Source: Bacteroidota bacterium (lineage in GTDB: Bacteria; Bacteroidota; Bacteroidia; Bacteroidales; NBLH01). From it: 64,000 nucleotides of DNA. The notes under the pieces are model-generated. The model worked only from the letters and a program-made list of their open reading frames with translations, was not told the DNA's origin and made no database searches. The position numbers were made by a program, and so were the translations under genes. Positions 1-64,000 of this stretch are shown here, piece by piece; the stretch's first letter is position 1, and the number at the start of each line of letters is the position of its first letter. The stretch covers positions 62,001 to 126,000 of the forward strand of contig JANYKN010000126.1 in NCBI GenBank assembly GCA_025361565.1. Reading direction: 5' to 3'.

Positions 1-152
1 TTATTTGCAACTTTCTGACCTTTCTTTCTTAGGACGTCAACAGCTAATTCAAAATCACCGTTTGCTTCAGTTAGGGCTTGTTTACAGTCCATCATTCCTG
101 CTCCGGTCATGTTTCTTAATTTAGCTACATCCGCTGCTTTAATTTCTGCCAT
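1..152 (-). CDS. tsf: Elongation factor Ts (N-terminal part, cut by window edge)
   Basis: This is the first 50 codons of EF-Ts, the guanine nucleotide exchange factor that recycles EF-Tu during translation. The protein starts [13 protein letters not shown], followed by [13 protein letters not shown] and a stretch with VDVLRKKG. This is the typical UBA-like N-terminal domain that contacts EF-Tu. The start codon is the CAT at 150-152, read on the minus strand. The gene is last in the rplM-rpsI-rpsB-tsf order, 31 nt behind the rpsB stop, and is presumably cotranscribed with it. The rest lies outside the window. Identification is firm despite truncation because the N-terminal motif is highly conserved. 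Confidence 0.95.
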
Positions 153-183
153 GAGTATTAATTTTAAGCAATATAAATTTTAA

Positions 184-993
184 TTATTCTTCATTTGATC
201 CTTCAACCTCAACTTCTTCTTTGTGAGTTTTTGATTTACGAGCTCTTAAGCCAGTTTTTTCTTCACCTTCAGATTTTTCGTTGTTTTTAACTTCCTGAGT
301 CTTTACTGCTTTTCTTTCATCAAGTCCTTCTTGAATTGCTGAAGTAATCACATCAATAATTACTTTAATTGATTTAGAAGCATCATCGTTTCCAGGAATA
401 GGAAAATCAATATTTGGGTCTGAATTGGTATCAACAATACCAAAAATTGGAATATGTAATCTTTTAGCTTCTTTAACTGCAATTTTTTCTTTGTAAACAT
501 CAATTACAAATAATGCAGCAGGAAGTTTTGTCATGTCTGATATTGAACCAAGAACTTTATCTAATTTTGTTCTTTGACGTGCAATTTGAAGTCTTTCTCT
601 TTTTGAAATATTTTCAAAAGTACCATCTGTAGTCATTTTATCAATGCTTGTCATTTTTTTAACAGCCTTACGGATAGTTGGGAAATTGGTTAACATTCCA
701 CCAGACCATCTTTCAGTAATGTATGGCATATTGATTGATTTTGCACTTTCGGAAATTATTTCTTTTGCTTGTTTTTTAGTTGCAACAAACAAAACTTTTT
801 TACCGGATTTTGAAATTTGCTTAATGGCTTTAGCCGCTTCATCTAACTTAACAAGAGTTTTGTTTAAATCGATGATATGAATGCCATTTTTTTCCATGAA
901 GATATATGGAGCCATAGCAGGATTCCATTTTCTTTTTAGATGTCCAAAATGGACACCAGCTTCTAATAATGTGTTAAAATCAGTTTGAATCAT
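184..993 (-). CDS. rpsB: 30S ribosomal protein S2
   Basis: The product is ribosomal protein uS2, 269 residues, a late-assembling protein of the small subunit that helps bind S1 near the mRNA exit. The N-terminal block LLEAGVHFGHLKRKWNP, the block RWSGGMLTNFPTIRK and the VDTNSDP motif are family signatures. The last 40 or so residues are a charged Lys/Glu tail beyond the core fold, of a kind often seen in Bacteroidota. The gene lies 93 nt downstream of rpsI and 31 nt upstream of tsf on the same strand. The rpsB-tsf pairing is one of the most conserved bacterial gene pairs. Nothing unusual was noted. Confidence 0.98.
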   Translation of the reverse strand: MIQTDFNTLLEAGVHFGHLKRKWNPAMAPYIFMEKNGIHIIDLNKTLVKLDEAAKAIKQISKSGKKVLFVATKKQAKEIISESAKSINMPYITERWSGGMLTNFPTIRKAVKKMTSIDKMTTDGTFENISKRERLQIARQRTKLDKVLGSISDMTKLPAALFVIDVYKEKIAVKEAKRLHIPIFGIVDTNSDPNIDFPIPGNDDASKSIKVIIDVITSAIQEGLDERKAVKTQEVKNNEKSEGEEKTGLRARKSKTHKEEVEVEGSNEE

Positions 994-1086
994 TTTTAAT
1001 TGTTTAAAGTTTACATTCTGAATACGTCAATCATTGAGTAGCCCTCAAAAATGAGGAGTCTCAACAATTTAGATACTAAACTTGTA

Positions 1087-1473
1087 TTATCGTTTACTGA
1101 ATTGGAATCTTTTTCTTGCTTTTGGTCTTCCTGGTTTTTTCCTTTCAACAATCCTTGGATCGCGAGTAAGAAATCCCTGAGCCTTTAAAACTGGCTTGTG
1201 AGCTTCATCTAATTTAACAAGAGCTCTTGTAATTGCAAGTCTAAGCGCTTCTGCCTGACCAGAATAACCTCCGCCACAAAGATTAACTTTGATATCGTAA
1301 TTGTCGGCTATCCCAATAAGGTTAAGTGGTTGTTTTACAACATATACCAATTGGTCTGTTTTAAAGTATTCGGCAACATCCCTATTATTAACAGTAATCG
1401 TTCCTTTTCCTTCTGTTAAATAAATACGGGCAATAGCTGATTTACGTCTACCTACTGTATTAATTACTTCCAT
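1087..1473 (-). CDS. rpsI: 30S ribosomal protein S9
   Basis: The product is ribosomal protein uS9, 128 residues, whose basic C-terminal tail reaches the P-site tRNA. Visible signatures are GRRKSAIARIYL at the N-terminus, the glycine-rich GGGYSGQAEALR block, and the ending KPGRPKARKRFQFSKR. That last part is the conserved KARKxxQFSKR tail of the family. The start lies 5 nt behind the rplM stop, so the two genes are almost certainly cotranscribed and translationally close. Length is normal. Confidence 0.98.
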   Translation of the reverse strand: MEVINTVGRRKSAIARIYLTEGKGTITVNNRDVAEYFKTDQLVYVVKQPLNLIGIADNYDIKVNLCGGGYSGQAEALRLAITRALVKLDEAHKPVLKAQGFLTRDPRIVERKKPGRPKARKRFQFSKR

Positions 1474-1478
1474 TTGAT

Positions 1479-1934
1479 CTATTTAAGTAAATTAAGATTG
1501 ATTGTTTTTGGTTTTTGAGCTTCATGTGTATGTTCAGCAGTAACAAATACGTGAAGATTCCCTAAAATTTTACTTCCAAGCCTGTTTTTTGGTAGCATAC
1601 CTTTAATTGATCTTTGAATTAATCGTTCGGGGTGCTTTGCTAATATTGCAGCAGGCGTAGTTACACGCTTTCCACCAGGATAGCCTGAATGGCTGAAATA
1701 TTCTCTTTGTTCAAGTTTGTTTCCTGTTAACCTCACTTTATCTGCATTGATAACAATAACGTTGTCGCCACAGTCAACATGAGGAGTAAACCCCGGTTTG
1801 TATTTTCCCCTTAAAAGTTTTGCTACTTTAGAGGCCAGCCTACCAAGTACTTCTCCTTCTGCATCAACTAAAAGCCATTCTTTGTTAACAGTAGCTTTAT
1901 TTGCCGATATTGTTTTGTAACTTAATGTATCCAC
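1479..1934 (-). CDS. rplM: 50S ribosomal protein L13
   Basis: The product is ribosomal protein uL13, 151 residues, an early-assembling protein of the large subunit. The family shows in the WLLVDAEGEVLGRLAS block near residue 20, HVDCGDNVIVINADKV, and the KGMLPKNRLG motif near residue 115. It is the first gene of the minus-strand ribosomal operon. A matching Bacteroidota promoter lies about 60 to 90 nt upstream of its start. No S1-like leader peptide or L13/S9 autoregulatory structure could be identified by eye. Confidence 0.98.
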   Translation of the reverse strand: MDTLSYKTISANKATVNKEWLLVDAEGEVLGRLASKVAKLLRGKYKPGFTPHVDCGDNVIVINADKVRLTGNKLEQREYFSHSGYPGGKRVTTPAAILAKHPERLIQRSIKGMLPKNRLGSKILGNLHVFVTAEHTHEAQKPKTINLNLLK

Positions 1935-2581
1935 GACTTCTATAAGTTTTTAATTAATAACTTAATATAATATTCCACAATAATTTTGGACTGCAAAAGT
2001 ATAACTATTTTATTAAAAGACAATAGTTATCATGATTTATTTATTCATTATTTAGCGATTTTAAAATATATTTCAATTCTTAGCACGGAAATTTTGTTGT
2101 TCATATTCATAATATTGTAATTGCTGTAAAGAAAATGGCAAATCTTTTATATTAGTTATTATTGAATTTTATTTTATATGTTATAAAAGTAATACCTTTT
2201 CAAAATATTCCTGTATATTTTTGGATCTAATGACTTATTTTTATCATTGAGTATTCATTGAAATTTGTGTTCCTTATTATTTTTACATTGATATTTGGTT
2301 CAAATGAGATGGACTAAAAACAGAAATAAATTCTTCAAAATTTTAATTCATTTTTCAAAAGAGTTAAAGTATCTTTGTGATTTTATGATTGTTTTTATTT
2401 CAATTTCATATTATGGCTTTTAATTTAGTTTTAAACATTCATTTTTTAAGTGAAAATGAAATTTCAAAACATAATTGTTTTCTGAAATATGAATTCTAAA
2501 ATCTGTAAATTATATTATAAAATTGAGATTGAAATAAATCAAACTAATTATAAGGAATATTAAAAAGTTATTGTTATACAC
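1935..2581. other. Intergenic region between divergent rplM and Lrp-type regulator
   Basis: This is 647 nt of very AT-rich DNA between divergently transcribed genes. It contains the ribosomal operon promoter (1994-2024). On the plus strand a TATCTTTG at 2370-2377 fits the -7 consensus and may serve the regulator starting at 2582, but I see no convincing -33 element and the leader would be about 200 nt long. No coding frame with recognisable similarity was found. Confidence 0.5.
1994..2024 (-). promoter_or_regulatory. Promoter of the rplM-rpsI-rpsB-tsf operon
   Basis: Read on the minus strand there is an ATTG at 2021-2024, a 19-nt spacer, then TACTTTTG at 1994-2001. This matches the Bacteroidota primary sigma consensus TTG-N19/21-TAnnTTTG exactly. 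Transcription would start near 1987, about 50 nt upstream of the rplM start codon. Confidence 0.7.
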
Positions 2582-3049
2582 ATGGATAAAAGCTTTCAGA
2601 TTGACAGTTTAGATAGAAAGATTCTTGCACTATTAGTGAAAAACGCAAAGACTCCATTTTTAGAAGTGGCCAAAATGTGCAATGTATCTGGTTCGGCAAT
2701 TCATCAACGCGTAAATAGGCTTATGCAGGCAGGAGTGATTACAGGAGCACATTTTTCAATTGATCCCAAAAAACTTGGGCTCCAAACTATGGCTTATGTT
2801 GGTGTATATCTTGAAAATGCAAGAGTTTTTAATGATGTATTAAAAGAAATGAAGACTATACCTGAAATAGTTCAATGCCATTATACTACTGGTCAATATT
2901 CGATGTTTATAAAGGTTTATACACGAGATAACTCTCATCTAAAGGAAGTGCTTTCAGATAAACTTTTGTCAATTCCTGGAATTTCAAGAACTGAAACATT
3001 TATGTCGCTAGAAGTTTTAATTGATAAAGAAATTCCTATTGAGTTTTAG
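2582..3049 (+). CDS. Lrp/AsnC family transcriptional regulator
   Basis: This is a 155-residue feast/famine regulator. It has an N-terminal winged helix-turn-helix, residues about 8-60, beginning LDRKILALLVKNAKTPF and with the recognition-helix region GSAIHQRVNRLMQAGVI. A C-terminal RAM/AsnC ligand domain, residues about 70-150, carries the effector-binding strands. Such proteins form octamers and usually sense amino acids or related metabolites. Its specific ligand and targets cannot be read from the sequence. The gene's 3' end overlaps the convergent response-regulator gene by 14 nt. It stands alone in its orientation; neighbouring nadB or ribosomal genes give no clear hint of its target. 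Confidence 0.92.
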   Translation: MDKSFQIDSLDRKILALLVKNAKTPFLEVAKMCNVSGSAIHQRVNRLMQAGVITGAHFSIDPKKLGLQTMAYVGVYLENARVFNDVLKEMKTIPEIVQCHYTTGQYSMFIKVYTRDNSHLKEVLSDKLLSIPGISRTETFMSLEVLIDKEIPIEF

Positions 3050-3416
3050 AAATATATTTTTGTACCAATTCCCTTAGTTTAGCTATATTGATTGGCTTAG
3101 ATATGTAATCATCGCAACCAGCATTTAGACATTTCTCTCTATCGTCAGACATTGAATAAGCAGTTTGGGCGATTACAGGTAATGTAGGATTTACTTTTTT
3201 TATATGTGACAGTACCTCATATCCATTCACTCCTGGAAGTTGAATGTCTAGAAGTACCAATTGAATATCGTTATTGGTTTCGAAATAACTGATAGCTTGA
3301 GATCCATTTGTAGCATGCAGAAGATTTAATTGAGATGTTTTAAGTGAAGCTTCAATTAATTTATAACTAACTACATCATCTTCAACTACAAGAATTGTTA
3401 TTTTAAGCCTATCCAT
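3036..3416 (-). CDS. Single-domain response regulator (CheY-like receiver)
   Basis: This 126-residue protein is a lone receiver domain with no output domain. All catalytic positions are present: acidic pocket Glu12-Asp13-Asp14, phosphoacceptor Asp57 in LLDIQLPG, Thr85 in AQTA and Lys107 in SKP. It should therefore be phosphorylatable and act through protein contacts. It lies 101 nt downstream of a 7TM sensor kinase-like gene on the same strand, so the two probably form a pair. That kinase lacks its phosphorylatable His, so the phosphate donor may be another kinase. Its 3' end overlaps the convergent Lrp-type gene. Confidence 0.93.
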   Translation of the reverse strand: MDRLKITILVVEDDVVSYKLIEASLKTSQLNLLHATNGSQAISYFETNNDIQLVLLDIQLPGVNGYEVLSHIKKVNPTLPVIAQTAYSMSDDREKCLNAGCDDYISKPINIAKLRELVQKYISKTQ

Positions 3417-3517
3417 ATAATTATCGAAAGTTTAACCAAAATTATTAATGAAATAATTTACGCTGTTTAGAAAATTGTATTAAATATGAAATGAGGATTT
3501 CATAATTTTTGAATATA

Positions 3518-5746
3518 TTAAATATCCTCATTAATTAAAAGGACAGGGATTTTATTAGAAAAAATAATGTCCCTATCATTATTGCTTTGAAATTCAATTT
3601 CACCATTTAATATCTCAATAAGACCTTTGGCTATATCGATTCCAAATTCATTAATAAATGTAGATTTGTTTTTGTTAATTTCCATTTTATTTTGCTGTCC
3701 AAAAATAAAATTATAATTTTCTTCTAATTCCAAACCACTGAATTTTATAATTATTTGTAAATGTTGATTAGTTTCTTTATCTCCAGAAATAGATTCTAAC
3801 AATTTATAAAATAAATAAATTTTGCCGGGAGTAGTATATTTTATTGCAAAATTTAACAATTTAGTAACAACCTGCCAGATTTTATCATAGTCTGAATTGA
3901 TAGTAATCAAGTGATTCGAATGTGGACTGTCGATATTCAACTTTACAATGGGAGAACGATTTAAAGTTTTTTCTTCAAAATATTCTTTACAATTTATAAA
4001 TAATGTATTCAATTCAAATTGTTTGAATTTAGGTTTTATTGCATTTGCTTGTATACGTGCCAAAAGAACCATATTATCTATTGATTCCAATAAAAGATCA
4101 ACATTATAATTAATGATACCAAGGTATTCATTCCTTTTCTCCTTGGTAAGGCTCGAATCAAAAAGCATTGTGGAAAACCCCGTAATGGAGTTCATTGGTG
4201 TCTGAATTTCCTGATCTAAATTGTTAAGAAAAGAAGTTTTTAATTTGTCAGCTACAATAGATCTTTCCTTTTCTTCAAGGAGTCTTTTTGTACGAATGTT
4301 TACAATTTCTTCCAACAATTGATTTTGTTTTTCTAACTCATGATTCTGATCTGATATTTCATTGTTTTTATCTATCAATTTGCTATTTATAATATCGAGT
4401 TCCTCGTTTCTGATTTTAATATTTTTATTTTGAATTTCAATATCTTGTTTTTGTTTAGCAAGCAGATTAATTTTATCAATAATTTCACTATTTCTTTCGC
4501 TAATTAAAGTTTCCAATATAACATTTTGTTCATGAATGATTTTATCTCTTTCCGATAAAGCTATTAATTCATTGAATTCAGCAATTTTTTTTTCGTTTTT
4601 ATAATGAGTAAGTTTATTTCCAAACACTAATGCCAGCAAAATATTATTCAGCAATACGCCTATTTCCAATGCATGGCGTCCTATTTCATTAATATTAAAT
4701 AATTGTATCGAATAAATTGAAAATAGAATTTGGCCAACCAGAAGAATTATCCAAGGTAAAATAAACCATTTTTCGGATTTATAATTTCGCAAACTGGAAA
4801 TTATCGAAATCACTGTAATGGCAAGATATAGCAAAAAACTTTCAGCTTGAATTAAGCTTTTTGAAAATAAACCGGGGACTAAAATATCCAATAATCTGCA
4901 AATTATTACCAGTGGAATAAAAGTAAGCAGCAATTTATACGCGATATTGAATTGCTTTAGAAGATCAAGATAAACAATAGTCAACGCAATTGCTGAAACC
5001 TGAAACAAATCAATTATCAATTCGTTAAAAAGTACATCAACAGGTATTGTAACAAGATGATTGCCATGAGAAACCAAAAGTGCAGCATTAAACACTAAGG
5101 CTATATAATATAGGTATAGTTTTTCTTTAACTTTGATATATAATATAAAGTGATAGAGAATCAATAGAATGAAAATGCCCAATGAAAACCCATAGAATGC
5201 ATTTAGAATTCGCTCTTTTTTGAAAAAAGAATTATCATCGCTGATTTTTATTTCAAAGTGTGAATATTTTGCAACCTTAAGTTTAACAAGAATTTGATTT
5301 GAATAATTTGGGATATTAATGTCGAAATATTCATTTCCATATTTAAAAGTTTTTAACTCAATAAAATTGTTTGACGCAGAATTATTTGAATCCTGCATAT
5401 TATTAAGTGAAAAAACATTTATGCCCAAAGTATTTGGACAGAATATTTCTAAATAATTTTTGGAGAAATTTTTATTTAAATTTATTTTGAACCAAAATGT
5501 AGTGGGCGATGAAACTTCAATTTGAGTGATTTTGTATTTAAATTGATTATCAGCTTCAATTTGGAAAAGTTCTTTTGGCAGGTATTCTCGATTTTTTTCA
5601 ATAAAAATGTTTGATAGTAAAATACCAGGATTTTGCTGTTTATTGGTTATCTTTCTTGAATTTCCTTGCGAATATGTGGAAACAAAAAAGATATTTGCAA
5701 ACATCAATAGTAAACCAAATAGAAATGTTTTTAAAAACGTTTTCAC
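3518..5746 (-). CDS. 7TMR-DISM-type sensor with degenerate histidine kinase module
   Basis: This is a 742-residue membrane protein. After a signal peptide (about 1-27) comes an extracytoplasmic beta-rich domain (about 40-175) resembling DISMED2. Seven membrane helices follow (about 185-378), then a long coiled coil (about 385-500) and a kinase-like region. The H-box reads DQEIQTP at 511-517, so Gln512 sits where the phosphoacceptor His belongs (normally SHEIRTP). The N-box region TKLLNFAIKYT (628-638) lacks both Asn residues. No DxGxG box is visible, and the GTGLGL box is replaced by FGIDIAKGL. The overall fold is still readable, and the frame is intact, so this is best called a pseudo-kinase. 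It is paired with the intact receiver encoded downstream. Confidence 0.85.
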   Translation of the reverse strand: MKTFLKTFLFGLLLMFANIFFVSTYSQGNSRKITNKQQNPGILLSNIFIEKNREYLPKELFQIEADNQFKYKITQIEVSSPTTFWFKINLNKNFSKNYLEIFCPNTLGINVFSLNNMQDSNNSASNNFIELKTFKYGNEYFDINIPNYSNQILVKLKVAKYSHFEIKISDDNSFFKKERILNAFYGFSLGIFILLILYHFILYIKVKEKLYLYYIALVFNAALLVSHGNHLVTIPVDVLFNELIIDLFQVSAIALTIVYLDLLKQFNIAYKLLLTFIPLVIICRLLDILVPGLFSKSLIQAESFLLYLAITVISIISSLRNYKSEKWFILPWIILLVGQILFSIYSIQLFNINEIGRHALEIGVLLNNILLALVFGNKLTHYKNEKKIAEFNELIALSERDKIIHEQNVILETLISERNSEIIDKINLLAKQKQDIEIQNKNIKIRNEELDIINSKLIDKNNEISDQNHELEKQNQLLEEIVNIRTKRLLEEKERSIVADKLKTSFLNNLDQEIQTPMNSITGFSTMLFDSSLTKEKRNEYLGIINYNVDLLLESIDNMVLLARIQANAIKPKFKQFELNTLFINCKEYFEEKTLNRSPIVKLNIDSPHSNHLITINSDYDKIWQVVTKLLNFAIKYTTPGKIYLFYKLLESISGDKETNQHLQIIIKFSGLELEENYNFIFGQQNKMEINKNKSTFINEFGIDIAKGLIEILNGEIEFQSNNDRDIIFSNKIPVLLINEDI

Positions 5747-5942
5747 TTTAAATTAATGTTGTTTTGGCTGCATGATTCTGATTATTAATATTGTAATCTA
5801 AAACACTTTTCATCTCACTTTGCAATATTCAAATTCTTTAGTAAAATTTCAAAAATAAGATATTATAAAATATTTATAAATCCTCAATCTGATAGTAATT
5901 TAGAGTGGAAGTATTTTTATATCAATCAAATGCTATGAATTA

Positions 5943-7517
5943 TTAGTACAAAATATATTTTTCAGGATAATCGATATTATAGTGCAATCCTCTGCTCTCC
6001 CTTCTACTTTTTGCCATTTTAATGATACAATAGGCAACATTGATAGAATTTCGTAATTCGCATAAATTTTGCGAAACAGTAGATTGTTCATATAAAGATT
6101 CTGTTTCTTTATAAATTATTTCAAGTCTGTCGAGTGCACGTTTTAAACGCAGATTGGATCGCACAATTCCAACATAATTTGTCATAATTTGTTGTAATTC
6201 TTTAAGCTCCTGAGTAATAAGGATCATCTCTTCCGGCAATGAAGTACCTTCATCGTTCCAATCTGGAACTCCTTTGCAAAATTCTATTTTTTTAAACATT
6301 GATATTGAGTGCATTGCTGCTTTATGAGAATAGACGACTGCTTCGAGAAGAGAATTTGAGGCAAGCCTGTTTGCTCCATGCAAACCAGTGCAGGAAACTT
6401 CTCCTGCAGCATATAAATTCTTGATTGAGGTTTGTCCATCCAAATTTACTTTTACTCCTCCACAGGCATAATGGGCCGCTGGTACAACAGGTATATAATC
6501 TTTTGTTATTTCAATTCCAAGTTCAAGACATTTTGCATAAATATTTGGAAAGTGACTTTTAAGCTCCTCTGCATCCAAATGTGTACATTTTAGATAAACA
6601 AACTCCTCTCCCCTGATTTTTAATTCGTTATCAATAGCTCTTGCGACAACATCTCTTGGTGCCAAACAGCCCCGTTGATCATATTTATGCATAAATTCAT
6701 TACCATCCTGGGTTAACAGAATAGCTCCAAATCCTCTTATTGCCTCAGTGATTAGGAAAGATGGCCTTTCCTGTAAGTTGTACAAGGATGTTGGATGGAA
6801 CTGAACAAATTCCATATTTTCAATCATTCCCATTGCTCTGTAAACCATTGCAATACCATCTCCTGTTGCAATTGAAGGGTTTGTTGTGGTGTGATAAACA
6901 TTCCCTATTCCTCCTGTAGCAAGGAATACAGTTTTAGATAAAATGGTAATAATATCTTTGGTTCTTCGGTTAAGCGCATAAATACCATAACATTCAATGT
7001 CTGTTTTGTCCTTAACTACATGAAATCCAAGATGATGTTGAGTAATTAAATCAAGTGCAAAATAATAGTCCAGAATATCTATTGACTCACACTTTTTAAC
7101 CTGTTCAATTAGGGCTCTTTGGATTTCGAAACCTGTGTTGTCTTTGTGGTGTAGTATCCTTTTTTCCGAATGGCCTCCCTCTTTGGCCAAATCATAATGA
7201 CCATCAGGCCCCTTATCAAATTCGGCACCCCAATCAATTAGTTCTTTAATTCTTTCTGGTGCTTCTTTAATTACCATTTCAACCACTTCAGGATTACACA
7301 AACCATCACCAGCTATATGTGTATCTTCAACATGTTTTTGATAACTATCTGGTTGGTAGGTAACTGCGGCAATTCCACCCTGTGCGTAGTATGTATTTGA
7401 TTCCTCAAGCTTTGCTTTACTTATTAGGGCTACACTGCCAAATTTAGCAACTTTTAATGCATAAGTAAGGCCTGCAAGGCCCGATCCGATCACCAAAAAA
7501 TCATATTTCGGTTTCAT
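5943..7517 (-). CDS. nadB: L-aspartate oxidase
   Basis: This is a 524-residue flavoprotein that oxidises L-aspartate to iminoaspartate, the first step of de novo NAD synthesis in bacteria. The FAD-binding GSGLAG motif is at residues 11-16. The block YYAQGGIAAV, the HPTSLY and RGFGAILL active-site segments and HGANRLASNSLLEAVV are typical of NadB rather than of succinate dehydrogenase SdhA. A helical C-terminal domain follows. I chose the ATG at 7515-7517 because similarity begins at MKPKYDFLVIG. The 25 upstream in-frame codons look like leader sequence. The quinolinate synthase (nadA) and nadC genes are not in this window, so the pathway is scattered here. Confidence 0.95.
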   Translation of the reverse strand: MKPKYDFLVIGSGLAGLTYALKVAKFGSVALISKAKLEESNTYYAQGGIAAVTYQPDSYQKHVEDTHIAGDGLCNPEVVEMVIKEAPERIKELIDWGAEFDKGPDGHYDLAKEGGHSEKRILHHKDNTGFEIQRALIEQVKKCESIDILDYYFALDLITQHHLGFHVVKDKTDIECYGIYALNRRTKDIITILSKTVFLATGGIGNVYHTTTNPSIATGDGIAMVYRAMGMIENMEFVQFHPTSLYNLQERPSFLITEAIRGFGAILLTQDGNEFMHKYDQRGCLAPRDVVARAIDNELKIRGEEFVYLKCTHLDAEELKSHFPNIYAKCLELGIEITKDYIPVVPAAHYACGGVKVNLDGQTSIKNLYAAGEVSCTGLHGANRLASNSLLEAVVYSHKAAMHSISMFKKIEFCKGVPDWNDEGTSLPEEMILITQELKELQQIMTNYVGIVRSNLRLKRALDRLEIIYKETESLYEQSTVSQNLCELRNSINVAYCIIKMAKSRRESRGLHYNIDYPEKYILY

Positions 7518-8282
7518 ACTTAGTTTATTATTTATAATGGTTGTAATTTTGAGTGAAAATATAAAAATTTTCAACGATTTATATCTGTTCAAATAGAATA
7601 GTTAAGATTTCTGACCGCTTTGCTGAACTGAATTTTTCGTTATAATTTTGCTAAAGTACTCATTTGCCTAGAGTTTTGCAAAAGCCTAGTTTATCTTTTA
7701 TGCCTATATGTGTGAATAATACAAAATATTTGAAATGTTTTGTAACACTTACTAAACTATTAGTCTTCACCTTTGCATTCTAATAATTGACTTGAAATGA
7801 GTGGGTTTAAAATTTGTTAAATGTAATATCTGCTTTCTTTCATAATTTTAATAATGTGGAACCTGCATATGGTAATCACATTCAAAGAATTACAAGATAT
7901 TTCAATTCACAATTTAAGTCTTTAATTTTATTAAATTATTGATGTCGATTCATATTCTTTTAAATAGTAAAATTTCACATCAGAAAGAATATGGAAATAC
8001 ATAATATTCACATAATCAGCATTGTGTGGTTTGTAGTCGGTTTTCTGGAATTTTGATGTAATAGAATGATATGTTCATCTATCGTAATTGTTAAAGAATG
8101 TAAATAATCCAAATTTTCTTGTGAGAATAAATTTAGTGTGTACCTTTGCGACCTTTTTGCAGAAAAAAATGATGGATTTGAATGAATTATGTGCTTAAGT
8201 ATTTAGTAATAATGTACTTAGCATAAAGAAAATGAAATTATTACCTTTTATTGCAAAGCGATGTTGAACTAAAAATTTAAAA
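7518..8282. other. Long intergenic region between divergent nadB and lysozyme
   Basis: This is 766 nt of AT-rich DNA with many stops in all frames. The only supported element is the plus-strand promoter at 8119-8148 in front of the lysozyme gene. No RNA gene, repeat or conserved coding frame was recognised. A 21-codon frame starting at 7991 is too short and featureless to call. Confidence 0.45.
8119..8148 (+). promoter_or_regulatory. Promoter of the GH24 lysozyme gene
   Basis: TTG at 8119-8121, a 19-nt spacer, then TACCTTTG at 8141-8148 matches the Bacteroidota TTG-N19-TAnnTTTG consensus exactly. The transcript would start near 8155 and carry a leader of roughly 130 nt before the lysozyme start at 8283. 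Confidence 0.65.
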
Positions 8283-8894
8283 ATGAATTTTAATTTAAAA
8301 TTAATTTTATTATCGAAAAGGCTCCTTCTGATTAGCTTAAGTATTATTGTTTTTAGTGGATTTATAAGTTTAAAAGATTGGAGTGGACATGAGGGAAAGA
8401 AATTAAGTAAATTAAACGAGAGCATTGTTGTTACGAATCCAATTGGCGATTGGAAGGAGAATTACGAAAAAACCATTGAGTATTTAAAAGAGCATGAAGG
8501 ATTTGCTGGAGGAAAATCATATATCTGTCCGGGCGGCCATAAAACAATTGGATATGGCCATATTATTTTAGAAGGCGAAACCTTTGAAGAATTATCAGAA
8601 AAACAAGCAGATAGCTTACTTAGAGTTGATTTTGATAAGGCACTAAAGACGGTTGATAAAACCGTAAAGCTTACCGGAGTTCGAAAATTGGCCATTGCAC
8701 ATTTTGTTTTTGCAAAAGGCATAGGAACTTTTATAAATAGTGGACTAAAAGAGAAGATTGAACGTGGAGAGTCCATTGACAATGATTTATTAAAGTGGTG
8801 CTACTATAAGAATAGAAATGGAGAACAGGTTAAAAGCCAGAATGCATTAAATATTCGTAAGTGGGAAGTGGATTTGTATCATTTAGAATCCTGA
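8283..8894 (+). CDS. GH24 (T4-type) lysozyme, membrane-anchored or exported
   Basis: This 203-residue protein has an N-terminal hydrophobic segment (about 12-30), then a linker, then a phage-type lysozyme domain (about 60-200). That fold cleaves the MurNAc-GlcNAc bond of peptidoglycan. The catalytic Glu is Glu72 in KEHEGF, and the glycine-rich TIGYGH strand (88-93) is clear. The position usually held by Asp in the YxDxxGxxT motif is Cys82. I recall the same change in related Bacteroidota proteins, so it may define a subgroup rather than a defect. There are no holin, spanin or other phage genes nearby. A chromosomal role in wall remodelling or lysis is more likely than a prophage remnant. Confidence 0.85.
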   Translation: MNFNLKLILLSKRLLLISLSIIVFSGFISLKDWSGHEGKKLSKLNESIVVTNPIGDWKENYEKTIEYLKEHEGFAGGKSYICPGGHKTIGYGHIILEGETFEELSEKQADSLLRVDFDKALKTVDKTVKLTGVRKLAIAHFVFAKGIGTFINSGLKEKIERGESIDNDLLKWCYYKNRNGEQVKSQNALNIRKWEVDLYHLES

Positions 8895-9165
8895 TTAAAC
8901 ACCCAAATTACCTTCCATCCTTGATAAGGGATTGGAAGTTCCAAATTAGTGGAATAATGGAATGCTTGATTAGTGGAAATTTGTAATAGTTTTGCAAAGG
9001 TATTAAACACTGAAAATTAAAGTTCTTCCAGATTCCATTATCCTACCATTAAAAATGAAGAAACTATCTTTTCCCTGATTAAAATACTTCCCTTATTTTG
9101 CATGTAAAACGTGTACATTTGTTTTTTTAAGGCAATCTTTGTTTTACATATTTTTATCTTGTAAC

Positions 9166-9420
9166 ATGAATTACATAACAATTATAGGTTTTGTAGCGGC
9201 AATATTTACTACGTCGGCATTTTTGCCCCAGGCTATTAAAATAATCAGAACTAAAAAGACATCCGATATATCGTTATTGATGTATTCCGTAATGGCAATC
9301 GGCTCATTTTTATGGTTTCTTTATGGTGTGTTTTTAAAAGCACCGCCCATTATTGTAGCAAATTCGATTGGTTTAATACTTGTTTGCACTATTCTTGTTC
9401 TTAAAATTAAGTACAAGTGA
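9166..9420 (+). CDS. SemiSWEET-type sugar transporter (PQ-loop, MtN3 family)
   Basis: The product is an 84-residue membrane protein with three predicted helices. It carries the family's PQ motif early (SAFLPQAIKIIRTKKTSDIS) and the WFLYG segment in helix 2. SemiSWEETs work as dimers to move sugars down their gradient across the inner membrane; the actual substrate is unknown here. An in-frame ATG at 9139 would add nine residues. I prefer 9166 because the family begins MNYxxIIGF. A TACATTTG at 9114-9121 fits the -7 consensus, which would put the transcript start near 9128. No partner gene adjoins it. Confidence 0.88.
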   Translation: MNYITIIGFVAAIFTTSAFLPQAIKIIRTKKTSDISLLMYSVMAIGSFLWFLYGVFLKAPPIIVANSIGLILVCTILVLKIKYK

Positions 9421-9496
9421 TATTTCAATATTGCACAAGTACAAAATTAGACACTTCAAATTATTGAAAACTCAATTCGATTATATTCTTTAACCG

Positions 9497-9522
9497 CTTC
9501 GAGGGTCTGTGACCGCTCGAAG
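9497..9522. repeat. CTTCGAG/CTCGAAG inverted-repeat element, copy 1
   Basis: The arms CTTCGAG (9497-9503) and CTCGAAG (9516-9522) are separated by a 12-nt loop and flanked by CCGC. The element lies between two converging 3' ends. Three more copies lie at 26155, 28283 and 34158, always behind a gene's stop codon. Confidence 0.7.
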
Positions 9523-9539
9523 GGGGTGAGATGGAATAT

Positions 9540-11093
9540 CTAAAGCGAAAACCAATAATTCAATTTGATTAGAAATACATTATGCGGTTGAACATCAAAC
9601 AGATTTTTCATATCGTTTCCATAATCAAACATACCATTTGAATCGGTACTTGTGCGACCTTGCGACCATACAAAATAAACTGTGGAACCGGGACGATATT
9701 CCCAACGAACAACCAGGTTTGAGCGAAACTGACGGAAATTAAAATCAGCATTGCTTATACTGTAATCAATTGTTCCATCGTTGTTTTCGTCAATTTCGTA
9801 TAATCCGTCGGGTTCATTAAAGCTGATTTCAGTTCCGATAAAAGTATGATATCTATCGTTGTATTTATCGGCATGAGTGTCGGTAATTCGCTTATAATCT
9901 GTATACTTTCCCGATGATATAAAAGGTTGACCGTAATATTGAATGGTCAAATCCGGAGTGATTGTATAATTTATCCTAATTGTAAAGGCAAGCGTTTTCT
10001 GATCGATTTGAGCAAAAATATACCGAGATTCTCCATTAAAGCTATCGGTTTGCACATATTGCAAAGTACTTTTATCTGTTCCAAAATCTGGTTCTATCGA
10101 AATAGAAAGTGCATTCATTGGCCGAATGTTGATTCCAGCCCAATATTCATGTGAATCAGAACTGTTCGCATCACTAAACCCATAATAAGCACCAATATTA
10201 CATGAAACTTTTTTAGAATAATCTGTACCAATGTTTATGTTGGTATTAATCCGTCCGGGCTTAATAAAAGAAGGCCCACCCCTAAGAAAATTGGTTGATA
10301 AGCTTTGATTTTGTCTGCCCAAATTACCGTTAAGTCGCCATTTGTTTTTGAATTGAGCGTTAAAGTTTGTATTGTAGTTGTTTGAAAGCAGTTTCCCTTC
10401 AAAATTCCAGGTCAACCAATAGTTCAAATTAAGGTAAAAGTTTCTAAAAATGCTAAAAGGTTCTCGGATATAATAGCCCATCCAAGTTCCGTGGTGTATA
10501 AAATCTGACGTTTGCATAAAACCAATATCATTAAATTCCAATCCTGGAGATCTTAAAGTAACGCTGGTTTCGAACTGTAGTTTTTTCTGCCCCATTCTGC
10601 CTAATTTTGCGGAAGCACCATATCCTGATAACGATGTTAAAGATGAATCGACTGAAACATGCATAGCATCAGGTCTTTGAAAATAACGTGCAGAAGAAGT
10701 CTGGACATTAATTAGAGCTTGTTGATCACCATTGACGTTACTAAATGTCCCTACACCAGCAACATACCAAGTTCTTTCTTTCCAACTGTGCTTAAAATCA
10801 ATTCCACCCGAATAAGCAGATGTATTTAAGTAATTCATCAAAGGGTTTGTAATATCTCTATTTACGGCTGTAAACATTCCGCCCAGTGTGGTTTCGCCTT
10901 TATTAAAATCTTTTTGCAGACGCCCAACAAAATAATTTGTCAAAGGTTCAACGCTTTCTTTGCTTCTTTGACCGAAGCTATCAATTTCGGCTTTTTCATT
11001 TGCAGTAAGGCTTTCAAGTATTCCAACAGATAAACCTTTTTTTGTTTTGCCAGAAAATTTAAACGCACCAAGTATGCTTGTTGCTTCGGGCAT
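9540..11093 (-). CDS. DUF5916 outer-membrane protein, C-terminal part (downstream of in-frame stop)
   Basis: These 517 codons encode the C-terminal barrel part of a DUF5916 protein. The start block PEATSILGAFKFSGKT and the later repeated Tyr/Asn/Phe-rich beta strands ending in YWFSL are typical. The part continues, without any frame change, from the upstream fragment 11103-12173: only a TAA at 11103-11105 and three codons separate them. An ATG at 11091-11093 is the nearest restart, but no ribosome-binding sequence stands out before it. Alone it lacks a signal peptide, so it would not reach the outer membrane. Most likely this is one gene inactivated by a nonsense mutation, or a sequencing error. 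Confidence 0.8.
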   Translation of the reverse strand: MPEATSILGAFKFSGKTKKGLSVGILESLTANEKAEIDSFGQRSKESVEPLTNYFVGRLQKDFNKGETTLGGMFTAVNRDITNPLMNYLNTSAYSGGIDFKHSWKERTWYVAGVGTFSNVNGDQQALINVQTSSARYFQRPDAMHVSVDSSLTSLSGYGASAKLGRMGQKKLQFETSVTLRSPGLEFNDIGFMQTSDFIHHGTWMGYYIREPFSIFRNFYLNLNYWLTWNFEGKLLSNNYNTNFNAQFKNKWRLNGNLGRQNQSLSTNFLRGGPSFIKPGRINTNINIGTDYSKKVSCNIGAYYGFSDANSSDSHEYWAGINIRPMNALSISIEPDFGTDKSTLQYVQTDSFNGESRYIFAQIDQKTLAFTIRINYTITPDLTIQYYGQPFISSGKYTDYKRITDTHADKYNDRYHTFIGTEISFNEPDGLYEIDENNDGTIDYSISNADFNFRQFRSNLVVRWEYRPGSTVYFVWSQGRTSTDSNGMFDYGNDMKNLFDVQPHNVFLIKLNYWFSL

Positions 11094-11102
11094 TTTAACA
11101 AA

Positions 11103-12173
11103 TTAATTATTCGAAGTTTCTGGATAATATTGCGGATATCGTCCAATCCTGCGGGAATAAAACAAGTTGTCCATACCAAAATCATTTATAACAATTGGAT
11201 CAGATGGTTGGAATTGATAAATGTTTTTTCCTTCAACAAAAAATGGGCGTTGTTCCGAAAAATAACTTTCAAAAGCACTGAGGTTTACTTCAGATGGATC
11301 TGCTTCAACTTGGCCAAAGTCCGGATTGATAGTGAAATCTAGGGTAAAATCATTGGTAATACCAATTTTGCCATCCAAACCAGCAGATAGTTTGCTCGAC
11401 TTTCCATCGGCAAATGGATTTCCATCTTCTTTTTTGAAAGTTTCGAGTTTTGCAACTACATAAGGCATAATTTCGATCTGGCGCTTGGGCTTGATGTTTT
11501 TAATTCCGTGCAATTCGCCAAACAAGTGAACCATACCTGGAGAGCCCTTTGGAATGAATTGCCAGTTGGAGCGTTCTTCATAGCGGAAAATATGCCTCAT
11601 AAACTGAATTCCCCAAACTTGTTCTTCCTTATGCCCAAACCTGAGCTGGGTAAGGGGGATTTTCATTTCGGCTGACCAACCAGTATCATCAATTGAAGTT
11701 TTCAGAAACCAAATAGGATTCCAGCTATCATCCCAATTATTTCCGTCCAAACTTATTGCTTCGTCACCTTTTACACCGGATGCCATGGCGGTGAAAGAAA
11801 ATGCAGTTTGTTTGTCGAAATAACTATCGATATTTATTTCCACCATATCACCGTCAAAATCATCCCTTCGTGTAAGCCTCTTACTTATTTTACTAGCTTC
11901 GGTATCGTGGGCCCTGATAAAAACATACAAATTATCATCATCATATAAAATTTTGAAAGATGTTTGTTGTGATGGTGGCACATTTTCTTTGGGACTGGTT
12001 TGGGTAAAATTGCCGGACCATTCAACCAGGTTCCAACACGAATCGTTCATTAATCCATCAATTTCAGGAGCTTCCTTTGTAAAATTTGTTTGATAAGTTC
12101 TTTGTTCGATTTGCTGCGAAAACCCAAATTGTACAAAAAATAACAAGGAAAGACAAATAAAAAACACTTTCAT
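11103..12173 (-). CDS. DUF5916 outer-membrane protein, N-terminal part (ends at in-frame stop)
   Basis: This is a 356-residue fragment with a signal peptide (MKVFFICLSLLFFVQFGFS). A CBM9-like domain (about 25-200) follows, with YDDDNLYVFIRAHD and VKGDEAISLDG, and then the start of the DUF5916 region ending FYSRRIGRYPQYYPE. Full family members continue directly into a large beta-barrel. Here a TAA interrupts the frame after SNN, and the rest is encoded in the same frame at 9540-11093. Complete, the protein would be about 876 residues. Its function is unknown; the CBM9-like part suggests carbohydrate binding at the cell surface. I chose the ATG at 12171-12173 because the signal peptide begins there. 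Confidence 0.85.
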   Translation of the reverse strand: MKVFFICLSLLFFVQFGFSQQIEQRTYQTNFTKEAPEIDGLMNDSCWNLVEWSGNFTQTSPKENVPPSQQTSFKILYDDDNLYVFIRAHDTEASKISKRLTRRDDFDGDMVEINIDSYFDKQTAFSFTAMASGVKGDEAISLDGNNWDDSWNPIWFLKTSIDDTGWSAEMKIPLTQLRFGHKEEQVWGIQFMRHIFRYEERSNWQFIPKGSPGMVHLFGELHGIKNIKPKRQIEIMPYVVAKLETFKKEDGNPFADGKSSKLSAGLDGKIGITNDFTLDFTINPDFGQVEADPSEVNLSAFESYFSEQRPFFVEGKNIYQFQPSDPIVINDFGMDNLFYSRRIGRYPQYYPETSNN

Positions 12174-12623
12174 AGTATAGGTTTTTAGTTTATTTATGTT
12201 TTGGTAAGAAGTATGCACTAAATACGGAATTTACAAAATAATGCTGCATGAGCAAAATTAAAATATTGAATTTTCATGGATTATAACTGCATTAATTAAT
12301 TGGGCTAACCAGAAAATCAGTATATCCATATTGATATTGAATAATTTGCCATTCGAATAAAACTATTTGGGAAAGAATATTGTCAGCATATTTTGATCGT
12401 GATACAAAGAATATCCAAATAACATCCAGATTCAAATGTAATAATCCATAGATGTTTTGCCCATATTATCTATTTTGAAATAGAGCCCATATCAAAATAA
12501 CAACGTTATCGCGAATTATATATATTTTAACTTTATGTCCATCCACCTCAATTCTAATGCTATAGTGGTAATTCTAAACTAAGAAATGGGATAATAAACG
12601 AAAGTGGCGACTACGTACTTAAA
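12174..12623. other. Intergenic region between divergent DUF5916 and outer-membrane genes
   Basis: This is 450 nt of AT-rich sequence separating divergent genes at the left border of the accessory island. No convincing promoter match, RNA or repeat was found by eye. Confidence 0.4.
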
Positions 12624-14243
12624 ATGAAAAAAACATTTACAATTATGGTTTTACTGTTATTTTGTTCTTTCAATAGCGTTGGACAAGATGCAAACGACAA
12701 ATACCAAGAATGTATGCAAAGGATATCCCAACAAGAAGAAAAAGAGTCTGATGACCTTTTAAACAATTGGTATGATGATAATCCAGATCCAAGTAAATAC
12801 GTAATGCTTGCATGCGACGACCATTGCCCCAAATATTATTGTCATCGACATCACAAACAATGTGCAGGTCAGTGTGATTGTGCAAGTCAATATGGAGCAG
12901 AACTTAACTCTATAAAATCAAAGTTTTCTGCATTAAGAAAAGCCTGCGAATCAGAACAAAAAGAATCATTACAGAAACAGGATGAAGAATTGCAAAAACA
13001 GAATGAATCTCAATTCAATTCTTTAACAGATGAAGCAGAAAAACTCGAAAACGAAGGAAAATATGATGAAGCAATAAGTAAATTGAACCAGGCCAGAGAT
13101 TTAAAACAAAATACCAATTCGTGGATCGATAGTAAAGTAAGTTCGCTGGAACAAAAAAGTAAGGATGCCAAAAAGGCAGGAGATGATAAAAATAAAGATA
13201 ATAATAAAAAAGATACCCTGTCAAATGCTAACAATCAAACGGACTGGCAGAGTATAAGTATGTTGGCATTGCATAATCAAGCAACAAAACAAAATTTTGA
13301 AAACCAGAAAAAACAGCAACAGGAAAATTCTGACGAAGCCAAAAAAGAAATAAGTACCATGGGACTTGGCTTTGCTTCTTTGATTTCGTCGGGTATTAGC
13401 AGTAATAATGAAAAAAGTTTTTATAGAGGCCATGGACTTCATTTGGGTATCAATCTTGGATTGAAAGGCACTTCGGTTCCGTTTGTTTGTACTTCCACAG
13501 TTAACAGTTGGAATGATGATGGGTATACGATGAGCAATCAAGTTACGGATAGTTCAATTGTTTCCAAAGCACCTTTTGGAATCGGTTTAACAGGAGGGAT
13601 AGATTTTGATCCGATACTAAGCGAATACATTGAAATTGGCGGCTTTTTATATGGTTCTGCAGGTTTATCGCCCATGTTTATTGAGGGAGGTGGAACTTCT
13701 TCAACTATTGCAGGTGCTGATATAACCACAAGCACTTCATTAGGTTTCTCAAGCCTGAATTACGGATTAAACTTTAGTATTGGTGCAAAACCTGTAAAGT
13801 TATTAATCGAATATTCAGAGAATAGAAGTCATTATGACTATTCCGACTATACAACCATGATAAATTATTTACCCAGCTATACTTCGCATTTGAATACCGA
13901 AATATTGGCAACAGTTAATTACGTTGAAATAAAAAAAGGCATCGGTTTAAGGTTTTTATCATATCAATCAAAATGGTCGTTAGATATATTGTATTATATG
14001 TACACTCCTGTTGATAAAGAAAAAGTTTGGGCTTTAAGCAATCCCGAACATCTTATAAAACTAAGGGTATGGAAACAAAGTATTTTTAAGTTCGATGCAA
14101 CATTTGGATTCAATATAAATTCGCTTAGCAACGAAATAAAATACAATGACCGAAAAGAAATGAATGGAGTTTATCTGAATTTTAGTTTAATCTATTGCAA
14201 GGATTTTTTTGGCAAGTCATTTTTTAAATCCAAGGAGTTATGA
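12624..14243 (+). CDS. Exported Cys/His-rich protein with probable outer-membrane barrel
   Basis: This 539-residue protein is of unrecognised family. A signal peptide (1-20, ending FNSVGQ) is followed by a helical part. Within that part residues 64-86 form a dense cluster of six Cys and three His (C64, C68, C73, H74, H76, H77, C80, C84, C86), which could bind metal or form disulfides. A Lys/Glu/Gln-rich coiled region with one TPR-like hairpin (about 128-175) comes next. From about residue 245 the chain has alternating polar/aromatic strands typical of an outer-membrane barrel. The stop overlaps the start of the FISUMP lipoprotein gene by 4 nt (ATGA), so the two are translationally coupled and probably work together at the cell surface. 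Confidence 0.75.
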   Translation: MKKTFTIMVLLLFCSFNSVGQDANDKYQECMQRISQQEEKESDDLLNNWYDDNPDPSKYVMLACDDHCPKYYCHRHHKQCAGQCDCASQYGAELNSIKSKFSALRKACESEQKESLQKQDEELQKQNESQFNSLTDEAEKLENEGKYDEAISKLNQARDLKQNTNSWIDSKVSSLEQKSKDAKKAGDDKNKDNNKKDTLSNANNQTDWQSISMLALHNQATKQNFENQKKQQQENSDEAKKEISTMGLGFASLISSGISSNNEKSFYRGHGLHLGINLGLKGTSVPFVCTSTVNSWNDDGYTMSNQVTDSSIVSKAPFGIGLTGGIDFDPILSEYIEIGGFLYGSAGLSPMFIEGGGTSSTIAGADITTSTSLGFSSLNYGLNFSIGAKPVKLLIEYSENRSHYDYSDYTTMINYLPSYTSHLNTEILATVNYVEIKKGIGLRFLSYQSKWSLDILYYMYTPVDKEKVWALSNPEHLIKLRVWKQSIFKFDATFGFNINSLSNEIKYNDRKEMNGVYLNFSLIYCKDFFGKSFFKSKEL

Positions 14244-14941
14244 AAATTACGTTAATCTATATTGTTTCCATTTTGTTTTTATTTTCCTCATGCAAAAAAT
14301 ATGAAATAGAAGGAAATCAGGATGGTTCGGATTCACTTTCGAATAATCCCAATACATTTACAGATATGCGGGACGGCAAAATATACAAAACAGTGACAAT
14401 AGGCACACAAACCTGGATGGCAGAAAATTTGCAAACAACTACTTACCAAAACGGTGATCAAATACCCAATGTAAACGATGCAACATGGCCAGATATCACA
14501 AACGGGGCATATTGTTGGTATAACAATGATATTACAAATAAAGACACTTATGGCCCATTATACAATTGGTTTGCCGTTGCCGACAGCCGAAAAATTGCCC
14601 CACAGGGCTGGCATGTGCCTACCGAGACCGAATGGACAACGTTAGCCACATTTTTGGGTGGAGAAAGCACATCGGGCGGCAAAATGAAAGAAGTGGGTAC
14701 CATGCATTGGTTCAACCCTAACACTGGTGCAGACAATAGCTGTGGTTTTACAGCCCTTCCGGGTGGCATTTGTACGGGCACATTTTCAGGTTTGGGCTAT
14801 GACGGCTACTGGTGGAGTAGTACAGAAATCAATAGTGGAACCGCCGATCTTTTGTATCTGGAATATAATAGCTCCATCATTTTATCACACATTAACACAC
14901 TTAAGGCTGTTGGTTTAAGTATCCGTTGTGTTAGGGATTAG
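14240..14941 (+). CDS. FISUMP-domain lipoprotein
   Basis: This is a 233-residue lipoprotein with the lipobox LFSSC at residues 14-18. It is followed by a Fibrobacter succinogenes major paralogous domain (TIGR02145), residues about 40-233. Signatures are DGKIYKTVTIGTQTWMAENL, YNWFAVAD, GWHVPTETEWTTL, a GGxxCTGTFSGLGYDGYWWSS block and the terminal SIRCVRD. The domain is related to sulfatase-modifying/C-type-lectin-like folds and is common in surface proteins of fibre-degrading and marine Bacteroidota. Its ligand is unknown. An AAGGAG sequence lies just before the start, and the gene overlaps the upstream one by 4 nt. A relic of the same gene type occurs at 17293-17337. Confidence 0.88.
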   Translation: MKITLIYIVSILFLFSSCKKYEIEGNQDGSDSLSNNPNTFTDMRDGKIYKTVTIGTQTWMAENLQTTTYQNGDQIPNVNDATWPDITNGAYCWYNNDITNKDTYGPLYNWFAVADSRKIAPQGWHVPTETEWTTLATFLGGESTSGGKMKEVGTMHWFNPNTGADNSCGFTALPGGICTGTFSGLGYDGYWWSSTEINSGTADLLYLEYNSSIILSHINTLKAVGLSIRCVRD

Positions 14942-15102
14942 ATGGGTCAGAATACACAGATTATTCTCAAACGTTTTGATTATTCTGTTTCATTAAGTAG
15001 GCTACAGAATGGTTTAAAAGACCAAACCTTAGTTGTAATCTGGAATTTGTGCAGGAGCTTTTAATTTTGGCTGAATACAATCAAAAACTAACAATTAAAA
15101 TT

Positions 15103-17058
15103 ATGAAAAATAAAATAAGATTTGCTGGATTGACCGCCATTTTAGTATTGTTGAGTGTAATTATGACATTTTTTACAAGGTGTAAAGTAGATAATTCAGA
15201 GAACAATCCTTTGCCACAACCGGTGCATATCCCAGGAAAACCCGGGGCGCTGAAAATAAATGTTTCATCTTTGATTTTGCATCCAGGTGATAATCCTCAA
15301 CTAATAGCTACACTTTATAACGCCGATGGGACTCTTTCTTCATCCACACAATCCTTGATTTGGCAATCTTCGAATAATACAATTGCTTCTGTTTCAAATG
15401 GTATCGTCACAGCTAATACTTTAGGATTTTGCGAAATTAATGTAACTGATGGAGTTCATGGCATTTTAAGGACAAATGTTTCAGTGGTAGCAAGCGGTAT
15501 CCCCATTTCAACAAAACCAACAACTATAAGTTGGCCTCTTAATGCAGATATGCTGATTTTGAAACAAAATACAATGGAAACTGTAAGTAGTTACACAATT
15601 TATAATGCTTCTGGACAAGTGGTTCAATCTCCTGCTTTAACTTTTATACCAGATTCAAAAAGCAACCTAAGCTTTACAGGAAACAATATTAATTCGGGGG
15701 ACATAACAGGCAGCTTTGAAGTAATGGTAAAATCTGGCAATGATACCTTGCTTAATACATTGAAAGTATTGGTATTAAATACAGTAGATACTTTAACAAC
15801 AATTTCTGCTATACCAAATTGCCCTTATTTTTTCCCATATTATAATGTTTCAGCGGAGCCATTGATTATTCAGGTAACTAAAGCTTGGATAGGTTCTTCA
15901 GGCTTTCAAATGAATTTATTTACAACTTCACCAACCGCAATTATAATAGATCAACCTTCTGTAGCCATTGTTAATAGCGCAGGTCTCATTACTTCTGTTG
16001 GACCGGGAAATTCAAAAGTTAAAGTAGAATATAATACGGCTTCAGTGGAGGGATATATTTTTGTTGATTATGATTTTACCGGCAGTTGGGGTGGAACTGC
16101 CGCTAATGGAGATAATTACAACTTTTGTTTTGACAGAGAAAACCCTGATGTTTTTTATCGATATAATATAGCCAGATATGAATATGGATTTTGGGAAGGA
16201 GGTTATATTGGTGGTTTATACGAAAATGGAAATGCCAAAATTGTTAAAAATGGAATCAAAGACCCTCTCAATAAAGTAGTCATTTATTCTTTTCCAGGAA
16301 TTGGCAAAGCAAATGAACCACTTGAAGATACAGAAGATTTATGGTTTTGTCAATTTTATACGAATGGGCTTACAGGAGGAACTTTCCTTTGGCAAAATGA
16401 TTTAGATAAGATGAAATTTGTTGACGGCAACAATACAGTTGTTTTAACCCGAGGTGAAGGTGATTGTAAAGGAGGAGGGATATTAATAAGTAAAATGACT
16501 GATAAGTTATTAGATAACCCAACTTTTGTCACAACTTTTCAATATGACGATAACGGAAGAGTAACGGCGTATAAGGACAGCGTAATCAATGAACCAGGTT
16601 CTGATGTAACTACCTTTGAATATCCGAATTCAACAACAGTTATTGAAAAAGGTGGATCGGATGTAAATACTTACACATTAAATGAAAAAGGACAAGCAAT
16701 ACAAGTTGTAATGACAGGATCTGTTACCGACATATACTATTATACTTATGATATCAATGGTTTTAACGAAGACGGGGATATATTGGTTGTAGAAAATGGA
16801 AATGTTGTAAAAAGTGGCAATACTAGCTATGAATTTGATTTGACTAAAATAAATACCATTGGGAGTAAGAACATGGGATTTGGATTTTTTGGAAATGATA
16901 ATAAAAATCTTATAACAACAAAAAATTTCGATACTAGTATATTTGTAATTACTTATGAATTTGATTCGAAAGGCAGGGTATCTAAGGAAACTTATAGTGA
17001 ACAAATAGATGGCGAAGCTAATGAAGTAGAAGTCTTTACTTATAGCTATACCGATTAA
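15103..17058 (+). CDS. Large lipoprotein with BIG2-like domain and C-terminal YD-type repeat domain
   Basis: This is a 651-residue lipoprotein. After an N-terminal hydrophobic segment and the likely lipobox FFTRC (about residues 23-27) comes a bacterial Ig-like (BIG2-type) domain at about 35-120. A mixed beta region with another Ig-like segment lies around 250-325. A C-terminal domain (about 475-651) is made of tyrosine-rich strands such as EYPNSTTVIEKGG and YTYDINGF, ending FTYSYTD. That C-terminal domain resembles DUF4595-type YD repeats and is shared, with near-identical motifs, with the lipoproteins at 26531 and 27499. I start at 15103 because MKNKIRFAG begins the signal; the ORF could open upstream. 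Function is unknown, probably surface-exposed. Confidence 0.8.
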   Translation: MKNKIRFAGLTAILVLLSVIMTFFTRCKVDNSENNPLPQPVHIPGKPGALKINVSSLILHPGDNPQLIATLYNADGTLSSSTQSLIWQSSNNTIASVSNGIVTANTLGFCEINVTDGVHGILRTNVSVVASGIPISTKPTTISWPLNADMLILKQNTMETVSSYTIYNASGQVVQSPALTFIPDSKSNLSFTGNNINSGDITGSFEVMVKSGNDTLLNTLKVLVLNTVDTLTTISAIPNCPYFFPYYNVSAEPLIIQVTKAWIGSSGFQMNLFTTSPTAIIIDQPSVAIVNSAGLITSVGPGNSKVKVEYNTASVEGYIFVDYDFTGSWGGTAANGDNYNFCFDRENPDVFYRYNIARYEYGFWEGGYIGGLYENGNAKIVKNGIKDPLNKVVIYSFPGIGKANEPLEDTEDLWFCQFYTNGLTGGTFLWQNDLDKMKFVDGNNTVVLTRGEGDCKGGGILISKMTDKLLDNPTFVTTFQYDDNGRVTAYKDSVINEPGSDVTTFEYPNSTTVIEKGGSDVNTYTLNEKGQAIQVVMTGSVTDIYYYTYDINGFNEDGDILVVENGNVVKSGNTSYEFDLTKINTIGSKNMGFGFFGNDNKNLITTKNFDTSIFVITYEFDSKGRVSKETYSEQIDGEANEVEVFTYSYTD

Positions 17059-17292
17059 TTGAATTTGTAAAAGTTGATGTACTTTTCGATTTTAGCATTG
17101 ATGTGCTTATTAATATCAATTGATTGGTTGACTAATAGAATCAATAATGTACCAAGGATAATAAATTGAAGATAAAAGATGAAAGGATTAATAATACTTC
17201 AGATGGCGTAGTTAAATAATGGCGGCATGTTTGCAAAAAAAAAGTTTGTTTGTACGTTCTCGATCCTGCTATTATCTTTATAAAAATGATAA

Positions 17293-17337
17293 CATTTTAT
17301 GAGTATCTCTATGAGGCTCCGTTGTGTTAGGGATTAG
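17293..17337 (+). pseudogene. Relic of a FISUMP gene 3' end
   Basis: In the frame closed by TAG at 17335-17337 the sequence reads SISMRLRCVRD, matching the LSIRCVRD terminus of the FISUMP lipoprotein encoded at 14240-14941. At DNA level 21 nt around the stop are identical to 14921-14942. Upstream of the relic the frame closes at a TAA (17290-17292), so only the tail survives. Confidence 0.65.
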
Positions 17338-17380
17338 AAATTCAGATAATACGGAGACTGTTTTTTTACATTTAATTTTT

Positions 17381-17728
17381 CGTTGGGCAAGCTTCCCCGG
17401 AAACTGATTCATCCAATTCTTCGTTGGGCAAGCTTTCCCGGAAACTGATTCATCCAATTCTTCGTTGGGCAAGCTTCCCCGGAAATCGGTTCATCCAAAT
17501 TCTTCGTTGGGCAAGCTCCCCCGGAAATCGGTTCATCCAATTCTACTTTGGGCAAGCTGTCCCGAAAACAGATTTAACAAATCCTGCCTAGGGCAAGCTC
17601 TCCCAGAAACCATTTCATCCAATTTTTCTTTGGGCAAGCTCGCCAATAAACCGATTCATCCAATTCTTCTTTGGGCAAACTCGCCTTGAAAGTGATTCAT
17701 GCGATTCTTCGTTGGGCAAGCCCGCCAG
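17381..17728. repeat. Tandem array of nine 41-bp units (minisatellite)
   Basis: The unit begins TTGGGCAAGCT and continues CCCCGGAAAC and GATTCATCCAATTCTTC. Unit starts are at 17383, 17424, 17465, 17507, 17548, 17589, 17630, 17671 and 17712, so the period is 41 bp with a single 42. The first units are nearly identical and later units diverge. There are no unique spacers between copies. Confidence 0.9.
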
Positions 17729-17883
17729 AAAAAAAAGTTTGGCTGGGTTATTTTATATTTTTAATTCTTAACGGTTAAAATAAAGACATTAACATACAAT
17801 AAATTAAATAATAGTAAGTTTTAAAATTATCCTTGCAGCTTTGTATGGATAGTGTTACAATATTTACTTAAATAATAACTATT

Positions 17884-18648
17884 ATGTCAGTAAAAATTAA
17901 CCGTTTAGCTCTCAAATCACTTTGGAACAGTGAGTACACCATGTTTGTGAGTCAAATTATTGCTATTGTCACTAAGTTTCAACCAACAATCCTGCATCTT
18001 TTAAAATCTTTCGAAAAGATTACTTCATTTACTGCCGTTCTGGCAAAAATAAAGGCACAGGAGCTGAGCAATGCACTCAGCCATCTATTGGATGAGCTGG
18101 ATCATGAACGTGATGTTTTGATTAATGCCATTATTGGCCAGATAAGGGTAATGGGAAAACTGAGTCTGCCTTCTATAGCTCCGCATGTTGTGGTTATGAA
18201 TCATTTTTTCGATATCCATGGTCGCAATATTGCTGAGGCTCCTTACAATTCCGAAACCATGAGAATAGACGGCCTAATGGCAGATTACAATTCCAAACCT
18301 GAAGTTAAGACAGCTGCTGAAGCATTAAATATGAAAATATTATTCGACCAATTGGGCGTTGTAAATACTACATTTGCAACAAATTTTTTGCAAAGGACCA
18401 AAGAAGAATCATTAATAGAAAAAGTAGACACCCGCGCTATCCGTACAGAAGTTGACAATGCAATAATAGAATTCTTTGAATCCTTTGAACATTGCAGCAG
18501 GGAATACGACAAATTGGACTATGCAACACCTGCCAATGAATTAAATAACCTGGTTACTTATTACAAAACACAACTCAAGGCGCGCGCTACCCGCAGAAAT
18601 TCAGGAAAGGATGTAACTACTGAACCACCTATTGATACTCTAAAATAA
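17884..18648 (+). CDS. DUF6261 family protein
   Basis: This 254-residue, predominantly helical protein has no signal peptide. The N-terminus (VKINRLALKSLWNSEYTMFV) and the motif ELDHERDVLINAIIGQI, followed by a second helical half, resemble the Bacteroidota-restricted DUF6261 family, whose function is unknown. A good terminator follows the stop (18664-18699). The neighbours are repeats and LuxR-type regulators, which give no functional clue. The family assignment comes from memory of its typical N-terminal pattern and is moderately secure. The coding status is firm. Confidence 0.7.
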   Translation: MSVKINRLALKSLWNSEYTMFVSQIIAIVTKFQPTILHLLKSFEKITSFTAVLAKIKAQELSNALSHLLDELDHERDVLINAIIGQIRVMGKLSLPSIAPHVVVMNHFFDIHGRNIAEAPYNSETMRIDGLMADYNSKPEVKTAAEALNMKILFDQLGVVNTTFATNFLQRTKEESLIEKVDTRAIRTEVDNAIIEFFESFEHCSREYDKLDYATPANELNNLVTYYKTQLKARATRRNSGKDVTTEPPIDTLK

Positions 18649-18663
18649 TTTCGATTGTGTATT

Positions 18664-18699
18664 AAAAGCGATGTGGGTCAATAGATCTGCATCGCTTTT
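18664..18699 (+). terminator. Rho-independent terminator after the DUF6261 gene
   Basis: The stem AAAAGCGATG (18664-18673) pairs with CATCGCTTTT (18690-18699) around a 16-nt loop, and is followed by a T run. It sits 15 nt behind the stop codon. Confidence 0.8.
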
Positions 18700-18719
18700 T
18701 AATTCTGAACAGTGAACTT

Positions 18720-18970
18720 AAAACCCAGCCTCATTGTGAGCGGAGCGATGCAATCTCCAAACATTTGCTCAACTGCCAATTAATACAAAATGATTCAATG
18801 GGTTATTCATTGGGACTGCTTCGCTTCGCTTGTAGTGACGCTCACCTTTCCTGAATATACCACGTTTGGCTAAGGCTCCCGAATAAATCGGGACAGGTTT
18901 TGCCTTAGTCAGTTATATTCTTGCAGGCTAATCCTGCTTTCATAATTCCGACTGAGGTACAACCTCAGCC
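18720..18970. repeat. Cluster of REP-like palindromes
   Basis: Three inverted repeats are packed in this non-coding stretch. GTGAGCG (18736-18742) pairs with CGCTCAC (18839-18845), enclosing GCTTCGCTTCGCTT-like sequence. CTAAGGC (18870-18876) pairs with GCCTTAG (18902-18908) around a nested CCCG/CGGG. CTGAGGT (18952-18958) pairs with ACCTCAG (18962-18968). They look like the dispersed REP-type repeats of Bacteroidota genomes and fill the gap between the DUF6261 and LuxR-type genes. Confidence 0.6.
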
Positions 18971-18988
18971 GAACAACCATTAGTTCAT

Positions 18989-19783
18989 TCAATAAATCCC
19001 AAGCATTCTGCAATACACAATCAACGCAGTTGTATTAACACAATTTGTCATTTCGAGCATATTCCGTCGGTGAGTATCTACCGTATGTGGGCTAATGAAC
19101 AAAAGATCTGCTATTTGCACGCTGCTTAATCCACGGGCAAGTAGTTGTAACAAAGTTATCTCCCGCTCACTAAACGAACCAAAATCTGTGACAGTTTTGC
19201 TGTAATCATTGAATTTATAAAAAAGCACTTTACCATCCGGCATTTTTATTGCAAGTGTACCATCCTCCTTCTTTTTAAGATAAGTAATATCAGAAAATAA
19301 ATTTATCGAAAATAACGGATTGTAATTAATATCAGCCTTAAAAGTCTTCATATGCTGTAACATTCTGAAATAATAAGGAGTATTTTCAGCAAGTTTATAA
19401 TTAAAATCAAAAAACGCTTCAACTTTTAATCGTTCTCTGGTTATAATACTTCTTGTTGCATTTGCTATGATTGTGCGATGACCTAGCACCAAAAAGTCCA
19501 CCAAATGTTTTGGTATTTGTTGATGGGAATAATTAAAACCTTCACGAATAAATTTATGAGCTGAATGATTGAATCCACGAGATATTATTTCTAAATTAAC
19601 ATGCTCAATTCTTAATTCAACTGCATTAGTAATGGTGGAACCCTGCTTGTTTTGTTTACACATCCGTTCATAAAACTCCAAATCAGCAGGCATACCAAAT
19701 TTAGGAACAACCAAATCCTGATTGATGCTTTTCCAGTTTTCAAGGAAATCTTTGCGCGATTCACCAATATAGATGGTTTTCAA
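18989..19783 (-). CDS. LuxR-type transcriptional regulator (intact copy)
   Basis: This 264-residue regulator has an N-terminal domain of about 180 residues that looks PAS-like but has no recognised ligand. A LuxR/NarL helix-turn-helix (about 198-262) follows, with FSEREITLLQLLARGLSS, QIADLLFISPHTVDTHRRNM and the closing ALIVYCRMLGIY. There is no receiver domain, so it is not a typical two-component regulator. A second, closely similar copy with a stop mutation lies immediately upstream at 19934-20725. Both begin MKTIYIGESRKDFLENWKSI and share the same upstream flank. It may control neighbouring surface-protein genes, but nothing in the sequence proves this. Confidence 0.9.
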   Translation of the reverse strand: MKTIYIGESRKDFLENWKSINQDLVVPKFGMPADLEFYERMCKQNKQGSTITNAVELRIEHVNLEIISRGFNHSAHKFIREGFNYSHQQIPKHLVDFLVLGHRTIIANATRSIITRERLKVEAFFDFNYKLAENTPYYFRMLQHMKTFKADINYNPLFSINLFSDITYLKKKEDGTLAIKMPDGKVLFYKFNDYSKTVTDFGSFSEREITLLQLLARGLSSVQIADLLFISPHTVDTHRRNMLEMTNCVNTTALIVYCRMLGIY

Positions 19784-19933
19784 AGCTAGGTTCTATGTTA
19801 GTTAATTTAATTATCAGTATTTTCCTATAATAACTCTGCGTTCCTTTGCGCCTACTTTGGGGTTCTTTGCGTTTAAATTTGAACCGCTGAGAACCGCAGT
19901 GACAAAGTCACCCCCTGAATGTTTAAACCCATT

Positions 19934-20188
19934 TCAATAAATCCCAAGCATCCTGCAATACACAATCAAAGCGGTTGTGTCAGCACAATTGGTTATTTCA
20001 AGCATATTCCTGCGGTGTGTATCTACCGTATGAGGGCTGATAAACATAATATCTGCTATTTGCCTGCTGCTTAATCCCTGGGATAGCAATTGTAATAAAG
20101 AGACTTCACGCTCGCTAAGCGAACCAAAATCTGTAAATGTATTGCTACAAACATTGAATTTATAAAAAAGTATTTTACCATCAGGCAT
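19934..20188 (-). pseudogene. LuxR-type regulator copy B, C-terminal fragment with HTH
   Basis: These 84 codons hold the DNA-binding part of the broken copy: LSEREVSLLQLLSQGLSS and the helix-turn-helix HTVDTHRRNM, ending in the same ALIVYCRMLGIY as copy A. It stays in the same frame as the N-terminal fragment (20240-20725); only a TGA at 20240-20242 intervenes. An ATG at 20186-20188 could in principle restart translation and give a bare DNA-binding domain. Nothing shows that it does. Confidence 0.75.
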
Positions 20189-20239
20189 TTTAATGGCAAG
20201 CGTACAATCGTCTTTCTTTTTAAGATAAGTAATATCGGA

Positions 20240-20725
20240 TCAAATATTAATAACAAATAATGGCTTGTTGTTTTTGTCAGCCTCAAAAATCTTAATATGT
20301 TGGAACATCCTGAAATATTCCGGTTCATTTTCAGCCAGTTTATAGCCGTAATCCACAAACGCTTCAACTTTTAAACGTTCTTCGGGCTTGCATTTATTAA
20401 CTGTTTCTGACATAATCAGGCGATAACCTATAACAAAGTGGTGGTTTTCTTTTGGTATCTGATTCCAGGAATAATTAAACCCATCATTCAAAAATTTAGA
20501 CGAAGAGTGTTTAAAATAATTCGCAATTCCAACCAAATTAACATATTCCATTTTTAATTCAGCCACATTGGAAATAAACAAACCAAGCTTTTTCTGCATG
20601 GCCATTTTTTCGTAAAACCTCAAATTCTGACACAAACCAAATTTAGGAACAACCAAATCCCGGTTGATGCTTTTCCAGTTTTCAAGGAAATCTTTGCGCG
20701 ATTCACCAATATAAATGGTTTTCAA
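20240..20725 (-). pseudogene. LuxR-type regulator copy B, N-terminal fragment (stop mutation)
   Basis: These 161 codons match the N-terminal sensory part of copy A (18989-19783). At 20240-20242 the codon is TGA where copy A has TTT (Phe) in the stretch SINLFSDITYL. The reading frame continues intact behind it, with no indel, so a single nonsense change splits the gene. The fragment would lack the DNA-binding domain. Confidence 0.8.
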
Positions 20726-20881
20726 AGCTAGGTTCTATGTTAGTTAATTTAATTATCGGTATTTTCTATAATAACTCTGCGTTTCTTTGCGCCTGCTTTG
20801 CGCCTGCTTTGCGGTTCTTTGCGTTTAAATTTTAACCGCCGAGAACCGCAGAGTTTTAGCAGAGAACCGCAAAGTCATATT

Positions 20882-21739
20882 TTATTGACCTATAAATTGT
20901 TCCAAAAGGGTGTTAATAACTTCAGGATTCTCCAAATGCGGATAATGCCCTGCATTTTCAACCACTTGTATTTTATTGCGCCATAGCGTAGGTATTTCCT
21001 GCCTTTCAAGGTAATCTATGCTAATGAATGGGTCATTTTTTCCTTCAACTATAGCTACCGGTAATTTGGTAGAACGGAGAAATTGCTTGTGCCCAACATA
21101 AAACTGAGGGTTGGCAATAGATGTAACAATACCGGTCCGCAACAATGGATCGGTAATTTCCAAGCCTTCAATTACAGATGCTACTTCCTGATGGTTAGGA
21201 TTGTAAAAACCAGCTTTGGCTAGTGCTTCACGTTCCGTTGCACTTAAATTTTGCTGATAAAAAAGCCCCATGATTGGGTTTGGCAATGCAGCCTGGGCCA
21301 ATTCTTCGGCCTTATCAACCAACAAAAGACCGGAAAGAAAAAATCCTTTTATGTGCGAGGAATCCTTAAGCACAGCATACAATGCAGCATTTGAACCCAA
21401 CGAATGGCCAACCAACCAGCAAGGTGTATTGAGCGAACCAATGACTTCCAGAACCAATTGTGATAAACCTTCAAAGCTATATGTTTTTTGAGGTTCGTTG
21501 GCGAAGGCAGAATTTCCACAACCCGGAAAATCAAAAGCCACCAGGTGATGTTTTTTCCCAAAATCACTTAAAAGTTGGTTTTTAAAGTTTCCGGCATTTG
21601 ATGAATTGCCATGTACCATTAGAACGGTTTCACCTTTGCCTGAGCTTTCGTAAAAAGCAATTTTTTGTCCTGCAATCTCTTTATAATATGAAGGTTGCAG
21701 GTCCTTCATTTTAAGATTTTCATTTTCGGATGTTTTCAA
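20882..21739 (-). CDS. Alpha/beta hydrolase
   Basis: This 285-residue cytoplasmic hydrolase has a complete Ser-His-Asp triad. The oxyanion segment HGNSS is at 43-47, the nucleophile elbow GHSLGS has Ser113, Asp236 lies in GKNDPF, and His265 lies in AGHYPH. The lid region is at about 150-210. The fold is that of esterases, haloperoxidase-like and epoxide-hydrolase-like enzymes, and no substrate can be inferred. An internal ATG (21709) could be the true start because MKDLQPSYYK begins the conserved part. The gene lies directly upstream of the duplicated LuxR-type genes in the same orientation. A possible link between hydrolase and regulator is only inference. Confidence 0.88.
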   Translation of the reverse strand: MKTSENENLKMKDLQPSYYKEIAGQKIAFYESSGKGETVLMVHGNSSNAGNFKNQLLSDFGKKHHLVAFDFPGCGNSAFANEPQKTYSFEGLSQLVLEVIGSLNTPCWLVGHSLGSNAALYAVLKDSSHIKGFFLSGLLLVDKAEELAQAALPNPIMGLFYQQNLSATEREALAKAGFYNPNHQEVASVIEGLEITDPLLRTGIVTSIANPQFYVGHKQFLRSTKLPVAIVEGKNDPFISIDYLERQEIPTLWRNKIQVVENAGHYPHLENPEVINTLLEQFIGQ

Positions 21740-22185
21740 AACAGCTAATTTTAGAAGGTGACAAATATTGATTTTTTAATTTTAAGCATTAAAAAATACT
21801 CAAACTGAGTATTGTCAGTAAAATCATTTAACTACACTTTTGCCTTAACAATTAGGATGAACTCACAGTGGAATTGTAAAATTTTTAGATAGCATATCTA
21901 AAGGTGAAATTACTATGACCATCTATGAACTTATGTAAATACGTTGATAAAGATAAAAGAATAACTGAAAAATCAAAATTTACTTATCCAGATTGGAACC
22001 TGATTTTTTGAACAAACACGCCGCTTTGATTAACCGTGATCCTTATGGGGTCAGGCTTTACGCATGCTATATTTTTGATTTGGCCTGAAATTATTATTTA
22101 GAAAGCTGAATTGGGAGTAGGAAAAGTGTGGGTAGAAATGTAGAATAATCATCAATACAGAAATTCTTAAATATTATTTATAAAT
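21740..22185. other. Divergent intergenic region with the palindromic promoter module
   Basis: This is 446 nt between the hydrolase (minus) and the large T9SS cargo (plus). It carries the promoter/operator at 21795-21842. The predicted transcript leader from about 21849 to 22185 is some 337 nt and contains no recognised gene. Weak minus-strand -7-like sequence CAAATATT (21762-21769) might serve the hydrolase. Confidence 0.5.
21795..21842 (+). promoter_or_regulatory. Palindromic operator overlapping a promoter, copy 1
   Basis: The palindrome AATACTCA-AAC-TGAGTATT lies at 21795-21813, and its right end forms the -33 TTG (21812-21814). A 20-nt spacer leads to CACTTTTG (21835-21842), a -7 element close to TAnnTTTG. 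The same 19-bp palindrome and identical spacing recur at 26258-26305. A dimeric regulator binding here would directly affect RNA polymerase. Confidence 0.7.
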
Positions 22186-25100
22186 ATGAAAAAACGACAA
22201 CTATTTTTCACGCTCCTGCTAATAACGGCATTGAGTTTTTACAGTGCAAAAGCTCAGTACACTAAGGTATATGACTTTATGGGCGGCGCAGCATTTACTG
22301 GTTCAAACCCACAGTATGACCAGAATTTAATTTCCGATGGCACTTATTTGTATGGAATGACATATACAGGGGGCGTAAATAATCAAGGGACTGTGTTCAA
22401 AATAAAAATCAATGACAATACCTATACCAAAATATTGGACTTTTCAACAGTTACAAATGGAAGCACTCCTCTTGGCTCCCTTATTTCTGACGGTACTTAT
22501 CTTTATGGTTTGGCTTTCGGTGGGGGCTCTACCGGTGCTGGGACTGCATTCAAAATAAAAATCAGCGATAATTCGTTCACCAAAATATTGGACTTTAATT
22601 GGACAAATGGAGGAAATCCTTATGGTTCTTTTATTTCCGATGGTACTTATCTTTATGGAACAACACGAACTGGAGGTACAAATAATGGAGGAACAGTATT
22701 TAAAATAAAAATAAGCGACAATTCGTACACTAAAATATTCGACTTCGCATGGACACCAGGTGCTTATCCTCAAGGTTCTCTTATTTCCGATGGCACTTAT
22801 CTATATGGCATGACTCATGATGGGGGCATTAACGGTGTAGGAACTGCGTTCAAAATAAAAATAAGCGACAATAGCTTTACCAAAATATTGGATTTTGAAA
22901 GTGCTGCAAACGGTGCTAATCCTATGAGTTCTCTAGTTTCTGATGGTATTTATCTATATGGTATGGCACAGAATGGCGGCACAAATAGTGCGGGAACAGC
23001 ATTCAAAATAAAAATAAGCGATAATACTTATACCAAAATGTTGGATTTTACAGGTTCAAATGGAATTTATCCTTATGGTTCTCTTGTTTCTGATGGTCCT
23101 TATCTATATGGTATGACTCACGATGGGGGCACTTTCGGTGTGGGAACAACCTTCAAAATTAATATTAGCGATAATTCTTATACCAAAATTTTGGACTTTA
23201 CAGGTACTACCAATGGAAGTAGACCTTTTGGTTCCCTTATTTCTGATGGCACTTATCTATATAGCATGACACAAACTGGAGGTACAAACAATTTGGGAAC
23301 CGTGTTCAAAATAAAAATAAGCGATAATTCATACATCAAAATATTGGATTTTGGAGGAAATGCTCCAAATGGCAGTAGTCCTAATGGTTCCATTATTTCC
23401 GATGGTACTTATCTATATGGCATGGCACAAACTGGAGGTACAAACAATTTGGGAACTGCGTTCAAAATAAAAATAAGCGACAATACCTACACCAAAATAT
23501 TGGATTTTGCTGGTACTGCCAACGGAAGTTATCCAAATGGCTCTCTTTTTTCCGATGGTACTTTTCTGTATGGTATGACATATGGTGGAGGGATAAATAA
23601 TGTGGGAACAATATTTAAATTAAAAATCATCGACAATAGCTATACCAAAATATTGGATTTTGCAGGTGCTGCAAATGGAAGTAATCCTTATGGCTCTCTT
23701 ATTTCCGATGGTACTTATCTATATGGAATGACAAGAGTCGGGGGAACAAATAATTTGGGAACTGTATTTAAGATAAAAATCAGTGATAATGCGTACACTA
23801 AAATATTGGATTTTGTCGGAACTTTAAACGGAAGTTATCCTACAGGTTCTCTAATTTCAGATGGTGCTTATCTTTATGGTCTGACAAGTAATGGTGGCAC
23901 AAGCGGTTATGGAACCTCATTTAAAATAAAAATCAGCGATAATTCGTATACCAAAATATTTGACTTTACCGGAATAGCAAACGGAATAGGTCCTTATGGT
24001 TCTCTTGTTTCTGATGGTACTTATCTTTACGGAATGACACAGCAAGGAGGTACAAACAATATGGGAAACACATTTAAAATAAAAATTAGCGACAACACCT
24101 TTACCAAAACATTTGACTTTGCCGTTGCTGCAAACGGAGGTTATCCTTTGGGCTCTCTAATTTCTGATGGTACTTATTTATATGGAATCACACCTAATCG
24201 AGGCACAAATGATATGGGAACATTATTTAAACTAAAAATCAGCGATAACACTTTTACCAAATTGATGGACTTTGCAGGTGCTACCAGCGGAAGTAATCCA
24301 TCTTACACACAATTAATAATAAACGGGTCTTTTTTATATGGAATGACACCTAACGGAGGTATTTCAAATTTGGGTACTGTTTATAAATACCAAATTTATT
24401 ATCCCGAAATTAATGTAAAACAAGGTGTAGCAAACATACTCGACAATACCGGAACTTTTGATTTTGGCAGCGTAGATGCAGGCACTCCACAAACCATAAC
24501 TTTTACTGTTGAAAATCTTGGAATAGATGCCTTACATATAACTGGTACACCCAAAGTAGTGGTTTCGGGCACAGGTTTTACATTAGCCAGCGATGCCCCT
24601 GCAACCATTAATGCTACAGGAGCTGCAACTTTCCAGGTTACATTTACACCCAATGCAGGCGGTGCATTCAATGGCACAATCAGTATCGACAATGATGATG
24701 CCGACGAAAACCCTTACAATTTTGCAATAACTGGCACAGGCGTAAAGCTGGACCAAGCCATTTCATTCAGCGCATTAAGCACAAAAACCTATGGCGATGC
24801 TCCTTTTACCGTTTCCGCAACAGGCGGTGGCTCAGGCAACCCGGTTTTTTTTACCAGTCAGGATAATACCATTGCCACTTGCACAGGCACAAATGGCGAA
24901 ACCATCACAATTTTAAAAGCAGGTACAGTTAAAATTTATGCCAACCAGGCAGGCAATGCAAGTTATAATGAGGCAGCACAAGCTGAACAAACGCTGACAA
25001 TCAATGCCATGCCAATAACAGTTACAGCAAATACCAGCCAAAGCAAGGTTTATGGAAATACCGACCCAGCATTTACATATGGCGTATCACCAGCTTTGGT

Positions 25101-26004
25101 AAGCGGTGATGCTTTTTCAGGCTCACTGAGCCGTGCAACTGGTGAGGGAGTTGGTTCATATTCCATCATTCAGGGTACTTTGGATGCAGGGTCCAATTAT
25201 AGCATCACATTTGTTGGCGACAATTTTGCAGTAACAGCCAAAACTTTGAGCATAGACGGTGTAACTGCCGGCAACAAAGAATACGACGGAACAATCTCTG
25301 CAATTTTGACAGGCGGAAGCTTAACAGGCGTCATAAACAGCGATGTGGTTGATTTAAATGCAGGTACGGGTTCGTTTTTGGACGCAAACGTTGGAACAGG
25401 AAAAACGGTTACCGCTTCAAACTATACCATTTCGGGAAAAGGCGCAGTGAACTATTCCGTGGCACAACCAACAGGACTTACTGCTGATATAACCGCAGCC
25501 ACTCCAACAATAACCTGGAACAACCCAGTTGATATAAAAAGCGGTACAGCCTTGAGCGCAACCCAGTTAAATGCAACGGCCAATGTTCCCGGTACTTTTG
25601 TTTATACGCCAGCTTCAGGAACAGTTTTAAGCGTAGGTGCCATCCAAGATCTGAAAGCAGACTTTACACCAACCGATGCCACTAATTATAATACGGCAAG
25701 CAAAACGGTACAGATCAATGTTACCCAGTCTACCGGATTTGTGGAGCTGGCTGAGAACAGTGTTTCAATTTTTCCAAACCCTGCAAGTAATATCGTTTCA
25801 ATTTCGGGATTGTCTGCCTTTGCATCAAGCAAAAACATTCAAATGTTGGTTGTTGATATCCATGGCAAAACCATGCTTTCAAAAACAATCAAAAACACAA
25901 GCGAAAAGGAAATGCTTGATATAAGTTCGCTAGCAAAAGGGATCTATTTTGTCCATCTGCAAACGGACACGGAAAGGATTGTGAAACGGATAGTTAAGGA
26001 ATAA
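22186..26004 (+). CDS. T9SS-secreted repeat protein (Gloeo_Verruco repeats, MBG/YDG domains, sorting domain)
   Basis: This is a 1272-residue exported protein. A signal peptide (1-24) is followed by 14 tandem repeats of about 50 residues (about 45-735). Each repeat carries SDGTYLYGM, then [17 protein letters not shown] and YTKILDF; this is the TIGR03803 type and forms a beta-propeller-like array. Then come a choice-of-anchor/HYDIN-like domain (about 745-855), MBG and YDG-type beta domains (about 858-1115), and an Ig-like domain (about 1120-1190). Last is a type IX secretion C-terminal sorting domain (about 1200-1272) starting [10 protein letters not shown]. It is therefore moved by T9SS and anchored or released at the surface. 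The Ig-like domain is closely repeated in the lipoprotein at 26531. An operator-promoter module precedes it. Confidence 0.92.
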
Positions 26005-26031
26005 GAAGAAAAGCAAGTATTGGAATTGAAT

Positions 26032-26074
26032 CAAAACCCCTGAATTTTAAAAGTTTAGGGGTTTTGTTTGTTTT
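26032..26074 (+). terminator. Terminator after the T9SS cargo gene
   Basis: CAAAACCCCT (26032-26041) pairs with AGGGGTTTTG (26057-26066), with a T-rich tail TTTGTTTT. It lies 28 nt behind the stop. Confidence 0.8.
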
Positions 26075-26154
26075 AATCAATATGTCCATGCGGTTAAGAC
26101 TAGAATTGAATCCATTCAATAAGTTGAAAGCCCTTGAAGCGGTTGAGCAGGAAC

Positions 26155-26184
26155 CACTTCGAGGATATCTAATCGCTCGAAGTG
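26155..26184. repeat. CTTCGAG/CTCGAAG inverted-repeat element, copy 2
   Basis: Perfect 9-bp arms CACTTCGAG (26155-26163) and CTCGAAGTG (26176-26184) flank a 12-nt loop. It belongs to the family also found at 9497, 28283 and 34158. Confidence 0.7.
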
Positions 26185-26257
26185 TTCATGAATTCAAAAG
26201 ACATTCAATTTCCAAATAACTTTGATATTGAATTATTTGTAAAATTTATCATCTAAA

Positions 26258-26305
26258 AATACTCAAACTGAGTATTGACCATGAATTGATTTCACCTCAC
26301 CTTTG
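26258..26305 (+). promoter_or_regulatory. Palindromic operator overlapping a promoter, copy 2
   Basis: The palindrome at 26258-26276 is identical to the one at 21795-21813. Its end gives the TTG at 26275-26277, followed by a 20-nt spacer and CACCTTTG at 26298-26305. The sequence outside these elements differs between the two copies, so the palindrome and promoter boxes are conserved in their own right rather than by recent duplication. Confidence 0.72.
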
Positions 26306-26530
26306 TAATAACAAATTGAAATAGCTCCAGGTGGTAATGTATCGTTTGTAAATAAGTTGTCTAAAAAGCAAAATATGCATTACTCACCGAAGAGTTTATC
26401 CAAATTGCATTTATGCAGCCTAAATAAATAGTGAGGAATCAATGCTACAAAACCGTCAATGATTTGATTTTTAACATATATGCCACCTTATTATACTTAA
26501 AATAATTAATTATTAACTAATACAAATTTT

Positions 26531-27433
26531 ATGAAAAAAGCAATTTTATTCACTTTTTTAGCAATGCTTACCATTGCAAGTTTTAATTCATGCACAAAAG
26601 ATCCTATAACACCAACAAAAAAAGATCCTGTAATTACCTGGACAAACCCTGTTGATATAACTAATGGAACTTTGCTTAGTGCTACACAACTCAATGCTAC
26701 AGCCGATGTACCAGGTACTTTTGTTTATACACCTGCACTTGGTACAAACCTAAGTGAAGGTGCTAATCAAAACCTAAAAGTTGATTTTACACCCTCGGAT
26801 GCTACAAGTTACAATACCGCGAGTAAAACAGTATCTATTAATGTAACAAAAAATGAGCTATTGGGTATTGCCAAAATAAAAACTGTTACTTATACAACCA
26901 CAGAGTATGTTGGCTATGAGGTCGACACTTATCAATATGATACTCAAGGAAGAGTTACAAGAGTCGATTTTACCGATGGAGTAGAAAATGATTTCGAAAC
27001 ATTTGAATATCCAAATTCAACAACAGTAATTGAAAAATGGGGATCGGATGCATATACTTACACATTAAATGCAACGGGACAAGCAATACAATATGTAGAA
27101 TCAGGCTCTAGTACAAACACTTATTATTATACCTATGATAGTGATGGTTTTATGAGTAATGGAAATTTTAGGGTTGTTGTAAATGGCAATATTGTTAGCG
27201 ATGGCGGTACTACCTATGAATATGATTTGACTAAAATAAATACCATTGGGGATAAGAACATGGGGCTGGGATTTTATGGAAATGACGACAAAAATCTTAT
27301 AACAAAAGAAACCAACGGTGCATACATAGTTACTTATACCTATGAATTTGATGCAAAAGGCAGGGTTTCAAAACAAACAGCTGACTATAGTGGTCTAAAC
27401 ACTGATTATTTGGTATTTACGTATACTGATTAA
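26531..27433 (+). CDS. Lipoprotein with Ig-like domain and YD-type C-terminal domain
   Basis: This is a 300-residue lipoprotein. The signal peptide MKKAILFTFLA ends in the lipobox FNSC (Cys about 22). Residues about 36-115 are an Ig-like domain ([32 protein letters not shown]) nearly identical in pattern to the penultimate domain of the T9SS cargo at 22186. Residues about 118-300 form the tyrosine-rich YD/DUF4595-like domain shared with the genes at 15103 and 27499. The promoter module at 26258-26305 drives it. The next gene begins 65 nt later with an almost identical signal peptide, so the two are likely cotranscribed tandem paralogues. Ligand and role are unknown; cell-surface location is likely. 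Confidence 0.82.
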   Translation: MKKAILFTFLAMLTIASFNSCTKDPITPTKKDPVITWTNPVDITNGTLLSATQLNATADVPGTFVYTPALGTNLSEGANQNLKVDFTPSDATSYNTASKTVSINVTKNELLGIAKIKTVTYTTTEYVGYEVDTYQYDTQGRVTRVDFTDGVENDFETFEYPNSTTVIEKWGSDAYTYTLNATGQAIQYVESGSSTNTYYYTYDSDGFMSNGNFRVVVNGNIVSDGGTTYEYDLTKINTIGDKNMGLGFYGNDDKNLITKETNGAYIVTYTYEFDAKGRVSKQTADYSGLNTDYLVFTYTD

Positions 27434-27498
27434 TCGAATTTGTAAATATTTGGATAAATAACCTAACTAATTAATTATTAACATTTAATATAAATTTT

Positions 27499-28197
27499 AT
27501 GAAAAAAGCAATTTTATTCACATTTTTAGCAATTATTACAATTGCAAGTTTTAATTCTTGTAAAAAGGATCCGGTTACTGCCCCCGTAGTGAATGATTTA
27601 TTGGGAATACCCAAAATAAAAACAACCAGTTATTCATATCCAGGTAATACTCCAAACCTCGAAACATTGCAATATGATGCCAATGGAAGAATAATACATG
27701 ATGAAAATAAAGAAAATGGCATATTAGCACGCTCCACATCGGTTGTATATCTAAATTCAACAACAATCACTTTGGTAAGTGTTGATTATCAGAACTCTCC
27801 TGCAACAACGGATACTTCTACAATAACATTAAATGATAAAGGACAGGCAATACATGAAGAATATTCTCCAACAGACAATTGGGATATTACTTATGATAGC
27901 AATGGTTTTATGGAAGATGGTGAAGTATTGGTTGTAGCGAATGGAAACGTTGTTAAACGTGGCACTGTTACCTATGAATTTAATTTAGATAAAACCAATA
28001 CGATAGGCTATAAGAACATGGGAATTGGATTTTATGGAAATGATGATAAAAATCTTGTAACAAAATGGACTGATGGAGCAGATATTCATACATTTACCTA
28101 TGAATTTGATTCGAAAGGTAGGGTTACCAAGCAAACAGAATTAAATCCAGCTGATGCAACTTATTACGAAATTTATTCTTATACCTATACCGATTAA
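27499..28197 (+). CDS. Lipoprotein with YD-type domain, paralogue
   Basis: This 232-residue lipoprotein starts with MKKAILFTFLA and the lipobox FNSC, as in the preceding gene, then goes directly into the YD/DUF4595-like domain (about 35-232). The Ig-like domain of its neighbour is absent. Conserved points are KTNTIGYKNMGIGFYGNDDK and a YTYTD ending. The 65-nt gap to the upstream gene contains sequence resembling that gene's own 5' flank, as expected from tandem duplication. Sequence after the stop also resembles the 3' flanks of the two paralogues. A decayed further copy of the N-terminus lies at 30119-30237. Confidence 0.82.
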   Translation: MKKAILFTFLAIITIASFNSCKKDPVTAPVVNDLLGIPKIKTTSYSYPGNTPNLETLQYDANGRIIHDENKENGILARSTSVVYLNSTTITLVSVDYQNSPATTDTSTITLNDKGQAIHEEYSPTDNWDITYDSNGFMEDGEVLVVANGNVVKRGTVTYEFNLDKTNTIGYKNMGIGFYGNDDKNLVTKWTDGADIHTFTYEFDSKGRVTKQTELNPADATYYEIYSYTYTD

Positions 28198-28551
28198 TCG
28201 TATTTGCAAAGGTATATCATTGTTTTTGAGTTAAGTATTTATTAAATCGTTTTGTAAGCTTATCTCATATGGTAATTTAACCCTTCGAGCGGTCGCTGAG
28301 CTTGTAGAAGTGCGGTCGGAGACACTCGAAGCGGTTAACCACTTCAATGGTTTTTAGCAGCTTGAAGGGAATCGCTTCCTGGCTTAAATAAGCTGACATT
28401 GAAATAAATATTGGCATCCATCGACAACTTAAAACATCAGTCACTCGAAAATCGAAAGAATACCTAAAACAAAGTGGCGACCAGAAACCACTTAAAAAAA
28501 CGGGGCGTATACTGAAAAGCCTTATGAGTAAGTAAACCTATACCTATTAAT
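28198..28551. other. Intergenic region after the lipoprotein paralogues
   Basis: These 354 nt hold the inverted-repeat element at 28283-28331 and short palindromic pieces around it. No gene or clear promoter was recognised; a TATACTGAAAAG stretch near 28508 is not a good match to the consensus. Confidence 0.4.
28283..28331. repeat. CTTCGAG/CTCGAAG inverted-repeat element, copy 3
   Basis: CTTCGAG (28283-28289) and CTCGAAG (28325-28331) flank a longer, 35-nt centre. Outer flanks TTAACC and GGTTAA extend the symmetry. The element follows the lipoprotein paralogue by about 85 nt. Confidence 0.65.
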
Positions 28552-29217
28552 ATGAAAAAAATCCTACTAATTAACTTCTTGATTTTATTTTCTGTGTTTC
28601 TCAACGCTCAAACAGTTACTGTTAGTGCATCAGAACCGGATGCAAAAATTATTGTTGATGGTCAGAATTTAGGAACAGGAACTTTAAAAGTTAAAGTGCC
28701 AAAAAATTCTTGTGTTACCGTTAAAATTCAGAAAACAGGGTTTTTAAAATATGAACAAACCTATTGTAATAAAAAGGATGGAACAGAACCACCTAAAAAA
28801 CAATATTTCGAAATGAAAAAAGATGATGCTGATGAAGCTTCAATAAAAACCGACCAGGCAAATGTTGACTTTTCACTTGAGATAAAAAAGGATTATGATG
28901 TTACAGAAGCATGGAAACTGACAAGCCAAATTGTAACCGACTATTTTGATGCAATTGAAGTTGCAGATAAAGAAACCACCTATTTAAGAACTGCTTGGAG
29001 TATTCAGGTTTTTGAACAAAATACAATTAGAACAAGGTTGATAATTAAATTAGGGAATTCAAATCCGCTTACCTACAAAATAAAGTTAGTAAGTGAATCA
29101 TCGGGTGTAACCGGAACAAGTGCCAAATCTGATGAACTATATCGTGAGTGGGACAGAGTTTTAAGGAAGTACCAAAATATTATCAGTGATTTTTCAACAC
29201 GTTTGGGCAATAAATAA
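28552..29217 (+). CDS. Exported protein with N-terminal PEGA-like domain
   Basis: This is a 221-residue exported protein. A signal peptide (1-20, ending LNAQ) precedes a PEGA-like beta domain (about 22-80), with SEPDAKIIVDGQNLGTGTL and a KTGFLKYEQTY segment typical of that surface-layer-type fold. The remaining part (about 95-221) is a mixed alpha/beta region of unknown family with YDVTEAWKLTSQIVTDYFD. No catalytic motif is visible. It lies in the secreted-protein island, alone in its transcription context. The PEGA call rests on the DAKIIVDG pattern and is moderate. Confidence 0.75.
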   Translation: MKKILLINFLILFSVFLNAQTVTVSASEPDAKIIVDGQNLGTGTLKVKVPKNSCVTVKIQKTGFLKYEQTYCNKKDGTEPPKKQYFEMKKDDADEASIKTDQANVDFSLEIKKDYDVTEAWKLTSQIVTDYFDAIEVADKETTYLRTAWSIQVFEQNTIRTRLIIKLGNSNPLTYKIKLVSESSGVTGTSAKSDELYREWDRVLRKYQNIISDFSTRLGNK

Positions 29218-29399
29218 TTTTATGTGATTTCAATTGCGGATTATTATTTAAGCAATAAGTTGCTGACACTGATTCACCGACTGTAGCAAAAGTATAATAA
29301 TAATGAAATACTATAACCATTTTACAAGCTATATTGATTTTACGAAATGTATTTACTTGAAATATCGATATCCAAAACATAATTCTTAACATATAAAAG

Positions 29400-30023
29400 A
29401 TGAAAACAACTAAAATCTTATCAGCAATTATTATGCTGGTTGTAATAAACGTGCATTCCTTTGCCCAGAAAGACAGAATATTATCAAAAGGCATGAGCTT
29501 AAATTTCGAATATGGACTTCCATCAGACTTATATGCATGTGAGAGTAATAACATTTCTCAAGAATATAAGTTTGATAAAGTATTAGGCTTTCAGATGGGT
29601 TCGCGCTGGTATTTTAACCCTGCCGAAAAGTATGGCATCGGATTAATGATCAATTGGTTAGATGTGACAACCGGTAAAACTGGAACTACTGATTCCTTAT
29701 TGACCTCGGTAGAAATTTCCATGATAGAAATTGGCCCTGTAATTACATTTGCAATTACCGATAAAATTGGATTTGATGCTTATTACAACTTTAGGCCAAC
29801 AGGTTTTGTAAAATCGATAGGCAATCCAACTGATATGACCGGTTTTTATGGTTATGGATTTTCACATGCCATTGGCGGAGCTTTCAGGTTCAGTGTGCTT
29901 AACATCGGGGCAGAATATGTAATTGGGAACATCAAGTGCCAGAGTACATCTTCAGATATTTCACCTAATGAAGCAAATATGAATTTAAATAGTTTTAGGC
30001 TGTTGGTGGGGTTTAAGTTTTGA
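29400..30023 (+). CDS. Small outer-membrane beta-barrel-like protein
   Basis: This 207-residue protein has a signal peptide (1-23, ending SFAQ) followed by alternating amphipathic beta strands. It ends in FRLLVGFKF, with a C-terminal Phe typical of outer-membrane barrels inserted by BamA. Strands such as YGIGLMINWLDV and GEYxxGSRWYFNP-like segments fit an 8-stranded barrel. There is no recognised family. It stands downstream of the PEGA-like gene by about 180 nt on the same strand. Confidence 0.75.
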   Translation: MKTTKILSAIIMLVVINVHSFAQKDRILSKGMSLNFEYGLPSDLYACESNNISQEYKFDKVLGFQMGSRWYFNPAEKYGIGLMINWLDVTTGKTGTTDSLLTSVEISMIEIGPVITFAITDKIGFDAYYNFRPTGFVKSIGNPTDMTGFYGYGFSHAIGGAFRFSVLNIGAEYVIGNIKCQSTSSDISPNEANMNLNSFRLLVGFKF

Positions 30024-30489
30024 TGGACAGCCAGAATTCCAAAATAATATTGGTTGAATTTTAACTGCAAAGTTCAACCATTTATACCAATTGCTTGAAA
30101 TGATTTAAAACTATTTATATGAAATGAACATGTTTGTTCACATTTTAGTAATACTTCTTGTTGCAAGTATCAATTCCTATATAAAGGACCCGGATATTAC
30201 ATACAGCAAAGCAGATATTTATTTTTATTGCAAGTAAGAATTGGTATAGAGAAATTCCAGTACAGTAAAGGATAAAGCTTAAATTGTTATGATATTTGCG
30301 AGTTTACCTGCTATTACAAGTTCAAAATTGTCCAGAATTTTATGCTAAAAAGAGCAATCGAATAAACCATGGTTTATTCATAGTTTGAAAGGTGAAACCT
30401 TTTAAAAAGGTTTTATCTTTATTGAAAATGGAAAATAAATCAGTAAAATCAATACTTTTGGATAAAAAATATTAATCAGCACTTTTTTG
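30024..30489. other. Intergenic region with a lipoprotein relic
   Basis: These 466 nt between converging genes contain the decayed lipoprotein start (30119-30237). An 18-nt perfect palindrome (AATAAACCATGGTTTATT) lies at 30361-30378. Short AAACCTTT/AAAGGTTT symmetry near 30395-30413 could act as a weak terminator. Confidence 0.55.
30119..30237 (+). pseudogene. Relic of the MKKAILFTFLA-type lipoprotein N-terminus
   Basis: The DNA aligns over about 80 nt with the first codons of the lipoprotein at 27499, including TTCACATTTT, TTGCAAGT and AAGGA.CCGG. It has a TGA at the third codon and one T missing from the T run, so the frame shifts. In the shifted frame it reads ILVILLVASINSYIKDPDIT, matching the paralogue's signal and lipobox region, but the lipobox Cys codon has become TAT (Tyr). 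It is dead as a lipoprotein signal. Confidence 0.7.
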
Positions 30490-31725
30490 CTATTCTACCC
30501 CTCTTTCAAAAATCTCAATAATCTTTAATATCACGTCAATCGATTTTTGCATGGATTGTATTGGAATATATTCAAATTTTCCATGATAATTGTGCCCTCC
30601 GGTAAAAATATTTGGAGTTGGCAATCCCATAAACGAAAGCCGTGAACCATCCGTACCACCTCTGATTGGCTTGATTTGAGGCTTCACACCAACTTCGATC
30701 ATGGCTTGTTCAGCTATATCAATTATGTGTTTAACCTTTTCAATCTTTTCTTTCATGTTGTAATACTGATCTTTCAAATCGAGTTTCACCGTGTTTTTGC
30801 CGTATTTTGAATTTATAAATTCCACACATTTTTTGAATAACTCATTTTTCTTCCTGAATTTATCCATATCGTGATCTCGAATAATATAAGCCAGGCTTGA
30901 TTCTTCAACTGAACCGTTAAATCCCATCAACATAAAAAATCCTTCGTAATTTTCGGTAAATTCCGGCCGCTCATTTACCGGAAGCATGGCATGAAGCTCC
31001 ATGGCAATCATCATGGAGTTGATCATTTGGTTTTTAGCGGTGCCTGGGTGAACATTTCTTCCACTTACAGTCACTTTTGCAAGCGATGCATTAAAATTTT
31101 CATATTCCAGTTCGCCAATTTCTCCGCCATCAACAGTATATGCATAATCTGCCGCAAACTTTTTAACATTAAATTTTTCAGCACTCATTCCAATTTCTTC
31201 ATCCGGAGTAAAGCCAATTTTAATAGTTCCGTGCTTAATATGTGGATTTTCTGTTAAAAATTCCATTGCACAAAGAATTTCAGCAATACCGGCTTTGTCA
31301 TCGGCACCAAGCAATGTTGTTCCATCGGTAGTAATAATATCCTGTCCTACATATTTTAATATTTCAGGAAAATCAATTGGCGAAAGAACAATATTTTTTT
31401 TCTTGTTTAAAGTGATATCATTTCCATCATAGTTTTTAACAATTTGTGGATTTACTCCAATCCCAGTAAAATCAGGACTTGTATCCATATGTGATATAAA
31501 ACCAATTACCGGAACTTCTTTATCCGTATTTGAAGGCAGTGTTGCCATTACATAACCAAATTCATCAAGCGATACCTCCTCTAGTCCCATTCCATTCAAT
31601 TCTTTTACCAATTCTTTTGCAAGATGGAACTGCTTTTTTGTGCTTGGGCATGTATCCGATTGTGGATCAGATTGTGTGTCGATTTTGGTATATCGGATAA
31701 AACGATCGTAAACTTTTGATTGCAT
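30490..31725 (-). CDS. pepT: Peptidase T (tripeptide aminopeptidase)
   Basis: This is a 411-residue M20 metallopeptidase that removes N-terminal residues from tripeptides in the cytoplasm. Both zinc ligands and catalytic residues are visible: His79 and Asp81 in SHMDTSP, Asp142 in GADDKAG, catalytic Glu176 and Glu177 in PDEEIG, Asp199 in TVDGG, and the late His in GGHNYHGK. The dimerisation/lid domain (about 210-320) contains the conserved [16 protein letters not shown] segment. Length and motif spacing match E. coli PepT closely. The gene stands alone, convergent with the secreted-protein island and divergent from the dipeptidyl peptidase gene, so two peptide-degrading enzymes are neighbours. 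Confidence 0.96.
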
Positions 31726-31924
31726 AATCTTTATATTGAATGTTAATTGTCAAATTTTAAGTTTATAAAAGAAGGAATTTTTATTTAGTTTTGAGCAATT
31801 AATAGGATGAAATTTTAAAAATTAATTTCTAATATCTCTCGCAACAACCCTATTGTGTGCTTTAATATTAATATTTTAACACAAACTCAAAATAAGTATA
31901 ATCTAATCATTAATAAATCAAGAT

Positions 31925-34117
31925 ATGAAAAACATTTTGCTTTTATTTGTTCTTAGTCTTTCCATTGGCTTCTCATTATTTGGGCAACAAAAATTCAAAC
32001 AAATAACGCTTGAAGATATAACAAAAAATTATACTTTTTACGCAAGTGGGGTTTCTGGTCTGAAATCGATGAATGATGGCGTTCATTATTCCACAATTGA
32101 TTATCAGGGAAATTTGATTCTCAAACACAGCTATCAAACGGGCATGGTTACTGATACAATTCTCAATTTGTCACATTTTAAATTAATAGATTTTTCGGAT
32201 TATGAATTTAGTTCCGATGAATCTAAAATATTGCTCGAAACCAATGTTCACGAAATCTACAGGCGATCTTATACTGCCGATTTTTATGTATATGATTTTA
32301 AAACCAAAATACTAACACCTCTTTCGCAAAAAACAAACCAACAGCTCGCAACTTTTTCACCAGATGGTTCTAAGATTGCATTTGTTTTTGATAATAATCT
32401 GTATATCAAGAATTTAGTAACGGGCAATGAAAATCAAATTAGTGATGATGGTAAAAAGAATCAGATAATCAATGGAGCCCCTGATTGGGTTTACGAAGAA
32501 GAGTTTGAATTTAACAAAGCTTTTGACTGGTCTGCCGACAGTAAAAAAGTTGCCTATATCAAATTTGATGAGTCTAAAGTAAAAACATTTGACATGACAG
32601 TATTTGCAGGCCAAGCACCAAAACTAGAACAGAACAAGTTATATCCCGAAAACAGGCAATGGAAATACCCAAAAGCGGGCGAAGACAATTCAATAGTTTC
32701 AGTACATATTTATGATATTGTTGCAAATAAAACGGTAAAAGCAGATATTGGAGGCGAAACTGATATTTACATTCCTAGAATAAAATGGACAAAAGATGCC
32801 AACAAATTAAGTATTTTAAAGTTGAACAGATTACAGAATAAAATAGATATGCTTTTTGCAAATGCAAGCGATGGTAAAACTGAAGTTATTTATAGCGAAG
32901 AAAACAAATACTACATCGATGAAAGTTTGTTTGATGAAATTCAATTCCTTAATGATGGAAAACAGTTTGCAATGACCAGTGAAAAGGACGGTTACAAACA
33001 TATTTATTTGTGTTCGATTGATGGGAAAAGTCAAAAACAGATTACCAAAGGAAATTGGGATGTAATTAGTTTTAATGGTTATGACGAGCAGAACAAGTTA
33101 TTCTATTATATTTCATCCGAGACTTCACCCATTGTCAGGGAATTGTTTGTTACTGATATTGTCGGAAAGAAGAAGAAAAAATTAAGCACTATTGAAGGTA
33201 TTAATAATGCCGATTTCAGCGAAAACTTTAAATATTATATCAACACATGTTCAAATATCAATTTGCCAACTTTTGTTAGTTTGCATGACTCACAAGGCAA
33301 GTTGATACGAGTTTTGAAAGACAATCAGGCGCTTGCCGAAAAAGTGAAAGATTATGGAGGAGTGAACAAATCATTTTTCAAATTTACTACTTCTGAAAAT
33401 GTTGAGCTAAATGGTATGATGATAAAACCTCCAGATTTTGATCCAAATAAAAAATATCCAGTATTGATGAACCAATATTCAGGCCCTAATTCTCAAACAG
33501 TTTTGAATCAATGGTCGTATGGTTGGGGGCAATTACTTGCACAAAAAGGATATATTATTGTTGTTGTCGATGGCCGCGGAACCGGTGCTCGTGGCGAAAA
33601 TTTCAGGAAAATGACCTATTTGCAACTGGGAAAATACGAAACCATCGATCAAATAGAAGCCGCTAAATACCTTGGAACATTAGGGTATGTTGATGCTGCG
33701 CGCATTGGTATCTGGGGCTGGAGTTTTGGTGGATTCGAAACACTTTTAGCGATGACAAAAGGTGCAGACTATTTTAAAGCGGGCATTGCAGTAGCACCAG
33801 TAACAAACTGGAGATATTACGACAATATTTACACCGAAAGATTTATGCGCAAACCGCAAGACAATGCCCGTGGTTACGATGATAACTCACCAATCAACTT
33901 TGCAGCCAATCTAAAAGGAAAACTACTATTGGTGCATGGCACAGCTGACGATAATGTTCATGTTCAAAACTCAATGGAAATGAGCGAAGCATTGGTTCAG
34001 GCAAACAAACAATTTCAGGAATTCTATTATACAAACCGCAACCATGGGATACGTGGAGGTAATACAACCTTTCATCTGTACACCATGATGACCGATTTTA
34101 TATTGAAAAACTTATAG
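31925..34117 (+). CDS. Dipeptidyl peptidase IV family serine peptidase (S9B)
   Basis: This is a 730-residue exported peptidase with a signal peptide (1-21). A beta-propeller domain (about 40-470) contains the substrate-anchoring double Glu in DWVYEEEFEF (191-192). The C-terminal alpha/beta-hydrolase domain has the triad Ser600 in WGWSFGG, Asp675 in GTADDNVH and His707 in NRNHGIRG. Such enzymes cut X-Pro or X-Ala dipeptides from peptide N-termini in the periplasm of Bacteroidota and support growth on proteins. It is divergent from pepT and is followed by a short inverted-repeat element. All key residues are intact. Confidence 0.95.
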   Translation: MKNILLLFVLSLSIGFSLFGQQKFKQITLEDITKNYTFYASGVSGLKSMNDGVHYSTIDYQGNLILKHSYQTGMVTDTILNLSHFKLIDFSDYEFSSDESKILLETNVHEIYRRSYTADFYVYDFKTKILTPLSQKTNQQLATFSPDGSKIAFVFDNNLYIKNLVTGNENQISDDGKKNQIINGAPDWVYEEEFEFNKAFDWSADSKKVAYIKFDESKVKTFDMTVFAGQAPKLEQNKLYPENRQWKYPKAGEDNSIVSVHIYDIVANKTVKADIGGETDIYIPRIKWTKDANKLSILKLNRLQNKIDMLFANASDGKTEVIYSEENKYYIDESLFDEIQFLNDGKQFAMTSEKDGYKHIYLCSIDGKSQKQITKGNWDVISFNGYDEQNKLFYYISSETSPIVRELFVTDIVGKKKKKLSTIEGINNADFSENFKYYINTCSNINLPTFVSLHDSQGKLIRVLKDNQALAEKVKDYGGVNKSFFKFTTSENVELNGMMIKPPDFDPNKKYPVLMNQYSGPNSQTVLNQWSYGWGQLLAQKGYIIVVVDGRGTGARGENFRKMTYLQLGKYETIDQIEAAKYLGTLGYVDAARIGIWGWSFGGFETLLAMTKGADYFKAGIAVAPVTNWRYYDNIYTERFMRKPQDNARGYDDNSPINFAANLKGKLLLVHGTADDNVHVQNSMEMSEALVQANKQFQEFYYTNRNHGIRGGNTTFHLYTMMTDFILKNL

Positions 34118-34426
34118 TTGATAGGTTTTCGTAAATAGTAAAAGATTTTAACTAACCCTTCGAGCGGTATCAATCTCTCGAAGCGGTTAATAAATTGATC
34201 CTCACCAAATCATTCACATCAATATATCATTATTTGTCCCTGAATCAAATTTCGGAAAACTTTCAGATTTTCAAATTAAAACATTTTCAAGTCACATATA
34301 TACATGTTCATTCCTTGCTATTGGCGGAGTTCTTAATTTTGTTTAAAATCCTATCTAATTCTGACAAAAATAATTTACTTTTGCGTGGCAATTCAGAAAA
34401 ACTATTCATTTAAAAATATAATAATT
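34118..34426. other. Intergenic region before secA
   Basis: These 309 nt carry the inverted-repeat element (34158-34183) and a -7 element TACTTTTG at 34376-34383. The -7 element would start the secA transcript near 34390. I see no good -33 TTG at the right distance. Confidence 0.5.
34158..34183. repeat. CTTCGAG/CTCGAAG inverted-repeat element, copy 4
   Basis: CTTCGAG (34158-34164) and CTCGAAG (34177-34183) flank a 12-nt loop, with AACC/GGTT continuing outward. It lies 40 nt behind the dipeptidyl peptidase stop. Confidence 0.7.
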
Positions 34427-37400
34427 ATGGGTATTAGCGGATTTTTAAACAAATTCTTAGGTAAAAAATCTGACCGGGACATAAAAGAAATTTGGCCGAT
34501 TGTTGAGACTATAAAAGAAGAATATAAACATATCACCGGATTATCAAATGATGACTTAAGGCAAAAGAGCGAGGATTTAAAAGCTCAGATTCAGGCATTT
34601 ATAAAACCCGAAGAAGATGAAATTATTCAATTAAAAGCCAAGGCGGAATCTGACGAAGGTGAAATTACTGACAGAGAGGACATTTACAAGGAAATTGACA
34701 AACTGGAGAATAAAGTTCTTGATAAAATTGAAGCAAAACTGAATGAAATTTTACCTACTGCTTTTGCCATTGTAAAAGAAACAGCTAAAAGGTTCATGGA
34801 TAATGAAACCATAGAGGTTGAAGCTACCGATTTTGATAAAAAACTTGCAGCCAATAAAAATAACGTAAGTATCCAAGGAACTAAGGCGCATTACAGTAAC
34901 CGCTGGCTGGCTGGCGGAAATGAAGTTCAATGGGACATGGTGCACTACGATGTTCAGTTAATGGGAGGAGTTGTTTTGCATCAGGGAAAAATTTCAGAAA
35001 TGGGAACTGGTGAAGGTAAAACACTTGTTGCTACCCTTCCCGTATTTTTGAATGCATTGACCGGTCGTGGAGTTCATGTTGTAACAGTAAATGATTATTT
35101 GGCAAAACGTGATGCTGAGTGGATGGGGCCAATTTTTGAATTTCATGGTTTATCTGTTGATTGTATAGATAAACACCAGCCTAATTCACCAGAGCGTAGA
35201 CAAGCCTATTTGGCTGATATTACATACGGAACCAATAACGAATTTGGTTTTGACTATTTGCGCGATAATATGGCCATTTCTCCTGAGGATTTGGTACAAA
35301 GAAAACATCATTATTCCATTGTGGATGAGGTTGATTCTGTTTTAATTGATGATGCACGTACACCACTTATCATTTCTGGACCTGTGCCAAAAGGAGATCA
35401 ACAATTATTTGGTGAATTAAAGCCATATGTTGTACAGTTGGTAAATGCTCAACGGAAACTGGTTACCCAATTACTTATTGATGCTAAAAAGTTAATTGCT
35501 GAAGGGGATACAAATCAAGGAGGAATCCTTCTATTACGAGCATTTAAAGGATTGCCAAAAAACAAGGCAATCATTAAATTTTTGAGTGAGCAGGGCATGA
35601 AATCATTGCTTTTAAAGACAGAGAATGTATATCTGGCTGAAAACTCAAAAAGGATGCCCGAAATTACAAGTGAACTGTATTTTGTGATTGAAGAAAAGCA
35701 AAATTCAGTTGATATGACCGAAAAAGGGATTGACCTGATTTCGGGTGATATTGATGATCATAAATTCTTTATTTTACCAGACATTGGCTCTGAGTTATCT
35801 GAAATAGATCGGGATTCAAGCGTAATGGAAAACCAAAAATTGATTTTGAAGGATAAGCTGTTATCAGATTATTCAATAAAATCAGAACGCGTTCATACAA
35901 TCAATCAATTACTTAAAGCATATGCCATGTTCGAAATTGATATCGAATATGTTGTTATAGAGAATAAAGTAAAAATTGTTGACGAGCAAACAGGCCGTAT
36001 TATGGAAGGCCGTCGTTATTCGGATGGTTTGCACCAGGCAATTGAAGCCAAAGAAAATGTTAAAGTTGAAGCTGCCACACAAACTTTTGCAACCATCACG
36101 CTACAGAATTATTTCAGGATGTATCATAAGCTTGCAGGTATGACCGGTACAGCTGAAACAGAAGCTGGTGAATTCTGGGATATTTACAAATTGGATGTAG
36201 TTGTTGTTCCTACCAACCGCCCTGTTGTAAGAGACGACAGGAATGATTTGGTTTACAAAACCAAACGTGAAAAATACAATGCCGTAATTGATGAAATTGA
36301 AGCATTGGTTAAAAAAGATCGCCCGGTTCTTGTGGGTACAACATCTGTTGAAATTTCGGAATTGATAAGCCGGATATTGAAAAATAAAGGAATAAAACAC
36401 AATGTATTGAATGCCAAACTCCATCAGCGCGAAGCTGAAATTGTTGCAGAGGCTGGTAAAGAAGGTACTGTTACTATTGCCACAAACATGGCTGGTCGTG
36501 GTACAGATATAAAACTTACTCCACGAGTAAGGGAACAAGGCGGTTTGGCGATTTTAGGAACAGAAAGGCATGATTCCAGGCGTGTTGACCGCCAGTTACG
36601 CGGACGTGCTGGTCGCCAGGGTGATCCAGGATCATCACAGTTTTTTGTTTCGCTCGAAGATGATTTGATGCGTATGTTCGGTTCGGATCGTATTTCTAAG
36701 CTGATGGACAGAATGGGCTTGGACGATGGAGAAGTTATCCAACATTCGATGATTTCAAAATCGATTGAAAGAGCTCAGAAAAAAGTGGAAGAAAACAATT
36801 TTGGAATCCGTAAAAGGCTTTTGGAATACGATGATGTGATGAATTCGCAACGCGAAGTAATTTACCGTCAACGAAGACACGCACTTTATGGTGAGCGATT
36901 AAAGGTTGATATTGCAAATATGATGTATGATGTTTGCGATAGCGTGGTTTCAGAACATCATGGAATTACTTCATTTGAAGATTTTAAATTGGACTTACTA
37001 AGAATTTTATCTATGGAAACTCCAATTTCTGAAAATGAATTTCTAAAGCTTCCAACCCAAGAAATTATTGAGTTGATCTATGAGAAATCAATTAAAACGT
37101 ATCAGCAAAAAGTTAAAATAATTGCTGAGCAAGCATATCCGGTAATTAGAGATGTATTTGAGCAACAAGGACATCAATATGAAAATATCCTTGTACCTAT
37201 AACTGATGGTGTAAAGGTTTTCCAGGTGTTGGTGCATTTGAAAAGGGCTTATGATTCAAATGGGAAGGAAGTTGTTAAAGCGTTTGAGAAAACCAGCATA
37301 TTATCTACTATTGACGATTCTTGGAAAGAACATTTGCGCGAAATGGACGATTTAAAACAATCTGTTCAAAATGCTACCTATGAACAAAAAGATCCATTGT

Positions 37401-37711
37401 TGATTTATAAGTTCGAATCCTATGAACTTTTTAAAACCATGATGGACAAAAATAATCGTAGCGTAGTTGCCGCATTGGTTAAAGCTCAACTTCCGATTAA
37501 AGATCCATCACAGGTTAAGCAGGCGCAGGCTCCCAGGAAGCTGGATATGAGTAAATATCGTACACAGAAATCTGAATCTGATGGTTATGATGAACAAGCT
37601 TCAAAAAAGGATCAAAAACTGGAACCTGTCAGGGTCGATAAAAAAGTTGGACGAAATGAACCATGTCCTTGCGGAAGCGGAAAGAAATTCAAGCAATGTC
37701 ACGGAAAGTAA
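34427..37711 (+). CDS. secA: Preprotein translocase subunit SecA
   Basis: This is a 1094-residue ATPase that drives proteins through SecYEG. Walker A lies in [14 protein letters not shown] and the DEAD-type Walker B in [20 protein letters not shown]. The later helicase motifs [16 protein letters not shown] and [14 protein letters not shown] are complete. The C-terminus has the zinc-binding motif [15 protein letters not shown] used for SecB/ribosome contact. It is about 200 residues longer than E. coli SecA. The extra length is mostly an insertion around residues 330-480 between nucleotide-binding and preprotein-binding parts, as usual for Bacteroidota. I start at [12 protein letters not shown]; the 14 codons upstream overlap the promoter. 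Confidence 0.97.
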
Positions 37712-37717
37712 TAAAAT

Positions 37718-37742
37718 AAAAAAAGGGCCTAGGCCCTTTTTT
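37718..37742. terminator. Bidirectional terminator between secA and dapA
   Basis: A perfect hairpin with stem AAAAGGGCC/GGCCCTTTT is flanked by an A run on the left and a T run on the right, so it works in both directions. It separates the secA stop from the converging dapA stop at 37744. Confidence 0.88.
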
Positions 37743-37743
37743 G

Positions 37744-38631
37744 TTATTTCATATCTTCAATTTGCTTTGCGAGTTTTGAAAACGTAGTTTTACTGACCTG
37801 AGTAAGCGGTAGTCTCAGAAAATCCTGAGTTATTCCGAGTATCTTAAGTGCAGCTTTTACGCCTGCAGGATTTCCATCCACAAATAAAGTATTCATTATC
37901 TCAAGCAATTTTTGCTGAATCACCCAAGCTTCTTTGAATTTTCCTTTTAAAGCGGAATGTACAAGATTTGAAAATTCAGCAGGAAAAGCATTTGCTGCAA
38001 CTGAAATTACACCTTCAACCCCAAATGACAACAAAGGCAAGGTTATCAAATCATCCCCTGAGATTACTTTAAAATCGGCTGGTTTATTTTTTACAATGGT
38101 CATTATTTGCTCCAAATTGCCAGAAGCTTCTTTTACAGCAATAATATTATCAAAATCGTTTGCCAACTGAACAACAGTTTCGGCAGTTAAATTAACAGCG
38201 GTGCGTCCTGGAACATTATAAAGTATAATAGGAACCGGACTGATATTAGCAATTGCCTTGTAATGTCCATAAAGTCCACGCTGGCTTGGCTTGTTATAAT
38301 ATGGAGTTACTGATAAAATACCATCAATCCCTAAAAAATTATAATGCTTTATCGTATTCACCACTTCATTGGTGTTATTACCACCAAAGCCTGCTATAAT
38401 TGGAACTCGCTTTTCGGTATATTCTATTACAAAATTAAGCACTGCCTGTTTCTCTTCTTTATTTAATGTTGCAGCTTCTCCGGTTGTTCCCAATACAACT
38501 AAGTAATCAACACCATTATCAAGAATATGTTTTATCAGCTTTTCCAATGATAAAAAATCGATACTTGAATCTTTTCGAAAAGGAGTAACAATGGCTACTC
38601 CAACCCCAGTAAGTCTGCTTTGTAATTTCAT
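37744..38631 (-). CDS. dapA: 4-hydroxy-tetrahydrodipicolinate synthase
   Basis: This is a 295-residue TIM-barrel aldolase that condenses pyruvate with aspartate semialdehyde, the branch point to lysine and meso-diaminopimelate for peptidoglycan. The Schiff-base lysine is Lys167 in AVKEASG. The proton-relay Thr-Thr lies in GTTGEAATL (49-50), Tyr138 in LYNVPGR, and the substrate arginine (Arg143) is present. Length and motif order match E. coli DapA. It converges on secA and ends at the shared terminator. No other lys/dap gene is adjacent. Confidence 0.95.
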   Translation of the reverse strand: MKLQSRLTGVGVAIVTPFRKDSSIDFLSLEKLIKHILDNGVDYLVVLGTTGEAATLNKEEKQAVLNFVIEYTEKRVPIIAGFGGNNTNEVVNTIKHYNFLGIDGILSVTPYYNKPSQRGLYGHYKAIANISPVPIILYNVPGRTAVNLTAETVVQLANDFDNIIAVKEASGNLEQIMTIVKNKPADFKVISGDDLITLPLLSFGVEGVISVAANAFPAEFSNLVHSALKGKFKEAWVIQQKLLEIMNTLFVDGNPAGVKAALKILGITQDFLRLPLTQVSKTTFSKLAKQIEDMK

Positions 38632-38744
38632 TAGGTTAGGCGATTTTTGGTTTTATACAGTTTGTAATAGTAGTATTTCCTTCAACAATTCACTCATAAT
38701 TATTGGCAATAAATGATAATTATTAAGATTCGATTCTTAGATAA

Positions 38745-39284
38745 TTACTTGGCTTGAATTACTTCTAAATAATGCTTTATTTGCTTGATATAGTTTTCCA
38801 ATTTTTCAGTATTATTAATCTGTAAAACAAAATCAGCGTACTTTGATTTAATAGAATCATTGGTAATTTTAAACTTTGCAACAGATAAGGCAAATATATA
38901 ATGAATAGGAAATAAATTTGTTTGACTGAGATCAACTAAAATATCAAAATTCCGCTTCAGAAAGTCTCCAATTACAGGATTTGTAGGCTTACCATACCAA
39001 TTTACTTCATCCAAACCAAAATAATCAATTCCCAGTTTGTATGGGAAATATGCAATTTGATCGCTTTTTGAGGCAAAACCAATCCCAAAGACCCTTACAT
39101 TGTGTTTTTCAACAAAATCAATGAATTCTCTGGCTTGTTGATATTTTTCCCTGTCAACGGCATCAAATAAAAAACCAACCGTAGTTGCTGAAGCAAAATT
39201 ATTAAAGGCAACTTCCCTTTTAAGAGTTTTAAGCTCTTTATTCATGGTTAGAATGCCCGTTTTTTCTTTTATATTTTCTATCAT
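38745..39284 (-). CDS. DUF6913 family protein
   Basis: This 179-residue cytoplasmic protein is of the Bacteroidota-specific DUF6913 family. Visible features are a Rossmann-like pattern (VGFLFDAVDREKYQQARE, VRVFGIGFASKSDQ) and the conserved DEVNWYGKPTNPVIGDFL, followed by DILVDLSQTNLFPIHYIFALS. Function is unknown. The ORF opens further upstream, but I place the start at 39284 (MIENIKEK), where the family-like sequence begins; this is uncertain by a few codons. It lies immediately upstream of dapA in the same orientation with a 113-nt gap, an arrangement I recall from other Bacteroidota. Confidence 0.8.
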   Translation of the reverse strand: MIENIKEKTGILTMNKELKTLKREVAFNNFASATTVGFLFDAVDREKYQQAREFIDFVEKHNVRVFGIGFASKSDQIAYFPYKLGIDYFGLDEVNWYGKPTNPVIGDFLKRNFDILVDLSQTNLFPIHYIFALSVAKFKITNDSIKSKYADFVLQINNTEKLENYIKQIKHYLEVIQAK

Positions 39285-39611
39285 TTTCACAGTACAATAA
39301 TACAAAAAATCTCTATTATTATGCAATTATAAATCATTCAAAAACAGTATTGCATTGTTTATCAGCTTTCAAAAACAATTTCAAGTTCAACTAAAGTTGA
39401 ATATTTTATGAAAATATTGGGGCAAATCCAAATCAAATTGCATAAAATAGATTGTTATCAGGATTGGAATAAAATATTAAGTTTTATTATTAAATCCGAA
39501 AATCATAAATATAGTGCCTCATTATGTTTTACAACACCAATAAATATCGAGCTTTCATTTAAAATATTTATAATTTTAACCGCTCAAAGATCTATATTTA
39601 AAACATTCCGT
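39285..39611. other. Intergenic region between divergent DUF6913 gene and permease
   Basis: This is 327 nt of AT-rich sequence. A small hairpin TTCAAC-TAAA-GTTGAA lies at 39386-39401. An open frame runs into the permease from 39408, but it lacks any recognisable protein sequence before 39612. No convincing promoter was seen. Confidence 0.4.
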
Positions 39612-41036
39612 ATGAACTTTTTTAATAAATGCAAAAAATCGATTTCTATTTTGTCGGTCAATCGAATTATTTTATTAACTGGGATAATGATTTTGCCAAT
39701 TCTGGCAAATGCCACCTCCGTTAATGAAGCTCCATCTATTGGTGGTATTAGGATTGAATTTTTTCTTTTTGGATTAACCTTGTTGGGGGTAGCATTATTC
39801 CACAAGCAAACTTTTTGGGTTGCAATTACGGGGCTTAGTCTAATAGTTTTGTATAAACTTATTTTTGTTACAGGCTATCCATTTGCCGAACATTTTATAG
39901 GAACTAATTCCTTTTTCCAACAATTGGTGCATAAAGAATTCAGACAAGGAGAGTGGGGGATAATACTTAATCTATTAGGTCTTTTATTAGGTTTTTCATT
40001 ATTGGCTAAGATTTTTGAAGAATCCGGTGTTCCTGATATTCTTCCACGATATTTACCAAATGACTGGAAAGGCCCTTTTATGCTGCTGATTTTTGTTTTT
40101 ATCATTTCATCTTTCCTCGATAATATCGCTGCAGCAATGATTGGTGGTACTATTGCTATCGTAGTTTTTAAAAACAAGGTACATATTGGCTATATTGCTG
40201 CTATTGTGGCAGCATCAAATGCGGGAGGATCTGGAAGTGTTGTTGGCGATACCACCACTACTATGATGTGGATAGATGGAGTTTCTGCTTTTAATGTTTT
40301 CCATGGTTTTATTGCAGCAGGTGTTGCATTATTTATAGTTGGATGGTTTGCTGCCCACCAACAGGATAAATTTCAACGTATTACTGCTGATTCCGAACCA
40401 GGTGTCAAAATTGACTGGGTTCGCCTGGGAATTGTTCTGTCAATGTTAATTGGAGCAATTCTATCAAATATTTATTATGATATGCCCGCATTGGGTGTGT
40501 GGTTTGCCATATTAATAGGTAGTCTCTTTATTAAGATGCCTTGGCGTGAAATATCTTCATCATTTAAAGGTGCAATATTCCTAATTTGCCTGGTTACTTC
40601 AGCTTCATTTATGCCTGTTGAAACTTTACCTGATGCATCATGGATGACTGCTTTTGTTTTGGGATTTGTCTCATCAGTATTTGATAATATACCTTTAACC
40701 AAGCTATGTCTGGACCAAGGGCATTTCGATTGGGGAATGCTTGCGTATTCTGTTGGTTTTGGTGGTTCTATGATTTGGTTTGGTTCATCAGCTGGAGTTG
40801 CCATTACCAATAAATTTCCAGAATCGAGGGATGTAATGCTTTGGATAAGAAAAGGATGGCATGTTACTTTTGCTTATATTGTCGGATTTTTTGTACTTTA
40901 TCTAGTTATGGGCTGGGAACCTGCAAGTAATAAAAGGCATAAGGAACCGGCAGAAAATTGTCAGGTTGAAAATTGTCCAGTAAAGCTTAAAAAGGCAGCA
41001 TTAGAAAAAGCTTTTGAAGTAAAACCTGCGTTATAG
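39612..41036 (+). CDS. Ion transporter superfamily permease (ArsB/NhaD/CitMHS-like)
   Basis: This is a 474-residue integral membrane protein with about 11 to 12 helices. The first half carries SSFLDNIAAAMIGGTIAIVV and NAGGSGSVVGDTTTTMMW. The second half repeats the pattern with GFVSSVFDNIPLTKLCL and GSSAGVAITNKFPE. These paired reentrant-loop motifs mark the IT superfamily, which includes NhaD Na+/H+ antiporters, arsenite and citrate permeases. I cannot assign the substrate. I chose the ATG at 39612 (MNFFNKCKK) because the upstream frame looks non-coding. The short C-terminal tail contains CQVENC, two cysteines of unknown role. It converges on gyrB across a strong terminator. Confidence 0.82.
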   Translation: MNFFNKCKKSISILSVNRIILLTGIMILPILANATSVNEAPSIGGIRIEFFLFGLTLLGVALFHKQTFWVAITGLSLIVLYKLIFVTGYPFAEHFIGTNSFFQQLVHKEFRQGEWGIILNLLGLLLGFSLLAKIFEESGVPDILPRYLPNDWKGPFMLLIFVFIISSFLDNIAAAMIGGTIAIVVFKNKVHIGYIAAIVAASNAGGSGSVVGDTTTTMMWIDGVSAFNVFHGFIAAGVALFIVGWFAAHQQDKFQRITADSEPGVKIDWVRLGIVLSMLIGAILSNIYYDMPALGVWFAILIGSLFIKMPWREISSSFKGAIFLICLVTSASFMPVETLPDASWMTAFVLGFVSSVFDNIPLTKLCLDQGHFDWGMLAYSVGFGGSMIWFGSSAGVAITNKFPESRDVMLWIRKGWHVTFAYIVGFFVLYLVMGWEPASNKRHKEPAENCQVENCPVKLKKAALEKAFEVKPAL

Positions 41037-41061
41037 CTGAAATATAAAGTTACTTAAATAA

Positions 41062-41094
41062 GAAAGGGAAAGTAATTGATTACTTTCCCTTTTT
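41062..41094. terminator. Bidirectional terminator between the permease and gyrB
   Basis: AAAGGGAAAGTAAT pairs with ATTACTTTCCCTTT in a near-perfect 14-bp stem with a T run on the right and an A-rich left side. It separates converging genes. Confidence 0.88.
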
Positions 41095-41131
41095 AGATCC
41101 ATCTATATGGATGATCAATATTTATTAAACC

Positions 41132-43604
<2,473 letters not shown>

Positions 43605-44033
43605 ATGGCAAAATTATATTCCGAAATTGACAAAACGCTTTTAAAAGCAATTCCAAATCCAAGCAAGGAAGCTTATGAAATTAAGATAAAAATTCCTGAA
43701 TTTACATTTCTTGGTGTTCAGGAGCAGCCTGATTTTGCGACTGTATATCTTACATTTTATCCAAAGACTAAAATTATTGAACTAAAATCACTTAAACAAT
43801 ATTCATATCATTTAAGAGATATAACAGTTTCTTATGAGCGTTTAATTAATATTTTTTATGAGCAATTGATGGAAATATACGAACCAGAGCGTTGCCGAAT
43901 TGTAATGATTTGCAATCCACGAGGGGGAATTAGTTCAAAGCTTACCATCGATTCTGACTGGAAAGTGCGTGGTGGAGAAGAAAAATTCAACGATTGGGTT
44001 AAAAATGAGGATATTTGGAATGTGACAATGTAA
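43605..44033 (+). CDS. QueF-like T-fold protein lacking the catalytic cysteine
   Basis: This is a 142-residue protein of the QueF family. QueF is the NADPH-dependent 7-cyano-7-deazaguanine (preQ0) reductase of queuosine synthesis. The conserved frame is clear: PEFTFLGVQEQPDFATVYL, ELKSLKQY and NPRGGIS. However, the catalytic Cys of the FTSLCPKTGQPD motif is missing. Here the loop is one residue shorter, with Gly37-Val38 at that place, and no Cys is near. Asp43 (QPD) is kept, while the His of the FHED motif is replaced (VSYE, Tyr77-Glu78). The usual thioimide chemistry should be impossible. It may bind a deazapurine or have a new role. A terminator follows; no other queuosine gene adjoins. Confidence 0.8.
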   Translation: MAKLYSEIDKTLLKAIPNPSKEAYEIKIKIPEFTFLGVQEQPDFATVYLTFYPKTKIIELKSLKQYSYHLRDITVSYERLINIFYEQLMEIYEPERCRIVMICNPRGGISSKLTIDSDWKVRGGEEKFNDWVKNEDIWNVTM

Positions 44034-44065
44034 CCAAAATATTATTTTGGTTTTACAGAGGAAAT

Positions 44066-44106
44066 AAACCGGACTTTCAATTCAATTATTTGAAATTCCG
44101 GTTTTT
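44066..44106 (+). terminator. Terminator after the QueF-like gene
   Basis: AAACCGGA (44066-44073) with TTTCAA pairs with TTGAAA and TTCCGGTTT (44096-44104), and ends in a T run. Confidence 0.78.
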
Positions 44107-44198
44107 GATTTTAATAATTTCATCTCAGATTTTATAATTTAAAATGCACAAATAATTGGGTGTAAATTTTTTATCTGCAATTTAATAAATAAAATATT

Positions 44199-45119
44199 AT
44201 GAAAGTTCTAATCACGGGTGGCAGTGGACTAATTGGTAAAGCTTTAGCTCATGAGCTGCATCAAAAGGGTTATGAAATAGGTATTTTAGGAAGAAATAAT
44301 GAAAATACTTTAAATTTACCTTATCAATTCTATTCCTGGAATATCGATGCAGGAACTATAGATAAAGAAGCTGTAGAGAACACGGATTATATAATCCATT
44401 TGGCAGGTGCAAATATTTCAGAAAAACGCTGGACAGCTTTACAAAAAATCAATATAGAAAAAAGTAGGGTTAAATCTGCCGAAATGCTATTCAATGCCTG
44501 TATTGAAAATAATGTAAATCTTAAGGCATTTATATCGTCCTCTGCAATAGGTTATTATGGAACTTTTACATCAGAAAATATTTTGGATGAAACAGCTGGC
44601 CCCGGAAATGATTTTTTAGCCGAAATTGGCATCAAATGGGAAAAAGCAGCTGATTTATTTCGGGATAAAGGCATTAGAACAGTAAAAATACGTACCGGTG
44701 TGGTATTAAGTCATATGGGAGCTGCATACGTAAAAATGTCAAAAGCTGTAAAATTTGGATTGGGTTCCGCTTTCGGAAATGGCAAGCAATATGTTCCATG
44801 GATTCATTTGGATGATATCATTTCAATTTATATCAAAGCAATTGAAGATGAAAGCATGAAAGATATCTATAATGGAGTTTCTCCGAATAGTCTGAATAAT
44901 AAAGAATTAATTTTGGCAATTGCAAAAAGTTTAAAAAAACCTTGTTGGCTTCCTAACATCCCTGCCTTCATAATCAGGGCTGCATTTGGAGAAATGTCAG
45001 ATATTCTGCTCAAAGGGACCCGTGTATCGGCAAATAAAATAATACAACAAGGTTTTGAGTTTAAATATGCAGATATTAATATTGCATTGAATGATCTTGC
45101 AATCAAATCAAAAAGATGA
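44199..45119 (+). CDS. TIGR01777-family (YfcH-like) SDR epimerase
   Basis: This is a 306-residue protein of the extended short-chain dehydrogenase type. The NAD(P)-binding ITGGSGLIGKAL (5-16) is intact. Family features are HLAGANISEKRW, the SSSAIGYYG segment in which Tyr of the YxxxK-like site is displaced, a WE-KAAD helix, and the C-terminal DUF1731 part with LPNIPAFIIRAAFGEMSDILLKGTRV and a final GF-F-Y pattern. The family is widespread; the actual substrate remains unknown, and E. coli YfcH is its member. It stands alone on the plus strand. Confidence 0.92.
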   Translation: MKVLITGGSGLIGKALAHELHQKGYEIGILGRNNENTLNLPYQFYSWNIDAGTIDKEAVENTDYIIHLAGANISEKRWTALQKINIEKSRVKSAEMLFNACIENNVNLKAFISSSAIGYYGTFTSENILDETAGPGNDFLAEIGIKWEKAADLFRDKGIRTVKIRTGVVLSHMGAAYVKMSKAVKFGLGSAFGNGKQYVPWIHLDDIISIYIKAIEDESMKDIYNGVSPNSLNNKELILAIAKSLKKPCWLPNIPAFIIRAAFGEMSDILLKGTRVSANKIIQQGFEFKYADINIALNDLAIKSKR

Positions 45120-45358
45120 TTTTTTGCGTGCAAAACCCATAACCAATCATTTTTTCATGAAAAAATTGCAACTGGTTCATTATTAAAAAATAATGAACAG
45201 AAATACATAAAATTTTTGTATTGGATTTAAAGATTAATTTTCCAATTCTACATTAATTTAATCCAAAGAATACAAAATTATTATTATATTTAGCATGAAT
45301 AATAAGATGACTTTATGAAATCTAGCAATAAATAAAGAATTAACTAATATTTACTAAA

Positions 45359-46426
45359 ATGAAAAAAACGATTATTGGAATTATATTCTTGTTTTCAGTA
45401 GGAGCCTTTGCTCAAACAAGAAATTGCGTTACCCCAATCCCGAATTACACATATCAACAAAAATTTACCACAATTAAAGCACAAAGTGGCGATGACCAAA
45501 GACTTCCAACTGCTATAAAAATTGCAAAAGAAAATTGTTTATCAACCAGCCAGGTAAAAGAAATTGCAGAACTATTCGAAAATGATTATAATAGATTGGC
45601 TTTTGTTCAGGAAGCTTACTTGAGCACTACAGATAAAGATAATTTTTATGAAGTATACAACTCTTTCCTTTATTTTTCAACAGTCTTTCGTTTGCACGAT
45701 TATATTGCATCAACTAAAACAGTACAACCATCAGTAAATAATGAAGTTGTAACCGAAATGACTTTCCCTGACTATCAATTTCCGGATTTTAAAAGATATT
45801 ATGGCAAAACAGGTTGTAAAGAAATTATTTCTGACCAGGAATTTATGGATTTTGCAAATAGGGTTTTTAATGAGAAATCAGATAACTCCAAATTATACTT
45901 GTCTAAAGAATTTGCACAAAAACATTGTTTGGTAACAGCTCAGGCAATGAAAATTGCATCATTACTTAATAGTGAAAATGATCGTTTGGAATTTTTAAAA
46001 ACTGCATATACCAGAGTTTATGATCCAGATAATTATAAATATGCTCATCAATTATTTAAAAATGACGCAAATAAGAAGGAATTAGCTAATTATGCAAGCG
46101 GAGCAACCAACGTTGTTGTAAATAATGATCCACCTTGCGAAGTAAATGCAACTGATTTTCAGGCGGCTAAAGCTCAGATTAATAAAGAAAGTTTTAATAA
46201 CACAAAAATTAATTTAGCCAAACAGATAATAAAAAGTAAAAAGTGTTTCAAAACCCAGCAAATTATTGAAATTTTGAGCCTTTTTTCATACAGCACCTCA
46301 AAGTTGGATATTGCAAAATTTGCTTATGACTTTACATCTGATAAAGAAAACTATTATAAAGTGGCTGATTCTTTTTCATTTGCAGCTGATAAAGATGATT
46401 TATTGAAATTTTTGAAGACCAAATAA
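45359..46426 (+). CDS. Exported protein with three DUF4476-type repeats
   Basis: This is a 355-residue exported protein. After a signal peptide (1-19, ending GAFAQ) come three DUF4476-like helical units, at about 35-115, 160-245 and 265-353. Each has a start resembling F..(A/I)..I, a central cysteine (ENCLSTSQVKEIAELF, KHCLVTAQAMKIASLL, KKCFKTQQIIEILSLF) and a closing D..N.Y pattern. The repetition is clear by eye. Function is unknown; the family is confined to Bacteroidota and some metazoa. The paired cysteines might form disulfides in the periplasm. It is followed 35 nt later by the esterase lipoprotein signal region. Confidence 0.85.
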   Translation: MKKTIIGIIFLFSVGAFAQTRNCVTPIPNYTYQQKFTTIKAQSGDDQRLPTAIKIAKENCLSTSQVKEIAELFENDYNRLAFVQEAYLSTTDKDNFYEVYNSFLYFSTVFRLHDYIASTKTVQPSVNNEVVTEMTFPDYQFPDFKRYYGKTGCKEIISDQEFMDFANRVFNEKSDNSKLYLSKEFAQKHCLVTAQAMKIASLLNSENDRLEFLKTAYTRVYDPDNYKYAHQLFKNDANKKELANYASGATNVVVNNDPPCEVNATDFQAAKAQINKESFNNTKINLAKQIIKSKKCFKTQQIIEILSLFSYSTSKLDIAKFAYDFTSDKENYYKVADSFSFAADKDDLLKFLKTK

Positions 46427-46529
46427 AATTCATCCATCTTTTATCATCGAAAATAGTATTAGTGAAAAAATTATCTTAACTTTTAATTGTTTTTCATTTC
46501 TACTTTTTTCATGTTCAAATAAGAGCGAT

Positions 46530-47309
46530 ATGAAAGATTCCTCAAATCTGGAAAATTTACCAACGGATATTGGTGGCATCCACAATGCCTATCCGTTGGG
46601 TATTACTGCCGCTGTTTATGGCTATTATGCCTATTTACCATCAGTATATTTTAAAAATGGCCCCAAATATCCGCTGCTCCTTTTTTTACACGGGGCAGGA
46701 GAGAAGGGCAACAGTGCAAATGATGCCAAAGTATTGGATATCGTTCTGCGAAATGGACCACCCCTTTTAATTGAGGAAAAGAAATGGAAACCAAAATATC
46801 CAATGGTTGTAGTTTCTCCACAGGCGCATGAGGGTGGCTGGAGTGCGGTCACAATTCATCAATTTATCAAATATCTTATTGATAATTATGAAATTGACAC
46901 CCAACGAATTTATATTACAGGTTTAAGCATGGGTGCTTATGGCACTTTCAGCTATCTTACAAGCAGTGGCGATAATTGTTACGTTGCTGCTGCTGTTCCT
47001 ATTTGTGGAGGAGGCAATTCAGTAAAAGTTTTGGGAATGAAACACATTCCTGTGTGGGCATTTCATGGTGATGATGATAACATAGTAAATGTGGATAATT
47101 CAAAGCATATGATTGATGCAATAAATGCATTAAAACCTCCAGTAAAAGCTAAACTCACTATTTATCCCGGAGTTGGCCATAATTCGTGGACTATGACTTA
47201 TAATGGAACTGGAATGGGTAAAGAAAGTACAGTTTATGATCCGTTTAATATGAGTATTTATGATTGGATGTTTCAGTATACTTGGAAACAGTTTAAAATC
47301 ATAAAGTAA
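46530..47309 (+). CDS. Exported alpha/beta esterase (probable lipoprotein, start uncertain)
   Basis: This is a 259-residue hydrolase from the first ATG. The oxyanion segment LLLFLHGAGEKG, nucleophile elbow GLSMGAYG and Asp in HGDDDNIV are present, with a late His in GVGHNSW. It resembles PHB-depolymerase/feruloyl-esterase-like enzymes of polysaccharide-degrading bacteria. The ATG at 46530 gives no export signal. In the same frame, however, the codons upstream (46470-46529) read FSFLLFSCSNKSD, a typical lipoprotein signal and lipobox. No ATG starts it. A GTG at 46462 would do so if the A6 run 46465-46470 had one more A; alternatively ATT at 46458 is used. The real product is probably a surface or periplasmic lipoprotein. 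Confidence 0.82.
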   Translation: MKDSSNLENLPTDIGGIHNAYPLGITAAVYGYYAYLPSVYFKNGPKYPLLLFLHGAGEKGNSANDAKVLDIVLRNGPPLLIEEKKWKPKYPMVVVSPQAHEGGWSAVTIHQFIKYLIDNYEIDTQRIYITGLSMGAYGTFSYLTSSGDNCYVAAAVPICGGGNSVKVLGMKHIPVWAFHGDDDNIVNVDNSKHMIDAINALKPPVKAKLTIYPGVGHNSWTMTYNGTGMGKESTVYDPFNMSIYDWMFQYTWKQFKIIK

Positions 47310-47509
47310 TCATATGCTGGTTATAATTACTTTATACATATAAATTGTGCACATTGCAATTTAAATTTGCGATCAATAAATAGTGTTTTTAGTTTGGGCA
47401 ATAACTTATATCTTTGCGTATTATCATTGGTATATAATGTTTTGTAGACTTTTATACTAAATACTTTGTTAGATATTCGTTATCCATTTAATAACCCAAA
47501 ATTGATCTC

Positions 47510-48391
47510 ATGGCAGACTTTAATTTAGTTGATATCCTCATCAATTCCGTTCTGGCCATTATCATGTTGGGCGTTGGACTATCACTTACTTTCAATGATT
47601 TTAAAAATATTCTTGTATATCCAAAAGCAATCATTACCGGACTTAGCATACAAATTTTAATTATCCCAATCATTGCTTTTGTTATTGCCTCTTTTTCAAA
47701 TATAAGCCCAGAGCAAAAAGTAGGAATTGTCTTAGTTTCAACTTGCGCAAGTGGTGCATCTTCAAACCTTATCACACATTTAGTCAAGGGCAACGTAGCA
47801 CTTGCAATTTCAATGACCACAGTCAATAGTTTTCTTACTTTGATAACTTTGCCATTTATTGTGAATATTGCCTTAAATTTTTATTTACATTCTACTAAAC
47901 AAATTAGTTTGCCCTATTTTCAAACAATTTTACAAATTTTCATGGTTACACTTTTCCCTGCTTCAATTGGTGTAATAATCAGGAGATTGAGTATTAAGTT
48001 TGCACAAAATATGGAAAAACCTTTAAAAATTACACTGCCTATCATTCTTTTTGGGGTTTTTGCAATTAAATTTTTAGCTGCAAAAAAATATGGTGGTTCA
48101 GGAATCACCAGTCATGAATTATTTATCCTTTTCCCTCCGATGTTGATATTAAATGTATTGGCTATGCTTTCTGGTTATTTATTTGCCAAATTAGTCAGGC
48201 TTCAATATCAAAATCAATATACCATTGCCATTGAAGTAGGCTTGCATAATACAGCTCTAGCACTTTTAGTTGCAGGTACAATCATTCATAGCCACGAAAT
48301 GGAGAAACCGGCCTTGGTATATGCGATTTTTACAATATTCTCGGCATTACTTTTTGTATTTGCTATTAAAGGCAGAAATATCCTTAAATAA
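47510..48391 (+). CDS. Bile acid:sodium symporter (BASS) family transporter
   Basis: This is a 293-residue membrane protein with nine to ten helices. Family landmarks are MLGVGLSLTFNDFKNIL at the end of helix 1, CASGASSNLITHLVKGNVALAISMT (Na+-binding crossover in the first half) and EVGLHNTALALLVA in the second half. Such carriers use the sodium gradient to take up organic anions such as bile acids, pantoate or pyruvate. The substrate cannot be told here. TATCTTTG at 47409-47416 may be its -7 element. Its stop lies 30 nt from the converging end of the beta-lactamase fusion gene. Confidence 0.9.
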   Translation: MADFNLVDILINSVLAIIMLGVGLSLTFNDFKNILVYPKAIITGLSIQILIIPIIAFVIASFSNISPEQKVGIVLVSTCASGASSNLITHLVKGNVALAISMTTVNSFLTLITLPFIVNIALNFYLHSTKQISLPYFQTILQIFMVTLFPASIGVIIRRLSIKFAQNMEKPLKITLPIILFGVFAIKFLAAKKYGGSGITSHELFILFPPMLILNVLAMLSGYLFAKLVRLQYQNQYTIAIEVGLHNTALALLVAGTIIHSHEMEKPALVYAIFTIFSALLFVFAIKGRNILK

Positions 48392-48421
48392 CTAGTATCA
48401 GATCTTGTTCAGAAAAAAGGT

Positions 48422-51400
48422 TTATTGACGAACAATGGAACTATAAATTGCATCCTGAATTCTTTCCCTGATTTTGTATGTAATAATCCGCCAATTTTTG
48501 GAACTGGGGTTGTTCCTGTTCGAAAGGAATACATAAACCAACTGACTTTCAGGATCAACCCAAACGCAGGTACCTGTATAACCAGTATGACCATATGTTT
48601 TTTTACCAGCTTTTTTCCCGACTCCAGCCTTTAGGTTTGGCATATCAAATCCCAATCCACGTTGAGTTTCATCATTTCGCTTAATAAATGTTTGAATTAT
48701 TGAAGGATTGATATATTGAATTCCACCATATTGGCCACCATTAAGTACCATTTGAAATAATACACCCAAATCATGGGCATTTGAATACAAGCCTGCATTT
48801 CCAACCATGCCACCCATTAATGCGGAAGAAGGATCGTGCACATATCCATGTAAATAACCGAATCGCCAACTATCGTCCATCTCTGTTGGAATTATCCTGC
48901 TTTGGGGATAATATTTGAGCGGTAAATAGGTTATTGTTTTAAGTCCCAGAGAATTGTAAATGTTTTTTTTAAGATATTCATCAATCGATACTTTGTTCAA
49001 CGAATCGATAGCCAATTGCAACAAAATCATATTAACATCGCTATACTGAAATACTTTTTTCGAAAAAACAGGCAATTGCTTGGTATCACGCCAAATTGTA
49101 TCAAAATATTTGTTTTTCAGATAGAGGTTTTCTGTCAATCTTACCTTATCGCTTGAATCTTTCACAAACCGATTTGAAAAGTATTCCTGATATTGCTTTT
49201 TAAAACCTTGCTTTATTAATTGTTTCAAACTATCACTAAGATTAGTATTGTCGGGGAATGTAGCCGGTAGTTCGATGTTGTTGAAATTAAATGAAAAACC
49301 TGCTTTTCCCTGCAATTCCGTTATTCTTTTTTTCATTTGTTTAAGATAATATTCCCGATAGTAAATATACCTGAAAATTGGAGTAGCAGGAATAATCCCT
49401 GATTTATGCATTAATAAATCAACCAACGGAACTTTAAAAATATTAAGTTTTGGGGTAAGTTTAGTAATTATAGTGTCAATTGTGATAAAGCATGAATCAT
49501 TAATGTTTAAAGTATCATTTTCTTTTAAAAAGCTTTTCCAGTTTTCGATGCCTGCAGTAAGAAAGGTGTCTATTTTGATAACCGTATCTGGTTTTATCCG
49601 TGTATAATCGATAGTAGTATTTTTGAAAAATTTCCCTAATTGGTCATTTAATTCCATTTTACGATCACTAATCATTTTCATTGTAGCAATTGTGGTTGCT
49701 GCAATTTTTGTCACGGAAGCTAAATCGTAAACATCTTCGGGTTTTACTGGTTCTTCCTTTGAATAAGAATGATATCCAAAACTCTTATTATAAATTACTT
49801 CACCATCTTTTGCAACAAATATCTGGCATCCAGGATATGCATCCATTCCAATTCCTTCCAATGCAATTTGATCAACTAATTTAAGCTTTTCAGCATCAAC
49901 TCCTACTGCCCCTGGTAATCCATATTTTAACCTGGTTTTAGGACTGGTGTTTTTCTTTCCAAATGGATATTGCTCATTTACTTTAAAAGGCAATTGCCCT
50001 TGAATTGAAATTCCGCCCAAAATGGCCTGTGCGGCGAAATTATAATCATTTTCCGAATCAGATTGAACCTGAACGCAAGCAATGCTATCTGAAATTGAGT
50101 TTAGGTTTTGATGATTTTTAAAATTTAAAATCACCACTCCTGATTTATTTATGGATTTGAGTGAGGCTATAAATTGTTTGTTTTCAATAGAAATGCTAAT
50201 ATCAGTATCCAAAACAAAAATAACAAAACTCTTTTTGGCAATCTTTCCTAGCTTTTTTTGCCAATTATTTTCGCCTGGCTTTAAAAGAATTCCTGAGGTA
50301 GGAACATATAAATTGCAATTTTGAATAAAATTACTGCTGATCGAACTTCCAATCCATACTACTGTAAAAGATTTATTATCAATACGTTTAATTGGAATCA
50401 AAGAATCCGGATTATTCAATAAACATATTGATTTTTCCACCATTTGCTGCTGCCAGACGGTTTCCGTTTTAATTCCTGATGTATCTATAATTTGGTTATT
50501 GGAATCGGACCAGATTTTAGCTTTTATAATTTTAGACAATTTGATATTTAAGTTTTTAACGTCAAACTTACCGGAATTTATTAATTCCAATATTTTATTT
50601 TTATACATTTGATATTCAGATGGTTTGATAAAATAGATATCAACTCCATCGGTCAATAATTGAATCAAACTTTCATTATCTGGAAATGCTGTTAAAGATA
50701 ATCTACTTGCGCATAATCCCTTAAAATTGAAAGAGTTAAAATTAGTTAGAGTTAATGAATCTATAAGAACAAAATCTATATCATTATTAAGTGACTGATA
50801 AAATCTTTGAGGCAAAAGACCGTTTTTAGCATGTATAGAATCCAATGTTTTTAAATTTTGAAAACTGATTTGAATTCCAAAAAGTCTGTTTTCTTCCCTA
50901 AATATATTTTTAGCCAAATTCAATCGTCTATTTTGAAAATTCATAAAATCTGAATCTGTAAGATTTCTCAAACTATTGCTAGAAAATGGGAGGCTTAGAA
51001 AATCATTTTTTTGAAGGTTCCGTTTATTTGATGAATAATGCAAATACTCTATAACAAAATTAGTATCAGTTATTGCATTAAGATATTCATTACCTGATAT
51101 TTGAATAAAATTTCCTTTTATTTTATTAATTTGCTCAATTTGAACCTGTAAGTTTTTTGCAGTTAATTTTTTTTCGATTGGCTTGATTGGATCAGATACT
51201 TTTAATGCTGGATTAATAACAGAGATCTCTTCACTATTCACAATCAAACTATCCTTCCGTATTACCAATTGAAGTTTTTGGTCCAATGTTAAATGCGCAA
51301 TAATGGAATCAACCAATTGATCCGGAACGCTTAAGAATGGGATACCAACTATTGTTTGTTTATTGGTTTTTTCTATAATGCCTTTTACTATAAAACCGAT

Positions 51401-51466
51401 GCCAATTATGGCCAAAACCAAAAGGAATATTTTTAAAAGAAATATTTTATTAATTTTATTATTCAT
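48422..51466 (-). CDS. Fusion of degenerate GH3-like part and serine beta-lactamase/esterase domain
   Basis: This is a 1014-residue, membrane-anchored or exported protein (N-terminal helix 9-30). The first part (about 50-510) has the layout of a GH3 beta-N-acetylglucosaminidase plus its C-terminal domain, but the KHFPGHGDT signature is absent, so glycosidase activity is doubtful. The second part (about 525-1010) is a class C beta-lactamase/DD-peptidase type domain. It has the nucleophile Ser584 with Lys587 in ASVTK, a YSDVN (YxN) motif, and an HTG box in YGHTGYTG replacing KTG. Such NagZ-like/AmpC-like fusions are common in Bacteroidota and probably act on peptidoglycan or related esters in the periplasm. 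A large insertion lies at about 610-700. Confidence 0.85.
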   Translation of the reverse strand: MNNKINKIFLLKIFLLVLAIIGIGFIVKGIIEKTNKQTIVGIPFLSVPDQLVDSIIAHLTLDQKLQLVIRKDSLIVNSEEISVINPALKVSDPIKPIEKKLTAKNLQVQIEQINKIKGNFIQISGNEYLNAITDTNFVIEYLHYSSNKRNLQKNDFLSLPFSSNSLRNLTDSDFMNFQNRRLNLAKNIFREENRLFGIQISFQNLKTLDSIHAKNGLLPQRFYQSLNNDIDFVLIDSLTLTNFNSFNFKGLCASRLSLTAFPDNESLIQLLTDGVDIYFIKPSEYQMYKNKILELINSGKFDVKNLNIKLSKIIKAKIWSDSNNQIIDTSGIKTETVWQQQMVEKSICLLNNPDSLIPIKRIDNKSFTVVWIGSSISSNFIQNCNLYVPTSGILLKPGENNWQKKLGKIAKKSFVIFVLDTDISISIENKQFIASLKSINKSGVVILNFKNHQNLNSISDSIACVQVQSDSENDYNFAAQAILGGISIQGQLPFKVNEQYPFGKKNTSPKTRLKYGLPGAVGVDAEKLKLVDQIALEGIGMDAYPGCQIFVAKDGEVIYNKSFGYHSYSKEEPVKPEDVYDLASVTKIAATTIATMKMISDRKMELNDQLGKFFKNTTIDYTRIKPDTVIKIDTFLTAGIENWKSFLKENDTLNINDSCFITIDTIITKLTPKLNIFKVPLVDLLMHKSGIIPATPIFRYIYYREYYLKQMKKRITELQGKAGFSFNFNNIELPATFPDNTNLSDSLKQLIKQGFKKQYQEYFSNRFVKDSSDKVRLTENLYLKNKYFDTIWRDTKQLPVFSKKVFQYSDVNMILLQLAIDSLNKVSIDEYLKKNIYNSLGLKTITYLPLKYYPQSRIIPTEMDDSWRFGYLHGYVHDPSSALMGGMVGNAGLYSNAHDLGVLFQMVLNGGQYGGIQYINPSIIQTFIKRNDETQRGLGFDMPNLKAGVGKKAGKKTYGHTGYTGTCVWVDPESQLVYVFLSNRNNPSSKNWRIITYKIRERIQDAIYSSIVRQ

Positions 51467-51591
51467 TATATCGAAAAAAAATTATGTAAAAATAGGCTGA
51501 AAATAGCATATAAATAAGCCTAAATGATAAAAGTATAATATACTTTGACAAATAAAAATCAAGAATTTCGTTCACTTAAAAATTTAATCCT

Positions 51592-51621
51592 TTTGGTAAA
51601 ATATTCATTTTATTATATTTG
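51592..51621 (+). promoter_or_regulatory. Promoter of the small lipoprotein at 51657
   Basis: TTTG at 51592-51595, an 18-nt spacer and TATATTTG at 51614-51621 match the Bacteroidota consensus. The start would be near 51628, about 29 nt before the ATG. Confidence 0.6.
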
Positions 51622-51656
51622 TAGAAAATATGGAATAAATACTAAAATAAAATAGG

Positions 51657-52160
51657 ATGAAAAATTTAACTTTAACCATGCTAGTTGTATTATTAAGCAT
51701 TTTATATGCATGTAAGCCAACTGTTGAGCAAGCCATTAAGTATAATGATGATATCATTATAAGAAATGATTCAATTGCTGCAAAATTCAGTGTATTAACT
51801 GATGCGTATGATAAATTAGTACCTGAACAAATGGATAAGGCATATGACGAAGCCTTAAAAAGCACCAAAGAAGGTATTGAATTTGTAAACAAACTTGAAC
51901 CTTTCGATAAAGATACAAGCTTTAAAGCGGGTGCATTGACTTTATTTAAAACTTATGAATCGGTTTTGGAAGTTGAGCATAAAAGGCTTATTGAATTGGC
52001 AAAACTTCCTGAATCGAAATATGGAGATGCACAAGTTGCTGAATATGCAAAGTTAAGAGATCAGGCAAATGCGAAAATGGACGCTGAAACTAATAAATTA
52101 ACTCAAATTCAAGAAGCTTTTGCTAAAAAATTCAAATTTGAAATTACTGAAAATAAGTAA
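51657..52160 (+). CDS. Small helical lipoprotein
   Basis: This is a 167-residue lipoprotein with the lipobox LYAC (Cys19) after a short signal. The mature part is almost entirely helical and charged, with PTVEQAIKYNDDII near the start and EYAKLRDQANAKMDAE near the end. The pattern resembles the LIC11966-type surface protein family, but this is a tentative match. No enzymatic motif is visible. A good promoter precedes it and a strong terminator follows, so it is expressed as a single-gene unit. Confidence 0.78.
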   Translation: MKNLTLTMLVVLLSILYACKPTVEQAIKYNDDIIIRNDSIAAKFSVLTDAYDKLVPEQMDKAYDEALKSTKEGIEFVNKLEPFDKDTSFKAGALTLFKTYESVLEVEHKRLIELAKLPESKYGDAQVAEYAKLRDQANAKMDAETNKLTQIQEAFAKKFKFEITENK

Positions 52161-52219
52161 AAATCAAAAAAAACACGGATTTGAAATAGCAAATAATTGA
52201 AAGTTAGTTCTTAAAATTA

Positions 52220-52245
52220 AAAAGCACCTAATTGGTGCTTTTTTA
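52220..52245. terminator. Terminator after the small lipoprotein
   Basis: AAAAGCACC and GGTGCTTTT pair around a 5-nt loop (TAATT) and are followed by a T run. The A-rich left side allows use from the other strand too. Confidence 0.88.
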
Positions 52246-52279
52246 ATTGAAATCATTTTCAATGAGAATACATTACATA

Positions 52280-52912
52280 TTATTTAGCTAGGGCTTTCGC
52301 CTTATTCATTTTTCGCTTATAGTTTTTGAAAACTAAATATCCAATAAATATTGCCCCAAGTGCAACAAAACCCCAGGTGATTTCTTTAAAATAAACCTGC
52401 CATTGATCAATCAGGAAATAGCTCATCAAGGATAAAGTAGTATTCCAAATCAAGGAGCCTACAAAAGTATAGAGTATAAAATTACGTAAGTTCATTTTTG
52501 CCAATCCAGCAGGTATGGAAATTAAATGCCTGATACCAGGGATTAAGCGGCCAATAAAAGTGGAAACATTACCATTTTTAACAAAATATTCTTCGGCATT
52601 TTGCACTTTGGCTGGTGTAACAAAGAAAATTCTTGCCCATTTGCTGCCAGCCATGGCATAAATTATTTTTCGTCCGAGGTAATAGGATAATAAATAGTTA
52701 AACATAGCTCCAATAATACAACCAAGAGTTGCAAAAGCGATAACAAGCGATAAATTTAATTTTCCGGTCAAAGCCAGATAAATAGCGGGAGGAATTACCA
52801 ATTCCGAAGGAAGAGGAACAAATGAACTTTCGATGGCCATTAAAAGTGTGATAGTCCCATAGTTGAGATTGTCCTTGTACCAATTGATAATCAGATCAAA
52901 AAATTCGTGCAT
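52280..52912 (-). CDS. DedA family membrane protein
   Basis: This is a 210-residue inner-membrane protein of the DedA/SNARE-associated family. The family includes undecaprenyl-phosphate flippases of the UptA type and helps maintain membrane composition. Signatures are the N-terminal ESSFVPLPSELVIPPA, a central GRLIPGIRHLISIPAGLAKM block with two functional Arg, and the last helices VGSLIWNTTL. I start at MHEFFDL (52910-52912). The minus-strand promoter TACTTTTG at 52931-52938 puts the transcript start near 52924, downstream of the earlier in-frame ATG at 52931-52933. The gene stands alone. Confidence 0.93.
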   Translation of the reverse strand: MHEFFDLIINWYKDNLNYGTITLLMAIESSFVPLPSELVIPPAIYLALTGKLNLSLVIAFATLGCIIGAMFNYLLSYYLGRKIIYAMAGSKWARIFFVTPAKVQNAEEYFVKNGNVSTFIGRLIPGIRHLISIPAGLAKMNLRNFILYTFVGSLIWNTTLSLMSYFLIDQWQVYFKEITWGFVALGAIFIGYLVFKNYKRKMNKAKALAK

Positions 52913-52930
52913 ATTTATAGATTTTGGCCA

Positions 52931-52960
52931 CAAAAGTAGATATTATTTTTAATTTGCAAA
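52931..52960 (-). promoter_or_regulatory. Promoter of the dedA-type gene
   Basis: On the minus strand TTTG (52957-52960), an 18-nt spacer and TACTTTTG (52931-52938) match the consensus. The predicted transcript start lies about 12 nt before the chosen start codon, and this rules out the longer reading frame. Confidence 0.68.
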
Positions 52961-53088
52961 TAATTAGGAATTTGAACCGGGTAGATAAAAATATCACGAT
53001 ATAGATTTACAGGAAATATATCCTTGGGCTTAACAAAGAAAATTGGAATTGAAATTTGAATCAATTAATTTAAAAAATCAAGTATGGA

Positions 53089-55407
53089 TTATTCTACCTT
53101 ATTAAGCATTGATTCAGTGATATCTACCGAAATATTCAAAACTTTATAAGGGTTCCCATTTTTATCATAAATTGGAGTATATGCTTCTGAAAGCCAAATA
53201 TCCTTGTCGTTGATTTGAATATGTTGAATGGTTTTTTTGATAATTCCTCTACGCAAGTCGTTCCAAAAATCCCTGAACACATTTCTACGATCGTCCTTTG
53301 TAACTGCAAAAGCACCCTGGAAAGTACCCAGCATGGCATCTTTGGATGTATTTAACAATCTAAGAAAATCGCGGTTAATTTCTATCAGCCTACCTTGCAT
53401 ATCAAATTCTGCAACAAGGGTTACTCCATTCAGGGCATTAATAATTCCTTCAAAGTCCATTGCTTTTCTTTCAAGCTCTTCCTGAGTGGTTTTCATTTCT
53501 TCCATATTTTGCCTCATTTCTTCTTCCTGGGCAACTAGTTCTTCGGATTGTATCCTTGATTCTTCAAGCAGTTTGGCAGTTTGCTCATTCATTTTCACGT
53601 TAGAAATGGTGGAACCAATACTTTCACCTATTCGTTCAACAAATTTAATCTGGTACTGTTCCATTTTTTTAAACGAAGCCATTTCTATCACTCCAAATAC
53701 TTTTTGATTGAAAAGGATTGGAACTAATAGGATACTTTGAGGAGTTGACTGTCCCAAACCAGAAGCAATGTTAAGATAATCTTCTGGAAAATCAGTCATA
53801 TAAATGGTTTCCTGTTCGTTTATGCATCGGCCAACCAAACCTACACCCATTCTTATTTTTTTATCAATATATTTTCTTCTGTCATATGCATAACTGGCTG
53901 ACAATTCAATAAATACATCGTCTTTTTTGTTGTTGTTGATAATAAACAAACCTCCCTGACTTGCTTCAAGGTATCGCACCAAATTGCTGATAATATTATA
54001 TGAAAATTCTGATAATTTATCAGTATTCTCGCGCATCAATTCTGCAAACTTTGCGGCACCCTGTGTGGCCCAGTTCAACCTCTTGTCTTCACTTTTTCTC
54101 TTAGCTTCATCCTGTGCAGCCTGTTTTAAACTTTTTCTCATATTCATGAGTGCGCTACCAAGAACATCCTGATTGCTCGAAAGTTCAAAATTATATTCCA
54201 AATTGCCTCTACCAATTTCCAGTGCAAATTGAATGTTGTTTTCAAGTCCGTCAATTAAGGTATTCAGCGAATTGCTGATATCAGAAATTTCATCATTTCC
54301 CTTTACTTCCAGTTTTTTATCAATAGAAATATTTCCTTTTGCAAGTTCTTTAATGGTTTCTGCAGTTTTTATTAAAGGAATTGAAATACCTTTTGAAATA
54401 TACCAAATAACAAGTGCAAGTACAATAAACCCAATAATTGCAACAATAATTGAAAAATAAAGATTGTTTCGTGCCTTGGATATCATAACATCATAAGGGA
54501 CAGCAATTCCGAGTGACCAATATGATTCAGAATTTCCAAAGCTCAATGGAAAATAAGAAACATAGAAAGATTTATTATTCTCATCCGTGCGCATATACGA
54601 GAACTGCTTGCCATCCATAATATTGAGCATCACATTATGCTCCAGATTTTCTTCAGGAATTACTTTCTCAACTGTTTTATTTGCAATACTATCAAATGGT
54701 ATTGCGGCATAGACACCTTTATTTGAAATTAAAAATCCATATGAATCATCGTATGGCCTTATTTCATTAATCATTGCTTTAAACCGGTCAAGGTCAACAT
54801 CAAATTGTAAGAGACCAACAAATTCTTTACGGTCCATAATCGGTATGGATATACTTGAAACCAATACCATATCCAATTTGTTTCCTGTTGGAGTAAATGT
54901 ATAAGGTTCAGAAAGTTCTTCTTTTGGATTCACTTTTATATTGTAATATTGCCCTCCAATTGAATCACCAGTAATTTCTAATGTATCAATCCTTTCATTA
55001 ATTAGGCCGCTTGATTTATAAAATATTTTTCTCAACCTTCCATATTCTTTCTGGTGGTTTTTGTCAATGGCAAATAATTCGAAATTCAACGCACAATTAA
55101 GAAATTGAGGATTATTCTCCAGTACATTTTTGAGCATTTCATAATAAGCTCCTTCTTGTTTCCTTTCATGAAAATCTTTGTATTGCGAAAAGGATTGGAC
55201 CAATGTTCTGGTAATAGCCATGTCGCGGTTTAGCTCAATCATTACATTGTTTGCATACTTTTCGGCATAACTATCGGTGAGTTTTTTTGCTTCTTTAATG
55301 GATGCATCATAATCGTTTAAGCTTAAATAGCCAAAAGCAAGCAGATAGATTAAAGAAGTAGTACTTAAAATATAAACAAGAAGTTTTGTCTGTATCCTGA
55401 ATTTCAT
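53089..55407 (-). CDS. dCache-HAMP-GAF-PAS sensor protein without output domain
   Basis: This is a 772-residue membrane sensor. An N-terminal helix (about 8-28) leads to a periplasmic double-Cache domain (about 35-315) with YDDSYGFLISNKGVYAAIP and SYWSLGIAVPYD. A second membrane helix (about 320-342), a HAMP domain and linker (about 343-440), a GAF domain (about 475-610), a Glu/Gln-rich coiled coil (about 612-645) and a C-terminal PAS/PAC domain (about 650-768) follow, ending NISVDITES. No histidine kinase, cyclase, phosphatase or methyl-accepting hairpin is present, and the stop is genuine. Its signal must pass to a separate partner, or it is a truncated kinase. No partner gene adjoins. Confidence 0.86.
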   Translation of the reverse strand: MKFRIQTKLLVYILSTTSLIYLLAFGYLSLNDYDASIKEAKKLTDSYAEKYANNVMIELNRDMAITRTLVQSFSQYKDFHERKQEGAYYEMLKNVLENNPQFLNCALNFELFAIDKNHQKEYGRLRKIFYKSSGLINERIDTLEITGDSIGGQYYNIKVNPKEELSEPYTFTPTGNKLDMVLVSSISIPIMDRKEFVGLLQFDVDLDRFKAMINEIRPYDDSYGFLISNKGVYAAIPFDSIANKTVEKVIPEENLEHNVMLNIMDGKQFSYMRTDENNKSFYVSYFPLSFGNSESYWSLGIAVPYDVMISKARNNLYFSIIVAIIGFIVLALVIWYISKGISIPLIKTAETIKELAKGNISIDKKLEVKGNDEISDISNSLNTLIDGLENNIQFALEIGRGNLEYNFELSSNQDVLGSALMNMRKSLKQAAQDEAKRKSEDKRLNWATQGAAKFAELMRENTDKLSEFSYNIISNLVRYLEASQGGLFIINNNKKDDVFIELSASYAYDRRKYIDKKIRMGVGLVGRCINEQETIYMTDFPEDYLNIASGLGQSTPQSILLVPILFNQKVFGVIEMASFKKMEQYQIKFVERIGESIGSTISNVKMNEQTAKLLEESRIQSEELVAQEEEMRQNMEEMKTTQEELERKAMDFEGIINALNGVTLVAEFDMQGRLIEINRDFLRLLNTSKDAMLGTFQGAFAVTKDDRRNVFRDFWNDLRRGIIKKTIQHIQINDKDIWLSEAYTPIYDKNGNPYKVLNISVDITESMLNKVE

Positions 55408-55865
55408 ATTTAGGTATAAGTTGTTTGTCGCTTTTTTATCCTTGTAAACGACTATATGTTAGCATTTTATTTGATAAAAGTACAATTTTCTATACAAAGT
55501 AAAAATTTTTTTATCCCAAACATCAAAATACAAATATAATACCCAATCTTTCATTCGGCATAATTATTTACTTATATGCAGCATTTAATGCAATTCCTGA
55601 GGATGAATACATGCAATCCATCAATTATCAGCTAAAGCGTTTTTATTCTAATGGCTTTATCGCTATCTTTGAAAGTGGAAGGAAGAATGAATGGGAATTG
55701 ATGATGTTGAAATATTGGTGCTTATTTAAAATTAATGACATTTCTTGCACCTTATGAGTTTCAGGATATGCCGCCACTTTGCTATTATACTTTCGATTCC
55801 AATTATAATCCAATTAAAACCAGATAATTAATCATAAAATTTAAATATTCAAAACCATACAACTT
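55408..55865. other. Intergenic region with possible coding fragment
   Basis: These 458 nt separate divergent genes. The part 55536-55757 contains an open, codon-like stretch described separately. Elsewhere it is AT-rich without recognised elements. Confidence 0.4.
55611..55757 (+). CDS. Possible small ORF or gene fragment (48 codons)
   Basis: From ATG 55611 to TGA 55755-55757 the frame encodes 48 residues (YQLKRFYSNGFIAIFESG, WELMMLKYWCLF). The same frame stays open upstream to about 55536 and reads AAFNAIPEDEY just before the ATG. The composition is coding-like, but no family is recognised. It may be the end of a lost gene rather than a functional small protein. Confidence 0.25.
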   Translation: MQSINYQLKRFYSNGFIAIFESGRKNEWELMMLKYWCLFKINDISCTL

Positions 55866-58688
55866 ATGAAACATTTTTCTCTCATCTTATTATTGTTTGT
55901 AGTTCAATACCAGGTATCGGCTCAAAATCAAAATCCACCTGATATTTTGTGGAAAAGCATAAAATCCCCACACTTTGAAGTGATTTTCCCGAATGAAATA
56001 GTAAAGGAGGCTCAACGTATAACAAATACTTTGGAATGGGCCTATAATCATGACACAAAATCATTAAATATAAAACCAAAACCTATATCCATAGTATTGT
56101 ATACCCAATCCAACATTTCAAACGCATTTGCGGCATTGAGCCCTCGCCGGATGGGATGGTATCTTACTCCTCCGCAATCAATTACAAGTCTTGGAAGTGT
56201 AGATTGGGTGCAAACTTTGGCAATGCATGAATATCGACATGTGGTTCAGTATGCTAAAAACAAACAACATTTTACAAAATTTGTGACTTATTTATTTGGG
56301 GATATGGGTCAATATATGATGCGCTGGTCTATACCCGACTGGTTTTTTGAGGGCGATGCAATTGACATGGAAACAGCACTTTCCAATGGTGGCCGTGGCC
56401 GTTTGCCGGCATTTTCGATGTATATCAGGACCTATTCGTTAACAAATGAAAAATTTACATACGATCAGGCATATCTTGGTTCGTATAAAAGATATTATCC
56501 AAATCATTACAATCTTGGATATCCGCTAACAGCCTACGGAAGGTCTAGGTATGGTAAAGATATTTGGGATAATGTACTTGAGCGCACTTCTAAAATTTCA
56601 TATTGGCCTTTTGCATTTAGTGGCAGTGTAAAAAAAATTACCGGGCTCAATGCAAATAAGTTTTATAATAGTGCCATCGCGGATTTTAATGAAACCTGGG
56701 AAAAACAGAATTCGGAAATTACAACCACAGAAGCTAGAATAATCAATACAAAAAAGAAAAAAAACTGGACCAATTATTTTAATCCTCAGTATACAAAAGA
56801 TGGAGACATTATTAGTGGCAAAGAAAGTCTGGACAAAATCCCTGCTTTCTACAAAATTACACCTGATGGAAAAGAAAAAAAAATAAAGAATACAGATGCC
56901 GGCATTTTTAATTTGGCTGATGAAAAAGCGGCCTGGTCGCGAAATATTCCTGATATCCGCTGGGGCGAAAAAGGTTACTCCGATATTGTAATTTATGATT
57001 TAAAAACAAAACATGAAAAAAGATTGAGCAGGAAAACTAAATATCTGTCGCCAGCCATATCACCTGATGGAAAACGAATTGCAGTAGTTGAATATAGCCC
57101 AGACCAGAAAAGCAATTTGTGTATATTGGACGCTAAATCCGGATTGGAATTAAATCGTTATAATATTGGTAAAAATGATTATATCCGCACTCCGGTATGG
57201 TCAGGAGATAGCCGGTATATTGCTTTTTCAAATGCAAATTTTAATGGCACGGCATTATCAGTAATTGAAATACAGACTGGAGAAATTAAAACCATAAATG
57301 CTGCTAGCTGGGAAAATAACGGGAAACCGGTATTTTATAAAAACTATCTAATCTATAATTCAGATTATTCTGGAATTGGAAATATTTATGCTACAGATTT
57401 AACAACCGGACAGCGTTATCAAATTACATCAAGGCATTATGGTGCATACAATGCCGCTATTTCTCCTGAAGGAAATAAAATGCTTTTTCAGGACTATACA
57501 AAAATGGGTTTCGACATAGCTGAAATGGACTTAAACCCTGAAAAATGGAAAAAAATTGAAGAGGTAAAACTTACACTGGATCAGTATTATAAACCTTTGG
57601 TTGAACAGGAAGGAAATGTTACAATTAGTGAAAGTATGATTCCTGACACCAGCTATTCTGTTACAAAATACAAAAAGTTGAGGGATGCTCTAAATATTCA
57701 TACCTGGGGTGTATACCCTCATCCAACTGATTTAGAGGTAAGTGTCACTTCAAATAACTATTTAAACACATTGGGCATTATGGCGGGATATTTATACAAT
57801 GTTAATGAAAAAACGAACACAGGTTTTCTTTCATTCAATTTTGCTAAATATTTTCCAATATTGACTGTAATATCAAGCTATGGACAAAGGGAAGAAACTG
57901 TTGCACTCATTAATATTCCTGGTTTGTACACAGATAGATGGGAAGAATTCAGAACGAATGCAAGTATTGGCTTACCATTCAATCTATCCAGGGGAGTTTA
58001 TTCCACAAGTTTATCTTTTAAGGGAGGATTAGGATACACATCTACTACTGACAGGGATGTAACTTCTGTAACCAGAAAACCAAATGGCAATTTCACAACA
58101 TTTTCGGGTGAAATAAATTTTAGCAGGACACAACAATATGCGTACAGGGACTTTGCACCTAAATGGGGACAATATTTGACAGTTATTTATACTCAAATTC
58201 CAAATTCAAGCGAAAAAGAAGGTTATTTATTTTCGGGACATGCCAGTTTTTATTTTCCGGGTTTATTTCCACAGCATAGCCTGAAACTAAGTGGTGCATA
58301 TGAAAAACAGCTAACTTACGATCCGAACAATCATAGTAATTCTTATTATTTTTCTAGTATGGTAAGTTATCCGAGAGGTTATGAATTACCTGTATATGAT
58401 GAACTTTATAAATTTTCAGCTGATTACCAGTTTCCTGTATGGTATCCGGATATAAGCCTTGGGCCAATTGCCTACATTAAAAGGATAAGGGCTGGAGCAT
58501 TTTTCGATTATGCGAATGGATTTTTGGCAGGCACAAAAGATGAATATCAATCTGTTGGAGGAAGTATAATGGTGGAATTTAAATTGTTTAAAATTAATTA
58601 TCCTTTCGAAGCTGGCGTTCAATATGCACGCACTTTAACGGATAGCCAAAATCATTATTCGCTTTTGATATTGGGATTGCCTTTTTAG
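55866..58688 (+). CDS. Metallopeptidase-like/beta-propeller/outer-membrane barrel protein
   Basis: This is a 940-residue exported protein in three parts. After a signal peptide (1-19) comes a gluzincin-type metallopeptidase domain (about 28-270) with the zinc motif HEYRH (121-125) and the downstream ligand Glu162 in PDWFFEGDA. The central part (about 300-600) is a TolB/PD40-type propeller with repeats such as SPAISPDGKRIAV and TPVWSGDSRYIAFS. The C-terminal third (about 630-940) has the alternating strands of an outer-membrane barrel ending GLPF. The layout suggests a surface or periplasmic peptidase anchored through its own barrel. All zinc residues are in place. Often annotated only as a Tol biopolymer transport-like protein. 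Confidence 0.82.
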   Translation: MKHFSLILLLFVVQYQVSAQNQNPPDILWKSIKSPHFEVIFPNEIVKEAQRITNTLEWAYNHDTKSLNIKPKPISIVLYTQSNISNAFAALSPRRMGWYLTPPQSITSLGSVDWVQTLAMHEYRHVVQYAKNKQHFTKFVTYLFGDMGQYMMRWSIPDWFFEGDAIDMETALSNGGRGRLPAFSMYIRTYSLTNEKFTYDQAYLGSYKRYYPNHYNLGYPLTAYGRSRYGKDIWDNVLERTSKISYWPFAFSGSVKKITGLNANKFYNSAIADFNETWEKQNSEITTTEARIINTKKKKNWTNYFNPQYTKDGDIISGKESLDKIPAFYKITPDGKEKKIKNTDAGIFNLADEKAAWSRNIPDIRWGEKGYSDIVIYDLKTKHEKRLSRKTKYLSPAISPDGKRIAVVEYSPDQKSNLCILDAKSGLELNRYNIGKNDYIRTPVWSGDSRYIAFSNANFNGTALSVIEIQTGEIKTINAASWENNGKPVFYKNYLIYNSDYSGIGNIYATDLTTGQRYQITSRHYGAYNAAISPEGNKMLFQDYTKMGFDIAEMDLNPEKWKKIEEVKLTLDQYYKPLVEQEGNVTISESMIPDTSYSVTKYKKLRDALNIHTWGVYPHPTDLEVSVTSNNYLNTLGIMAGYLYNVNEKTNTGFLSFNFAKYFPILTVISSYGQREETVALINIPGLYTDRWEEFRTNASIGLPFNLSRGVYSTSLSFKGGLGYTSTTDRDVTSVTRKPNGNFTTFSGEINFSRTQQYAYRDFAPKWGQYLTVIYTQIPNSSEKEGYLFSGHASFYFPGLFPQHSLKLSGAYEKQLTYDPNNHSNSYYFSSMVSYPRGYELPVYDELYKFSADYQFPVWYPDISLGPIAYIKRIRAGAFFDYANGFLAGTKDEYQSVGGSIMVEFKLFKINYPFEAGVQYARTLTDSQNHYSLLILGLPF

Positions 58689-58698
58689 GAAGAACTTA

Positions 58699-58740
58699 GA
58701 AATCGGAAATTAGAATGAAAAAGTTCTAATTTCCGATTTC
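58699..58740. terminator. Bidirectional terminator between converging genes
   Basis: A perfect 17-bp stem, GAAATCGGAAATTAGAA (58699-58715) against its complement (58724-58740), has an 8-nt loop. It separates the peptidase/barrel gene from the converging argS. Confidence 0.82.
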
Positions 58741-58751
58741 AAATTCCAAAA

Positions 58752-60542
58752 TTACATTCTCTCCGGAACCCCAATTCCCAATAACCCCATGGCTTCTCTT
58801 ATAACACGACCAGTTAAATCGGATAATTGCAACCTGAACTTTATCAGATTTTCATTGGGTTCTTTCAAAATTGGGAAATCATGATAAAACTGGTTGTATT
58901 CTTTTACCAGATCGTAAATGTAATTGGCAACAACCGAAGGATTCAATGTTTCGGCAGATTCGGCAATGACTTCAGGGAATAGTTTTATCAATTTAATTAA
59001 CTGAACTTCCTTTTCGTCAATTGTTAAAGATTCAGATAGTTCTGAATATTTTATATGTTTATCATGTGCTTTATTTTTTACAGATTGAATACGAGCATAA
59101 GTATATTGGATAAACGGCCCTGTATTTCCATTAAAATCAATAGATTCGCGAGGATTAAATGTCATATTTTTCTTTGGATCCACTTTTAACAGAAAGTATT
59201 TGAGTGCACCCAAAGCAATAATTTCAATGGTTTTGTTTTTCTCTTCCTGATCCAGGCTATCCAATTTTCCAAGTTCTTCTGAAATTTTAAGGGCTGTGCT
59301 TTGCATTTCGTCGATCAATTCATCTGCATCAACTACAGTGCCTTCGCGACTTTTCATTTTTCCTTCGGGAAGTTCAACCATTCCATATGAAAGGTGATAT
59401 ATATGTCGTCCCCAGGCATATCCAAGTTTTTCAAGAATAATTTTGAGAACCTTAAAGTGGTGATCTTGCTCATTGCCAACTACATAAATATGTTCGTCGA
59501 AATTGAAATCTTTATGCCTGATGTAAGCCGTGCCCAAATCCTGTGTCATATAAACTGAAGTTCCATCGGCACGAAGCAACAATTTATGATCAAGACCTTC
59601 GTTTTCGAGATTGGCCCAAACACTGGTATCTTCCCTTAATTCGAGCTTGTTTTGTTTTACACCGTCAAGCACAATGGATTTACCTAGTTTATAAGTATCG
59701 GATTCGTAATAAATTTTATCAAAATCAACCCCCAATTTTTTATAAGTAACATCAAAACCAGCATAAACCCAAGTATTCATGGTTTCCCAAAGTTCAATGG
59801 TCTTTTTGTCATTGGCTTCCCATTTCTGAAGCATTTCGCGGGTTTCCTCCATCAATGGTGCATTTTTTTCAGCGTCAGGTCTGCTCATTCCATTCAAAAC
59901 CAACTGTTCTATTTCTTTTTTATATTCCTGATCGAACCTGACATAATATTTTCCAACCAGAAAATCGCCTTTCAGTCCCGAAGATTCTGGGGTTTCCCCA
60001 TTTCCCCATTTTTGCCACGCCAACATTGATTTGCATATATGAATGCCCCTGTCGTTTACAATATTGGTTTTGATCACTTTTTTGCCGGTTGCAGCCAAAA
60101 TATTTGAAATTGAATAACCAATCAGATTATTTCTAATATGTCCTAAATGCAATGGTTTATTGGTATTAGGAGAAGAATATTCCACCGCTGTTATTTTGGA
60201 TTCAGCATCAGGTTTCACAATGCCAAATCCGATTTCTGAATATGCTTTTTTAAATTCCGAAAGCCAATAATCATTTTTAAGTTCCAGGTTTAAGAAACCT
60301 TTAATTACATTGTAGCCAGCAACATCAATTATATGTGCATGTAAAAATTTACCAATCTCTTCTGCTGTTTGTTCCGGTGATTTTTTGGAATATTTTAACA
60401 AAGGAAATGCAACAATGGTATAATCGCCCTTATATTCTTTTCGTGTATGCTGAACCTGAACATGATCCACATTTGGTTTAACTTGGTAAAGCATCAAAAT
60501 AGCTTCCAGCACTTTTTCTTTGATATATAAATCGTATTTCAT
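58752..60542 (-). CDS. argS: Arginyl-tRNA synthetase
   Basis: This is a 596-residue class I synthetase that charges tRNA-Arg. The N-terminal additional domain (about 1-108) is followed by the catalytic core with SSPNTNKPLHLGHIRN (HIGH motif HLGH at 132-135). The KMSK-equivalent is KGKMKSREGTVVD. The C-terminal anticodon-binding helical domain ends REAMGLLGIGVPERM, a conserved DALRVA-type ending. I start at MKYDLYIKEK (60540-60542); the earlier in-frame ATG at 60591-60593 adds unrelated residues. A short terminated leader transcript may begin upstream (see 60712-60808). Confidence 0.96.
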   Translation of the reverse strand: MKYDLYIKEKVLEAILMLYQVKPNVDHVQVQHTRKEYKGDYTIVAFPLLKYSKKSPEQTAEEIGKFLHAHIIDVAGYNVIKGFLNLELKNDYWLSEFKKAYSEIGFGIVKPDAESKITAVEYSSPNTNKPLHLGHIRNNLIGYSISNILAATGKKVIKTNIVNDRGIHICKSMLAWQKWGNGETPESSGLKGDFLVGKYYVRFDQEYKKEIEQLVLNGMSRPDAEKNAPLMEETREMLQKWEANDKKTIELWETMNTWVYAGFDVTYKKLGVDFDKIYYESDTYKLGKSIVLDGVKQNKLELREDTSVWANLENEGLDHKLLLRADGTSVYMTQDLGTAYIRHKDFNFDEHIYVVGNEQDHHFKVLKIILEKLGYAWGRHIYHLSYGMVELPEGKMKSREGTVVDADELIDEMQSTALKISEELGKLDSLDQEEKNKTIEIIALGALKYFLLKVDPKKNMTFNPRESIDFNGNTGPFIQYTYARIQSVKNKAHDKHIKYSELSESLTIDEKEVQLIKLIKLFPEVIAESAETLNPSVVANYIYDLVKEYNQFYHDFPILKEPNENLIKFRLQLSDLTGRVIREAMGLLGIGVPERM

Positions 60543-60711
60543 AGATTTTATTTTATAAATTTTGATGATTGAGATATTTGAGAAATCAATCACATCAGAT
60601 AATTAGTTTTAGAATCAATTATTTGGGTTCAAAGATAGTAAACGCTTATAGTATTCAAAAAAAGAATTATATAGGATTTGTAATTTTACAATTGCTGCGG
60701 GTAAAATAGTA

Positions 60712-60808
60712 GAAACAAAAAATGCTACCAGCGGCAGCATTTTTTAACCTTAACCTAAAACTAACTAATCAATTAACTTCATGCTAATTTAATTGAGGTA
60801 CAAAAGTA
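60712..60808 (-). ncRNA. Short leader RNA or attenuator upstream of argS
   Basis: On the minus strand TACTTTTG (60801-60808) fits the -7 promoter element, giving a start near 60794. About 50 nt further lies a terminator hairpin, TGCTGCC-GCT-GGTAGCA followed by six T (60717-60745). Between them is a five-codon frame ATG-AAG-TTA-ATT-GAT-TAG (MKLID, 60765-60782) and the phrase TTAGTTAGTTTTAGG. The result would be an RNA of about 80 nt ending before argS. It could be a stand-alone small RNA or an attenuator. No Arg codons occur in the mini-frame. Confidence 0.5.
60717..60745 (-). terminator. Terminator hairpin of the leader RNA
   Basis: AAAAAATGCTACC and GGCAGCATTTTTT form a near-perfect stem with a 3-nt loop and one mispair. 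The flanking A and T runs allow use in both directions. It does not follow any annotated gene closely, which is why a separate transcript is proposed. Confidence 0.7.
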
Positions 60809-61085
60809 TATTTAGATTTAGAATTTCAGTAATTAAATGGCATATTCTATAACATGTTTAAAGGTATTGTGTATTTGGAAATTTTTATTAACAAAAAGGT
60901 GCATTTACTGTTTTAAAGAAATTCTAAACTAACTAATTCTTCTATATTTATCACCAAAATATGTTGATTATTAGTGATTAACGGAGACTATATTGTGAAA
61001 TTTTTTATTTAACACTCTTTTTATAAGGCATACACAATCATTTCTCAACAGGTTGTTCTATTTTTGAAAATAATTATTGAAGTTT

Positions 61086-61436
61086 ATGGATAAAGAAAAT
61101 ATTTCCAATATCGGAACAAAATTAATTGTACAAACCATTGCAATTATCATATTTATAGCTGTTTGTACTTTTTTTATCATGAAATTAATTGATAAGGATT
61201 CAGATTCGCTTTCTCTATTATTTATTGGATTTGGAGTCGTTTTTGTCTCAATTGTACTTCTGGCAATTTATATAAAATATGTTGTGAATATTTACATTCA
61301 AATCAGAGATGCTAAAACTAATGATAAAAAAGTCGAAATATCCAACGCACAAAATCAAAAAAGGCACATGAAGATAGTTCATAATAGCAATTTGAATCAA
61401 AAAAAGAAAAGAAATAAAAAGAAAGGCAAAAGATAA
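61086..61436 (+). CDS. Small two-helix membrane protein with basic tail
   Basis: This 116-residue protein has two membrane helices (about 13-35 and 45-70) and a strongly basic C-terminal tail ending in a KKKRNKKKGKR-like run. No family is recognised. The start is the ATG at 61086; an in-frame TTG at 61077 lies too close to the predicted transcript start, since TATTTTTG at 61059-61066 is the likely -7 element. The basic tail may touch nucleic acid or phospholipid head groups, which is only inference. It stands alone between argS and the macroglobulin gene. Confidence 0.75.
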   Translation: MDKENISNIGTKLIVQTIAIIIFIAVCTFFIMKLIDKDSDSLSLLFIGFGVVFVSIVLLAIYIKYVVNIYIQIRDAKTNDKKVEISNAQNQKRHMKIVHNSNLNQKKKRNKKKGKR

Positions 61437-61443
61437 AAAAAAA

Positions 61444-61477
61444 GCTTAACAATTGATTATTAGGTCAATTGTTAAGC
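61444..61477. terminator. Hairpin between small membrane protein and macroglobulin genes
   Basis: GCTTAACAATTGA (61444-61456) pairs perfectly with TCAATTGTTAAGC (61465-61477) around an 8-nt loop, preceded by an A run. It serves the converging genes on both sides, mainly the minus-strand one. Confidence 0.75.
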
Positions 61478-61502
61478 ATAAATTTAAAAATATAGAGAAG
61501 TA

Positions 61503-64000
61503 TTACTTTCCTACTTTTACCCTAATCCCCTCGCTATGTGAAGTAAATTCCGGAGCATACATGCATTGAATGGTAGTAACGCCGTTCGAAAAATCACCCT
61601 GATGCGTAACCCTTAACGGATATTCAAAAACATAGGTGCCTTTTGGCAGATAGGACATAAAGAAATTAGTGGCGGCATCTTTTGTACTTTCATAATAGCC
61701 TAAACCATCCTGATATTTATATTGCGAAAACACATTAATTGGCTCAAAACCTGAAGCCCGCATATCTTGCATATGAACATATTCCATATCCCGGTCTACC
61801 CTCAGTTCAATCCTGACAACAATCTTATCGCCTACTGCAAGTACTGTTTTTTTATCAATCAATTCAATAGATTTTCCTTTGTCGGTAATCCGTTCCACAA
61901 AAAGTTTTTTATCCAGTTTTAATGGCGTTTCGTGAGGAGTAATTTTATCCAGATCTTCAAAATATTGCCAATAGAGTGCGCCCCAGGCAATTCCATCGTC
62001 GGTCTTTTCCAAATGTACTTTTCCCATTTCAGGAATAATTTCATTTCCGCTCCACGAAGTCTTAAAATAGCCAGTTCCTGCTTCAACCTTAACATTGTCC
62101 ATTTTTTTGGGATCAATTTCCTGATCGCCCAATTTAATTTTAACCAGTTCGTCGCTTACAAGCCAATCGCCACCGGTTAGCAATAATGCATATATAGCTT
62201 CAGTTGTAGCTTTGGTTGTTTTCCAATCCTGGGTTTGCTTTTGTTTTAACAACCAAACTTTTAATGCTTCAACGTCAGTTTTGTTTTTGGCTACTTCATT
62301 GAATACCTCAACCATTAATGCCTGCGTTTCAATAGGTGCCTGATACCAATAATATCCGCCAACATTGTTTTTCCAGTACATTCCCATTTCTTCACTTTCA
62401 GTCGAAAATTCTTTTAATGATTTGGTAATATCCGAAACCATTTTTTTGTCATATCTGTTTAAGTATAAGGCTATCATTCCTTTGGCATACAAATCCTGCG
62501 ATAACCAATACTTTTCCGATTGTATTAAATAATAGTTATAAGCTTCCTGACTTGATTTTGGAATTTCAATATCTTTAAAAAAACTTCTTCCGTATAAATA
62601 ATGAATCGCCATATAGCTCAATTGGTTCTTCTCCATATCAGCAGGCTTGACGTTTTTTTTCAACCAATCATAATCTTCTTTCAGGCAGTTGTCCAAATAG
62701 TTAACTCCAGCTTTTAACATCGACCAGGTTTTTTCATCTTCTCTCACTGATTTCACACCAAGGTGATCCAAATGTCCAAAGCCTTCAACAATGTGTTGGG
62801 TAATATAGCGGCTTTCGGGCATTCCTTCGAACCACGGCCATCCTCCATTAGATGTTTGAGATTTCTGTAGTTTTGTGGTTGCCCTACCCAATTCATCGGC
62901 CATTCTATTGAGATCGAAAAGCAAACCAATTCTTTTTTTACGTTCTTGTTCATTTCCTGACTCCAAAACCCATGGAGTTTCTTCTAGTAGAGCTGATTTC
63001 AATTCCTGATTTTTCTCCAGGTTCGACAATAAAGCTTCTGAGCCCGGTGTATCTTTCCAACTATCAAATACACTTTTCACTTTTGGTGATGAGTTTGCAA
63101 TATATGACGCAATACTGTTTGCATATAAGCGCGAAAATGTTTGTTCGCTGCATTCATAGGGATATTCCATAATATATGGCAATGCCTGAACCGCATACCA
63201 TGCTGGATTTGAAGAAAACTCAAGTGTTAATTTGAAATTCTTTAAACTATTTGATTTCTTTGATTTTACAAGTTTTGTTAATTCAAAATCTTTCGTTTGT
63301 TTTCCTCGTATTGGCAATGGAAGTGATTCGGTAACCAGCATTCTATTGGTTAAAACAGGTAATGCTTTTTGTTCACCATCCGAAAAATTACCGGCTTGCG
63401 CAACAACTTTGTAGCTCACAGCTCCAATATTATCCGGAATAGTAAGGTTCCAGCTTACAATGGTATTTGATTCGCCAGCAACCGTAAAGCTTTTTGTTGA
63501 GATTTCTTTTTTATCAAAAATCCCTTCAACCGGTTTCATGGTAATGGCATCGAAAAGTTCCAATCGTGCTGTTCCGTTCATCTGATTTTTAGTGATATTG
63601 CTAATTTTAACAGGAAATACGATCTGATCATTTTGCCTGAAAAACCGTGGTTCATTTGGCAATAACATCAAATCTTTCTGGGTTTTAAGTTCATTGTTAA
63701 CAAATCCATATTTTAAATCTTTGGTGTGCCCAAAACCCATCATTTTCCAACTTGTCAGCGATTCCGGAATTTTGAATTTCACAATAATATTGCCTTCCTC
63801 ATCGGTTTGTAAGTTTGGATAAAAGAAAGCGGTTTCGTTAAAATTGGTCCTTACCTTAATATTATCTAAAACAGGAGGGTTAATAGTTCCCCGGTTATCT
63901 TCTACTGTTACTTCCTTCTTTTCTTCATCCTTTCCGGTAGTGGCTAATTTTGCATTCCCAGCAACCGAAGGCGAAATTTCTTCTTTTTTTCTTCCGTTTT
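61503..64000 (-). CDS. Alpha-2-macroglobulin family protein (5' part cut by window edge)
   Basis: The visible part, about 832 codons, is the C-terminal portion of a bacterial alpha-2-macroglobulin, a large periplasmic protease trap. The frame is open to the window edge. Before the first internal ATG (63780-63782) it already reads NFNETAFFYPNLQTDEEGN, the conserved A2M core motif, so the true start lies outside. The thioester motif CSEQ (63141-63152, minus strand) sits in PYECSEQTFSR and fits CxEQ, so the covalent trap should work. The alpha-helical thioester domain and a receptor-binding-like beta domain follow, ending HSEGIRVKVGK. In other bacteria such proteins pair with a penicillin-binding protein (pbpC); that neighbour is not seen here. 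Confidence 0.92.
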   Translation of the reverse strand, partial: NGRKKEEISPSVAGNAKLATTGKDEEKKEVTVEDNRGTINPPVLDNIKVRTNFNETAFFYPNLQTDEEGNIIVKFKIPESLTSWKMMGFGHTKDLKYGFVNNELKTQKDLMLLPNEPRFFRQNDQIVFPVKISNITKNQMNGTARLELFDAITMKPVEGIFDKKEISTKSFTVAGESNTIVSWNLTIPDNIGAVSYKVVAQAGNFSDGEQKALPVLTNRMLVTESLPLPIRGKQTKDFELTKLVKSKKSNSLKNFKLTLEFSSNPAWYAVQALPYIMEYPYECSEQTFSRLYANSIASYIANSSPKVKSVFDSWKDTPGSEALLSNLEKNQELKSALLEETPWVLESGNEQERKKRIGLLFDLNRMADELGRATTKLQKSQTSNGGWPWFEGMPESRYITQHIVEGFGHLDHLGVKSVREDEKTWSMLKAGVNYLDNCLKEDYDWLKKNVKPADMEKNQLSYMAIHYLYGRSFFKDIEIPKSSQEAYNYYLIQSEKYWLSQDLYAKGMIALYLNRYDKKMVSDITKSLKEFSTESEEMGMYWKNNVGGYYWYQAPIETQALMVEVFNEVAKNKTDVEALKVWLLKQKQTQDWKTTKATTEAIYALLLTGGDWLVSDELVKIKLGDQEIDPKKMDNVKVEAGTGYFKTSWSGNEIIPEMGKVHLEKTDDGIAWGALYWQYFEDLDKITPHETPLKLDKKLFVERITDKGKSIELIDKKTVLAVGDKIVVRIELRVDRDMEYVHMQDMRASGFEPINVFSQYKYQDGLGYYESTKDAATNFFMSYLPKGTYVFEYPLRVTHQGDFSNGVTTIQCMYAPEFTSHSEGIRVKVGK

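Follow-up and report, generated by a model that had tools for sequence, protein, structure and literature searches.

Few operators of transcription factors have, to our knowledge, been described in Bacteroidota. Response regulators of the NarL/FixJ/GerE type have inverted-repeat sites. For the Bacteroides protein 3clo, by its entry title a putative transcriptional regulator with a LuxR DNA-binding domain, we know of no operator or regulon. A similar layout is that of VqmA-VqmR in Vibrio cholerae, where a PAS-LuxR quorum-sensing receptor with the ligand DPO activates an sRNA gene; the VqmA operator in PvqmR is described as GG-N6-CC (PMC8284805). For Flavobacterium psychrophilum, the -7 box TAnnTTTG of the Bacteroidota sigma-A promoter (TTG/TAnnTTTG) is placed at -12 to -5 (PMC9723704).

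We analyzed two operator-promoter modules in a 64,000-nucleotide stretch of Bacteroidota DNA, hereafter the window, together with their relatives in other genomes. Like VqmA-VqmR, the system combines a palindromic operator with a regulator having, in relatives, PAS and LuxR-type HTH domains, and in Flavobacteriaceae with a predicted sRNA target; unlike it, the window copies have AATACTCA arms and precede protein genes, with no sRNA-like element found in either leader. The module shares the -7 box type of the sigma-A promoter but differs from it in a first base that is mostly C or G and in a fixed N20 distance to the palindrome. A search of the openly licensed PMC literature returned no description of the module.

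Two putative operator-promoter modules in the window

A sequence-only reading of the window had reported two identical 19-bp palindromes, each overlapping a -33 element and followed at a 20-nt spacing by a CAnnTTTG box. Both palindromes were present letter for letter (Table 1), the arrangements TTG-N20-CACTTTTG and TTG-N20-CACCTTTG were exact, and in both modules the -33 TTG took its TT from the right arm. The stretch common to the two modules was 23 bp (AAAAATACTCAAACTGAGTATTG), longer than the palindrome; the two spacers looked unrelated, only the palindrome and the boxes being alike. In both modules, TAACAA began 4 nt past the -7 box, as read from the sequence. Counted past the -7 box, the leaders measured 343 and 225 nt, consistent with the earlier figures of about 337 and 219 nt, which fit a start a few bases later. 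No terminator was found on the plus strand of either leader.

Table 1. Coordinates of the modules, candidate regulators and neighboring genes in the window
Feature	Position	Strand	Remarks
lux1	18992..19783	-	264-aa LuxR/GerE-type regulator, proposed operator binder
lux2	19937..20722	-	tandem copy of lux1, 68% identical
alpha/beta-hydrolase gene	20882..21739	-	located between lux2 and operator 1; divergent to gene A
Operator 1	21795..21813	.	palindrome AATACTCA-AAC-TGAGTATT
-33 element TTG of operator 1	21812..21814	+	TT part of right arm
-7 element CACTTTTG of module 1	21835..21842	+	first base C, not T
Leader of gene A	21843..22185	+	TAACAA at 21846-21851
Gene A	22186..26004	+	1272 aa; GloVer repeats, choice-of-anchor D, MBG_2, YDG, T9SS sorting tail
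Intrinsic-terminator-like hairpin	26032..26066	+	after gene A
Operator 2	26258..26276	.	palindrome identical to operator 1
-33 element TTG of operator 2	26275..26277	+	
-7 element CACCTTTG of module 2	26298..26305	+	
Leader of gene B	26306..26530	+	TAACAA at 26309-26314
Gene B	26531..27433	+	300-aa putative lipoprotein; 80-residue module in common with gene A
Gene C	27499..28197	+	232 aa; gene B paralogue, 65 bp behind gene B

When up to three mismatches were allowed, the palindrome matched the window only at these two sites, both exactly; the chance expectation was 0.66, and at least two matches occurred in 16 of 100 shuffles of the window. The strength of the observation thus lies in the exactness of the matches and in the promoter context: the palindrome together with the -7 box gave two matches in the window and none in 100 shuffles. 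In terms of the general pattern AATACT(C/G)A-N3/4-T(G/C)AGTATT, both copies were exact, of the C type and with N3, and both had the TTG-N20-nAnnTTTG register. In the whole 6.76-Mb assembly, no further module was found within two mismatches, and one match had three. With only two sites in the genome, the regulon here would be tiny, comprising at most two promoters. The earlier suggestion of a small surface-protein regulon under a dimeric regulator is on the whole supported, by the regulator linkage, the reciprocal best match and shared helix, and the lipoprotein and secreted-protein genes at other sites described below; against it stands the absence of further genomic copies, an outcome that the sequence-only reading had itself named as refuting.

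Genes behind the proposed operators and the candidate regulators

The protein of gene A contained 14 GloVer repeats, and that of gene B had a lipoprotein-type leader (judged by eye) and no Pfam or NCBIfam match at E 0.001. The two had been described as exported proteins sharing an Ig-like domain; the T9SS tail of A, the leader of B and the common 80-residue module (75% identity) agree with export and with a shared part, to which, however, no model assigned the name Ig-like. Since a terminator-like hairpin follows gene A, operator 2 probably opens a separate transcription unit, in which gene C is possibly cotranscribed with gene B. Among six other genomes of the genus, no orthologue of gene B and only C-terminal parts of gene A were found, so that no phylogenetic footprint is possible there.

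The lux1 and lux2 genes lie 1-3 kb from operator 1 on the opposite strand, not directly adjacent to it, with the hydrolase gene between, and neither operator type was found at the two genes themselves. The start codon of lux1 is uncertain because its TTG start overlaps a TAGCTTTG, and a single in-frame TGA (codon 161, window 20242) interrupts lux2. Searched in 15 other genomes, lux1 had the operator-linked LuxR as its best match in all but one (G400), and the two best matches of the operator-linked LuxR of Mangrovimonas in the genome of the window were lux1 and lux2. The identity of lux1 to 29 aligned operator-linked regulators was only 19-26%. All 30 aligned members (these 29 and lux1) had the GerE HTH that is common to NarL/FixJ/GerE-type response regulators; unlike the NarL type, they had PAS_3 in 29 of 30 members, and no receiver was found among the 25 families shown of the 32 obtained. 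The exception for PAS_3, by Pfam, was lux1, whose structure model (pLDDT 62.6, pTM 0.41) was too poor to judge whether a PAS domain is present; no receiver domain was found in lux1 at E values up to 0.1.

As the lux1 model was also too poor to search with, we used the Mangrovimonas regulator for the fold comparison. Its best match was 3clo, both in sequence (residues 78-244) and in fold; of lux1, only the HTH matched 3clo. VqmA chains (6kju, 6ugl) ranked right after 3clo in Foldseek, with low whole-chain TM-scores of about 0.31, and VqmA was not among the phmmer matches listed for the regulators.

Distribution of the module

Scanning about 85,000 genomes with a pattern that permitted a spacer of 17-23 and required the -33 G (its conservation is thus built in), we identified the module at 90 places, mostly Flavobacteriaceae by title (titles covering all but the last ten loci, L137-L146). 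The spacer was 20 in 86 of the 90, and the first base of the -7 box was C or G in 66 and T in only 17. A LuxR/GerE-type gene similar to lux1 ended 1-290 bp upstream on the same strand (median 11.5 bp) in 78 of the 90 places. Most of these 78 belong to a single bacterial family, and they cannot be counted as independent. The remaining 12 had no LuxR match upstream: four were off-register (L071, L074, L093 and L143, the first three titled as two archaea and Hassallia), three were cut by the edge of the retrieved stretch (L077, L112 and L126, the LuxR gene of the L126 site being visible in L183), and five were sites without an adjacent LuxR match (L064, L085, L094, L098 and L145). The nearby LuxR-type genes, named earlier as candidate regulators, were strengthened in that role by this linkage, by the reciprocal best match of lux1 and by the common helix DTHRR.

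We also fetched 20 sites by the palindrome only, eight of which were among the 90 places and hence pre-selected for the promoter. TTTG or TTTA stood at exactly N20 on one strand in 16 of the 20, including 8 of the 12 that were not pre-selected, and the other ten offsets from 15 to 25 combined gave 10 occurrences on the 40 strands of these sites. Judged by eye, half of the 16 N20 sites led to lipoprotein or secreted-protein genes (5 among the 8 not pre-selected), and so did several sites distant from the regulator gene. Module sites other than those with the predicted RNA described below stood before genes for lipoproteins, secreted proteins or probable TonB receptors.

In most Flavobacteriaceae loci, what follows the module is a predicted RNA of about 80 nt that ends in a terminator, and a conserved GCTATTA lies where this transcript would begin; a terminator followed the module in 58 of 66 Flavobacteriaceae-type places, the sRNA being predicted from sequence. 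No Rfam match was obtained in 10 loci searched. When 32 of the 66 sRNA-like sequences were aligned with MAFFT, RNAalifold found no pairs and thus no covariation support; we think that the stems of the terminators vary from genus to genus in sequence and were misaligned. We considered Rfp18, likewise a Flavobacteriaceae sRNA, and rejected it as the identity of the predicted RNA by its published description only: the RNA seems to have one terminator hairpin, whereas a third stem-loop is described for Rfp18 of F. psychrophilum as its pairing region (PMC9723704).

Recognition helices and operator arms

The C-type palindrome was searched for in 393 Bacteroidales genomes and matched in 20, including that of the window. 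Among 21 loci (19 distinct sites) fetched from the other matching genomes, none had nAnnTTTG at N20 on either strand; the box occurred off register in L012 (N19), L015 (N16) and L025 (N21), and TTTG or TTTA alone stood at N20 in L013 and L015. By itself, this search looked like chance. At E 1e-20, no lux1 relatives were found in 384 Bacteroidales genomes apart from that of the window. The Mangrovimonas regulator at E 1e-12 matched in 37 of the 384, again including that of the window, so that PAS-LuxR relatives are not rare in Bacteroidales. We fetched 29 of the 36 matches outside the genome of the window, picked by protein alone, and found the C-type N3 palindrome (at most two mismatches) in none of them; co-occurrence of the regulator family and the exact palindrome is not strict.

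The variant AATACTGA-N4-TCAGTATT, at up to two mismatches, was present at the LuxR gene in 17 of the 29 loci, all with the helix NTHRQ, and TTTG was in the same register in 15 of the 17. Reversed patterns gave 0/29 and 60 shuffled arms at most 1/29. An eighteenth palindrome match (L279), 963 bp from the gene, was left out of the 17. Twelve loci had no variant operator at LuxR, two of them with NTHRQ. The 78 linked regulators had the helices DTHRRN (75), NTHRRN (2) and DKHRRN (1), lux1 and lux2 both had DTHRRN, and DTHRR occurred in none of 18 other LuxR-like ORFs (14 + 4) checked in the genome of the window. These pairings suggest that the operator type may be predictable from the recognition helix, a correlation that is post hoc in that the variant was first noticed in the same loci in which it was later counted. 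A later search, which gave three new genomes, added one further helix/variant-operator pair (L291); in the other two (L294 and L297) there was no LuxR gene in the fetched stretch.

Proposed mechanism and alternatives

The palindromes are probably class-II-type operators of a homodimeric LuxR/GerE-type regulator, lux1 (and lux2, if functional), that would act as an activator. A homodimer encoded 1-3 kb away would bind them; should the -7 box occupy -12 to -5, as described for F. psychrophilum, the dyad would lie at about -43, overlapping the -33 element, which is a class-II activator position. In the -7 boxes, C replaces the first T of TAnnTTTG, so the promoters are expected to be weak as long as no bound dimer recruits RNA polymerase. 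The N-terminal domain of the dimer (PAS in relatives) may sense a ligand or state to which the dimer responds, and the dimer would then turn on the T9SS-exported repeat protein and the lipoprotein pair. What the comparison establishes is the anatomy, the fixed register kept across genomes, the genetic linkage to the regulator family and the correlation of recognition helix and operator arms; we infer the binding by lux1, activation rather than repression, and the signal.

The same dimer on the same operator could instead repress, covering the -33 element and blocking RNA polymerase until a signal arrives. We consider this unlikely: the overlap of the right arm with the -33 TT in the window would suit a repressor (in the 90 places the same overlap exists by construction), but a non-consensus first base of the -7 box in most module promoters (T in 17 of 90) fits promoters needing help, and VqmA, a fold relative, is described as an activator (PMC8284805). 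That a different, unlinked regulator of the genome acts at the operator, with lux1 and lux2 as bystanders, is distinctly improbable given the LuxR linkage in 78 of 90 places elsewhere and the reciprocal best match of lux1 with its DTHRR helix, absent from the 18 other ORFs, although such a regulator would account for the lack of an operator at the lux genes, the intervening hydrolase gene and the low identity of lux1 to operator-linked regulators.

Two further readings were rejected. That one promoter was simply duplicated locally in recent times, the copies persisting by chance, is very improbable: the neighboring genes do have the 80-residue module in common, but the spacers and leaders look unrelated around identical palindromes and boxes, and other genomes have the module too. 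Even more improbable is that the palindrome serves as an intrinsic terminator on the minus strand, its hairpin being followed by a run of T, or is a recombination element or repeat, and only happens to resemble a promoter. The A-tract before the palindrome does read as T after it on the minus strand, but no minus-strand gene ends at the window copies, both copies have the same orientation, and this reading is contradicted by the N20 register to the -7 box, which holds at 86 of the 90 places and at 8 of the 12 palindrome sites without promoter pre-selection.

Beyond activation by lux1 in the window, we tentatively put forward, at somewhat less than an even chance, a widespread VqmA-VqmR-like design in Bacteroidota. 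In it, the helix type of a PAS-LuxR sensor would decide which arms the operator has, TACTCA with DTHRR and TACTGA with NTHRQ. Through a promoter of fixed N20 spacing, the sensor would control an sRNA of about 80 nt, not described so far, in Flavobacteriaceae and, elsewhere, genes for TonB receptors, lipoproteins or secreted proteins; in the window, the design would have been rewired onto two surface-protein genes. One sequence signature here ties a sensor-regulator family to its promoters and makes a LuxR-type protein of unknown target into a testable circuit in cultured strains. In marine Flavobacteriaceae, it also draws attention to a conserved candidate small RNA, which Rfam models did not recognize in the loci searched. 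The sole DTHRR relative among the 29 Bacteroidales loci (L277) carried TACTCA-N4-TGAGTA; TACTTTTA stood in register with it, and a gene with a signal peptide followed.

Palindromic promoters and the genes behind them

The two identical palindromes noticed in the sequence (operators 1 and 2) were both recovered in a scan of the window. In each copy, as had been read, the right arm merges into the TTG of the -33 element, and the -7 box, CACTTTTG or CACCTTTG, lies exactly 20 nt beyond. Palindrome plus promoter occurred in 0 of 100 shuffles of the window. The products behind both operators appear to be exported, as the sequence-only reading had held: gene A encodes a T9SS protein of 1272 residues with 14 GloVer repeats, and gene B a 300-residue putative lipoprotein (judged by eye). 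The two proteins have an 80-residue module in common, with 75% identity. The hairpin terminator behind gene A suggested that operator 2 probably opens a separate transcription unit; no plus-strand terminator was found in the leader of gene A or gene B.

Features of the window
Feature	Position	Strand	Remark
669-aa ORF	15049-17058		no NCBIfam match
41-nt tandem repeat	17374-17721		8.5 copies, downstream of the 669-aa ORF
lux1 (LuxR/GerE-type gene)	18992-19783	-	proposed operator-binding regulator
Repeat copy	19844-19899		upstream of lux1; 93% identical to copy at 20796
lux2	19937-20722	-	tandem copy of lux1; single in-frame TGA at codon 161 (20242): pseudogene or assembly error
Repeat copy	20796-20851		upstream of lux2; holds an inverted repeat, REP-like by eye
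Operator 1	21795-21813		
Gene A	22186-26004	+	GloVer (TIGR03803) repeats show ~153-nt periodicity in DNA
Hairpin terminator	26032-26066		
Operator 2	26258-26276		
Gene B	26531-27433	+	
DUF805 RNA (Rfam RF03081)	28469-28538	+	70 bits; directly before 221-aa gene at 28552

The further genomic copies of operator and promoter that a regulon would predict did not appear: the assembly (6.76 Mb, 199 contigs, 98% complete) held just one extra match when three mismatches were allowed. The palindrome itself, at up to two mismatches, was present at 5 sites (2 exact and 3 more) versus 8 for the reversed control. Since matches to palindrome plus promoter are so few, the regulon in this genome comprises at most the two window promoters, as far as the motif tells.

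Conservation of the module and its linkage to LuxR-type genes

The pattern TACTCA-N3-TGAGTATTG-N17..23-nAnnTTTG matched 90 places when about 85,000 species genomes were scanned, and the hosts in the 80 titles shown were mostly Flavobacteriaceae genera (Winogradskyella, Tamlana, Polaribacter, Bizionia, Psychroserpens, and others). Although spacers of 17-23 were permitted, the spacer was 20 in 86 of the 90 places; of the four off-register places, two were titled as archaea, one as Hassallia, and one had no title shown. At N20, the -7 box began with C in 46/90, G in 20/90, and T in only 17/90 places; both window copies begin with C.

When palindromes alone were listed in 16 of the module-bearing genomes and 20 sites fetched, TTTG or TTTA stood at exactly N20 on a strand in 16. 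Eight of the 20 sites were also scan places and hence pre-selected for the promoter (L179, L181, L183, L185, L187, L190, L191, L195); among the other 12, the count was 8 (L177, L182, L184, L186, L188, L189, L192, L196). Offsets 15-19 and 21-25 combined gave 10 occurrences over 40 strands. As a second background, 19 distinct one-mismatch palindrome sites from Bacteroidales had TTTG or TTTA at N20 in 2 cases and nAnnTTTG in none. Lipoprotein or secreted-protein genes (by eye) followed 8 of the 16 N20 sites (L177, L179, L185, L186, L188, L189, L191, L196), five of which were not pre-selected.

A LuxR-type gene similar to lux1 lay upstream of the site, always on the same strand, in 78 of the 90 places, which are phylogenetically non-independent; its stop codon was 1-290 bp from the site (median 11.5; at most 20 bp in 60/78). 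The best match of lux1 was the operator-linked LuxR protein in 14 of 15 other genomes searched. In the exception, G400, other LuxR-type proteins outscored the operator-linked one, the best of them matching over the HTH only. Conversely, an operator-linked PAS-LuxR protein of Mangrovimonas found lux1 and lux2 as its two best matches in the window's genome. The recognition helix DTHRRN occurred in 75 of the 78 operator-linked regulators and in lux1 and lux2, and DTHRR in none of 18 other LuxR-like ORFs of that genome (14 plus 4 more; nearest, DTHRK in L230). lux1 is distant from the operator-linked regulators. In an alignment of 29 of them with lux1, GerE was detected in 30/30 and PAS_3 in 29/30, lux1 being the sole member in which PAS was not detected. 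Confidence that the palindromes are operators of a LuxR-type regulator rests mainly on the N20 register, the LuxR linkage, and the reciprocal match.

Recognition helix and operator arms in Bacteroidales

The Mangrovimonas regulator had relatives in 37 of 384 Bacteroidales genomes, including the window's, and 29 loci were fetched of the 36 matches outside it. A variant operator, AATACTGA-N4-TCAGTATT, which was first spotted in the same 29 loci in which it was counted, lay at the LuxR gene in 17 (at most 2 mismatches; an 18th match, in L279, was far from the LuxR gene and left out). It stood just before the LuxR start with the promoter directed away in 14 of the 17, just after the stop in 2 (L264, L274), and overlapped the longest ORF reading in 1 (L260). 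The reversed pattern occurred in 0/29 loci, and 60 sets of shuffled arms in at most 1/29. TTTG was in register at 15 of the 17, and the helix NTHRQ was found in all 17 regulators with the variant versus 2/12 others. In L256, L263, and L276, the PAS-LuxR gene is divergent from a gene opening with a signal peptide and then IT-QTIKGKV, which we take to be a probable TonB-dependent receptor gene, with the variant between them.

DTHRR was seen in a single relative of the 29, L277, which carries TACTCA-N4-TGAGTA 82 bp past its stop codon, with TACTTTTA in register behind it and then a signal-peptide gene. A search for the variant module in 198 Bacteroidales genomes gave 10 genomes with one match each (control, 1 match), 7 of them loci already among the 29. 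In the new L291, the site is flanked by the end of a LuxR gene with NTHRQ, just upstream, and by a lipoprotein gene downstream; L297 actually has TACTCA-N4-TGAGTATTG-N20-CACTTTTG ahead of a signal-peptide gene, and L294 has TACTAA arms. No LuxR gene was seen within the fetched stretches of L294 and L297. As far as seen, operator arms appear to vary with the recognition helix, a post hoc correlation that the window pair (DTHRR, TACTCA) fits.

Predicted mode of action and small RNA

Activators contacting RNA polymerase over the -35 region, as at CRP- and LuxR-type class II promoters, usually bind near -43. According to PMC9723704, the -7 box of Flavobacterium psychrophilum spans -12 to -5. A box so placed would centre the palindrome dyad near -43; this position and the degenerate -7 boxes favour activation by the predicted regulator.

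A CTATTA-type start followed the -7 box in 66 places, a count that includes L057, really an mRNA start. Under a separate rule, a stem of at least 6 pairs and a T run within 120 nt were present in 58 of the 66 versus 1.7 expected from composition shuffles. These features predict transcription of an RNA of about 80 nt (median, 80 nt by a rough rule), with a common core of GCTATTA, AGGGA, and then a hairpin differing in sequence between genera (by eye). Applied to 32 of the 66 sequences, RNAalifold predicted no consensus pairs, and Rfam gave no match to the element in 10 loci (three tRNAs only). The CTATTA start also occurs in some mRNA leaders (L057, L177, L186).

The model of the Mangrovimonas regulator (pLDDT 83, pTM 0.79) had 3clo and then VqmA as best fold matches. 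According to PMC8284805, VqmA combines PAS and HTH domains; it serves as a quorum-sensing receptor, recognizes a palindrome, and activates an sRNA gene. We predict that the Flavobacteriaceae circuit would work like VqmA-VqmR. The window differs from VqmA-VqmR in being without an sRNA; its copies have TAACAA at about the position of the CTATTA-type start elsewhere.

The sRNA-like element adjoins PAS-LuxR genes in Flavobacteriaceae loci L058-L146 (for example, L076:2434-2509 and L070:1329-1404). Six Polaribacter-type loci (L061, L072, L077, L084, L131, L134) have TAnnTTTG as the -7 box, and another, long-hairpin element replaces the GCTATTA element there; in L077 it reads GGATTGGTT...AACCAATCC, followed by a T run.
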